42,644 bases of DNA from Candidatus Binatia bacterium (GTDB taxonomy: Bacteria; Desulfobacterota; Binatia; UBA12015), in contig JAQWJE010000022.1 of NCBI GenBank assembly GCA_029248525.1, positions 1-42,644 on the forward strand, given 5' to 3'. The position numbers and the translations under genes are program-made. Below, piece after piece: positions 1-42,644 of this stretch. A model generated the notes under the pieces. That model was not told the origin of the DNA. It did not search any database and worked only from the letters and a program-made list of their open reading frames with translations. Position 1 is the stretch's first letter, and every line of letters starts with the position of its first letter.

Positions 1-1401
1 ATCGCGCAGACGCTGCACGAGATCACCCACCCAGCCCATCTGTCGCTCGGCTCCGAGCGGCATATTGTAAAAAACGCCCGGCGAACCGGGTCCATGAATC
101 ATGAAGAGGTTCGGGAAGCCACTGATCGTCAGGCCCAGGTAGTTGTGGAAGCGATCTGTCCAGCGATCCTTGAGACTCACGCCGCCACGCCCTTTGGGGT
201 TCAGCCGCAGCATCGATCCGCTGATCGCATCGTAACCGGTTGCCAGAACCAGCATATCGATCGGATGCTCTCCGGATCGGGTGACCACACTGGACTCGGT
301 AAAGCGTTCGATGGGATCCTCTCGCAAATCCACCAACTCGACATTGTCCCGGTTATAGGCCTCGAAATACCCGTTTTCGAGCACCGGGCGCTTGGTCATC
401 ACAAAATGATCCGGCATCAACTTGTCGGCGACCTCCGGATCACGAACGGTCTCGCGAATCTTGGCGCGCACGAAGTCGGCCAGCGATTTGTTCGCCTCCT
501 CGTCGAGCGCGATATCGTTGTAGCTCTCGAGGAAGAAGCCGAAACCGCCACGCTCCCATAGACGCCCGTACATTTCTTCGCGTTCCTCGGGTGTTGCCTC
601 GACGGCCAACCGCGAATGATTATCGATCGGAAAGCCTCCGGGGTTCGCCAGCATCTTCCCCTTGATGGCATCCCATTCCGTTCGCGCCGCTTCCCTGTCT
701 TCGTCGGTCAGGGCGCGGTTCCCGGCAGGAAAAGCGAATTGCGGTGTTCGCTGGAGGACCGTCACATGAGCGGCCTCCTTGGCGATCTCGGGCATGGCCT
801 GAATCCCCGAGGAGCCCGTACCGATGACCGCGACGCGCTTGCCTTCAAAAGACACCGGCTCATGCGGCCATTGCCCTGTGTGATAGCACTCGCCAGAAAA
901 CTCCTTGATGCCGGGGATGTCCGGGAGGTTGGCCGTCGAGAGAGCACCCACCGCGCAGATCAGGAATTGAGCGGATGCGGTAACGCCCGTGCTGGTCGTC
1001 ACCGTCCATCGTTGGGTCGACTCATCGTAGCGGGCACCCTGCACCCACGTCTCGAACTGGATGTCGCGACGCAGATGGAAGCGATCGGCGACGTGTTCGA
1101 TATAATCCAGAACATCAGATTGCTCGGACTGGGTCTCTTTCCATTCCCAATCCTTCATCAAATCGTCCGAGAAGGTGTAGCAATAAAATGGACTCCCCGG
1201 ACCATCAACGCGGGCCCCCGGATACCGATTATACCACCAGGTCCCACCCACGTCGGTGGCGCCATCATAGACGCGCACGGAGAGGCCCATCTCGCGCAGG
1301 TGATGCAGGGCATACATCCCACTGACACCGGCACCGATAATCACGGCGTCGTAGGTTTCAATCGATCCATTTTCAGGCGTAGTTTGCTTTTCGTTGCTCA
1401 T
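1..1401 (-). CDS. Baeyer-Villiger-type flavin monooxygenase, C-terminus cut by window edge
   Basis: Flavoprotein monooxygenase expected to use FAD and NADPH to insert oxygen next to a ketone carbonyl (or a related oxygenation) in the cytoplasm. The reverse-strand frame is open for 467 codons from ATG at 1401 to the window edge. Family members have roughly 540-600 residues, so perhaps 80-130 are missing. Visible features are the FAD-binding GAGVSG near residue 22, the GGTWYNRYPGARVD segment near residue 52, the BVMO fingerprint F-S-G-E-C-Y-H-T-G-Q-W-P near residue 165, and a second Rossmann motif GTGSSG near residue 190. It lies about 100 bp downstream of the macro-domain gene on the same strand. 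The substrate cannot be told; other oxidative lipid-type genes nearby suggest hydrophobic substrates (inference). Confidence 0.9.
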   Translation of the reverse strand, partial: MSNEKQTTPENGSIETYDAVIIGAGVSGMYALHHLREMGLSVRVYDGATDVGGTWWYNRYPGARVDGPGSPFYCYTFSDDLMKDWEWKETQSEQSDVLDYIEHVADRFHLRRDIQFETWVQGARYDESTQRWTVTTSTGVTASAQFLICAVGALSTANLPDIPGIKEFSGECYHTGQWPHEPVSFEGKRVAVIGTGSSGIQAMPEIAKEAAHVTVLQRTPQFAFPAGNRALTDEDREAARTEWDAIKGKMLANPGGFPIDNHSRLAVEATPEEREEMYGRLWERGGFGFFLESYNDIALDEEANKSLADFVRAKIRETVRDPEVADKLMPDHFVMTKRPVLENGYFEAYNRDNVELVDLREDPIERFTESSVVTRSGEHPIDMLVLATGYDAISGSMLRLNPKGRGGVSLKDRWTDRFHNYLGLTISGFPNLFMIHGPGSPGVFYNMPLGAERQMGWVGDLVQRLRD

Positions 1402-1503
1402 TCCATATCTCCTGCCGACCGCGTCGCGGTCCTGCCTCCAGTGTGTCGCTCTCGGCAGAAAAATGCCAGTCCCGAGTGCAATCCATACCACCGGACATTC
1501 GGC

Positions 1504-2193
1504 TCAGGCCTCGCTGTCGGAAAATCCCCGAGGTAGATGGTCTCCCGTCTCATACTGCAGGTCACGGGGTGATTGACCATAAAGAGCTTGATGAGCAACG
1601 GCAGCTTCCCACCAGCTACCGGGGAAACACGCGCCCTCGAAGAATTCCTGGAGCGCAGCATGAGCCTGCAGGGCGAATCGATCGGCGTCGACAAGACCGA
1701 CGCCCGTGCCCAGCCCAGGGAGGACCACGCGCTTGACCCGCGGATCAGCCGCCGCCGCACGTAACGCCGCACGCAACGCCAGATAGGGATTGATTGTGTC
1801 CTCAGGCAAAACAGCAGGCACCCGCATCGTCGGGGCGACAATCAAAAAGGGGAAGCTGTCGGGATGTTCGGTGTCGACAATCGTCGCCTGCCCGACCAGA
1901 AGTTCACCGTGGTAGTCTGCCGCCAGAACATCGCGGACGCGATCCTCGAGATCCTCACCGAGCAACTCGAGATAGAGCGCATCAATTCCCCCATCCATGA
2001 ACCCAAAAGAATTCGCCGGCGAGACCAGCGCCGTGCCCTCGCCCGGAAAGTCGAATACGCTTGCATGAAAGGCCGAGACCCGACCCAGCGCCATCCAATC
2101 CTCGGAGGACATCAGGATACGTTCCTCCAGAGCCCTGTAGATCTCGATGCTCGTATCGGCCAGGACAATCTCGAAATTTTCCGCACTGCTCAT
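1504..2193 (-). CDS. Macro-domain protein (ADP-ribose binding or hydrolysis)
   Basis: Macro domains bind ADP-ribose and some remove it from proteins, nucleic acids or O-acetyl-ADP-ribose. The 229-residue protein is essentially one domain. The loop NSFGFMDGGID at about residues 61-71 and the phosphate-binding loop LPGLGTGVG at about 158-166 are the two hallmark ADP-ribose contacts. A GTG lies 9 bases upstream, but ATG at 2193 sits 8 bases after a strong AGGAGG and is preferred. The gene follows the ADP-ribosylglycohydrolase by about 90 bp on the same strand, so the two are probably cotranscribed and act on the same kind of modification. No ADP-ribosyltransferase is visible in the window. The fold call is firm; the exact substrate is unknown. 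Confidence 0.88.
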   Translation of the reverse strand: MSSAENFEIVLADTSIEIYRALEERILMSSEDWMALGRVSAFHASVFDFPGEGTALVSPANSFGFMDGGIDALYLELLGEDLEDRVRDVLAADYHGELLVGQATIVDTEHPDSFPFLIVAPTMRVPAVLPEDTINPYLALRAALRAAAADPRVKRVVLPGLGTGVGLVDADRFALQAHAALQEFFEGACFPGSWWEAAVAHQALYGQSPRDLQYETGDHLPRGFSDSEA

Positions 2194-2281
2194 CACGCAC
2201 ACCTCCTGTCAGGCAATTCCCCTGCCCGGGTCCGGGGATTCTCGAAAGAATCTCCCTGTTGTCGGCTTCGATTTCGCCCGG

Positions 2282-3307
2282 CTAGCGAAGCGCTTTCGCT
2301 CGTATCGTCTGCCCTTGGTGCCGTGCGGTCGCCGCTGTCCAAAGCTGCTGCGCAAGGAGTTCGATCTCCTCGCGCATGAAAACGCGCTCCTTCCACGACG
2401 CAGGGATCGAGGATGCCCCGTAGAAAGCACCCGCCAACTGGCCACAAATTGCGGCCGTTGTATCCGCGTCTTCACCCAGATTCGCAGCGCAGAGAACCGC
2501 TTCGCGATAACTTGCGGTGTTTGCAAAACACCAGATGGCCGCCTCGAGAGAGGACACGACATAACCTGACCCGCGGATCTCATCCATGCGCTTGTCTCGC
2601 CAACTCCCCTGCAAAACCTCGAGCACTGCGGGCGAAAGCGGGCGAGCATCCGGCCCCTGGGGTGGTGTTGTGGCAAGGATCGTTTCTCGATCGCAGCCTC
2701 GCAACGCCGCCACCAGAAACGTCGCATAGGCCCGGCACGCGTCAATGGGTTCGTCGGCTCCGTGTGTCACACGCGAGCTCTCCCCGGCAAAGTTTACAGC
2801 GGTCCGTTCGTCGCAAGCCCAGAAGAGGGCCACGGGGGCAAGACGCATGAGTGACCCGTTTCCTGCAGACCAGGCACCGTCCGGACCACTGAAGGCATCC
2901 CCCGTTTGCCGGAACCGATCGAGAGCTGTTGCCGTGGTATTTCCAATGTCGAAGCAATAATCCCGAGGTCCGGGCTGCCCGGTTTCACGCCAGGCGAGAT
3001 AGCGCTCGGCCTGATCCTGCGGATCGAACCCGGCGCACGATATCAGGCTCCTCGCCAGACAGATCGTCAGCGAGGTATCATCCGTCCACTCCCCGGGCCG
3101 CAGCCCGAAGGGACCACCGCCCACCAGATTATCGATGGGCTCAAAGCTGCCACGCGGCTGGAACTCGAGAGTCGTGCCCAGGGCATCACCCGTTGCCAGT
3201 CCAAGCAGGCAGCCTTTCGCTCGATCCAGCGAACGAATCGACGGTTCCCGGACCGGGTTTGGTATCGCGTCGCGCAACATCTGCCCACCTCTCTGAATTG
3301 ACTGCAC
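2282..3307 (-). CDS. ADP-ribosylglycohydrolase family protein (DraG/ARH-like)
   Basis: Hydrolase expected to cleave ADP-ribose from a modified protein or small molecule using a two-metal (usually Mg or Mn) centre. The 341-residue protein begins its domain at GLATGDALG (about residues 36-44). The metal-binding GEWTDDTSL is at 72-80, and the second metal-binding cluster LGEDADTTAAICGQLAGAFYG occupies about 277-297 with its Asp/Thr residues intact, so it should be active. The chosen start is GTG at 3307 after GAGGA. An ATG at 3280 after AGAGG is an equally good alternative and loses nothing conserved. It sits between the small ribbon-helix-helix gene (36 bp upstream) and the macro-domain gene, in a probable three-gene operon for ADP-ribose removal. 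Confidence 0.92.
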   Translation of the reverse strand: MQSIQRGGQMLRDAIPNPVREPSIRSLDRAKGCLLGLATGDALGTTLEFQPRGSFEPIDNLVGGGPFGLRPGEWTDDTSLTICLARSLISCAGFDPQDQAERYLAWRETGQPGPRDYCFDIGNTTATALDRFRQTGDAFSGPDGAWSAGNGSLMRLAPVALFWACDERTAVNFAGESSRVTHGADEPIDACRAYATFLVAALRGCDRETILATTPPQGPDARPLSPAVLEVLQGSWRDKRMDEIRGSGYVVSSLEAAIWCFANTASYREAVLCAANLGEDADTTAAICGQLAGAFYGASSIPASWKERVFMREEIELLAQQLWTAATARHQGQTIRAKALR

Positions 3308-3343
3308 TATGTCCTCAATTGAAGTCGCGCTGGTCGAGAGAGA

Positions 3344-3577
3344 CTAAGCCCTTCCCTTTTTATTACCAACCGACTCAAGCCCGATCTTGACCAGCAAGCG
3401 AAGCATCATCGCGAGGCTGCGCTCCTGCTCATCGGCTAACTCCGCGACCTCGTCGTACATCTGCTCATCCATCCTGATCTGCTGCCGGAAGGTCATGGGC
3501 GTTTTCCCGATCGGCTTCCTTCCCTTGCGCACGGCTATTGTTGCCCTTGCATCACTCACCTTTTCTGCTGCTTGCAT
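3344..3577 (-). CDS. Small ribbon-helix-helix-like DNA-binding protein
   Basis: Encodes 77 residues with a basic N-terminal half (RKGRKPIGKT) and a C-terminal stretch, QQIRMDEQMYDEVAELADEQ and on, that reads as one beta strand plus two helices, as in CopG/Arc-type repressors. ATG at 3577 is chosen because GGAGGGAG lies just upstream; an ATG at 3592 overlaps that Shine-Dalgarno sequence and is less likely. It is the first gene after a near-consensus promoter and precedes the ADP-ribosylglycohydrolase by 36 bp. A role as autorepressor of the operon, or as antitoxin-like partner, is inference. Sequence similarity to named families is weak by eye. Confidence 0.62.
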   Translation of the reverse strand: MQAAEKVSDARATIAVRKGRKPIGKTPMTFRQQIRMDEQMYDEVAELADEQERSLAMMLRLLVKIGLESVGNKKGRA

Positions 3578-3608
3578 AAAAACTCCCTCCAAACCAGGTT
3601 AATGTCTT

Positions 3609-3640
3609 TTGACTATATCCGGTATTGCTCTTATTGTCAA
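3609..3640 (-). promoter_or_regulatory. Sigma-70-like promoter with overlapping imperfect inverted repeat
   Basis: On the minus strand, TTGACA (3640-3635) is followed after exactly 17 bases by TATAGT (3617-3612), a near-perfect housekeeping promoter that would start transcription just upstream of the ribbon-helix-helix gene. The same bases form 9-bp arms TTGACTATA (3609-3617) and TATTGTCAA (3632-3640), matching at 8 of 9 positions and separated by 14 bp. An operator here would cover both promoter boxes. The ribbon-helix-helix protein and the divergent NrtR-like regulator are both candidate binders. The stretch is markedly AT-richer than its surroundings. Confidence 0.65.
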
Positions 3641-3659
3641 GTTACTTTAAGTAGGAAGG

Positions 3660-4541
3660 GTGGAAGATACATCGGCAACCTCGGATCACGGCCTCAACTT
3701 TCCCAGCTTTGCGGTGACGGTCGATCTCGCGATCTTCACCGTCGCGCCTCGCGAGGAGGATGACGAAAGAGAACTTCAGGTGCTGCTGATTAGACGGGGG
3801 CCGGACCAGACGCCGCATAGCGGCGAATGGGCCTTGCCGGGCGGCTTCGTCGGACTCGAAGAAACTCTCGAAGAAGCCGCAGCTCGGCGCTTGAAGGAAA
3901 AGACCGGGATTATAATTTCGCAAAAGGACCTCAGGCAACTCCGGACCTTCGGCGACCCGGAGCGTGACAAGCGAGCGACAGCCGACCGGGTCGTCACGGT
4001 TGCCTACGCAAAACTGCAAGCTGGCTGTACAACCCCGAAACCCGCGGGTGGCGTTGCGGACGCTGCCTTCTTTCCCGTCGCCAGCATCAGCGATGTCGTC
4101 GACAAGCAGACTGCGAAAACAGTCCTCTCGGCCTTCGACCATTGGACCATTTTCCAGGCGGCGCTTGCACGCATTCGCAAGGATTTGGAAGAAACACCAA
4201 TCGCAGTCGAATTCCTCAACCCGCAATTCACGATCTCCGAACTCCATGCCGTCTATCGGGCCGTCTGGGGAGAGGCCGTCCACCAGCTCGACCCCGCGAA
4301 CTTCCGACGGCGCGTGTTGGCCATACAGAAGGGCAGCAGCGAAGACTCGGAGACCAGTTTCCTGAAGGCCATCTTTCAGGAGAAGAAAGGGCCGAAAGGC
4401 GAAGCTCTACCTGCCACCAAACGGGGCAAGGGGCGGTCCGCTGCGCTCTATGAATTCGGCGGCATCGACAAGCTCGAACCGCCCTACCGAATGCCGATTC
4501 GTATGCCGCAAAAATCCCACTCGCAGAATGGAAAGGACTGA
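3660..4541 (+). CDS. NrtR-like Nudix-domain / winged-helix transcriptional regulator
   Basis: NrtR-type proteins join a Nudix domain that senses ADP-ribose or related NAD metabolites to a C-terminal winged helix that binds DNA. This 293-residue protein matches that layout: AVTVDLAIFTV starts the Nudix domain at about residue 18, and the WALPGGFVGLEET segment leads into the Nudix box at 61-84. In that box the usual R-E-x2-E-E core reads R-R-L-K-E-K, so two acidic catalytic positions are changed and hydrolysis may be lost, as in sensor-only relatives. Residues of about 170-290 fit the DNA-binding half. The start is GTG at 3660, directly after AGGAAGG, an unusually short spacing; an in-frame TAA lies 12 bases upstream. 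It diverges from the ADP-ribose hydrolase operon, its likely target (inference). Confidence 0.85.
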   Translation: MEDTSATSDHGLNFPSFAVTVDLAIFTVAPREEDDERELQVLLIRRGPDQTPHSGEWALPGGFVGLEETLEEAAARRLKEKTGIIISQKDLRQLRTFGDPERDKRATADRVVTVAYAKLQAGCTTPKPAGGVADAAFFPVASISDVVDKQTAKTVLSAFDHWTIFQAALARIRKDLEETPIAVEFLNPQFTISELHAVYRAVWGEAVHQLDPANFRRRVLAIQKGSSEDSETSFLKAIFQEKKGPKGEALPATKRGKGRSAALYEFGGIDKLEPPYRMPIRMPQKSHSQNGKD

Positions 4542-4618
4542 AGCCTCCCCACCCCCTCCCGGCTCAGCTCCTGGCAGGCTGCGGCAGGGCCTCACTACAG
4601 TGCCTCCATCGGTCGAGG

Positions 4619-5752
4619 TCAGCCAGATGCGGGTGCTCCGAGGATCATCGCAGCAATCTGCTGGCGATGATGCGCCGGGGTTCCGAAAGCCACCCGCGAC
4701 GCCATGGCGCGCCGACGGAACAGGTGGGCGTCGCATTCGTCGGTAAAGCCGAACCCCCCGTGAAATTGAATCGCGCGAGAGGTGGCAAAACCATAGGCCT
4801 CGTCGGCGGCGACCCGTGCCATCCGCGCCAGCAACGGCGCGTCTCCATTTTTCTGGTCCAGCGCGCAAGCAGCCGCATAGACCAGCGAGCGCGCCTGCTC
4901 CACCGCGATCAAAACGTTGGCCAGTGGATGTTTGATCGCCTGAAAAGCCCCGATCGGCTTGCCAAATTGCTCGCGCTCGGCCGCATAGCGAGCCGTCATA
5001 TCCAATGCCGCGGACGCGCCTCCGACCGATTCGGCAGCCATCGCTGCCCACGCCAGAGGTAGAAAATCCTCTTCAACCGACCCGGCGTCCGCCTCGAGGA
5101 TCGCCTCAGGCACCACGCCGTCAAGCTGCAACCGGCCCTGCGCACGCGTCGGGTCCAACGTTGTCTCGCTTTCTCGCGACAAACCTTCGGCGGTCGCCGA
5201 AACCACCGCCAGCACAACGCCGCCGTTGCGCCTGCACGGCAACAGAAAGGCATCGGCGGTATCGCCCGCCCAGACGAATGCCCGATCGCCGGAAAGCCGG
5301 CCGCCGCGATCTTCCAATCCGGTGTCCGCCATATGCCAGGCGCCGCCTGCATCCGTGGGCGCCCAGGCCATCCGCACCTCACCGCTGACCAGCCGCGGCA
5401 GCCAGAACGCTTTTTGTGCTGCGGACCCGGCCGCGCCGATCAAGGCAGCAGAAAACAACTGCCCCAATAGCGGGGCCGCGAGCAGAACCCGACCCGACTC
5501 CTCCACCAGAGAAACCAACTCGACAGCACCAAGCGCCGCCCCGCCGTAGACCGCGTCAGTCCCCAAGCCGAACCAGCCACCTTCGGCCAACTCCTTCCAG
5601 ATCGCCGGATCATCACGACCCCCATCGGCGATCCACCCGCGCAGGGCACCCAGAGGCGCTCGTGCCTCCAGAAGCCGTCGGGCTTCCTCGCGCAACATCG
5701 TTTGATCCTCGCTGAAGGCAAGGCGTGTCGAGATCGAATCGAGAGTCATCAT
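4619..5752 (-). CDS. Acyl-CoA dehydrogenase, second subunit of a coupled pair
   Basis: FAD-dependent acyl-CoA dehydrogenase-fold protein of 377 residues. The C-terminal signature IQFHGGFGFTDECDAH and the preceding REQFGKPIGAFQAIKH are typical. It lacks the GGTSEIxRN-type segment that its partner carries. ATG at 5752 overlaps the partner's TGA as ATGA (a second ATG is at 5749), so translation is probably coupled. In actinobacterial steroid side-chain degradation, unequal pairs like this form alpha2-beta2 enzymes in which one subunit supplies the catalytic base. The same arrangement here is inference from the layout and the motif split. The substrate is unknown; bulky or branched acyl-CoA is plausible. 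Confidence 0.88.
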   Translation of the reverse strand: MMTLDSISTRLAFSEDQTMLREEARRLLEARAPLGALRGWIADGGRDDPAIWKELAEGGWFGLGTDAVYGGAALGAVELVSLVEESGRVLLAAPLLGQLFSAALIGAAGSAAQKAFWLPRLVSGEVRMAWAPTDAGGAWHMADTGLEDRGGRLSGDRAFVWAGDTADAFLLPCRRNGGVVLAVVSATAEGLSRESETTLDPTRAQGRLQLDGVVPEAILEADAGSVEEDFLPLAWAAMAAESVGGASAALDMTARYAAEREQFGKPIGAFQAIKHPLANVLIAVEQARSLVYAAACALDQKNGDAPLLARMARVAADEAYGFATSRAIQFHGGFGFTDECDAHLFRRRAMASRVAFGTPAHHRQQIAAMILGAPASG

Positions 5753-6969
5753 TTCGTCTTCGGCAGTCCCAGGACTTTTTCGCCCAGAATGTTTCGGACA
5801 ATCTCGGAGGTTCCCCCCGCGATCGTGCCCGCATAGCTGTTGAGGTAGGCGCGCTGCCATTCGCCTTCGGCGACCGCAGCCGTATCTCCCTTGTTCAGAG
5901 TGCCGGCATAGCCCTGCAATTCGCACCCAAAATCCGCGACCGCCTGCGCATATTCTGTTCCCGCAACTTTCGACATCAGCGGCAGGGCCAACGGTCGGTC
6001 CGCCACCAAGCCCGGGATCCGAGCGCGCTGGCCCGAGAAACGAAGCGCCATTGCATCGATCGCAAACCCGACCAGCCGGTCGCGTACCTCGGGCTCATCA
6101 ATGCAGGTCCCACCATCCCGACGGGTCGTGCGCGCCAGATCAATGGCGGCTGTGACGTCAAATGTGGCGCCCATATCGCCACCGGCGGCACCTTCGGAAG
6201 CACCGCGTTCGAAGCTGAGGGTCGCCAGAGCAATCTCCCAGCCCTGCCCTTCCTGCCCGAGAAGACAATCTCCGGGGAAGCGCGCGTCGCCGAAAAAGAT
6301 CTGGTTGAAACCGCCCTCGCCCGTGATCTTGGTCAGCGGTGCGACCTCGACGCCTTCGGTTTTCATGGGCGAGAGGAAATACGAGATCCCGGCATGCTTG
6401 GAGGCTTCCGGGTCAGTTCGAGCGAGCAGGATCATCTGGTCGGCAAAGCGCCCCAAAGACGTCCAGACCTTGTGTCCATTAACGATCCATTGGTCACCGT
6501 CGCGCACTGCGCGAGTTTGCAGAGAGGCCAGATCACTGCCCGCCGACGGCTCGCTGAAACCCTGACACCAGATTTCGTCGGCGCGCAGAATTTTCGCGAT
6601 ATATCGTTTTTTCTGCGCCTCGGTACCGTAGGCCAGGATCACCGGTCCCGCCCATGCCAGACCGACCAGATTGATCAGAAAGGGAACCCCCGCGCGACTC
6701 ATCTCCTGGCTCACAATGCGCTGGTGGCCGGGCCCTCGCCCACCGCCGCCATAGGCAGCGGGCCACTCGACTCCAACGAAACCTGCGTCATAGACCCGGG
6801 CCTGCCAATCTCGCAGGTAAGCAAACTGCTCGTCGCTATCGACAAAAAGCATCCCCTGCGGCAGGGCGAAGGCAGGTGCGGGCGGCTGGTTATTCTCCAT
6901 CCAGGCGCGCACCTCCTGCCGATATTCGCTCAGGTCTGTCGGATCTTCCATTCTTGAACTGTCTGCCAT
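5749..6969 (-). CDS. Acyl-CoA dehydrogenase, first subunit of a coupled pair
   Basis: Protein of 406 residues, likely an FAD enzyme that introduces a double bond into an acyl-CoA and passes electrons to ETF. The N-terminal helical domain is followed by the substrate/FAD segment QGFSEPSAGSDLASLQT, then VNGHKVWTSLGRFADQM, and near the C-terminus TIAGGTSEIVRNILGE, the signature of the FadE group found in heteromeric pairs. ATG at 6969 is preferred (GAGAGG lies 9 bases upstream); an ATG at 6951 is possible. It overlaps the next dehydrogenase by ATGA. Together they look like one two-subunit enzyme. Confidence 0.92.
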   Translation of the reverse strand: MADSSRMEDPTDLSEYRQEVRAWMENNQPPAPAFALPQGMLFVDSDEQFAYLRDWQARVYDAGFVGVEWPAAYGGGGRGPGHQRIVSQEMSRAGVPFLINLVGLAWAGPVILAYGTEAQKKRYIAKILRADEIWCQGFSEPSAGSDLASLQTRAVRDGDQWIVNGHKVWTSLGRFADQMILLARTDPEASKHAGISYFLSPMKTEGVEVAPLTKITGEGGFNQIFFGDARFPGDCLLGQEGQGWEIALATLSFERGASEGAAGGDMGATFDVTAAIDLARTTRRDGGTCIDEPEVRDRLVGFAIDAMALRFSGQRARIPGLVADRPLALPLMSKVAGTEYAQAVADFGCELQGYAGTLNKGDTAAVAEGEWQRAYLNSYAGTIAGGTSEIVRNILGEKVLGLPKTK

Positions 6970-7190
6970 GCCTTGAAGCCTCTCGCGCTCGTGTCGCCCC
7001 GCCGAATCGAAATCGTCGAGAATTAAAGCAAGAAAATCAAGATACCGGCGACAAATCCAGCCGGGCGCGCCGCGCCAAGCCTTGACCTGTGTTGTTCCTG
7101 CAAATAGGTGGACGTGGGTGGTCAGAGGCGAGAAACCCCGGACCTCAAAGTCCTGAATTCTGACAACCAACCTCAATCACGGCGAAACAT

Positions 7191-7214
7191 CGCCTTGCCT
7201 TTCCCGGCAAGGCG
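7191..7214 (+). other. Stem-loop in the leader of the secreted-protein gene at 7237
   Basis: CGCCTTGCC and GGCAAGGCG form a perfect 9-bp stem around a TTTCCC loop, ending about 22 bases before the start codon. No T-run follows, so it is not a typical terminator. It could stabilise or regulate the mRNA leader. Confidence 0.45.
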
Positions 7215-7236
7215 GCCCCATCAGGAGAAAACCTCG

Positions 7237-7983
7237 ATGCTGCAGAAGATGCTGACCACCACGATGATTACCCTGCTAGCTGCCACAATGAGTTTCGCTC
7301 AGGGCCCACCGGTCCCGGCAGGTGAAGGCGCATTCATGACCGTCACGGTACAAACCGACGACGTCAAAGCCTATCGCGACTTCCTCAAAGCCAACCCCAA
7401 AGCCTACGAGGCCACCGGTGCCGATGCCGGCGGGATCTGTATCGTCAAAAGCGGCCAGCGCTTCCCCGGCGAAGCATTCGTCTGGGCGGCCTATCCCAGC
7501 CTGGAGAAGGCACTCGCGACCATCGAGACTCTCGAACACGGCGCGGCCACTCCCAAAATCAAGAAACTTCGCACCATCAAATACATCGCCGCCTGGAAGC
7601 CGTTGATCCCCTTCACTCTCGCGCCCGGCTTCGAGCGCGTGCAACGCGTCAAGATCGCCCCCGAGAACGTGAACGCCTACCGCGAGGGAATCGCCAAACT
7701 GGAGGCGGACATTAACAAAGGTGGTCATCCCGACTACGAGATGGGCATGTTTCAAGCGATCGGCGGCGGCCCCGAGGAAGCTGGAATCTTCATGATCCGC
7801 GGGATCAGCCCGACCGGCGCGGCGTACGGCAAGCTGGCCGACGAATATTACCTCGGCGCGCCTTGGGCCGCGAGCAATTTCCAATCTGTCGGTGGCGGGA
7901 AGCAGCCCAAGATGGAGGCTATGGTGCAAGACACCGTGAACGACAGCATCGAGGTCTGCGAGCAGCTTTACACAAAGGGATAA
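7237..7983 (+). CDS. Secreted protein of unknown function with two similar halves
   Basis: Encodes 248 residues with a clear signal peptide (MLQKMLTTTMITLLAATMSF, likely cleaved near AQG). The mature part looks like two alpha/beta units of about 100 residues. Each opens with a strand (AFMTVTVQTDDV, then ERVQRVKIAPENV) followed by a helix containing AYRDFL or AYREGI, which suggests a duplicated dimeric alpha-beta-barrel (ferredoxin-like) fold. That is a fold guess by eye, not a family assignment. ATG at 7237 follows AGGAG by 9 bases and starts the signal peptide; upstream in-frame codons look non-coding. It diverges from the acyl-CoA dehydrogenase pair and precedes another secreted protein on the same strand by about 85 bp. 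I do not recognise the family. Confidence 0.8.
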   Translation: MLQKMLTTTMITLLAATMSFAQGPPVPAGEGAFMTVTVQTDDVKAYRDFLKANPKAYEATGADAGGICIVKSGQRFPGEAFVWAAYPSLEKALATIETLEHGAATPKIKKLRTIKYIAAWKPLIPFTLAPGFERVQRVKIAPENVNAYREGIAKLEADINKGGHPDYEMGMFQAIGGGPEEAGIFMIRGISPTGAAYGKLADEYYLGAPWAASNFQSVGGGKQPKMEAMVQDTVNDSIEVCEQLYTKG

Positions 7984-8068
7984 GTCGCGAGCCTCCGATT
8001 CGGCTCTGGAACTGCGACGGGGCTTCGTATACGGATTGCGTGATGCGCATCTGCCGCAGGGGATCTCC

Positions 8069-9103
8069 ATGAACCCGAGAAAAATCCTGTCCACCGTCGC
8101 CCTGACGCTGACAATGCTGGCGCTCGAGATCCCCAACTTGGGGCCGTCGACGGCAGGCGCCGAGCCGCCTTTTTTTGGCACGATCTTTATCGACCCGGAT
8201 ATCATCACGGCCTCGGATCCGACGGCATTTCTGGATGCCGTCTACACCGGGCGTGGCCAGCGCCTGATGTTCGATCGCCGAACAAACGGCTGGGTATGGT
8301 ACAACGCTTACCTCTTTCAGGCCACCTACGATGACGGTCTGAGCGCCGAGATCCAGGTCAACCCCGAATTTGGCAGCATGCCCGAAGCAGAAATCGAGGC
8401 ACTCAAATACGGCGAAGTTGTCGGCCGCCTGCCCACGTCTCTGCGCCTCCGGGTAGAGACCTTCTGGATTCATAAGGGCGTCAATCCGTTCGGTGGGGGG
8501 AACAACAACCTGCTCATCCACACCGGGCGGGGCGAATTATATGAAGCAAGCGGCATCCTCGAGGAAACCTTTGTCCACGAGGCAGCCCACACTTCACTCG
8601 ACCCCATCCACGCCAATGCGAGCGCGTGGCTTGCCGCCCAGAGTGCTGACCCCGATTTCATTTCGACCTATGCCGAATCCTATCCCGGGCGAGAGGATAT
8701 CGCCGAAAGCTTCCTGCCCTACCTTGCCGTGCGCTACCGACCCGAGCGCATCACCCAGGAATTGGCCGACACCATTGAGCAGACGATCCCCCATCGGATC
8801 GACTACTTCGATGCGATGGACTTTGACGCCTACCCGATCGCCTCGATATGCGGCAACGGCCAGCTGGAACCCGGTGAGATCTGCGATGACGGAAATCTCA
8901 ATGGCACCGGCAGCAGCTGCTGCACGAAGGTGTGCGCGTTCAAACCCGACGGAGCCGCCAGTTGTGATGGCAACCTCTGTACCCGAACCGACACCTGCGT
9001 GAGCGGCGTCTGTTCGGCGGGGCCATGCGCCGCCGAGGCGCCGTGCTCGGTATGCGGCGGGACCTGCATGCTGCAAGCGGGCGCCTGCGACTGCCAGTAT
9101 TAG
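8069..9103 (+). CDS. Secreted putative zinc metalloprotease with Cys-rich C-terminal domain
   Basis: Encodes 344 residues: signal peptide (about 1-32), a globular domain with HEAAH at about residues 170-174 in the context ETFVHEAAHTSLDP, and a Cys-rich tail. HExxH is the zinc-binding and catalytic motif of many metallopeptidases. A Glu in EDIAES about 40 residues further on (near residue 213) could be the third ligand. From about residue 271 the sequence reads CGNGQLEPGEICDDGN followed by about fourteen more cysteines, a module widespread in myxobacterial-type secreted proteins and probably disulfide-bonded. Protease activity is inferred from one motif only; a structural or inactive role is possible. 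ATG at 8069 follows AGGGGAT. Confidence 0.82.
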   Translation: MNPRKILSTVALTLTMLALEIPNLGPSTAGAEPPFFGTIFIDPDIITASDPTAFLDAVYTGRGQRLMFDRRTNGWVWYNAYLFQATYDDGLSAEIQVNPEFGSMPEAEIEALKYGEVVGRLPTSLRLRVETFWIHKGVNPFGGGNNNLLIHTGRGELYEASGILEETFVHEAAHTSLDPIHANASAWLAAQSADPDFISTYAESYPGREDIAESFLPYLAVRYRPERITQELADTIEQTIPHRIDYFDAMDFDAYPIASICGNGQLEPGEICDDGNLNGTGSSCCTKVCAFKPDGAASCDGNLCTRTDTCVSGVCSAGPCAAEAPCSVCGGTCMLQAGACDCQY

Positions 9104-9194
9104 TGCCATCCATCCCGGCAGAACGAGTCAGAGGGAATCGGACAGAAGACCGGCGCTCAAAACTGGGCAATCAATGCTGGCGCTCCGAGTTCGG

Positions 9195-9719
9195 TCAGGG
9201 AGCTACCGAACGGCCCTCGTTCTCGTAGCGATTTTGCAGCCAGAGGAAGACCAGCCCCATCAGCGGCAACAACAGATCGGTCCAGAAGATCACCCCGGCA
9301 TTCCCGGGAGCGAAATTCCTCTCGCTAATCATGCTCTGAATATGGACCCCCGCAGCCCCCCAGAGAAAAGACGCCACCGGCAGTATCGCCGCAAAACGCA
9401 TCTGGATACCTTTCCACGGCGCGATCACACCGACCATTCCGAACCCGATACTCGCAAAACCGAGCTCGATCTGGAACGGGCTATTCGCCCAGCCAATCAG
9501 TTCGGCTGCCATTTTGGGCATGGCCGCGTGGAAGAAACCATTATAGAGGAAGGAACAGCCAATCGAGAAAAAGAGGAACCAGAAGAAAAACTTCTCGACC
9601 ACCACGGGCGCGGCGAGTGGTCGCGGTGACCGGGCGATTCCGGCAAGGGAGAAGACCGCGCCAATCACAAGAAAGGTCAAGGTAAAATTACCCATCACAA
9701 AGGCAATGAAGCCGTCCAT
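9195..9719 (-). CDS. Polytopic membrane protein, DUF6790-like
   Basis: Encodes 174 residues with about five hydrophobic segments, beginning MDGFIAFVMGNFTLTFLVIG. The layout and the FFHAAMPKMAAELIGW-type segment recall small uncharacterised DUF6790 inner-membrane proteins. ATG at 9719 follows GGGAGGG; an upstream in-frame start at 9755 lacks a good ribosome site. It is downstream of the P450 on the same strand after a 150-bp gap, so it may have its own promoter. No function can be assigned. Confidence 0.72.
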   Translation of the reverse strand: MDGFIAFVMGNFTLTFLVIGAVFSLAGIARSPRPLAAPVVVEKFFFWFLFFSIGCSFLYNGFFHAAMPKMAAELIGWANSPFQIELGFASIGFGMVGVIAPWKGIQMRFAAILPVASFLWGAAGVHIQSMISERNFAPGNAGVIFWTDLLLPLMGLVFLWLQNRYENEGRSVAP

Positions 9720-9789
9720 AAGCCCTCCCGGGTCCAGAAAGAAAATATCCGGCACGAAGCGGGAATCGCTTCGCCACCCATCCCGATGC

Positions 9790-9817
9790 TTTGACTCCTT
9801 TCTCCGAGAGGGTCAAA
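9790..9817. promoter_or_regulatory. Inverted repeat between P450 gene and membrane-protein gene
   Basis: TTTGAC at 9790-9795 and GTCAAA at 9812-9817 form 6-bp arms, extendable inward by a T-G and a C-G pair. The site lies about 70 bp upstream of the membrane-protein start. It could be an operator or a weak hairpin. No clear -10 box was found with it. Confidence 0.3.
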
Positions 9818-9873
9818 TCGTAAAAGACTTGATCCAAAAGCACCTCAACCGACGGTAGCCGATTGGTCGCTCC

Positions 9874-11193
9874 CTATCGGCGGGTGACTCTCACCGGCAA
9901 GTCCACATATCCGTTCACAAACGACGAGAAAGTTCTTTCCGGCTCACCCTGAACCTCGATACGCTTGAATCTCCGGAGAACTTCCTCCCACAAGATGCGC
10001 AATTGCAGCTCGGCCAGTCGACTGCCCATACAAAAGTGGATGCCGTACCCGAACGAGAGGTGACGATCTGCATTATGACGCTCGAGGTCGATCGCATCGC
10101 CATGATCGAAAACGTCCTCATCCCGGTTTGCGGATAAAAACCACATCAGGAGCTGGTCTCCCTCCCGGATTTTCTTGTCGCGCAGTTCGCAGTCGACCAT
10201 CGCCGTCCGCCGCATATAGGACAGTGGCGTCTGCCAGCGAATGATCTCGGGCACCAGGTTCGCCACGAGGTCCGGATTCTCAATGAGCTTGTCGTATTGA
10301 TCGGGGAATTTATTCAACCCGTAGACACTTCCGGTCATCGTATTGCGGGTTGTGTCGTTCCCGCCGACGATCAGCAGCAGAAGGTTGCCGAGGTGAGCGA
10401 GCGTCGGCATATCACGGGTCGCTTCCCCGTTGGCGAGCATCGAAACCAGATCAAAGCCCGGCTTCTCGCGCCGCTGGGTCCAGAGGCCTTCGAAATACGC
10501 CACGCATTCCATCAGCTCATCGATCTTCTGCTGTTGGGTCTCGACGATCCCGCCGGGGCCCGGGACGGCAAAAACGATATCGGACCATCGCGTAAGCTTG
10601 CGTCGGTCCGGCAGCGGAAAGTCAAAGAGCGTCGCGAGGAGCAAGGTCGTGAGCTCGACCGATACGGTATCGACCCAATCGAAGGTCTCTCCTTCCGGCA
10701 AGGATTCAAGCACCTTCACGGTGCGCTCCCGGATCTGGGGTTCCAGTTTGGGAAGATTCCGGGGCGCGGACACCGCACGCACGGTTTGGCGCTGCTCGTC
10801 GTGCGTCGGGGGGTCCATCGAAATAAACGAGGTCAGTGGCTCCGCAGCGAAATCTTGTTCCGGCGAACGTGGCGGTCCGAGGGTGATTCCCTCAGCCGAG
10901 GAGAACCGCTGCCAATCACTATCTACCGCCCGCACATCGTCGTATTTGGTGATCGACCAATAGCGCCCGGCCGACTCGAGCTCGTTGAAGTGGATCGGGT
11001 CCTCGGCCCGCAATCGCGCGAAATGTTCGTGCCAGCGGTTTTCCCGGAACAGATGGGGGTTGGCCAAATTGATCTCGTCCAGAGCGAGGTCGGCTGCCCC
11101 TGACACACCGCCACCGGCCTCGGCCATCTCCATCTCCGGTGTCCAGACGTTCGGGTCCAGAAAATCAGCTGTCTTCTCGTCCTGCTCGCTCAT
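9874..11193 (-). CDS. Cytochrome P450
   Basis: Soluble bacterial P450 of 439 residues expected to hydroxylate a hydrophobic substrate with electrons from ferredoxin/ferredoxin reductase (none seen nearby). Hallmarks are the I-helix oxygen-activation motif GGNDTT at about 277-282, ExxR as EIIR at 316-319, and the heme-binding FGYGIHFCMG at 381-390 with Cys388 as the iron ligand. The heme-loop sequence resembles the CYP125/CYP142/CYP124 kind of lipid or steroid hydroxylases, but this is only family-level likeness. ATG at 11193 follows AGGAG by 9 bases. It is flanked by acyl-CoA dehydrogenases, which fits oxidation followed by beta-oxidation (inference). Confidence 0.95.
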   Translation of the reverse strand: MSEQDEKTADFLDPNVWTPEMEMAEAGGGVSGAADLALDEINLANPHLFRENRWHEHFARLRAEDPIHFNELESAGRYWSITKYDDVRAVDSDWQRFSSAEGITLGPPRSPEQDFAAEPLTSFISMDPPTHDEQRQTVRAVSAPRNLPKLEPQIRERTVKVLESLPEGETFDWVDTVSVELTTLLLATLFDFPLPDRRKLTRWSDIVFAVPGPGGIVETQQQKIDELMECVAYFEGLWTQRREKPGFDLVSMLANGEATRDMPTLAHLGNLLLLIVGGNDTTRNTMTGSVYGLNKFPDQYDKLIENPDLVANLVPEIIRWQTPLSYMRRTAMVDCELRDKKIREGDQLLMWFLSANRDEDVFDHGDAIDLERHNADRHLSFGYGIHFCMGSRLAELQLRILWEEVLRRFKRIEVQGEPERTFSSFVNGYVDLPVRVTRR

Positions 11194-11270
11194 GATCGTC
11201 GCTCCTGCGCCTTGTCGTCCCTTCAAACCTAAAACGAATCACGCCACTTCTCGCCAGCCCAGGCCCATTC

Positions 11271-11495
11271 TCAACCCACGCCAACGCCGCAATCCTCGCA
11301 AACGTATGGGGATTCGTGGCTGCCGCCCGCCTCAACATCCTCGAACTCATAATGACGCCGACCGCTCGACTCGAAACATTCCGGACAGTAGGAATCCGCA
11401 AGCTCCTCGCGGGAAACGGTCAGGTGGCACCGGCAGCACCGCCGCTTTATCTCGACGGGAACAAGCACCAATGTCGCGTGTCTACAGGAATCCAT
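11271..11495 (-). CDS. Small zinc-ribbon-like protein
   Basis: Encodes 74 residues with three Cys-x2-Cys knuckles (CCRC near residue 20, CPEC near 37, CEDC near 68), which suggests one or two bound zinc ions. An acidic linker EFEDVE joins the second and third pairs. ATG at 11495 has no obvious Shine-Dalgarno sequence, and GTG codons around residues 9-12 are alternative starts. It lies just upstream of the P450 on the same strand (about 78 bp) and downstream of an acyl-CoA dehydrogenase. The function is unknown. It is short, but the regular Cys spacing argues that it is real. Confidence 0.6.
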   Translation of the reverse strand: MDSCRHATLVLVPVEIKRRCCRCHLTVSREELADSYCPECFESSGRRHYEFEDVEAGGSHESPYVCEDCGVGVG

Positions 11496-11592
11496 GGCTT
11501 CGGGGTCTCAACTCTGAATCGCAAGATCCCTTACGTTAAGCCTCTTTACGGGTGCTTACAATCCGATCCGCCGCCTGGGTGAAACCCGGCCA

Positions 11593-12792
11593 TCAACGCG
11601 CCCAAGGAGGACTCCCGACCGGATCGCGCATCAATCGACGCGCCACGACCATGCGGTGGACTTCGTCGGGGCCATCATAGATGCGCGCATAGCGAGCCTC
11701 GCGATACATCTGCTCCAGGGGCGTGTCGGCCGTCACTCCCAGGGCTCCATGCACCTGAATCGCGCGATCAATCACATTATGCAGCATACGTGCGCCCCAG
11801 AACTTGATCAGCGAGATCTCGATCCGGGCCTCCTCGCCCGAGTCGAGCACGCGTGCTGCATCGAAGGTCATCAGACGCGACGCCTGAATTTCGGCGGCTG
11901 ACTCCGCGACATAGCGCTGGATCTCGCCTTTTTCGGCCAGCAGAGATCCGTGCGCATGGCGCGTATTGGCGCGCTCGCACATCAACTCGAACGCGCGCTG
12001 CGCCTGGCCCAGCCAACGCATGCAATGAAAGATCCGGCCCGGACCCAGACGTTTCTGTGCGATCACGAACCCGGCACCACGTTCGCCAAGCAGGTGGTCT
12101 CGGGGCACCCGCACGTCAGTCAGGCGGATCTCGCAATGCGCGCCGTGAGTCGTCCCCATGGTTGGCACCACACGCACGAGTTCATAGCCCGGCGTATCGG
12201 TGGGCACGATAATCGAGGAAAACTTCGCGTGGCGACCGGCTTCCGGTTCGGTCTCGCAAAAGACCGTGGTGAAGGCCGCGCGGTTGGCACCCGAGGTAAA
12301 CCATTTATGCGCATTGATGACCCATTGGTCGCCATCCAGACGCGCACTTGCCTGCATCAGAGTGGGGTCGGATCCGGCGACTTCCGGCTCGGTCAAGCCG
12401 ACGGACGGATAGATCTCGCCGGCGACCAACGGCTGCAGCCAGCGCTCTTTCTGCTCGGCGTTGCCATAGAGATGCAACATGATCGAGTCCTGCATCGAGA
12501 GCGAGCCGACGGCCATCTGGCCGAAATGCGACCGGCCGATGACCTCGTTCATCTCGGCGAATGCCAGAAACGGCAACCCGCCCCCGCCGATCTCCTCGGG
12601 GTGGCCGAGCGCCCAGAGGCCGGCATCCTTGGCGCGCGCCTTGAGCTCTTCCATCTTCGCATCGGCCGCCTCGTCGTGCCCGTTCAAAACCGGCTCGGCG
12701 GGAATCACCTCTTCGTCGATGAAGCGTTTGAACCGCGCCTTGATCTGCGCGACTTCCTCCGAGCTGACCTCACGAAATTTCAATTCCATCAT
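11593..12792 (-). CDS. Acyl-CoA dehydrogenase
   Basis: Flavin acyl-CoA dehydrogenase of 399 residues. The segment LTEPEVAGSDPTLMQASARL is the FAD/substrate-contact region, VINAHKWFTSGANRAAF follows, and near the C-terminus IQVHGALGVTADTPLEQMYR and ARIYDGPDEVHRMVVARR place it in the ACAD10/11-like branch (DGPDEVH). Two adjacent ATG codons (12792 and 12789) are possible starts. It precedes the zinc-ribbon and P450 genes on the same strand and could be cotranscribed with them. The acyl-CoA substrate cannot be read from sequence. Confidence 0.93.
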   Translation of the reverse strand: MMELKFREVSSEEVAQIKARFKRFIDEEVIPAEPVLNGHDEAADAKMEELKARAKDAGLWALGHPEEIGGGGLPFLAFAEMNEVIGRSHFGQMAVGSLSMQDSIMLHLYGNAEQKERWLQPLVAGEIYPSVGLTEPEVAGSDPTLMQASARLDGDQWVINAHKWFTSGANRAAFTTVFCETEPEAGRHAKFSSIIVPTDTPGYELVRVVPTMGTTHGAHCEIRLTDVRVPRDHLLGERGAGFVIAQKRLGPGRIFHCMRWLGQAQRAFELMCERANTRHAHGSLLAEKGEIQRYVAESAAEIQASRLMTFDAARVLDSGEEARIEISLIKFWGARMLHNVIDRAIQVHGALGVTADTPLEQMYREARYARIYDGPDEVHRMVVARRLMRDPVGSPPWAR

Positions 12793-12906
12793 CGACGTGC
12801 GCCCCTTTCGGTTTTCGAATGCGACAAGACCGCACTCAATTCCTGCACGTCGGAGATAGCCTTTCCGGATCGTTGTGCAATAGCCGGGTTGCGGAACGGT
12901 TTTGGC

Positions 12907-13789
12907 CTACTCTGCCGCTGAAATATCGGTTGGGAGAGACTGACACTCGCAGGTTTCGGGCTTGGTCGGATCACAAGGTCGAGGCTCGAACTGGCAGCCT
13001 TTTTGGGGATGGCATGTGTCGCGAGTGCACGTAGAACAATCCATGCAGGGTTCCCTGGGGATAAAATCGCACTCTCCCTGCCTGCATAAATCCTCCGTGC
13101 ATACATTGTCGTCATCGCAACCGATATAGGGAGAACGGATGCACAACTTCGTTGTCTCGTCACACGCATCGACAGTACAGAGATCACCGTCGTCGCATTG
13201 CGCAGCCTCTCGCACCGAATGGACGTGAACTCTTTTCTTTGTGCGTAGAGCATCTTCGAATATTCTTCCACGTGCTGATTCGCCCGAAACGGAACCCTCA
13301 CGGAACACGCTCTCGGCATCGAGATCGCTGCCGCCCCGCGGATCAATCGCTTGAGACCTTCGCCATCAAAATCCGCGTCGGGAGCAAATTCGAGTTGGTC
13401 AACGACCTCGCCCCCGGCCCGCATCAGCGCCAGACCCGCCGAACTCCGCCGGTCCATATCCGCACGTGTCTCACCCGGGCGCATCTTGTTCGATTCGCCT
13501 CCATACGCAAACCAGGAAGCGCAACTCCCAGAAGTATACAGAACAATCCCCTCCTCGCTGGCAAGACAGCCAACGTAGGACCCCTTCACGTCAACCGAAG
13601 GAGACTCGAAAGAACCGAAACTCCACCACAATCGGCCTTCGGACGTCTCGAGAAAACCGACGGATCAGCCTCCCCGGTCTCAAAAGGACCGTCAGCCACC
13701 TCCATCGCTATCCCTGGCCACGCCGTTAAAAGAAACCCCGTTGAAAATACCAACGCAAAAAACCAGACCAACCCATAGGACCGTCTCAT
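12907..13789 (-). pseudogene. Secreted Cys-rich repeat protein split over three reading frames
   Basis: A signal-peptide start (MRRSYGLVWFFALVFSTGFL) begins at ATG 13789 after GGAGGT, then runs into a stop at 13586. A second frame, open from about 13665, reads on as LETSEGRLWWSFGSFESPSV, then CLASEEGIVLYTSGSC and APDADFDGEG. A third, from about 13352, reads AIDPRGGSDLDAESVFREG into a Cys-rich repeat tail (CDDGDLCTVDAC, CDDDNVCTEDLC, CTRDTC) and ends at TAG 12907. Each frame change is -1, near 13660 and near 13355. Joined, they give one sensible protein of about 290 residues: signal peptide, globular part, then disulfide-type repeats. Either the gene is decaying or two bases are missing from the assembly. 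No slippery heptamer was seen at the junctions. Confidence 0.7.
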
Positions 13790-13912
13790 TCTATTTGCAC
13801 CTCCATCCGGTAGGACCAACCCTCAGGAGGTGGCGATCGGGTGTCAACAAAAATATATTTCGAGGCCCGCTAGTTGGTGATTCGCAACCAGTCGCGGGAA
13901 GTGCCGGTTCGG

Positions 13913-14212
13913 TTATTTCTGGATATCGTAGGAGACCACGACCGTGACATTCTCGCGCGGTACGCGGACGCCATTTTCAACCCGGGGTCGGTAGCGCCAT
14001 TGCGCGAGCGCCGCCAGAGCACTTTCGTCAAACAGGCCTGCGGGCTCGGACTCCATGACGACCGCATCCTGCACGCGACCGTTTTCATCAATCGCGGAAG
14101 CAAGCCCGACCCAGCCCTCCGAGGCGTCCTTTCATCGGACATCCAGAGGATGCGGCGCCTGGCGCGAGAAACGGCCTGGAGATTTCCTCCGAGTTGACAG
14201 AAAATCGGGCAC
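13913..14212 (-). pseudogene. TonB C-terminal-domain gene interrupted by an in-frame TGA
   Basis: The minus strand from 14131 to TAA at 13913 encodes a textbook TonB C-terminal domain: EGWVGLASAIDENGRV, then VVMESEPAGLFDESALAALA and QWRYRPRVENGVRVPR. Directly before it, in the same frame, APHPLDVR-stop-KDASEGW shows TGA at 14134-14132 where the family normally reads on (pattern P-x-[YH]-P). A CGA-to-TGA change would explain it. Upstream the frame is open only to TAG at 14218, with GTG at 14212 as the only reasonable start, so no membrane anchor or Pro-rich spacer is present. It is probably a remnant of a TonB-like or energy-transducer protein. Confidence 0.68.
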
Positions 14213-14246
14213 GGCCTATCAAAATTCCACGGTGGCATGACCTGAT

Positions 14247-14966
14247 ATGGAGCAAGAATCGAGTGGCCCAAGCCCTGCCGTTTCCGGACGACGGGAGCGT
14301 AACGTCGAGGCACGACGCCAACAGATCCTTCAGGCCACGCGAACACTCCTGAGCCGTGGCGGTATCGGGGCACTCTCGATGCGTAAAATCGCGGAAGAGG
14401 CCGACCTCAGTGTCAATACGCTCTACAACCTATGGGGCACCCGGGAAGAAATTCTCCGCGCCCTGACCCTCGACGCTCGAGATCGCATGAAGGCGACGCT
14501 CTCGATCAACCCCTCCCCCGAGGATCCGATCGAGTATTGCCGAACCCTCGTGCAGCATGCGATCCGCGAGACCTGCCGGCAGCACGACTTCTTCCGGCCG
14601 ATGACTCTCGCCTGGCTTGAGGGTGAAATCGCCGGAAGGCGCTCCCCTGTCGAACCCATGGAACATTCCATCGAGATCCTGACGGGAATTCTCGAGACGG
14701 CCCGGCAACGCGGCCTGCTCGCGGAGCCGGTCAATTGCATGCAGGTCGCATGGCAAATTGAGCATGGGTCGCAGTTTGCATCGGTGCAATGGGCCCTGGG
14801 CAGGATCGACGATGCCCACTTCGAAGCGCGTGCTCTCTACGGCCTCAATCTCGCTTTTCTGGGGATCGTGCGCCACGAGCTGCGACCCGAGATTCAGGAA
14901 AAACTCGGGGAACTCGAGAGCAAGCTTCAAACGGCTTTTCCCGCCGACAGCAACGCTTCCTCCTGA
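14247..14966 (+). CDS. TetR-family transcriptional regulator
   Basis: Encodes 239 residues. The N-terminal helix-turn-helix region is classic: RRQQILQATRTLLSRGGIGA followed by LSMRKIAEEADLSVNTLYNL and WGTREEILRAL. The C-terminal two-thirds is a helical ligand-binding and dimer domain with no recognisable signature. ATG at 14247 has a weak GGTGG upstream. It converges on the FMO-like gene (22 bp between stops). In such settings TetR regulators often control neighbouring lipid-oxidation genes; the actual target here is unknown. Confidence 0.9.
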   Translation: MEQESSGPSPAVSGRRERNVEARRQQILQATRTLLSRGGIGALSMRKIAEEADLSVNTLYNLWGTREEILRALTLDARDRMKATLSINPSPEDPIEYCRTLVQHAIRETCRQHDFFRPMTLAWLEGEIAGRRSPVEPMEHSIEILTGILETARQRGLLAEPVNCMQVAWQIEHGSQFASVQWALGRIDDAHFEARALYGLNLAFLGIVRHELRPEIQEKLGELESKLQTAFPADSNASS

Positions 14967-14987
14967 CGACCACTGGAGTCGCCCGTC

Positions 14988-16379
14988 CTACTGACGAAGC
15001 TCGGCGCCCGCGCTTCCGGACCGGTCCACCCACGGGAAGTCCTCCTCCCGGTAGGTCTCGGGGTCGCGAAAGCGCGCCTGTTCGACGGCCTTGTAGACCG
15101 CCTTGAAAGAAGGAGGCAGAGGCTCGACACCAATGCGGCGAGCCAATTCGTCGTTGTAGGCAAATTGGGCGTCGCCCTGCTGCAGAAAATGCCGCTGCGC
15201 GACCCCGGCCGCTCGTTGTTCGGCGGCACGCGCGCCAGCGAGCCCCTCGCGCTCGGCGCGGTCGGGCAAGGCAATCCGCCCCCCCAGCATGCCGGCGTAA
15301 AATTTCGCCTGAAGCTCATATTGGGGAAATGGCACGATATGGTTGCCCAGGCCGATGAGCCCCAGAGACGGCGCGCGCGCCGCAAGCAGATCCAGAAAGA
15401 GCGGATGGATCCAGTTGTCCTCGACAGTCACGACGGGTGACGCAACTCCCGCGGGATCGAGGAAGGGCAGACGGTACTCATAACCGGTACAATAAATCAG
15501 TGTGTCGATATCCTCGATGCGACCTTCTCCCGACAATACAGCTGTGGCCCCGCCTTCCAATGAGGTGATCGGCGGGCTGAGAGAGATATTGTCGCGGCCA
15601 AAGAGGGGCTGCTGCTGCTCGACACCACGAGCACAGAGGTAGACCTCCCGAGCGCATTTGCCGATCTCGAACGCGATATCGATACCCGACGCTCGGGCCC
15701 CGAGAAGGACCACCTTTTGATCGCGATATTTTTCGGGATGCCGGTAGGAATGGCTATGGAGCTGGGAGGCCTTGAACAAACCAGCACCGGGGAGATCGGG
15801 AACCCGAGGAAATGCGTAATGCCCGTTCCCGATCGCGACAGCGCGGAATTCTTCGTCGCGCCTGGCCCCGCTGGCGTCGGTCGCAGAGATGCGCCAGCTG
15901 GCGGGCTCGTCACCCCTGTTACCCCTGTCGGTCCAGACATTTCCCGATGCATCCAGCGGCACCAGGGTCTCGACCCGGCACTGGAAGCGAATTCGATCGG
16001 CAAGATGGAATCGCTCGGCGTAACGCTCGAGGTAGCGCAGGACATCCACATGGGGTGGGAAGCGGAGTCCTTTGTCGCGCCGCTCGGGCCCGCCCTCCCC
16101 GCCTTCTTCCACCGCATCGAACGGAAACTCGCGAAAGGCCATCAGGTCGCGGGGAAGGTTGGTACGCAGATCGGCATACATCGAGGTATGCACGCGATAT
16201 CGATCGGGATCCCGGCCCAGAGGGTCCGATTCCAGATCCTCGGTATAAACCCATGTGCCGCCGAGGCGGGACTCGGCCTCGAAAATCACGGGCTCAAACC
16301 CCTCCAGCGCAAGCTGGCGCGCGACCGCAAGCCCCGCCGCCCCCGCGCCAATCACGGCTACTTTTTCCGTCGGCTCCAT
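14988..16379 (-). CDS. FMO-type flavin-containing monooxygenase
   Basis: Flavoprotein of 463 residues. GAGAAG near residues 11-16 binds FAD, RLGGTWVYTEDL follows the FAD domain, and a second nucleotide motif GARASG lies near residue 210. The FMO fingerprint appears as F-K-A-S-Q-L-H-S-H-S-Y-R, in which the usual Gly after F-x is Ala, a mild deviation. IYCTGYEYRLPFLD near residue 300 fits the conserved C-terminal ATGY-like motif. It probably oxygenates N, S or carbonyl substrates with NADPH and O2. ATG at 16379 starts the FAD motif in the right place. It faces the DsbB-type gene across 117 bp. Confidence 0.92.
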   Translation of the reverse strand: MEPTEKVAVIGAGAAGLAVARQLALEGFEPVIFEAESRLGGTWVYTEDLESDPLGRDPDRYRVHTSMYADLRTNLPRDLMAFREFPFDAVEEGGEGGPERRDKGLRFPPHVDVLRYLERYAERFHLADRIRFQCRVETLVPLDASGNVWTDRGNRGDEPASWRISATDASGARRDEEFRAVAIGNGHYAFPRVPDLPGAGLFKASQLHSHSYRHPEKYRDQKVVLLGARASGIDIAFEIGKCAREVYLCARGVEQQQPLFGRDNISLSPPITSLEGGATAVLSGEGRIEDIDTLIYCTGYEYRLPFLDPAGVASPVVTVEDNWIHPLFLDLLAARAPSLGLIGLGNHIVPFPQYELQAKFYAGMLGGRIALPDRAEREGLAGARAAEQRAAGVAQRHFLQQGDAQFAYNDELARRIGVEPLPPSFKAVYKAVEQARFRDPETYREEDFPWVDRSGSAGAELRQ

Positions 16380-16496
16380 CGCAGATCAGCTAAACGGCCA
16401 ACGCCAGCCGAAATCAAGACCCTCGAACCGGAACAAGCGATATCGGTGTCGATCGCCTCTACCCAACAAGGCGGTTCTTCCGTTATCCCTATCGAG

Positions 16497-16934
16497 GTGA
16501 GTACACACGCAACTCCTTCCGAGTCCGACTGGGCCATCCTGTTCGCCAGCTGGCTGCTGGTGACCACAGCGAGCCTCGGCAGCCTGTTTTTCTCGGAAGT
16601 CATGGAGCTGCCGCCGTGTTCTCTGTGCTGGGCACAAAGGGTCTTCATGTTCCCTCTGGCCATTATTCTGCTCCGGGGGCTTCTTCCCTACGACCCCGGT
16701 GTCGTGCGATACGCACTGCCACTGGCAGCCATCGGTGGCTTGATCGCCTTCTATCACCTGCTCCTGCAGATCGGAGTCATCCCCGAAAGTGCAGCGCCTT
16801 GCCGCCAGGGAGTCTCGTGTGCCGAGGCGCAGCTACAGGTTCTGGGCTTTGTCTCGATCCCCATGCTCTCGCTGGTCGTATTTGCCATGGTGACGGGATT
16901 GCTCTGGCAATTGAAGAGGAGACAATCGTCATGA
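16497..16934 (+). CDS. DsbB/BdbC-like disulfide oxidoreductase, membrane protein
   Basis: Membrane protein of 145 residues that should reoxidise a DsbA-type partner and pass electrons to quinone. Two cysteine pairs are present: C41-C44 in MELPPCSLCWAQR, and C102/C108 in PCRQGVSC. About four transmembrane segments flank them, and length and layout match BdbC. The start is chosen at GTG 16497 because it gives normal family length; GTG at 16446 is possible. The stop overlaps the next gene's ATG (ATGA), so the pair is almost certainly coupled. Confidence 0.87.
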   Translation: MSTHATPSESDWAILFASWLLVTTASLGSLFFSEVMELPPCSLCWAQRVFMFPLAIILLRGLLPYDPGVVRYALPLAAIGGLIAFYHLLLQIGVIPESAAPCRQGVSCAEAQLQVLGFVSIPMLSLVVFAMVTGLLWQLKRRQSS

Positions 16935-17587
16935 AGAAATCTACTATCGTTTTGGTCGCCGGGGTCGGACTCGCTCTCGCCTTCGGAATCGCCACCTGGC
17001 TCTACATGGGAGCCGAAGCTGATCGCATCGAAGCGCTTGCCACGGCAGCCGACTCCCCGCTGGAGCGCCCTCACTCCCGCAGCAAAGGGCCCGCCGACGC
17101 GAAGGTCGTGATCGTCGAGTTCTTTGATCCCGCTTGCGAGACCTGCCGATCGTTCGACCCCTTCGTAAAAAGCCTACTTGCCGAGAACCCGGGTCGGGTC
17201 CGGCTTGTCCTGCGCTATGCACCGTTCCACACAGGCTCCGCAGAGGTGGTGAAGGCTCTCGAGGCCGCAGGCCAGCAGGGGCGCTATTGGGAGACGCTCG
17301 AGGTGCTCTACAAGACCCAGCCCTTGTGGGCGAGCCACCATGATCCAAGGCCCGAGGCCATCTGGCAGTTCCTGCCGAACGCCGGCGTGGATGTTGACCA
17401 GGCCCGCCGGGACGCCGCAGATCCGAAGATGGAACAGCTGGTGCAGCAGGACTTGGCCGATGGGCGCTCGCTCGGCGTCCGCAAAACACCCCAGTTCTTC
17501 GTGAACGGGAAACCACTCGTCCGGTTTGGCTCAAACCAACTCCGAGCGCTCCTCGAGGCCGAGATCGCCGAACAGTACCCCCAGTAG
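16931..17587 (+). CDS. DsbA-family thiol:disulfide oxidoreductase, membrane-anchored
   Basis: Encodes 218 residues with an N-terminal hydrophobic segment (about 5-25) that exports or anchors it, then a thioredoxin-fold domain. The active site is C69-E-T-C72 in FFDPACETC, and the cis-proline loop reads RKTPQFFVNG. The helical insertion between them is typical of DsbA/BdbD. It oxidises cysteines in exported proteins and is recycled by the DsbB-like partner encoded just upstream with a 4-base overlap. Convergent to it, 9 bp away, is a secreted protein with eight or more cysteines, a plausible client (inference). Confidence 0.92.
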   Translation: MKKSTIVLVAGVGLALAFGIATWLYMGAEADRIEALATAADSPLERPHSRSKGPADAKVVIVEFFDPACETCRSFDPFVKSLLAENPGRVRLVLRYAPFHTGSAEVVKALEAAGQQGRYWETLEVLYKTQPLWASHHDPRPEAIWQFLPNAGVDVDQARRDAADPKMEQLVQQDLADGRSLGVRKTPQFFVNGKPLVRFGSNQLRALLEAEIAEQYPQ

Positions 17588-17595
17588 GTTCCAGC

Positions 17596-18219
17596 TCAGG
17601 AGCACTTCTTGCAACGGATGGGCAGTCCGGTCTCGGAGAGCAACTCCCCGGCCGGCGGCGTCATCCGGAAGCCGGAAGTGAGACCGGCGCAGACCCCGAT
17701 CTGAGCACCCCCATTATACTTGCCGGTGCCAGGCAACGTATTGGCGGGCAGCCAGATTCCTGTCGAGTTCGTGCAACGCAATGCCGCGTTCCACCCGGTG
17801 TCCTCAAAGCACTGCATTTGATTCTGCAAAGAAATCGTTGGCGTCGCGAGACCGCAAGCTACCGCGCGATCATCGGATCGCATATCGAGCTTGCCAGTCG
17901 TTGCATCGATCGTGCCCCGAAAAACCGCCGTAGATCCAGCCGCAGTCTCCGGGCTCGTGGTCGAGTAGCTATCACTGCTCAGCAGGCAAACGATGTCCTT
18001 GCCCGGGAGCCCCGAGGAACCGTGGCTGTTGATCTTGATTCGTGTTCGGCAGCGATTGAAAACGTAGCTTCCTTCGACTTCGTCGTTATTCCACAAGGCG
18101 GACCCTGCAAGCGAGTCGGGATTGACAAGGGGAAGGACGAGTTTCCCGCGCGAAGCGGCGCCAGCGGTCCCAACGGAAAAGAGCAACGAGGCAACGGCGA
18201 GGACAAGTGTGAGTTTCAT
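17596..18219 (-). CDS. Secreted Cys-containing protein of unknown function
   Basis: Encodes 207 residues beginning with a signal peptide (MKLTLVLAVASLLFSVGTAG) after AGGAG. The mature chain has regularly spaced cysteines, including NRCRT, IVCLLS, VACGLA, MQCFED, LRCTNS, GVCAG and a terminal RCKKC, so it is probably disulfide-bonded. It contains no catalytic motif I recognise. It converges with the DsbA gene and lies downstream of the metallophosphoesterase pair on the same strand but with a wide enough gap (about 175 bp) for its own promoter. Confidence 0.8.
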   Translation of the reverse strand: MKLTLVLAVASLLFSVGTAGAASRGKLVLPLVNPDSLAGSALWNNDEVEGSYVFNRCRTRIKINSHGSSGLPGKDIVCLLSSDSYSTTSPETAAGSTAVFRGTIDATTGKLDMRSDDRAVACGLATPTISLQNQMQCFEDTGWNAALRCTNSTGIWLPANTLPGTGKYNGGAQIGVCAGLTSGFRMTPPAGELLSETGLPIRCKKCS

Positions 18220-18396
18220 GATTTCTCCTGGTTCTGGACGGGGGGGAAGAAGGTCGTACTGACATCTGCAACTGTTTCTTGGCTTAGCGAGGGTGGCGAC
18301 ACCCGGCAACCCTATACTTACTTCACCGTGGCGCCTGACTTCATCCCTGCCCTGGAGCCGCAAACCCAGCCCCGCCCGATGGCGAATGTCAGCTCA

Positions 18397-19590
18397 TCAC
18401 GCGACAGCAACCGCCGGGGCGTCAACCAACCGGATCAGGCTGATCTCGCGCGGGCAATTCAGGCGGACCGGCAGCCCTGCCACACCGAGTCCCTGGTTTA
18501 CGTAGAGAGTCGACCCATCCATATCGAAACGCCCCGCAGTATGATGGGCGATGACGCGCGAGGCATTGAAGTTCTTCGCGAAAGGAAAACGGAGCTGGCC
18601 GCCGTGGGTATGTCCGGCAAGCACCACCTGAAAGCCGGCTCTTGAGGCGTGGGCAAAGTAGCTCGGGCGGTGTGCAAGCAGAACTCGCGGTAAATGAGTG
18701 GGGATCTTCGGTGCGAGGACATCGAGCGCGGGATGCTCCGACTCCTTCTCGCGCCAGCCCTCGCCGGGGTCCTCGATTCCCGCCAGACATATCGGCGTGC
18801 CGTCCACGTCGATCTCGACCCACTCGTCGCGCAGCACGCGGATATCGGTATGCTCGCGAATGCCTGCAACGACACGCTCGGTTCCGGTGTAGACATCATG
18901 GTTGCCAAGAACCGCAAAAACGCCTCGCTTGGCGCGCAGCCGCGCCAGCTCCGTGCACCCTTCTTCAATATATTGCGGATCGAAGTCGAAAATATCTCCG
19001 GTGATGACGATCAGATCAGGCTCGAGCCGGTTGATGCGATCGACGTAACCTCGGAGCTTCGGTGCCCGCATCATCGGCCCGATATGAAGATCGGTAATCT
19101 GGGCGACCTGCAGCCCCGAGAGGGAATCACCGGCCCCCGCCAGCGGCAGTTCGACAGGATTCACCGATACCCATCGCTGTCCGATCAGGTACCCCCAGAG
19201 GATCGACCCGAAACCAAACGCGATCGCGACGCCACCGCCGATACTCAGCAACGCCGCCGACGTCGAGCCGCCCACATCGACAAATAGCCCAACCACCAAG
19301 AGCCCAAGACCCAGAGCCACGAAGGATATCGCCAGCAGAAGCCCCGCCCACAAGGCCGCGATACTGCCGATAATCCAGGTCCGGCTGAACACGAGGCCGA
19401 GGCCCTTGGCGCGCATTTGGCGGCGCGCCAGCGACAGGAGAAGAACGTTCGCGACGAATGCTACGACGAACCCGACAGCCGCTGTCTCAGGCGAAAGCCC
19501 CGCGCCGCCCCCGACGAGCAAGGCCCAGTGGAGGATCAGGATCTCCGCTCCGCCGAGCATGACGAGAGCGATTCGCAGCAGCCGATTCAT
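18397..19590 (-). CDS. Membrane metallophosphoesterase, YkuE-like
   Basis: Encodes 397 residues. The first about 140 form four to five transmembrane helices; the rest is a calcineurin-like phosphoesterase domain. Metal-binding motifs appear in order: DLHIG (about 167), GDIFDFD (198), GNHD (229) and GHTHGGQ (about 333). This is the pattern of YkuE-type enzymes that act on phospholipid-like or undecaprenyl-type phosphoesters at the membrane; the substrate is not proven. ATG at 19590 overlaps the stop of the upstream phosphoesterase gene (ATGA), so the two are translationally coupled. Confidence 0.92.
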   Translation of the reverse strand: MNRLLRIALVMLGGAEILILHWALLVGGGAGLSPETAAVGFVVAFVANVLLLSLARRQMRAKGLGLVFSRTWIIGSIAALWAGLLLAISFVALGLGLLVVGLFVDVGGSTSAALLSIGGGVAIAFGFGSILWGYLIGQRWVSVNPVELPLAGAGDSLSGLQVAQITDLHIGPMMRAPKLRGYVDRINRLEPDLIVITGDIFDFDPQYIEEGCTELARLRAKRGVFAVLGNHDVYTGTERVVAGIREHTDIRVLRDEWVEIDVDGTPICLAGIEDPGEGWREKESEHPALDVLAPKIPTHLPRVLLAHRPSYFAHASRAGFQVVLAGHTHGGQLRFPFAKNFNASRVIAHHTAGRFDMDGSTLYVNQGLGVAGLPVRLNCPREISLIRLVDAPAVAVA

Positions 19591-21083
19591 GAAGCCCCTG
19601 CGGGGCTGCAGAGCCGGATCTCCGGACTGGCATCCTTGCAGACAGCGATTGCCGGTCGGTCCGGGCTGGAGAGAACCAACCCGCTCCAACCTCCACTTTT
19701 TTCCACCGTGACGGTCGTGAACCAGTGAGCGCTTGAAGTGAGTCCACGGATGGAGAGATCTCCGGATTCGAGGGAGAGCGATCCCGGACCGGGGCCGCTC
19801 TCGGCCGCAACGCCGCCGTTGCCCACCACAAGCTGTGGAGGCCACAGGCCGGAGCCCGGCTCGGTCGTGCGGGACCCCTGAAACAGATGCATATGGCCCG
19901 AGACCACGAGTTCCACGGGGGAGAGGCCCGCGGGTCCACCGAAGGCCCGCAGCCAGGCGGCTTGCAGCGTCCGGTTGTTGATCTCCGGACGGCAATCCGG
20001 ATCGCTCTCCACGGAGCAGAGTCCCACAACGCCGATCAAGGGTCTGTGGGTGACAATCCAGGTCGGCCGGCTCGGATCCGGATCCGTTGCATCGAAAACC
20101 TCGGACAGCTGGCCGGCGTAGATCTCCGTTGTCGACTCTGGAGCGAAATAGTCGCAGGCGTTGGCCGAATCGATGACGACCAGGCGCCGGGTGCCAAGAT
20201 CAATGACTCGGGGCGGAAGAACGAGGACGCGGTCGAGCACGTCGCCGACCGGCGGCACCGCCCCACCTTGGGCCGGACATGAAGTCTGACCGGACTGATC
20301 GAGATTGCTTCCTGCATCGAGGAAGTAGAGCCAGCCAGGACCCGCGCGACTGCACAATTCATGGTTGCCCCGTGCGATCACCAGCGGCGCCACACGCAAT
20401 AGTGGCTCTGCGGGCTCGAAGAACTCGATCCACCAGTCTTCCCAGTTGTCGGGAAAATCGCTATAGGCTGCGTTCTGACTGATGTAGGGGCGATCGAGGC
20501 TGCATCCTGGACCGTCGACGTGGTCGCCTGCATCGTAGATCAGCAGAGTCTTTTCGTCATCGGCATATTTCGGAGTGCCTCGATAGTTCACATCGCCGAC
20601 GTGGATGATGACCTGCGGAGCTGGATCGAGGGTAGAGATGTTCTGCGCCATCCGTTGCAGCGGCTGGGCCGGTGTACCCGGGGGGCAATCGTCGGCATCA
20701 CACCCCGTATCCCCAGCCAGGAGCAACCGCTCGGGGGCGAGGGCCGCCAACGGCAACGACTGTCCGGACCAGGAGACCCGAAACTCTTTTTCGAACGGAA
20801 GGATGGCCTCGCAGACGCCGACAGAAAACCCATGTGGGTTCTCGCGACGGCTCATCGGCAGGCGGCCGCCGCCGTCGTCGATCAATTCCGGACAGCCTCG
20901 GCTCTGCGCGGTGACGATGGCACGTGCGTAAGCCGCAGGCCCGGTGTCCGCGGCCCCGCCGAGGATCACGTAAGACGTAATCGCCTGTTCTTGCGGACCT
21001 CGCGCCGAGTCTGCGCAACTCGAGACCAGCACCGCACCGAGCCCCACAATCATCAATTGATAATTTAATTTTCGCACACTCAT
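19587..21083 (-). CDS. Lipoprotein metallophosphoesterase
   Basis: Encodes 498 residues. A lipoprotein signal ends in LVSSC (Cys23), so the enzyme should be anchored outside the inner membrane. Calcineurin-like motifs are present: LLAGDTGCD, HVGDVNYRG, IARGNHELC, IVTHRPL and VSGHMHLF. Extra cysteines in the extracellular domain (for example CDADDC, PGCSLD, NACDY) may form disulfides. Start ATG 21083 gives the lipobox at the correct distance; an earlier in-frame codon does not. It is coupled to the downstream membrane phosphoesterase by an ATGA overlap. The substrate is unknown. Confidence 0.9.
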   Translation of the reverse strand: MSVRKLNYQLMIVGLGAVLVSSCADSARGPQEQAITSYVILGGAADTGPAAYARAIVTAQSRGCPELIDDGGGRLPMSRRENPHGFSVGVCEAILPFEKEFRVSWSGQSLPLAALAPERLLLAGDTGCDADDCPPGTPAQPLQRMAQNISTLDPAPQVIIHVGDVNYRGTPKYADDEKTLLIYDAGDHVDGPGCSLDRPYISQNAAYSDFPDNWEDWWIEFFEPAEPLLRVAPLVIARGNHELCSRAGPGWLYFLDAGSNLDQSGQTSCPAQGGAVPPVGDVLDRVLVLPPRVIDLGTRRLVVIDSANACDYFAPESTTEIYAGQLSEVFDATDPDPSRPTWIVTHRPLIGVVGLCSVESDPDCRPEINNRTLQAAWLRAFGGPAGLSPVELVVSGHMHLFQGSRTTEPGSGLWPPQLVVGNGGVAAESGPGPGSLSLESGDLSIRGLTSSAHWFTTVTVEKSGGWSGLVLSSPDRPAIAVCKDASPEIRLCSPAGAS

Positions 21084-21276
21084 AGTCGTCGCATCCAAGG
21101 GGCCACGAAACCAACCCCGCCGCAATACATTGGAGAATAACGAGAAAGGCTTCTCTTCTCCGCAAAAATCAATCGAGTTGGGGTGAATCTCGTCAGCGTT
21201 CCCGAAAATTTGCGCCCAACCGCCCCCTCGAGAAAGGTCCCCGCAGACGTCGCACCAACCAGGACCGAATGATCGC

Positions 21277-21678
21277 TCATCGAGGGTCCAGTCGCAGGAA
21301 ATCGCGCGACGGGAAGCCGGTCAGGATGCGGAAGAAGAGTGGGTGCGCATAATCTTTCTGCAGGCGAGCATCCTCGGCACCGCTTACCGGGACTGCGGTA
21401 TATGCCCGTGTCATGCCTTTCTCGGTGACCTCGACATCGGGGTTTTCGCGCGCGCGGTTATACCAGGAACGCGGCCAGTGATTGGCCGAAACATAGAGCG
21501 TGCCGTCATCGTACACCGGAGAGATGACCCGCGATTCCTTTTGACCGGAAGCATCCACCGTCATGATCACGATGGTCGATTCGCTCTCCGGCTGGAAGAT
21601 CCCCAGCATGGATTCAAAGGTAAAAACGATGCCCATGTAGACAAGGATCGCGATCGCTCCATATTTGAGTGCTTTCAT
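21277..21678 (-). CDS. DUF385-like (deazaflavin-dependent nitroreductase fold) protein with membrane anchor
   Basis: Encodes 133 residues. A transmembrane segment (about 6-26) precedes a small beta-barrel-like domain containing SPVYDDGTLYVSANHWPRSW, then NRARENPDVEVTEKG, which resembles the split-barrel flavin/F420 proteins of the DUF385 group. Typical members bind F420 or FMN; whether this one does is open, and the membrane anchor is unusual for the family. It diverges from the lipoprotein gene at 21990. Confidence 0.7.
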   Translation of the reverse strand: MKALKYGAIAILVYMGIVFTFESMLGIFQPESESTIVIMTVDASGQKESRVISPVYDDGTLYVSANHWPRSWYNRARENPDVEVTEKGMTRAYTAVPVSGAEDARLQKDYAHPLFFRILTGFPSRDFLRLDPR

Positions 21679-21823
21679 CTTCTGTCTCCTCGATTCAACC
21701 TGTCCGGCCTTCTTGTGCCTGCATCCTGCTGCGGGGACGCCCCTTCCAGTCCTTCATCAGCCTGCCGGAATTGCAAATGCTTTGGTGGCAACTCCGATCA
21801 GGAACCCTTCTGCGCCGGGATTC

Positions 21824-21852
21824 CTGCCGGTTGCCCCGCGGGCGACCGGCAG
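21824..21852 (+). other. Strong stem-loop in divergent intergenic region
   Basis: CTGCCGGT ... ACCGGCAG (8-bp arms) extends inward through a T-G pair and GCCC/GGGC to a 3-base loop, giving a 13-pair stem. It sits in the 311-bp gap between two divergent genes and has no T-run. It could be a regulatory or REP-like element; no second copy was noticed in the window. Confidence 0.5.
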
Positions 21853-21989
21853 CACAGCGAGCGCGTGCAATCTGCTCCCACCGGCACCGGAGACACACGC
21901 GAAGAGGCGCCAGCCGTCCGAGCCTCTCACCAATCGGCAGGGAGGACATGGAGTTGACGGCACGGCTAGAAGTCGGACAATAGAGCATC

Positions 21990-22310
21990 ATGAGAAAAGG
22001 ATTCGGAAACGGCACGATGCTCCTGTTGCTGGCCGTCGCGATTTCGGGCTGCGCCAGCAGGTATTCGAAGCCCGGTGGCAGCTATCAGGAATACCTCGAG
22101 ACCCGACACCAGTGCCTGCAGGAAAATATGATGCGGTATTCCGAATTGGGCATCTACATCAATAGTGACTTCGGTAGCGCCGGCTCGAAGCAAACCAGCT
22201 GCCTCAATGGCGGCATGTTCGCAAGCTGCATGGCCGTCAAGGGATGGATCAGGGACTCGGAAGGCTTTGCCCCTCCCGGAGGTGGCGTGTCGGTTTGCCC
22301 CGGCACGTAA
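21990..22310 (+). CDS. Small lipoprotein of unknown function
   Basis: Encodes 106 residues. A short basic n-region and a hydrophobic core end in the lipobox AISGC (Cys21). The mature part has four further cysteines (HQCLQ, TSCLN, ASCMA, SVCPG) and is Gly/Ser-rich, with no known domain. Similar small Cys-containing lipoproteins occur in many Gram-negative genomes. It converges on the PhoD-like gene. Confidence 0.75.
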   Translation: MRKGFGNGTMLLLLAVAISGCASRYSKPGGSYQEYLETRHQCLQENMMRYSELGIYINSDFGSAGSKQTSCLNGGMFASCMAVKGWIRDSEGFAPPGGGVSVCPGT

Positions 22311-22312
22311 AA

Positions 22313-22327
22313 TCAGGCGGAGCCTGA
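22313..22327. terminator. Weak bidirectional terminator-like hairpin
   Basis: TCAGGC-GGA-GCCTGA forms a 6-bp stem right after the lipoprotein stop codon and before the stop of the convergent PhoD-like gene. A proper T-run is lacking, so efficiency is doubtful. Confidence 0.35.
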
Positions 22328-22352
22328 GATTTCGAGCGATCCGCTCCCGAGG

Positions 22353-23927
22353 CTAGGCTTCTTCGATGTAGCCGGCGCCGCTTCGCGTCATCCAGGCCGC
22401 GTCGAGTCTCTCGACCGCTTCCTGCTCCCAGACGTCGTCGAGGAGGTACCACTCGCCGCGCGCCCGCTCGTGATCGACGTCGAGCACCAGATAGCCGCGC
22501 GAATCGAGCTCGACGTAGCGAACCGCGGGGTTCTGGGCGAAGATGATCTCCTCGACCCCCGCCGGAATCGATGTGCTCGGCGAGGTCACACTCGTAGTGA
22601 GCATCTCGACGCCCAGAGTGCCCCGGCCGGTCCCCGCTTCGTAGACAGAAGGCTCGTTCGGATCGCGGGTGAGGTCGCCGGCGCCCGAGACGTGCAAGTC
22701 GCCGGTCAGAACGACGAGGTTGTCGCGTCCGTGTCGCTCGATCGAATCGAAAAACCGAGTGCGCGAGGCCTCGTAACCGTCCCACTGATCGACGTTGAAA
22801 ATAGTGCCGCCTCCCTGAGAGTTGGGAAGCCCGATCGCTTTGGTCTGGGACATCGCGACCTGTTGCCCGAGAACGAACCACCGCGCGCTCGAGTCGCGCA
22901 CCTGCAGGTCGAGCCACTCTTCCTGATCGAAGCCGAGGATCGTCCGGTCCGGATCACGAATCGTTGCGAGATCCGCCGCATCCTCCGCTGACGCCGAGCG
23001 GCCCCACAGTCGGGTGTCAAGCATGGTGAGATCGACGAGGTCGCCGAAGCGGAAGGCACGGAAGATGCGTCCATCGGCTTGGTCGCGAATGGGGAGCCAC
23101 TCCGAGTAGGCGCGCTCCGCGTTGAGTCGGCGCTCGACCCAGGAGCCTTCGTCGGGTTGATGGTTCTGCGCGCCATCACGCCATCCGTTGTTCGCCGACT
23201 CGTGATCGTCCCACACGACGACCCAAGGGTGGCGGCGGTGGGCCTCCTGGAGATCGGGGTCGGACCGATACTGTGCGTAGCGCGCCCGGTAGTCATCGAG
23301 GGTCACGATTTCTCGGTCGGGGAGATGCGCGCGCTCTCCATCGCGGCCATTGCTCTGGTACTCGTAGATATAGTCCCCGAGATGCAGCACGACGTCGAGG
23401 TCGTCACGTGCGGCGATGCCCCTGTAGGCGTGGAAGTAGCCCGAGCTGTAGCGCGAGCACGAGGCAACGGCCATGCGGACGCGTTCGACGTCGCCCACGG
23501 GAGTCGTGCGCGTGCGGCCGGTCGTAGACGCGCGGTCGAGCGCGCGGAATCGGTAGTAGTACGTCGCGCCGGGCAAAAGGCCCGAGACGTCGATCTTCAC
23601 CGTATGGTCGCGTGACTCGTCCGTGGGGAACCACCCCGCCGCAATGGGAGCGGCGAAGTCCTCGCTCTCGGCCATCTCCCAGAACACGTCGACCGTGCCG
23701 TCGCGTCCGGGGGACACCTTCGTCCAGAGGATCACACGATCCGCGAGCGGATCCCCGCTCGCGACGCTGTGCGAGAACAGCCCCTCGGGACCGACCTCCC
23801 CGGAGGATTCGTATTCAGGCAGAGACGACCCGTCGGCCGCCGTGCTGCCATCGCCGCAGGCGGCGATGGGCAGCAGGCCGAGGGCCGTCGCGAGTCGCAG
23901 TACCTCTCGTCGTGAAAGTCGCGTCAT
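22353..23927 (-). CDS. PhoD-like alkaline phosphatase/phosphodiesterase, Tat-exported
   Basis: Encodes 524 residues. The N-terminus MTRLSRREVLRL is a twin-arginine export signal, and LPIAAC (Cys24) may add a lipid anchor. The domain order is that of PhoD: an N-terminal beta domain (HSVASGDPLADRVILWTKVS), then the phosphatase domain with VLHLGDYIYEYQ, VVWDDHESANNGW and VLTGDLHVSGAG providing metal ligands. PhoD uses Fe/Ca to hydrolyse phosphomonoesters and diesters outside the cell. ATG at 23927 begins the Tat signal directly. It is the third exported phosphoesterase in six kilobases. Confidence 0.93.
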   Translation of the reverse strand: MTRLSRREVLRLATALGLLPIAACGDGSTAADGSSLPEYESSGEVGPEGLFSHSVASGDPLADRVILWTKVSPGRDGTVDVFWEMAESEDFAAPIAAGWFPTDESRDHTVKIDVSGLLPGATYYYRFRALDRASTTGRTRTTPVGDVERVRMAVASCSRYSSGYFHAYRGIAARDDLDVVLHLGDYIYEYQSNGRDGERAHLPDREIVTLDDYRARYAQYRSDPDLQEAHRRHPWVVVWDDHESANNGWRDGAQNHQPDEGSWVERRLNAERAYSEWLPIRDQADGRIFRAFRFGDLVDLTMLDTRLWGRSASAEDAADLATIRDPDRTILGFDQEEWLDLQVRDSSARWFVLGQQVAMSQTKAIGLPNSQGGGTIFNVDQWDGYEASRTRFFDSIERHGRDNLVVLTGDLHVSGAGDLTRDPNEPSVYEAGTGRGTLGVEMLTTSVTSPSTSIPAGVEEIIFAQNPAVRYVELDSRGYLVLDVDHERARGEWYLLDDVWEQEAVERLDAAWMTRSGAGYIEEA

Positions 23928-24082
23928 GGGGAAGCTCTATCACATTTGGCCGGGTCGACGGTAGCTGACACCAAGGCCCTTCTTGCCGCACTTGCCTTCC
24001 AGCCGTCCACTCCCGACCTCGCACGCGGCGGCCTCTGCCCCCTTTCGTCCTTCTTTCCTTCCTTTAAGCGCGTTCACTCACC

Positions 24083-24325
24083 CTACCTTTTCGGATTTCC
24101 GTCGTCGTCGAGTTCGACGATCCTGATGGTTCGCATTTCCCGCCAGAGCCAACGAAGGGCTTTCAACGCCAGCCACGCCGAGGTCAAGCCGAAAGCGGCC
24201 GTCATGAGGAACACTCCGCGCAGAGTGTCTCCGCCGTCCTCACTGACGAGCGCCATGAAGAACCCGAAGGTGCCCAACAGCGCACCGATCAGAACAATAG
24301 CCCATGTGGCACTCATCGGCGGCAT
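24083..24325 (-). CDS. Small two-helix membrane protein
   Basis: Encodes 80 residues with two hydrophobic segments, ATWAIVLIGALLGTFGFFMA and GVFLMTAAFGLTSAWLALKA, and a charged C-tail ending DDDGNPKR. ATG at 24325 follows GGAAGGG; an ATG at 24316 is also possible. No family is recognised. It diverges from the first glycan-region gene. Confidence 0.55.
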   Translation of the reverse strand: MPPMSATWAIVLIGALLGTFGFFMALVSEDGGDTLRGVFLMTAAFGLTSAWLALKALRWLWREMRTIRIVELDDDGNPKR

Positions 24326-24610
24326 TCTATCCCTTCCGGAACGACGAGGGCAACGCTCTGATCCATCGCCGGGCCGCCGCGGACATACGGGCCCCTGCCA
24401 GTTATGGGTTCTTCTCCACCCCGGAGCTGCGGTCTCCTGGCGAGTAAAGCCCGGTCCCGATCCTTCCTTTCGTTCCCGTCGCACCTCACCATGTGTTACA
24501 CCCCCGGGTTCAGGCATGGATCGGCAACGGACACCGATCGGCCATGAGGCCAACCCGTTCGAGGTCCGGCCGAACACGGGGACCGGTCGACGGAAGAGAT
24601 TGGGGCGCAA

Positions 24611-26095
24611 GTGACATCAGCGAGGAAGGATACAGAAAGAACGCGACGGCGGCCCCGCGCGGAGTGGATCTTTCTCGCTCTTCTGCTGGTCGCAGCGACG
24701 GGCCAACGCGCCTGGAATGCAGCCGCCATCCCCTCGCTGCGCGGGTACGACGGCCCAGGTCATGCCGCCTATGTCTTCACATTGGTGGACGAGGGGCGAT
24801 TGCCACATCCCACCGAGGGCTGGTCGACCTTCCATCCGCCCACATACTACGTCCTCGGCGCAGGCGTATGGAAGCTCCTGGCTCCCCTCGGACCCGATGT
24901 CGTTCAGTTCGGCCTTCGTATGATTGGGGCGCTGGCGGGACTTCTTGCTGCAATAGTGCTCTACAGATGCGCTCGCTCGCTTGGAGCGTCCGGGCCCACG
25001 GCCTGGGTGGCCACTGCCCTCTTCCTCTTTGTACCAAGCAACCAGATGGCTGCCGTAATGATCGGCAACGAGGCCCTGTGCGCCGCAATGGCGGTGCTCG
25101 CGATCCCCCCGATTCTCGCCCTGCAGGCAGATCCCACCAACCGTCGGGCCGCTTGTCTTGCCGGCCTGACAATCGGTCTGGCCATCATCACCAAATACAA
25201 CTCTTTGCCTCTTCTCCCAGCCGTGTTGGTGCCCTTCGTCGTGCGACGACCAAATCCCGGGACACTCGCTGCTCTGGCGACCCTTGGTGTCACGCTCCTG
25301 ATCGTCGCCGGCCCCGTCTACCTCCGCAACTTCCTGGTGACGGGCTCCCCCGTACCGATGACACGCGAGATCGGCCCCATGCAAAAAACCGAGAACAGCA
25401 TGATCATCCGGCCGCGCCAGGTGACGGATTACCTCTGGATTGACCCGATGGCCATCCGGCGCCCTTCACTCTTTCAGACGGGACCGCTCCGGGCGAGACT
25501 CGCCAACCGGAACCCCGCAATGGCCAACGTCTGGGGACTGACCCACGCCTCGATCTGGTTTGATCCCTTCCTCCATCGCACCGATGACGACTTCCACCGG
25601 GACGGATCGCCCTGGGGCTTTCTGCTTGCCACGCTCGGCCTCGTCCCGGCAGCCGGGATGCTCGCGGGCTTCTTTCTCGCCGTCGGCTCGGCGGTGCGAA
25701 GCCGAGGACGCTCGCGGTGGACCCCGCTGGTCGTCTTATGGTCTTTCGGAGTCCTTCTCTTTCTGGCTTTCTCCCTGCGAGCGCCGTCGGCGGCCGCCAT
25801 CAAGGGCTCCTATATGCTGCCCATTGCAGGAGCGGGTACGCTCTTCTTTGCCCGAGCAGCAACCGCACTCGTGCCGAGAGCACGGAAGGCGTTGCTGATT
25901 TTCTCTGCCTGCACAGCCATCTGGGCCGGCCTCTTCTTCACCGAGAAACTTTTCTCCAACAGTCCGGGCACCGCCGAGGGGTTCAAGCGCGCCTGGCTGA
26001 CCTGGTCAAAACAACTGCCCGAAGCCAACCTCGACGGGACGATCCTCTATTTCTTCCCCGAAGACGGGAGGGGCAAAAAAGATCCTTCAGGATAG
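24611..26095 (+). CDS. Polytopic GT-C-like glycosyltransferase
   Basis: Encodes 494 residues with about eleven transmembrane segments. The first extracytoplasmic loop contains YDGPGHAAY and later TFHPPTYYVLGAG, the arrangement of GT39/ArnT-like integral-membrane transferases. In that family the acidic residue after the first helix is catalytic and polyprenyl-phosphate sugars are donors. The start is GTG at 24611 with GGGGCG upstream; the frame extends further up without an obvious better start. It is the first of a set of large membrane proteins and is followed by a second one after 117 bp. Confidence 0.8.
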   Translation: MTSARKDTERTRRRPRAEWIFLALLLVAATGQRAWNAAAIPSLRGYDGPGHAAYVFTLVDEGRLPHPTEGWSTFHPPTYYVLGAGVWKLLAPLGPDVVQFGLRMIGALAGLLAAIVLYRCARSLGASGPTAWVATALFLFVPSNQMAAVMIGNEALCAAMAVLAIPPILALQADPTNRRAACLAGLTIGLAIITKYNSLPLLPAVLVPFVVRRPNPGTLAALATLGVTLLIVAGPVYLRNFLVTGSPVPMTREIGPMQKTENSMIIRPRQVTDYLWIDPMAIRRPSLFQTGPLRARLANRNPAMANVWGLTHASIWFDPFLHRTDDDFHRDGSPWGFLLATLGLVPAAGMLAGFFLAVGSAVRSRGRSRWTPLVVLWSFGVLLFLAFSLRAPSAAAIKGSYMLPIAGAGTLFFARAATALVPRARKALLIFSACTAIWAGLFFTEKLFSNSPGTAEGFKRAWLTWSKQLPEANLDGTILYFFPEDGRGKKDPSG

Positions 26096-26212
26096 CACCG
26101 GTCGTCGGAGAGAATCACATCGAAGTCACGCCCCCGCGAGGGAAGACCCCGGGATCCAACTTCCCCCCGATCGACAAAGCTGATAACGCGGAGCACTGGA
26201 AATCGTTCTCCG

Positions 26213-27538
26213 ATGCAATCCGGCCCATTCAAATCCGCGGGCATCCTCCCGGCGGAGCGCACCAACAAGCGAAAGATATTGGCGATCTCAGTCCTCGCCA
26301 TCCTGCTGCTTCCCGCGCTCGTCTCTCTCTATATGCGCAACCCGGTTCTCGGTGCCGTCAGCGAAACCATTGCGGGCTGGCAGACCACCCGCTCTCTGGT
26401 CGAGCGCGGCGATCTCGATCTCGATGAGTTCTACCCCTCGGCCAAACAGGGAAAAGATCCGAACTATGCGGTCGTCTGGAGGGACGGAAGACTTCTGGGG
26501 ATCGAGCCCCTCGCCTCCCCCCTGACGTTCGCGCCGATCGCCTGGATGGTCGAAACCGCGCAGGGTCCATTGGGACCCAATGACTTCGTGCGCGTATCTG
26601 CGATCACCGCAGCGCTCACCGTCTTCCTGCTTCTCCTCTGGTTATTGCAAACGGTTTCCCCTGGTCGCGCAATTCTGGTGACGGTCATCTTCGCGCTTGC
26701 GTCCAGCCATCGTACGCTCAATGCGAGTGGCCTCTGGCAGCACACCTCCAGTGCCCTCTGGATGGTCCTCGGACTCTGGGCATGGACCCGGGCGCGGGAG
26801 ACTCCTCGCGCCTACCTTTGGGCGGGCGCCGCACTTGCCATGGCGACGGCGTGTCGACCGATTCTCGTTCCAGCCGCGATCCTCGTGATCCTCGACGCCT
26901 ACCGCAACAGCGATCGGCGATCGGCTTTGCTCACCGGCGCAGTCGTGACGGCGATCGGAGGGGCGGCACTCGCTGCGAATTATGCCCTTCACGGATCCCT
27001 GCTTGGAGGCCGCGCCGAGATCGTTTCCGGGATCGCGACGAGTCACTCCGTCACTTCCTATTTCAGCTTTTCACCGGCACACCTTCTGGGCATGTTGGTG
27101 GCCCCCAGCCGAGGCCTCTTTGTCTACAGCCCGGTGCTGCTCTTCGCTTTTCCGGGCCTTCTCCTCGGCCTACGAAGTCGATCTTCCGAACCGCTGCAGG
27201 CGATCACCGTAGCGGGCCTGCTGGTCTTCGCGCTCTACGGATTCATCGCCACATGGTGGGCGGGGTGGGTATTCGGTCCTCGCTACATGAACGACCTTCT
27301 GCCTTTCTTCGCGCTCTGGCTCGCCATCGCGCCGCCATTGCGCCGTGGTCCCGCGCGAGTCGCCTTTGTCGCTGCCTTGCTCTGGTCACTTGCCGCGATG
27401 GAGGTCGGCGTCCGCGCCTACCCTTGTGGCTGGAACGCGCGGCCGGCGAATGTGGACAAGGCCCCCGAGCGACTCTGGGATCCGACAGACACCGAACTCG
27501 GCCGTTGCCTCGGGAAACTGCTCCGGAACCGCTCCTGA
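26213..27538 (+). CDS. Polytopic membrane protein, GT-C-like
   Basis: Encodes 441 residues with about ten transmembrane segments and a substantial loop after the first (about 40-110) containing RGDLDLDEFYPSAKQ. C-terminal ATWWAGWVFGPRYMNDLLPF resembles a segment common in bacterial membrane glycosyltransferases and mannosyltransferase-like proteins. ATG at 26213 has no good Shine-Dalgarno sequence. It is probably cotranscribed with the preceding gene. No specific activity can be named. Confidence 0.75.
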   Translation: MQSGPFKSAGILPAERTNKRKILAISVLAILLLPALVSLYMRNPVLGAVSETIAGWQTTRSLVERGDLDLDEFYPSAKQGKDPNYAVVWRDGRLLGIEPLASPLTFAPIAWMVETAQGPLGPNDFVRVSAITAALTVFLLLLWLLQTVSPGRAILVTVIFALASSHRTLNASGLWQHTSSALWMVLGLWAWTRARETPRAYLWAGAALAMATACRPILVPAAILVILDAYRNSDRRSALLTGAVVTAIGGAALAANYALHGSLLGGRAEIVSGIATSHSVTSYFSFSPAHLLGMLVAPSRGLFVYSPVLLFAFPGLLLGLRSRSSEPLQAITVAGLLVFALYGFIATWWAGWVFGPRYMNDLLPFFALWLAIAPPLRRGPARVAFVAALLWSLAAMEVGVRAYPCGWNARPANVDKAPERLWDPTDTELGRCLGKLLRNRS

Positions 27539-27660
27539 CTCGCGCCGAAATGGCACCGGGGAAGAGCGAGCCGGATTTCCTGGCCGGTCAGCGATCCTGC
27601 AAGTGGTCCTGTGCACGGGCCTGCGTGTGCTCCTGCGGACTGGCCCGCCGGGCCGACCGC

Positions 27661-28971
27661 CTACTCGATATATCCGAGGCGGCGAAGTCGCTCTTCGTCG
27701 TAGGCACTGAGGCCGGTGGGTCCTTCCGTCTCGTTGGCGAGCTTGGTCGCGATTTCGTCGATACGGCTCTCGTGTTCTGCGGCGATCTCCGGATGCTGGC
27801 CCACCACGTCGATTGTTTCACCAGGGTCTGTCTGGAGGTCGAAGAGGGCCAGAACGCCGTCCGAGCGGGAGCGTGTACTTTTCCAACGGCCGTTCCGATA
27901 CGTCTGGAAGTTGTTTTCGCTGACGAAGAGTTCGCTCGCTGACACGTCCTGTGGACCCGCCGTCTCCTCGCCAGCGAGGCGCAATAGAAGATCAAATATG
28001 TCCTGACTCCGGAGGAGAGTGTCGCTGGGCACGGGGATCGGGCGGGAAGTGATCAGCGGGACTTCAAGAACGGGTTGAAACGACGGGTTGCCGAAATGCC
28101 CGCTTGTCGAGGGGAGAGCGTGCTCCTCCCCAAGAGCCTCACCGTGGTCGGAGGTTAGAACAATGAGGCTGTCGGAGAGAAGGCCTCGTGCTTCGAGCTC
28201 GTCGAGCAGCTCGCCCAGGTGTGTGTCGAAAGAGGTGATCGTTTCCGCGTAGGGTCGTCGGAGCACCAGATATTCGTGGACGTCAATATAGTGGAGGTAG
28301 ACGAAGAGCCGCTGGTCGGCCGGTTGCTGGTCGAGGACCCGGAGGAGCTCCGCGTTGACTGCGGGAGCGCTCCGGCGTCTCGAGATTTTCTTGGAAACGT
28401 TCCCGAAAGTGGATGCTTTCCCGTCGACCGGTGCGATCTCGACCCATTCATCGAAGCCGCGCTCGAAACCGCCTGGCGTGTAGAGGAGTTCGTTGGCTAA
28501 AATCCCGATCGTGCGAAAGCCGGCCGCGCGCATACCCTCGGCCAGGGTCGGCAGGCCCCGCGGAATGCAGGAGTCCAAATTTTCCTCGGCCATTCGGGCG
28601 AGCCCGCACCACGTCTTCCCATTCCAGTCCAGTGTTCCGCCTCCGGACTTTTCCAGGCTGGGAGTGCGACCCGTGAAAAGAGCGGCCATGGACATCGTGG
28701 TCTGATGGAACGAAGCCGTGGCGGCCTCGAAAGTCTGTCCTTCCGCGGCCAGGCGCTCCATGTTCGGGGTCCGCAAAACATCGCTGTAGAGCGAGACATG
28801 ATCGCGCCTCAGAGTATCGACGACAATCAGAAAGATATGCTTCCAGTCGGAGGACTTTTGGACCTGAGGCGCCGGACTTGAGGGCTGCGAGCTGTCCTCG
28901 AACAAGAAGCCTCGGCCGAGGAACGCCACGACCAAGAGTAAACCGAGCAGCAGCAGGGACTTGATCCTCAC
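27661..28971 (-). CDS. Sulfatase-fold (alkaline phosphatase superfamily) exported protein lacking the FGly cysteine
   Basis: Encodes 436 residues with an N-terminal hydrophobic anchor (about 3-22). The metal site opens with IFLIVVDTLRRDHVSLY. Where a sulfatase has C/S-x-P-x-R, this one has SFHQTTMSMAALFTG, so no formylglycine can form; a Thr is the likely nucleophile, as in phosphoryl- or phosphoglycerol-transferases of the superfamily. LTSDHGEALGEEH supplies the remaining metal ligands. The start is GTG at 28971 after GGGGAGG. It is convergent to the second GT-C gene. It could be a phosphotransferase or phosphatase on a glycan. Confidence 0.85.
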   Translation of the reverse strand: MRIKSLLLLGLLLVVAFLGRGFLFEDSSQPSSPAPQVQKSSDWKHIFLIVVDTLRRDHVSLYSDVLRTPNMERLAAEGQTFEAATASFHQTTMSMAALFTGRTPSLEKSGGGTLDWNGKTWCGLARMAEENLDSCIPRGLPTLAEGMRAAGFRTIGILANELLYTPGGFERGFDEWVEIAPVDGKASTFGNVSKKISRRRSAPAVNAELLRVLDQQPADQRLFVYLHYIDVHEYLVLRRPYAETITSFDTHLGELLDELEARGLLSDSLIVLTSDHGEALGEEHALPSTSGHFGNPSFQPVLEVPLITSRPIPVPSDTLLRSQDIFDLLLRLAGEETAGPQDVSASELFVSENNFQTYRNGRWKSTRSRSDGVLALFDLQTDPGETIDVVGQHPEIAAEHESRIDEIATKLANETEGPTGLSAYDEERLRRLGYIE

Positions 28972-29431
28972 GTCGGAAACCTCCCCGAGGCAACCTGATT
29001 CTCCGGACGCCACTGGAGCAGCCGGAAGCACTGAATACACCGGAGCCACTGGGTCGATTGCCCTTTCAGGTGGGTTATGGCGCGTACCATCCCGGGAAGG
29101 ATATCAGACGCGATCCCCTGCGTCTTGTGGTCATTTCTCGCGTGGCAGACAGCAGCATCGGGCAAGGCTCCCGACCAACGGTACTTCCGAGCGGAACACC
29201 CGGAAGTTGATTTGCTTTTCCCCTCGTTGCTGGCAACTTACCGAGCATGTCGCCGCAGCAGCTTCCCGAGCGTCTTCTCGGTCGTCTTGTCGGTCGTCCT
29301 GTCGGCGGCTGCTCAATGGCTTCAAGCCATCGAATCATCATATCCTTGCACGCGGCATTTCGGATCAGGAACGCTGCATACAGGTTCTCGATCTCGAGGC
29401 ATAAGGCAGGACGGACGATGGAGGCGCGGCC
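28972..29431. other. Divergent intergenic region without a recognised gene
   Basis: Gap between the sulfatase-fold gene (minus) and the next GT-C gene (plus). It contains a 12-bp imperfect tandem repeat TCGGTCGTC[TC]TG at 29278-29301. No clear promoter or gene was recognised by eye, but promoters for both flanking genes must lie here. Confidence 0.4.
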
Positions 29432-31399
29432 ATGAATCCGGGGAGCCTCGCGGGCAGAGGCGCTCTATTCGCCTTCGCCTTTGCCTATATGAGCCTCGGG
29501 ATTCTTCTCCCATTGGAATTACTGGATGAGGGATTTCTCGCCTACGGTTCCTGGCGCGTTGCCAACGGCGATTTACCGGTAGAGGACTTCGAGATTTTCT
29601 ACGGTCCCTCCATTTTCTTCCTCGGGGGTGGCGCCTTTTCGATGTTTGGTGAGGATCTGGCCGTGCTGCGCATGCTGGTACTGACCCTCAAGGCGACTGC
29701 CTGCGTTCTGGTCTACATGGCGGCGCGCCGTGTCTCGGGTCGCATCGCCTCTCTGGGCGTCTTCCTGCTCTTGACGGCCCTTTGGGGGGCACCCTTTCCC
29801 ATTCTCACCACGATCTATCCGAGTTTCGTAGGCACAGTCCTCTGCCTCGGTGGCTTCCTTGCGTTTCTCGCGCTGCGGGGCCGCCTTCTGGTGGCGTGCG
29901 CCGTGGCAGGCCTGATGTTCGGTTTTGCGACGACTTTCAAGCAGACAGCCGGTGCCTTCGGTTTTCTGGCACTCGCTCTCTACCTTCTGACGGAATCCGA
30001 CGGCGAACAGCGGCAATCATCGGCTTTCCTGAATAGAGTCGTTCGATTCTCGCGATGGGCAGTGCTGCTCATCGCGACCGCGGTGGCGGCCATCTACCTC
30101 CTGCCACGAAATCCGGCGAGCAACTTCGTCTTTCTGATCGCACCGATTCTGTTTTGCATCGCTCTTCTCGGACGACAAGAGCTTCGCCAGCCTCCGGAGA
30201 GGGGAGCCCAGCTGCGAACATTCCGGGCATGGGTCGTCCTCTCCATCAGCTTCCTTCTTCCGACCGCTTGCTGGGCAGCGTTCTATTTCAGCCGGGGCCT
30301 CGGTCAGACCTTTCTCACGGTTTCCGGGCTCCCTGCCCTCGTGAACTGGATCGAACCTCTGCCCCTCGACACGACGACAGGACTCCTGTGGGTGGTCGCA
30401 CTGGCCTCAGCTCTCGGCGTGCGCTGGCTTTCGACTCGAGACACGCCGGGCACGCCAGATTTCCCATGGAGCAAGAGAGTTCTGACTCTCGTCTCGGCGG
30501 CCGCCCTCGCGGCCTGGATCTTCTGCGCCCAAAACGCGTTCGGGCCCGGACCCTGGACTCTGGGCATGTCCGATCTTCTGGTCTTTGGGCCCTTTGTCCT
30601 CGTCTGGTTCTCTCTGGTCGAGGTTCGTCATTTGATCGGGCGAGACACCCGGGTCCAACTTTCTTCGGCAGAACGGTCCTATTTGGCGTTCACGATTTTC
30701 GCCTCGTTCGCGCTGCTCTCTCTCTATCCCGCGGGCGAGATCTGGCACGCTGTCGCTGTCATCCCGATCGTCCTTCCCTTGTTCGCCCCGATCCTCGATC
30801 GGCTCGGAAATTCCTCCGACCAGGAGCTTGGTCGAAACGGGATCCGGCGTTTCGGGCCGGGCCTGATCGTTGCACTCATCGTTCTCGCGCTCGGGGCCGC
30901 TCCCGTACGTGACCTGCTGCGGAGTCGAATCGAAACGCCAGCCGCGATTGGTTGGTTGCCTCGCGCCACGGAGATCGGATGGATGGGTGGCTCCCCGAAC
31001 CAAACGAAATTTCGCCAAACCAATCGGGTGATTCGACGGGTCAACAAGCTGGCCCGACCAGACCAGCCCGTATTCGTATTTTCAGGCGAGCAGCTCTTCT
31101 ACTTCCTCCTCGACCGAGCCTCGCCCCTGCAAGAGCACGAATTCACGCTCTATCTCGTCGCCTTCGGATTGCTCCCCGACGAGAGCGCACGCAAGCGCGT
31201 AGACCAGGCACTTGTCATTGAGCGCCTCCGCCAGACAAAACCGCTGCTCATCGATCAACCGGGGTCCAGCTTCACAGAGAATCTCCGAACCGCTTTTCCG
31301 CAGGTCGCACGATTCCTCGATGCCAACTACCAGACAGTGGCCAAGCCGGGTGTTTACCGCGTCTCTCGATATCGCGCCGGGGCGGCGGACGTCAGGTAA
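29432..31399 (+). CDS. Large polytopic membrane protein, GT-C-like
   Basis: Encodes 655 residues with about twelve transmembrane segments. The first periplasmic loop carries LLDEGFLAYGSWRVANGDLP followed by DFEIFYGPSIF. An Asp-Glu just after helix 1 plus a tyrosine-rich YGP motif is typical of GT39/PMT-like transferases. A soluble C-terminal part (about 540-655) follows the last helix and includes FVFSGEQLFYFLLDRASPL. ATG at 29432. Donor and acceptor are unknown. Confidence 0.8.
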   Translation: MNPGSLAGRGALFAFAFAYMSLGILLPLELLDEGFLAYGSWRVANGDLPVEDFEIFYGPSIFFLGGGAFSMFGEDLAVLRMLVLTLKATACVLVYMAARRVSGRIASLGVFLLLTALWGAPFPILTTIYPSFVGTVLCLGGFLAFLALRGRLLVACAVAGLMFGFATTFKQTAGAFGFLALALYLLTESDGEQRQSSAFLNRVVRFSRWAVLLIATAVAAIYLLPRNPASNFVFLIAPILFCIALLGRQELRQPPERGAQLRTFRAWVVLSISFLLPTACWAAFYFSRGLGQTFLTVSGLPALVNWIEPLPLDTTTGLLWVVALASALGVRWLSTRDTPGTPDFPWSKRVLTLVSAAALAAWIFCAQNAFGPGPWTLGMSDLLVFGPFVLVWFSLVEVRHLIGRDTRVQLSSAERSYLAFTIFASFALLSLYPAGEIWHAVAVIPIVLPLFAPILDRLGNSSDQELGRNGIRRFGPGLIVALIVLALGAAPVRDLLRSRIETPAAIGWLPRATEIGWMGGSPNQTKFRQTNRVIRRVNKLARPDQPVFVFSGEQLFYFLLDRASPLQEHEFTLYLVAFGLLPDESARKRVDQALVIERLRQTKPLLIDQPGSSFTENLRTAFPQVARFLDANYQTVAKPGVYRVSRYRAGAADVR

Positions 31400-31453
31400 G
31401 CTCCCGGCGTTCCGGAGGAATCACGGGCCAACACGGAGACGAGGGAACGGAAC

Positions 31454-32284
31454 TCAGCCGTCCGGTTTCGTTGCCACGATCAGGAAACGCCAGCTGACGA
31501 CTCCGGCCAACTGGCGGAAGACGGGAATCCGGCGAGCGACGCTCTCGATCGCGAGCAGCGTTTTCATGAGCCGGGGCGATCGCCCAAAGGCCGATCCGGC
31601 ATAACAACCGGTCAATGGGTAGGCGAGGAAATCCGTTCGGCAATGCGTGGATTGCATACCAAGGTCTCGAAGGGTCCCGAAAACGCGCCGCTCCTCGAAA
31701 AAGTCTTTGTAATGCTGATCGATCGGAGACTCATACTCAACTTTCTTGAACACGATCGGGTCAAGAATACGATGCACCAGACGACTGAAGGGCGAGGATA
31801 CTGGTTCGAAAAGAACGAACGAGCCTCCAGGTTTGAGCGCACGATAGGCGTCGCGCAGACCGGCCTCGAAGTCGATGAGGTGGTGGAGAGCCCCATCGTA
31901 GACAAAGGCGCTCACGCTTTCGTCCGGCAATGGCAGGAACTCCCCATCCGCTCGAAGAGCGAGCAGGCCCTTCTCCCGGGCTCCAACGGCGGCCTCGGAT
32001 ACGTCGATTCCCACGAGCATGGGTCCATCGGGACCGCGGCGTCCCTGAAGAAATTCGAGCAGGTGTCCCTTGCCACATCCGATCTCCACCATCAGACCAG
32101 CGGAATTCAAGTCGAGGCATTCAGCGATGCGCTCGAATTGCCGCTCGAAGACTTCTCGTGCTCCTTCCTGCTGCCAGGGGACGTCGAGCAGATCCTTGCC
32201 GATCTGATTTTGCCACTCCCGCTCGAGACGGCGGAACTCATCCGCCTCGGCACCCTTGGTGAGTTTCTGGTCGTCGTGCTTCAA
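31454..32284 (-). CDS. SAM-dependent methyltransferase (class I)
   Basis: Encodes 276 residues. The SAM-binding motif I is VEIGCGKG (about 66-73), the acidic motif II is in LVGIDVSEAAVG, and FVYDGALHHLIDFEAGLRDA followed by LKPGGSFVLFEP completes the Rossmann-like core. The C-terminal part is less conserved and probably binds the acceptor. The start is TTG at 32284, overlapping the upstream TGA as TTGA and preceded by AAGGAAAG at 8 bases; no in-frame ATG occurs before the SAM motif. Coupling to the upstream bifunctional sugar enzyme suggests methylation of a sugar or lipid-linked glycan (inference). Confidence 0.88.
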   Translation of the reverse strand: MKHDDQKLTKGAEADEFRRLEREWQNQIGKDLLDVPWQQEGAREVFERQFERIAECLDLNSAGLMVEIGCGKGHLLEFLQGRRGPDGPMLVGIDVSEAAVGAREKGLLALRADGEFLPLPDESVSAFVYDGALHHLIDFEAGLRDAYRALKPGGSFVLFEPVSSPFSRLVHRILDPIVFKKVEYESPIDQHYKDFFEERRVFGTLRDLGMQSTHCRTDFLAYPLTGCYAGSAFGRSPRLMKTLLAIESVARRIPVFRQLAGVVSWRFLIVATKPDG

Positions 32285-33771
32285 GTGGGAGGCTTTCCTT
32301 CCTGGAACCGACCTCCCGAGAGGCGCCGGGTCTCATCGAAACGCTTGCGTACCATGAGTCGCAGGACACGGAGAAACGTTCCGGGGGTCTGGTATCTTGA
32401 TCGGACGTGTGGGTGGATCAGGTCACGGCTGAAATAGTTGACCGGAACCTCAATGACCCGCTTGCGAGCGCGGAGGACTTCGATGATCATCTCCGGAAAG
32501 ATCTCGACTCCCGGACTTTCGAGCTGGTCTCTGATCAATCGGTACGTGTTCGCCCACATGCCGCGATAGACGCAGCAGATATCCGTAAAGCGCGGCTCCA
32601 GTCGCCACCAGAAAAGTTCCAGAAGTTTCGCCAGAGCCAGATGCGCGAGGCGCACGATGCCCCTCATATTTGCACCCTGCTCGATCATCTGGCGAGTTGT
32701 CCGCGTCCCGGTAACAAGGTCTGCGTCCTGCAGATAGACGAGTAATTTCGCGATGTCGGCCGGCGAAAAGGTATCGTCGGAGATGGTCGTTACGAGTATA
32801 TCGCCTGTCGCGGAGTCCATGCCGAGTCGGAGCATTTCGCCGAGTGCCGGGCTGGATTTTTCCGGGATGATGACCCGAACCTTCTCTTCCTCGGCGATCC
32901 GGTCGAGCGAAGGCGTCGTTCGACCGGCGACGACGATCACCTCCGCTATTTCCTGTCGATCGACGAAAGGCCGAATCCCGAGGGCTTCGGCTTCGTCCCT
33001 TCCCTCGCAGACGTAGATGAGCGACGTTTTGCGATCCTCGAAGGATCGTTCTCGCAAGAGGTGATTGGCGAAGTTGAGTTCGTTGCGGCTATTCACGTTG
33101 ACGTATCGGCCACGCAGACAAAGAGCGCCGATATGTTCCCCGGATCGAGCGAGGCGGTCGATCCAGCCCGTCCAGTCGCCAGGCCCCGGAGCGCCGTCGG
33201 CAAACGTCGCAGCCAGGCGATGCTGGGCGTCCGGGGACACCAGGTACGTCCCGGTTCCCATGCGCAGGCTCGTCACCTTCTCGGGTTTTTCTCGAAGAGC
33301 CTGGATCCGGCTACCCTCCAATTCGACCTCGTAGTTGTTTCGGACGTGTTTGGGGTACTCGGCCTGAATCCACGTGCAGGTGATCAGTGCATCAGGCTGG
33401 CCGATCAACTCCGAGTGATTGGTGTCCGCGTAGCATTCGTCGGCAAGCATGACGCAGCAGGGACCGTCGAATTGGCTGCATCCAAGGTGGATCGAATAGG
33501 GAAGCTCGAGATTGAGTCGGTCATTTTCGACGTAGACGATTTCCACACCAAGCCGCGAACCGTCGCCGAGGTGATCGCGGATCGCTGCACCGAGGTGCCC
33601 TACCACGATTGCGATCTTGCTGATCGCCAACTGGTCGCGAAGGAGAAGTACGTTGCGCTCCAGCAGTGACGTTCCGTCGACTTCCAGAAGCGATTTCGGT
33701 ATCGTCTTCGTATAGGGGTAGGCCCGGACGCCGCGACCGGCAGCAGGGATGACGCCATACAACTCAGGCAC
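32281..33771 (-). CDS. Fused sugar-1-phosphate/phosphocholine-type nucleotidyltransferase and GT2-like domain
   Basis: Encodes 496 residues. Residues 5-240 are a nucleotidyltransferase: the nucleotide loop GVIPAAGRGVRAYPYTKTIP with K-P-like IPKSLLEVDG, then the acidic MLADECY motif. This resembles LicC-type CTP:phosphocholine or sugar-1-phosphate transferases. Residues 248-470 form a GT2-like domain with VTTISDDTFSPADIAKLL (the metal-binding acidic pair) and a hydrophobic helix near the C-terminus. GTG at 33771 is the only start that keeps the first loop intact (TTG at 33762 is an alternative) and has a poor Shine-Dalgarno sequence. It could both activate a donor and transfer it. The fusion and its tight divergence from the next gene are unusual. 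Confidence 0.85.
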   Translation of the reverse strand: MPELYGVIPAAGRGVRAYPYTKTIPKSLLEVDGTSLLERNVLLLRDQLAISKIAIVVGHLGAAIRDHLGDGSRLGVEIVYVENDRLNLELPYSIHLGCSQFDGPCCVMLADECYADTNHSELIGQPDALITCTWIQAEYPKHVRNNYEVELEGSRIQALREKPEKVTSLRMGTGTYLVSPDAQHRLAATFADGAPGPGDWTGWIDRLARSGEHIGALCLRGRYVNVNSRNELNFANHLLRERSFEDRKTSLIYVCEGRDEAEALGIRPFVDRQEIAEVIVVAGRTTPSLDRIAEEEKVRVIIPEKSSPALGEMLRLGMDSATGDILVTTISDDTFSPADIAKLLVYLQDADLVTGTRTTRQMIEQGANMRGIVRLAHLALAKLLELFWWRLEPRFTDICCVYRGMWANTYRLIRDQLESPGVEIFPEMIIEVLRARKRVIEVPVNYFSRDLIHPHVRSRYQTPGTFLRVLRLMVRKRFDETRRLSGGRFQEGKPPT

Positions 33772-33789
33772 GGCCCGAGGGTAGACGAG

Positions 33790-34509
33790 ATGCTGGAGGC
33801 ACGCAAGCAGGTGAAGGGACCCACGGACATCGTCATCCCGACATGCAACGAGGCCTCGACCATCCCGGATCTGCTGCTGCGACTTCGCAACGCCTGCCCG
33901 GACGCCCGACTCATCTTCGTCGACAACGCCTCTGCCGACGCGACTGTCGAATTGCTTCGGGAGGCCGGGATCGCCGACATTCTCCAACACTCGGAGAACC
34001 TCGGCTATGGCCGATCCCTTCTCGACGGCATGCGGTACGGCAGCGGCGAACGAGTCGTCGTGATTGATGCGGATTTGGAATACAGCCCGGAGGATATTCC
34101 GGCCATGATTGCCAGATTGGACCATGCGGATGCCGTGATCGGTTCGAGATTTCTGAACCCGGGAGCCTCTGCGATCGACATGCAGCGCTACAGATCGCTC
34201 GGGAATGGCTTGGTGACCGGACTCTTCAATCTCCTGTTCGGGCAAGACTTGACGGACCTCTATACGGGCGTGCGGGCATTCAATCGCAGGGTTTTGCCCC
34301 TCGATGACCTCCAAAGTTCAGGATTCGAATTCGTGCTCGAGCTTTCTGCCCGGCTCGTCTCTGCGGGGGTTCCGATCGTCGAAACTCCGGTGGCCTACAC
34401 CCCGCGGTCCACTGGTTCGTCCAAGATGAAGCATCTTCCCGAATTTCTCAGGTTCGGGCGACGCCTGATCACGCTCCGCCGGCAATTGGGCGGATCCCGG
34501 AGCAGGTAA
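33790..34509 (+). CDS. GT2 family glycosyltransferase, DPM1/polyprenyl-phosphate sugar synthase-like
   Basis: Encodes 239 residues, the normal size for soluble polyprenyl-phosphate sugar synthases. TDIVIPTCNEASTIPDLLLR begins the nucleotide-sugar domain, DADLEYSPED (93-102) has the DxD-type metal motif, and VIGSRFLNPGA and GVRAFNRRVLP are family landmarks. It probably makes the lipid-linked sugar donor that GT-C enzymes use. ATG at 33790 follows GAGGG by 8 bases. It heads a run of three plus-strand genes (gaps of 3 and 35 bp). Confidence 0.93.
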   Translation: MLEARKQVKGPTDIVIPTCNEASTIPDLLLRLRNACPDARLIFVDNASADATVELLREAGIADILQHSENLGYGRSLLDGMRYGSGERVVVIDADLEYSPEDIPAMIARLDHADAVIGSRFLNPGASAIDMQRYRSLGNGLVTGLFNLLFGQDLTDLYTGVRAFNRRVLPLDDLQSSGFEFVLELSARLVSAGVPIVETPVAYTPRSTGSSKMKHLPEFLRFGRRLITLRRQLGGSRSR

Positions 34510-34512
34510 GCC

Positions 34513-35514
34513 ATGGCCCTGTTCGCCCGACGCGGCCTCCGACTGATCGCGTTGATCGCGTTGACCGTCGCGGTTCTGGAGGGCACCTTGCAGGGAGCGG
34601 CATGGGTGATTCGGCAAACAGGCCGACAAGCCGAGAATGCCTGGCAGGGCGAGGGTCTTCGGGTGCTCGCCGTGGGCGACTCGAACACCTACGGCCTCTA
34701 CCTCGATCAGCAGGATTCGTATCCGAGCCAGCTGGAAGCGCTCTGGAATGCCACACATCCGGCAGGGGCGCAGATCGAAGTCCTGAACCTCGGTTACCCG
34801 GGCAACGGAACGGCAGCGATCTTGAGGGATTACGAAAGGCTGCTCTCGACGCTTCGCCCCGACGTCGTGCTGCTGCTCGTCGGGGCCAACGACTACTGGG
34901 CGCTTCCTGCAGCTGCTGATTCGTCTCCCGAAAAATTTGATGGACCGTCGACTCTCCTCAAACAGTCCAGACTCTATCGCCTTTGGCGCATTGCTCGTGC
35001 CGGCGACAATGAGTCCCCTTCTGAAACTCCGAATTTCCGCACACGCGAGGCGGAGGATCAGGTCCAGGGAATGATTCTTCGGCAGGAGAATGTGTCGGAG
35101 ACCATCACGATTTCGGGCGAGAGCTTCCCGGTTGGTTTTCGTGCACGCGGAGAACCGGCGGCTCCGGGACAAGCCGAACGCGGCCTGAGAAAGAGCCTGC
35201 GCACGCTCGCAGCGATGACACGCGAGTCCGGCGCGCTTCTGGTGGCGCTGACCTACCCCTCCAGCGAGGGCCTGTATCAACTGGCCAATGAAGTCATTCG
35301 ATCAGAAATGAAGGCGCAGGATACTCTGATCGACGTCAACCGGACCTTCGAGGTGGTATGTCGGAATGAAGCTGAATGTGATCCGCTTTTTCTCCCCGAC
35401 AGGCACCCGACGGCGAAGGGCTACGGGATCGTTGCGTCGGTGCTATCGCGGGAACTGGCAGCCCCACTTTCAGGACTGGCATCACCGAGGGGATCTGACG
35501 ACCAGAAACCCTAG
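34513..35514 (+). CDS. Membrane-anchored or secreted SGNH/GDSL hydrolase
   Basis: Encodes 333 residues. An N-terminal hydrophobic segment (about 9-33) precedes block I VLAVGDSNTYG (catalytic Ser57), a middle block with the oxyanion-type VGANDYWAL, and the C-terminal LPDRHPTAKGYG with catalytic Asp and His. SGNH proteins in glycan loci commonly act as acyl-transferases or esterases. The gene begins 3 bp after the GT2 stop and is probably cotranscribed with it. Confidence 0.88.
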   Translation: MALFARRGLRLIALIALTVAVLEGTLQGAAWVIRQTGRQAENAWQGEGLRVLAVGDSNTYGLYLDQQDSYPSQLEALWNATHPAGAQIEVLNLGYPGNGTAAILRDYERLLSTLRPDVVLLLVGANDYWALPAAADSSPEKFDGPSTLLKQSRLYRLWRIARAGDNESPSETPNFRTREAEDQVQGMILRQENVSETITISGESFPVGFRARGEPAAPGQAERGLRKSLRTLAAMTRESGALLVALTYPSSEGLYQLANEVIRSEMKAQDTLIDVNRTFEVVCRNEAECDPLFLPDRHPTAKGYGIVASVLSRELAAPLSGLASPRGSDDQKP

Positions 35515-35549
35515 GTCGTCACCGGAGGCCCCTGGCGGGAGATTTCCGG

Positions 35550-37592
35550 TTGGTTGTCCTGAAGCCGCGGGTTTCTTATGGTGCGGCAGTGCGCCTGCCT
35601 TCCAAGATTCTGGTACTGACTACAGCCGCGTTCCTCCTCGGCTGCCCGCAGGGTTCAGACCCTGATCGATCGCGCAGCATTTCCCTGCGGCTATGGGAGG
35701 ACATGAACGTCGGCTCCCGAGAGTCGCCACGCTGCGCGGTCGGTGACGTCCTGCGGCCGGCCCTCGGCTGCTCGCGTGGCCAACAGATCTTTGACGGCCT
35801 CCTGACCACCGACAAGAAAGGCGTCGCTTTTCTCGATCTGGAACGGCCGCCATCACTGCAAGGTCAGGCCGCGCTGGTCAAATCGGTTCGCAACCCGAGG
35901 AACCTGCTCGACGACGGTGCCCTGCCCCCCTTGCTGCTTCCCGCCGGAACCGACCGCCTGCAAGGAGCGTTGCCAGGCGCCGGGGACCCTGACGAGAGCA
36001 TCAAGGTCAGGGTTCGCATCCAGAAGCTCTCCGACGACAGACGTGTTTGGCAATCCATGCCGCAGAAGATTAACCGAGCCCAGACGCTTGTCGTGCATCT
36101 GGGCCTGGACCCCAGAGCGGTCGCTGTCGGGGCCGGACCCACTCGCTTCCGGATCATCGCGAAGTCCGGGGGCAAGCGACACGATCTTCTGGACAAGGTT
36201 CTGCGGCCAGACGAGCCTGCGGTCTGGCAGAAACATAGCCTGGCACTGGAACAATTCTCCGGGCAGGAAGCCGTCTTCCAATTCGAGGCGGAACCCGAAT
36301 CGGGGCCGGGTGCGAACCTGATCGCGCCTCTCTTCGGATCGCCGCTGCTGACAAGCCAGGTGGAGGGTCCCAAGCCGCCCAGCGTGATTCTGATTTCACT
36401 CGACACCCTGCGCGGCGATTTCGTAGGGCAAGTTCGTGACGGCAGCAGCCTGACGGAGAACATCGATGCCTTTGGTCGCCAGGGCGTCACCTTCTCCAAG
36501 GCAATGACGACCTACCCGTCGACCACCGCCTCGCATATGAGCATCTTGACGGGCGTCTACCCCTCCAAGCATCATGTTGTCGGTCCGGATCGCCACCTTG
36601 CGGGGGAAATCCCTATCGCAGCTCAGCTTTTCGCCGAGGCCGGCTACTTTACCGGGGCCGTCACGGAAAACGCCATGATTTCGCCGAGCAGCGGCTTCGA
36701 ACGCGGATTCGATTTTTACCGTGAAGAACACGGCACAAGCCATGAGCATGTGCTCGGCTTCATCGAGGCGACGCTGGCAACCGCAACCCGATGGATCCGA
36801 GAACACGGCAAGGACCCCTTTTTCCTGTTCGTCCACACCTATCAGGTCCACTCTCCCTACTTTCCGCCGGAAGAACACGATCGCTTCACGGGCTCGCCCG
36901 ATTGGTTATCGACCAAACTTCGGCGGATCCACCTCAACCAACTGAACGCCTATACCGGTGAGGTCCTTTACACCGATGCAGTGGTCGGAGAGTTCCTTGC
37001 CGAGTTGGAGAGGATCGGAATCGGAGACGACACGATTGTCATCATCACATCAGACCACGGCGAAGCATTCGGTGTGGGAGGCCACGTCGGCCATTCCCGC
37101 TTCCTCCCCGAATCCGTCATGCACATACCATTGATGATTCGCGCCCCCGGGAAACTGCCGGCCGATCTTCGAGTGGATTCGGTGGTTTCGGTGGTCGATA
37201 TCCTGCCCACCCTGCTGGAGCTTACCGGCCAACCTGCGCTGCCAGAGGCCAATGGCATCTCCTTGCTTCGCTATGTCGAGGATCTGACCAATCCACCCAA
37301 GCGTGTCGTGTATGGAGAAAACCGTCGTAAAATCGCCAACCACATCACCGCACGAACCGACACCCATCGCTTCGTGCGCCACCGCGACAACCCGCGGGCC
37401 CTGCAGATCTTTGCCATCAACGAGAAATCAGGGACCGAAACCCTCATCGACAGTCCAGCCCTGCGCAGTGAAGGAAAAGCCCTGATCGCGCAATACCGGA
37501 CCGAAAGTCAGAGCGGCAACCTGACGGACAACACCAACAACGTACCGGAAGATACCGCAGCGAAGCTCAGAGCACTCGGCTACACCGACTAG
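35550..37592 (+). CDS. Sulfatase-fold exported protein with an extra N-terminal domain, no FGly cysteine
   Basis: Encodes 680 residues from TTG 35550 (GTG 35589 also fits). The signal ends in LLGC (Cys32), a possible lipoprotein. About 240 residues of unassigned beta-rich N-terminal domain come before the catalytic domain: VILISLDTLRGDFVGQV, then TTYPSTTASHMSILTG where a sulfatase would have the Cys, then IITSDHGEAFGVGGH and HVGHSRFLPES. Thr is a likely nucleophile. A C-terminal Arg/Lys-rich tail follows. The N-terminal domain could bind glycan (inference). It is the second such enzyme in the locus. Confidence 0.85.
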   Translation: MVVLKPRVSYGAAVRLPSKILVLTTAAFLLGCPQGSDPDRSRSISLRLWEDMNVGSRESPRCAVGDVLRPALGCSRGQQIFDGLLTTDKKGVAFLDLERPPSLQGQAALVKSVRNPRNLLDDGALPPLLLPAGTDRLQGALPGAGDPDESIKVRVRIQKLSDDRRVWQSMPQKINRAQTLVVHLGLDPRAVAVGAGPTRFRIIAKSGGKRHDLLDKVLRPDEPAVWQKHSLALEQFSGQEAVFQFEAEPESGPGANLIAPLFGSPLLTSQVEGPKPPSVILISLDTLRGDFVGQVRDGSSLTENIDAFGRQGVTFSKAMTTYPSTTASHMSILTGVYPSKHHVVGPDRHLAGEIPIAAQLFAEAGYFTGAVTENAMISPSSGFERGFDFYREEHGTSHEHVLGFIEATLATATRWIREHGKDPFFLFVHTYQVHSPYFPPEEHDRFTGSPDWLSTKLRRIHLNQLNAYTGEVLYTDAVVGEFLAELERIGIGDDTIVIITSDHGEAFGVGGHVGHSRFLPESVMHIPLMIRAPGKLPADLRVDSVVSVVDILPTLLELTGQPALPEANGISLLRYVEDLTNPPKRVVYGENRRKIANHITARTDTHRFVRHRDNPRALQIFAINEKSGTETLIDSPALRSEGKALIAQYRTESQSGNLTDNTNNVPEDTAAKLRALGYTD

Positions 37593-37681
37593 AGACCGGC
37601 GAAAGGGCTCCTGCAATCGCCGGGGGCAATCGAGCGGGTTCTCGGGAACCAGGCCGGGCTCTGATTGGTGCGAAATTTTCC

Positions 37682-39514
37682 TTATTGGACGCCAGTCGCT
37701 TCGCGGTCCGGAGGGAAAGAAGTGTTCGACTCTCCCGTCCGGGCAGTGGGTTGGTGACTATCTGGTTCCTGCACGCGGAACAGGATCCAGCGCCCGTCGG
37801 GGTCCTGCGCTTCGCGGACAAGAACTCCGTCAAGTATCGCCGGCAGCTTTTGCCAACGCTGCCGCGCCACAGGCGCAAGGGCTCGTGGGTGGACCACGAT
37901 ATGCGTCAAGTTGGTTCCCCGCACCAACTCGGCCAGACTTTCGGGATCGGGAAGCTTCCTTGCCAGTGAGACTCGGTCCAGGTAGCCCGACGGCCAGTAG
38001 CCGTTGTAGCCGTTCACCAACGGGCGTTGATGAAAGATTGCGCGATACATGGCCTCGGAATCGCGCAAAGGGCGACGGGGATTTGTCGGGAGTTCAAGAA
38101 CGGTCCCGGATCCCGATTCCAGAGCTTGCACCAAGTCCGAATCGCGGCTCGGTGCCTTCAACATGGGATAAGCGAGCAGAGATTGCCGCACCGGTGGCGC
38201 GACGGGCGAGGCGATTCCCAAAAAGGTCTGTCCGGCCCAGACCGCGCCGATGACAATGGCAATGGACGCAGCGATAGCGGGTGACAGGGGTGCCTGCCTG
38301 CGCGCGCCAAGGCGCCGGATGATCTCTGCCGTCGCCAGCCCCGCCAACATGCAGATGCCGATCAGCGCGCTGATGCCCAGCCGTGCGGGCACGCGGAAGC
38401 GCTCATAAAGCGGAAAGATCTCCGCGAACCAGGCATGTGGCATTTCGACCGTGGTCTCGAACCAGAGGATGCTGGGGGTGAGCGAGATCCAGAGCCCCAC
38501 CAGGAGAAAGACCATCGAGACAGCCGCAATGCGGGTGACAAGGGAGCTACCTTCCTCGCGCCATCGCAAAAGCAGGAACAAGCTGCCTGCGATGACCAAC
38601 GGCGTTGCCAGGATCGGCACCGAAGCGGGATGTCCGGAGCGATAGAAGGCCCAGGGAAAGGCGGTTGGCCCCTGCCCCATGCCGAGCCATCGAGTCTGCG
38701 TTGCCAGCTCGGGATTGATGGACGAGATATAGGCGTACATCGCGTAGAGGGGAGCGAGGATGACCACAGTCATCGCGAGGATCGTCATGAGCCGCCACCC
38801 GTCCGCGCGTCGCGAGCGGGTGGCCAGGTTCATCACGGCGACAACCCCGAGAGCGGCGAGCAGGGAGAAGGCCATATAGGCGACGTCGGGCAGGCATTGC
38901 GCCACGATCAGCGGAAGCACCCAGAGGGCGGCGCGAAAGCTGCTCCACGGTTGCGAGACACGCAGAATCACAATCGGAAAGAGGAACAGCAGCGAGTAGT
39001 TCGGAACGGATGGAACGAAGGTCCACAGGAGCCAACGAGACATCAGAAAAGTCCATGCGGCGACAAAACCGGCCGCGTTGGAGCCCGTGGCAAAACGAAG
39101 CACCAGGTGGAGCGAGAGGGCTGTCGCGGTGCAGCCAACCAGCAAGAGGATATTCAGTGCCAGCGTCGGATTACCCGTCGCAAGATAGGTCGGTGCGAAA
39201 ACCGGCAGTGCCCCGATGGCCGTCTGCCCGTAGAAAAGCGAGTGAGACGCCGGATAGAAGATGCCTGCGTCGGCATAGGCACCCAGAGACTCGACCAGGG
39301 CGCGGCTCTGGTGAGCCATGGACCAACCGATATGCAGAAGGTCGAGCCCGGCGATCGAAGAATTGGGAAGGTGGCTGGTCATCTTCGTGGCCAGCGGCCA
39401 TGTCTGGAGGACCGTGGCCGCGAGGTAGAGTAAAGTCCAGCCAAAGGTTTCGATCCCACCCGGCAATTTACGCGCAGGCAAGGCGTTCCCGGCTCGCTCC
39501 ACCCCGCCTAACAA
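37682..39514 (-). CDS. Polytopic GT-C-like membrane protein (paralogue A)
   Basis: Encodes 610 residues with about eleven to twelve transmembrane segments and a soluble C-terminal stretch (about 440-580). The loop IFYPASHSLFYG followed by FAPTYLATGNPTLALNIL, and the C-terminal VLELPTNPRRP and PLVNGYNGYWPSGY, recur in altered form in the divergent gene at 40052 (IFYPMPESLTFS, YAPTYWATANPILSTNIT, VLELPKGEWG, PIVDGYSGHPP). The two therefore descend from a duplication. This YfhO/GT39-like arrangement suggests a membrane glycosyltransferase. Start ATG 39514 is supported only by frame. Confidence 0.8.
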   Translation of the reverse strand: MLGGVERAGNALPARKLPGGIETFGWTLLYLAATVLQTWPLATKMTSHLPNSSIAGLDLLHIGWSMAHQSRALVESLGAYADAGIFYPASHSLFYGQTAIGALPVFAPTYLATGNPTLALNILLLVGCTATALSLHLVLRFATGSNAAGFVAAWTFLMSRWLLWTFVPSVPNYSLLFLFPIVILRVSQPWSSFRAALWVLPLIVAQCLPDVAYMAFSLLAALGVVAVMNLATRSRRADGWRLMTILAMTVVILAPLYAMYAYISSINPELATQTRWLGMGQGPTAFPWAFYRSGHPASVPILATPLVIAGSLFLLLRWREEGSSLVTRIAAVSMVFLLVGLWISLTPSILWFETTVEMPHAWFAEIFPLYERFRVPARLGISALIGICMLAGLATAEIIRRLGARRQAPLSPAIAASIAIVIGAVWAGQTFLGIASPVAPPVRQSLLAYPMLKAPSRDSDLVQALESGSGTVLELPTNPRRPLRDSEAMYRAIFHQRPLVNGYNGYWPSGYLDRVSLARKLPDPESLAELVRGTNLTHIVVHPRALAPVARQRWQKLPAILDGVLVREAQDPDGRWILFRVQEPDSHQPTARTGESNTSFPPDREATGVQ

Positions 39515-40051
39515 GACCGTGATCCTTCAGGCCTCACCACGCTGTGTCGCCACGGAGCTCGGAGAGTGAAGAGAGGTGTGGTCGGCATGACGAATTCGAG
39601 AGTGCCCGCGCTTCGCCTCGCATCGAACGGGAAACCTTTGTCGATCCGGTCGATCGAGATTCGCAACCGGCAAGCAGGAACCTGGAGCGAAACGCAAAGA
39701 CTCGCACCTGGCGCCGTCCAGCGGGGCCAGACGCTGCTGCCGTCATCCCGACAATCTTGACGGCGGTCATCATTGAGTGGTACTTTTCCCCTAGTGACTC
39801 TTGGCGGTCAACCCCCGACCGGATGCGCGATCGCCTCTGCGGGCAAGAATATTTCCTGAAGGAGCGAGCGCGTCGCGAGTCATTGCGGTCCACGCATATT
39901 TCCGGCAAAACTTCAGGCTCAACGGGCGCTTTGGCTGTCCCGGTGGAAGGAATATGAAGGCGGCAACCCAAAACTCTATCTGGCGGGGGGCTAACCTGAG
40001 TTCAGCTCGCCTGCACGAGTTGCGCCGAAGCGGAGTCTGCCGCTGTCCGGG
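39515..40051. other. Divergent intergenic region between paralogous GT-C genes
   Basis: No reading frame here has the codon character or motifs of a real protein; short open frames on both strands look random. Promoters for both neighbours should lie here. I saw no repeats or RNA genes. Confidence 0.5.
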
Positions 40052-42160
40052 ATGCGGACCTTCATGAGCCCCAGCGCGACCGGTCTCGAACCGGAAGGAG
40101 CATCGTGGCGGGAGTTGGCCTGTTCGGCTCTTCTCTACCTTTGTCTCGCTCTTTGGTGGCTGGATCCCCTCGTCTGGTTCATCGACGATCACCTCACCGG
40201 CCAAATGGATGGCGTTGCTCTCGTTTTTGAGGATCTCCAACTGGTCGTCTGGTCTCTCGCATGGGGGGCTCGGGCCCTCGTCACAGACCCCCTGGGAATT
40301 TTCGACGCGAATATCTTCTACCCGATGCCCGAATCTTTGACATTTTCGGAGCACTTTTTTGGGCTGCTCCCGTTGTATGCGCCAACCTACTGGGCGACGG
40401 CGAATCCGATCCTCTCGACCAACATCACGATTCTCGCCATCTTTGTCCTGCGTGGGCTCTCGGTCCAGGTCTTGCTCCGTCGCTATACGGGACCCGAGGC
40501 GGCCATTCTGGCGGCGCTCTTTTTTACGTTCTCGCCGAGCGTTGATGCCAGAGTCGTCAAGTTTTACCTGCTCGCAAGCTTCGGCCTGATCTTTGCGCTC
40601 TTCTTCATTGATCGCCTTCTCGCCTCGGCGCGCTGGCGCGATATGTTGGGGCTTGGGCTGATGCTCGGCATGCAGGCAGCCACATCGGTATATCTGGCCT
40701 TTGCTGCAATGTTCGGAGTGGTGGCGTGGACATTACCGTCTCTTTGGTTCTACCGGTCGCAATTGGACGCGCGCCGACTCCTTGCCCTCGCCGGCGCGGC
40801 GCTCCTCGCGGTCATCATCCTGGTACCCCTGCACCTACCCTACCTGCGTCTCGCCCTGGGCGCGGAACTTCCCGATTATATCCAAGGCGCAGACCTTCCC
40901 TGGAATATGTCCCAGCGGCGCACGCTCGCGGCCATACGAAATTTCAATGCCAACTGGGTACCGTGGTTCGTTTGGGCATTTGCTTTTGTAGCGCTGATTC
41001 CCCGTCGCCGAATGCCTCTGGCTGCGATCGTGGGGGCATCTTTCGTGGGGATTCTCGGTTTCGTTCTCGCCGCCGGACCGCACGGCCGGCTGATCGGCGT
41101 TCCTACGGGATGGGTCTACACCCTTGCCGCCGATATGATTCCGGGCATGTCGACAGTTCGTTCCCCGACGCGCTTTCTCGTTCTCGTCGAGATCTCGATT
41201 GCGTTGCTGGCCGGACTGGGAATGCAAGCGGTCTTCGCGCGGCTTCCGTCCTGGCCCCGGCGCATCCTCGCTGTGCTAATTGGCGTCTCCTTTATCGGTA
41301 TCTTTGCACCCGAGCAGCATCCCTTGAGGAAGGTCGATCGGGGGGCCGAACCCGGTCATGTCTACCGGGCGCTCGCTGAATCAGGCGACGGCCGCGCCGT
41401 CCTGGAGCTACCCAAGGGTGAATGGGGAGTCACGGCAGCGAAGCGAATGCTGGGGAGCACGACCCATTGGCAACCGATCGTCGATGGCTATAGCGGTCAT
41501 CCCCCCGACTCAAACGGTCTCATTCAAACTCTGGCAGAAAAGCTTCCTGAACTATCCGCCCTCCAACGCCTTGTCGACACCGTCGATATCGGCTGGATCG
41601 TGATCCACCGGAAGGAAAAGGGGCGACCCATGCGTCCGTGGCCCCAGCGGGATATGCCGGGCCTGCAGTATATCGGCGGCTATGGCTCGAGCGATCTCTA
41701 TCGCGTGGTGTTGCCCATGCAGGATAATCGGCGCGACCTTTTTCTCAGCCGCGCTCGGACACTGGAAGGCAACCCCCGGGCCGACGTAAGCGAAAGCTGT
41801 CCGGGAAGGATCGAGCTTCTGAGCATCGTTCGCCCCCCGTGGAATCAGAACAAGCTTCTGATCAAGCTGCGATTTCACAATTCCGGACCGGAGCCGTGGC
41901 CGGCGCTTGGAGCCTATACCTCGAAATTGCTGCGCCTCAATATTTGCGCCGCGGAAACGAAGGTCTGCGCGGGGAAGGGAATTCGACTCGAAGGGGACGT
42001 TCCGGTGGATGGCCATCTGGATCAGAAGGTCGAATGGGTGAATGGACGCCGACAATTGCCCCGGCGACTGCGCCTCGAGCTCTTTCAGCAGGGCGGCCGG
42101 AACCTGAAGACCTGCGGGGTGGAGCCGCTACTCGTCGCGGTGCCCCCCCGGGGAAAGTAA
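40052..42160 (+). CDS. Polytopic GT-C-like membrane protein (paralogue B)
   Basis: Encodes 702 residues with about eleven transmembrane segments and a long soluble C-terminal domain (about 430-700) that ends in a beta-rich part with cysteines (ESCPG, NICAAETKVCAGKG, LKTCGVEP). N-terminal and middle landmarks match paralogue A (see its entry). The C-terminal extension of about 90 residues is absent from paralogue A. ATG 40052 and ATG 40064 are both possible starts. It faces away from paralogue A across 537 bp. Confidence 0.82.
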   Translation: MRTFMSPSATGLEPEGASWRELACSALLYLCLALWWLDPLVWFIDDHLTGQMDGVALVFEDLQLVVWSLAWGARALVTDPLGIFDANIFYPMPESLTFSEHFFGLLPLYAPTYWATANPILSTNITILAIFVLRGLSVQVLLRRYTGPEAAILAALFFTFSPSVDARVVKFYLLASFGLIFALFFIDRLLASARWRDMLGLGLMLGMQAATSVYLAFAAMFGVVAWTLPSLWFYRSQLDARRLLALAGAALLAVIILVPLHLPYLRLALGAELPDYIQGADLPWNMSQRRTLAAIRNFNANWVPWFVWAFAFVALIPRRRMPLAAIVGASFVGILGFVLAAGPHGRLIGVPTGWVYTLAADMIPGMSTVRSPTRFLVLVEISIALLAGLGMQAVFARLPSWPRRILAVLIGVSFIGIFAPEQHPLRKVDRGAEPGHVYRALAESGDGRAVLELPKGEWGVTAAKRMLGSTTHWQPIVDGYSGHPPDSNGLIQTLAEKLPELSALQRLVDTVDIGWIVIHRKEKGRPMRPWPQRDMPGLQYIGGYGSSDLYRVVLPMQDNRRDLFLSRARTLEGNPRADVSESCPGRIELLSIVRPPWNQNKLLIKLRFHNSGPEPWPALGAYTSKLLRLNICAAETKVCAGKGIRLEGDVPVDGHLDQKVEWVNGRRQLPRRLRLELFQQGGRNLKTCGVEPLLVAVPPRGK

Positions 42161-42365
42161 CCGAACGAGCCTTGCCGCCGCCAACTGGTATTGCTCCAGC
42201 CCTGAGCCCGAGGAGGCTCCGGTCTGGCCGCACAAGGCAAAACAAAGTGGCGGCTTTGCAGTCAAGGCCATCGGGACATGATGGCAGGACATGCAATCGC
42301 CCGCTGGAGGTCAACTCCCAACCTTTTGAGCGAAGTCCGCCCTCCACCTCGCGAGGCAAAAAAAG

Positions 42366-42390
42366 TGGAGGCGGGGGGAATCGAACCCCC
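42366..42390 (-). other. tRNA/tmRNA 3'-end-like segment (T-arm plus acceptor strand)
   Basis: On the minus strand GGGGG-TTCGATT-CCCCC is a perfect T-stem and TPsiC loop, followed by CGCCTCC-A, the form of an acceptor 3' strand and discriminator, then C and seven Ts. No complementary 5' acceptor strand GGAGGCG occurs in the 280 bp available upstream, and no anticodon arm fits. It is either the 3' end of a degraded or interrupted RNA gene or an attachment-site copy of a tRNA/tmRNA end. Confidence 0.5.
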
Positions 42391-42542
42391 GATAAGCGAC
42401 GTTAGGCGATGACGAGTTACGGATTGCCTTGGTTTTCGCCCTCGCGGATCAGGGCACGTAACGGGACATCATCCTTAAACGACAGAATTCTGGCGATGGG
42501 ACTCGACCAACCGGCCTGCGTGGGCCCTACTAGATCAGCTGC

Positions 42543-42644
42543 CTATGGGCAGGTGTACCACTGGTCGGAGACGCAGGTGCCGCCTCGCACGGCACGAGCA
42601 TGGAAGGATCCGACTTTTCCGTAACTCCAGCGACCGGAGGACTG
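42543..42644 (-). CDS. C-terminus of a DUF1566 (Lcl C-terminal)-like protein, cut by window edge
   Basis: The minus-strand frame from the window edge to TAG at 42543 gives 33 residues ending FHARAVRGGTCVSDQWYTCP. The ARAVRGG element is typical of the end of DUF1566 domains, which are mostly in exported or lipid-anchored proteins. Two Cys follow. Only this fragment is inside the window, so size and N-terminus are unknown. Confidence 0.55.
   Translation of the reverse strand, partial: QSSGRWSYGKVGSFHARAVRGGTCVSDQWYTCP

Follow-up and report, generated by a model that had tools for sequence, protein, structure and literature searches.

A probable ADP-ribose-removal operon facing an NrtR-like regulator in a Candidatus Binatia bacterium

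The closest described counterparts of the gene cluster considered here are the ARG-centred systems, a predicted class with an ARH/ARG core (Iyer et al., 2022, section 3.8; PMC9503650). According to that section, a Nudix-HTH or WYL one-component regulator is present in more than 42% of cases and a coupled phosphatase, which is not obligatory, in slightly more than 55%; the Macro component is optional, and the section reports no genomically coupled transferase or sirtuin (PMC9503650). A role in phage defence, directed against phage ADP-ribosylation, has been proposed for these clusters on genomic grounds (PMC9503650). A second point of comparison is the NrtR family. In the cited parts of the literature, characterised NrtR proteins regulate NAD genes (PMC6800001; PMC4666351), their binding sites vary by lineage (PMC6800001; PMC5343134), Nudix impairment is described in NrtR regulators of NAD metabolism (PMC4666351), and AraR, of the same family, responds to arabinose (PMC4666351).

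The window analysed here is a 42,644-nucleotide stretch of DNA from a Candidatus Binatia bacterium. At positions 1504-4541 it carries genes for a macro-domain protein, an ADP-ribosylglycohydrolase (ARH) and a probable ribbon-helix-helix (RHH) protein as one minus-strand run, with an NrtR-like regulator gene diverging from it (Table 1). The initial annotation had placed the same four genes here, and ORF positions together with Pfam domain calls confirm them. Judged on sequence, the cluster belongs by content with the ARG-centred systems: it shares their ARH core, Nudix-HTH one-component regulator and optional Macro component. It differs in that none of the four genes encodes a classical phosphatase or chaperone (Pfam), and in its leading RHH gene, which is absent from the main text of PMC9503650. 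The cluster is a further example of a kind predicted in print, with the RHH gene as an unexplained extra. An ADP-ribosyltransferase just outside the window had been suggested as worth seeking; a search of the assembly (98.9% complete) for two types, DarT and KptA, detected neither.

Table 1. Positions of the genes and predicted promoters of the cluster, with the matches on which each assignment is based.
Feature	Position	Strand	Basis
Macro-domain protein	1504..2193	-	Pfam Macro 1.5e-7, Macro_2 2.2e-6
ADP-ribosylglycohydrolase, ARH/DraG/Tri1 superfamily	2282..3280	-	Pfam ADP_ribosyl_GH E 9e-80
Small probable ribbon-helix-helix DNA-binding protein, leads the run	3344..3577	-	RHH_5 E 2e-4, below cut-off
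Pair of predicted sigma-70-like promoters, divergent and interlocked	3609..3640	both	Consensus matches
NrtR-like regulator, degenerate Nudix domain and winged helix	3660..4541	+	NUDIX 2.4e-16, NrtR_WHD 1.1e-9

The likely starts of the three minus-strand genes all lie downstream of the listed ones, each with a good ribosome site: ATG 2193 after AGGAGG for macro (listed at GTG 2202), ATG 3280 after GAGAGG for ARH (listed at GTG 3307) and ATG 3577 after GGAGGG for RHH. The NrtR-like gene starts at GTG 3660, with a ribosome site very near. Gaps of 63 and 88 bp separate the genes of the same-strand run, which we infer to be one operon, and 82 bp (3578-3659) lie between the RHH start and the divergent gene. 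The predicted promoters in this region read TTGACA-17-TATAGT on the minus strand (3640 to 3612; 11 of 12 consensus matches) and TTGACT-17-TATTGT on the plus strand (3609 to 3637; 9 of 12), and positions 1300-4800 contain four sigma-70-like sites, where shuffled sequence averages 0.7. An NrtR operator candidate was rejected: the single strong dyad falls on the two promoters, and 172 of 1000 first-order Markov simulations gave one as good. The dyad pattern occurs once elsewhere in the genome, with two mismatches and near a contig end, and this number equals the control count.

The exact four-gene order, whose absence from relatives the initial annotation had named as refuting its proposal, was found in no relative examined, whether at macro, ARH, NrtR or plasmid loci. 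Neither ARH nor RHH lay within the fetched flanks of macro relatives (0/80 loci, the best 80 of 224 in the genome_contigs collection). An NrtR-profile match was present at two of these loci, at L018 with E 7e-24 and a distance of about 5 kb, and at L035 with E 6e-5, where it is possibly a plain Nudix protein; under a rough gene call no neighbour family occurred at more than four of the same 80. Macro, RHH and NrtR were likewise not seen at 20 sampled ARH loci of the phylum, where 64 of 395 genomes, the cluster's own among them, had ARH matches, nor ARH, macro and RHH at 20 sampled NrtR-like loci of the class (matches in 76 of 148 genomes, own included). Three viral ARH relatives had no macro, RHH or NrtR nearby, and one of 43 viral macro loci carried an NrtR-profile match (L247, E 8e-7). 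Several relatives' contigs are short, so some flanks are missing from these counts; a second genome with this species label, 63% complete, was uninformative, since it matched window positions 1-6000 over just 43 bases. Macro had a match (E up to 1e-15) in one of 148 class genomes and RHH in one of 395 phylum genomes, each time the cluster's own. On plasmids RHH had no match, and macro matched 34 records, covering at most 36% of its length among the matches listed. These two single-genome distributions and the lack of ARH at the 80 macro loci would suit genes acquired separately, with roles of their own, and adjacent by accident. Such an accident is nevertheless unlikely given three closely spaced co-strand genes with a shared divergent promoter region, a single biochemical theme, and the recurrence of NrtR with ARH.

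The ARH assignment is backed by structural matches (6dre, 3e-74; 2cwc, 2e-70) and by intact WTDDTS, TH and NLGxDAD active-site residues, conserved in 31 aligned rows including the window's. The protein scored 315.5 bits against the Tri1 model NF041672 and 149.1 against the DraG model TIGR02662, under the curated equivalog cut-offs of 490 and 337. The Tri1 score, the 6dre match and a 44% identical Sphingomonas relative, annotated tri1 and lying beside PAAR and DUF4123 genes, could point to immunity against an injected ADP-ribosylating effector. We regard this as highly improbable, as the score falls short of the Tri1 cut-off and a sensor regulator is ill-suited to constant immunity. In the ARH tree, from which fragmentary rows L172, L205 and L206 had been removed beforehand, the window ARH was not grouped with NrtR-linked ARHs with support. 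A seed search found a phosphatase-like sequence in the ARH's ORF or within about 1.2 kb at 9 of 20 phylum loci (E 5e-8 to 0.0016), and WYL regulator genes lie near some ARH relatives.

Both macro profiles pass the Pfam cut-off, Macro_2 barely (27.6 vs 27). The predicted structure (pLDDT 87) has yeast YMX7 (1njr), an ADP-ribose-1''-monophosphatase, as its closest solved structure (Z 18.0, rmsd 3.2, 188 aligned), with 25% identity to macro. RHH is the weakest of the four gene identities. The label given in the initial annotation is supported by a PHROG match to an Arc-like repressor (E 7e-4), but both Pfam scores lie below cut-off (RHH_5, 21.5 vs 26; RHH_1, E 5e-3, 17.1 vs 20.5) and the model, predicted from a single sequence as a single chain, has helices and no strand.

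In the regulator, NUDIX, NrtR_WHD and AraR_C (2.9e-6) all exceed the Pfam cut-off, and its structural matches are 2fml (2e-21), AraR 5bs6 (1e-15) and NrtR-type 3gz5 (5e-14). Since AraR answers to arabinose and AraR_C is matched here, the regulator's ligand is not certain. The Nudix box reads R-R-L-K-E-K-T-G and has therefore lost two acidic positions, as had been noted initially. Judging from the alignment, such damage is common among NrtR relatives, though not universal: it occurs in six of nine NrtR-like rows (window included), whereas R-E-L-x-E-E is kept in L196, L197 and L088, the last of which is the class's best relative. Against the curated NrtR model NF050029 the regulator scored 91 (cut-off 400), a threshold also failed by the NrtR-like protein of a Variovorax NAD run (223.7).

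That run lies on Variovorax paradoxus plasmid NZ_CP138514.1 (L199), where ARH comes last after NrtR, an isochorismatase-like gene (domain match below cut-off), PncB, NadE and NadM-Nudix. Its ARH is the nearest plasmid relative of the window ARH (58% identical) and its NrtR-like protein bears the same damaged Nudix box; unlike the window, it has PncB, NadE and NadM-Nudix, and no macro or RHH was found in the locus. On an Acidovorax sp. DW039 plasmid, as in the window, an NrtR-like gene adjoins ARH and faces another ADP-ribose-related gene, but NrtR and ARH are co-strand, with KptA and an annotated HAD gene in place of macro and RHH. Of 13 plasmid ARH neighbourhoods, 3 also contain NrtR. The Variovorax run and the NAD genes controlled by characterised NrtR proteins make it quite possible, if somewhat short of an even chance, that the cluster is an NrtR-regulon branch through which ADP-ribose and compounds derived from it are recycled into NAD metabolism, and that it plays no part in defence. 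Weighing against this, the four genes include no NAD-biosynthesis gene, the first gene beyond the regulator, the one flanking gene covered by the Pfam scan, encodes an acyl-CoA dehydrogenase, and some viral macro relatives occur with KptA (7/43 loci) and NADAR (13/43), which is an RNA repair context rather than NAD salvage.

The cluster is probably an ADP-ribose-inducible ADP-ribose-removal operon. The ADP-ribose-responsive module of the initial annotation remains the best reading, although its gene order is unique among the loci examined. The NrtR-like protein would repress itself and the RHH-ARH-macro run from the shared promoter region and, as in characterised NrtR proteins, rising ADP-ribose would bind the probably inactive Nudix domain and release the repressor. 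ARH, to judge by its motifs, would strip ADP-ribose from modified macromolecules, and macro would process ADP-ribose derivatives; its likeness to the yeast enzyme suggests that it may stand in for the phosphatase of sister clusters. RHH would probably act as a second autoregulator. This reading is favoured by the domain calls, the intact ARH motifs and the regulator's complete NrtR architecture and damaged Nudix box; by the interlocked promoters and the NrtR-ARH pairing in Acidovorax, in Variovorax L199 and, by spacing, at L202; and by the phosphatase and WYL genes near ARH relatives, the macro fold and the published class. Counted against it are the unique gene order, the orphan RHH below its Pfam cut-off, the want of a statistically supported operator and of a supported ARH grouping, the low NF050029 score, the AraR_C match, the 0/20 class NrtR relatives near ARH, and the missing classical phosphatase or chaperone. 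Because NAD recycling shares its mechanism and differs in purpose, the probabilities of the two overlap.

A more elaborate version, which we hold to be unlikely, is a two-input ADP-ribose alarm. In it, ARH and a phosphatase-displacing macro protein would be under the joint control of the NrtR-like sensor and of RHH as an autoregulator, and this compact, inducible system would strip invader-added ADP-ribose from host macromolecules and clear the phosphorylated ADP-ribose released. As a separate observation, PADLOC left macro, ARH and RHH unmatched and matched the regulator only weakly (PDC-S07, E 7e-6), and its phage-defence label was not adopted. The phage defence first suggested for the cluster agrees with the published proposal for ARG-centred clusters (PMC9503650, section 3.8), while the nearest plasmid ARH equally suggests NAD/ADP-ribose recycling. 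If the removal-operon reading is true, the cluster exemplifies in minimal form a response to ADP-ribosylation that has been predicted for bacteria, with one sensor and two removal enzymes in about 3 kb. The close ARH relative among Variovorax NAD-salvage genes bears on whether ARG-centred clusters serve defence, NAD recycling or both. At L202, judged by spacing, ARH lies at the same distance from NrtR as at L199.

The cluster fits the ARG-centred systems (ARG being the ADP-ribosylglycohydrolase, here ARH) that section 3.8 of Iyer et al. 2022 (PMC9503650) predicts in bacteria with no coupled transferase. In that account, more than 42% of the systems have a regulator of the Nudix- or WYL-HTH type, slightly more than 55% a phosphatase and some a Macro or NADAR domain, and induction by released ADP-ribose or nucleosides is proposed (PMC9503650). 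Compared with the systems described there, the window adds a leading ribbon-helix-helix (RHH) gene, assigned from sub-threshold matches, and has a macro-domain gene without a classical phosphatase. In a literature search, RHH and ADP-ribosylglycohydrolase were co-named in no paper found, and NrtR and ADP-ribosylglycohydrolase only in PMC9503650, within a coverage that excludes Rodionov et al. 2008 on NrtR regulons.

Genes of the ADP-ribose cluster
Gene	Position (nt)	Strand	Start
RHH	3344-3577	minus	ATG behind good ribosome site
ARH	2282-3280	minus	ATG behind good ribosome site
macro	1504-2193	minus	ATG behind good ribosome site
NrtR-like	starts 3660	plus	GTG

The minus-strand genes are separated by 63 bp (RHH/ARH) and 88 bp (ARH/macro). 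Between the RHH and NrtR-like start codons lie 82 bp holding two divergent promoters, a near-perfect TTGACA-17-TATAGT on the minus strand and a weaker TTGACT-17-TATTGT on the plus strand, interlocked such that each -35 overlaps the other's -10. A protein bound here would presumably block both directions. A dyad in this region is not evidence of an operator, because 172 of 1000 simulated sequences gave one equally good. In the regulator a Nudix domain is joined to an NrtR winged helix, and AraR_C is also matched in Pfam. Alignment bears out the initial annotation that its Nudix box lacks two acidic catalytic positions; the same two are lost in ARH-associated NrtR-like proteins of Variovorax and Acidovorax plasmids and kept in three of nine aligned rows, including the closest class relative. 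According to PMC4666351, NrtR proteins that regulate NAD metabolism have an impaired Nudix motif; its loss here is therefore not unusual.

The macro family (224 relatives in genome contigs, 43 in viral contigs) is tightly conserved, with VSPANSFGFMDGG, APTMRVP, GLGTGVG and 28 invariant columns in a 52-row alignment. The structure model (pLDDT 87) is closest to the ADP-ribose-1''-monophosphatase YMX7 of yeast (Z 18.0, rmsd 3.2, 188 aligned); this lead is modest because the second-best match, E. coli YmdB, scores 16.5 over 142 residues. The TDDTS, TH and NLGxDAD motifs are intact in the full-length ARH, which scores below both curated cut-offs, Tri1 and DraG. Its closest solved structures are 2cwc and 6dre, the latter being the Tri1 structure, which carries the title ADP-ribosyl-(dinitrogen reductase) hydrolase. 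The ARH tree does not place it with either the NAD-salvage-linked or the phosphatase- or WYL-linked ARHs. A second, divergent ARH lies on another contig of the same genome (G000:C49:94223-95113). Typical and divergent ARH genes are also paired, near or adjacent, in three relatives' loci (L186 3967-6011, L180 1195-3933, L191 4986-7005).

The initial annotation suggested that the four genes may form one module; sought across the loci of macro, ARH and NrtR relatives, the exact set recurred in none. By a rough gene call, no family was seen beside macro in more than four of 80 loci (L005-L084, the best 80 of 224 relatives), and neither macro nor RHH was found in 13 plasmid ARH loci (from the best 14 matches, H21-H34, without H32). 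NrtR occurs in three of these 13: it adjoins ARH in Acidovorax (L189) and lies ~5 kb upstream in Variovorax L199 and L202, alike by spacing only. Gene content of the unannotated L199, L202, L203 and L206 was judged by profile searches; in L199, isochorismatase-like (below cut-off), PncB, NadE and NadM-Nudix genes intervene. In L199 (7453-14036, Variovorax paradoxus NZ_CP138514.1) ARH is the last gene of this row.

Among the best 14 matches, the nearest plasmid ARH sits with NAD-salvage genes. A WYL regulator lies near ARH in Rhodothermus, and a WYL match (E 5e-7) close to a broken-up ARH in Azospirillum. A metallophosphoesterase adjoins ARH in Vibrio casei; in Roseomonas the neighbour belongs to the cyclin-dependent kinase inhibitor 3 family, a family of dual-specificity phosphatases (DSP). 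The Roseomonas seed matched nine of 20 phylum ARH loci, within the ARH ORF or at most ~1.2 kb away, some weakly (E up to 0.0016). Pfam found DSP-type phosphatases in five and WYL in three of 132 ARH-neighbour ORFs, many not real genes, among the families listed (25 of 82). Such linkage of ARHs to phosphatases and WYL regulators agrees with the defence role proposed in print. In Vibrio casei (L204 4854-8624, NZ_AP018682.1) annotated Csm6, ARH and metallophosphoesterase stand in tight tandem, flanked on both sides by transposases.

Macro occurs in one of 148 class genomes and RHH in one of 395 phylum genomes, both the window's own; this patchiness suggests lateral gain, and is compatible with defence without showing it. 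Macro and ARH do co-occur outside the window, since viral loci carry both. The 43 viral macro loci include NADAR in 13, KptA in seven and divergent ARH in four, three of the last resembling one phage. Pfam confirmed ARH, NADAR and KptA in L234 (2512-8730), closely clustered with macro, and ARH, NADAR, macro, KptA and Thg1 close together in L229 (3408-8863), the only locus with a confirmed Thg1-like gene. Both are apparently RNA-repair and ADP-ribose clusters, and the meeting of macro and ARH in viral contigs looks like phage RNA repair.
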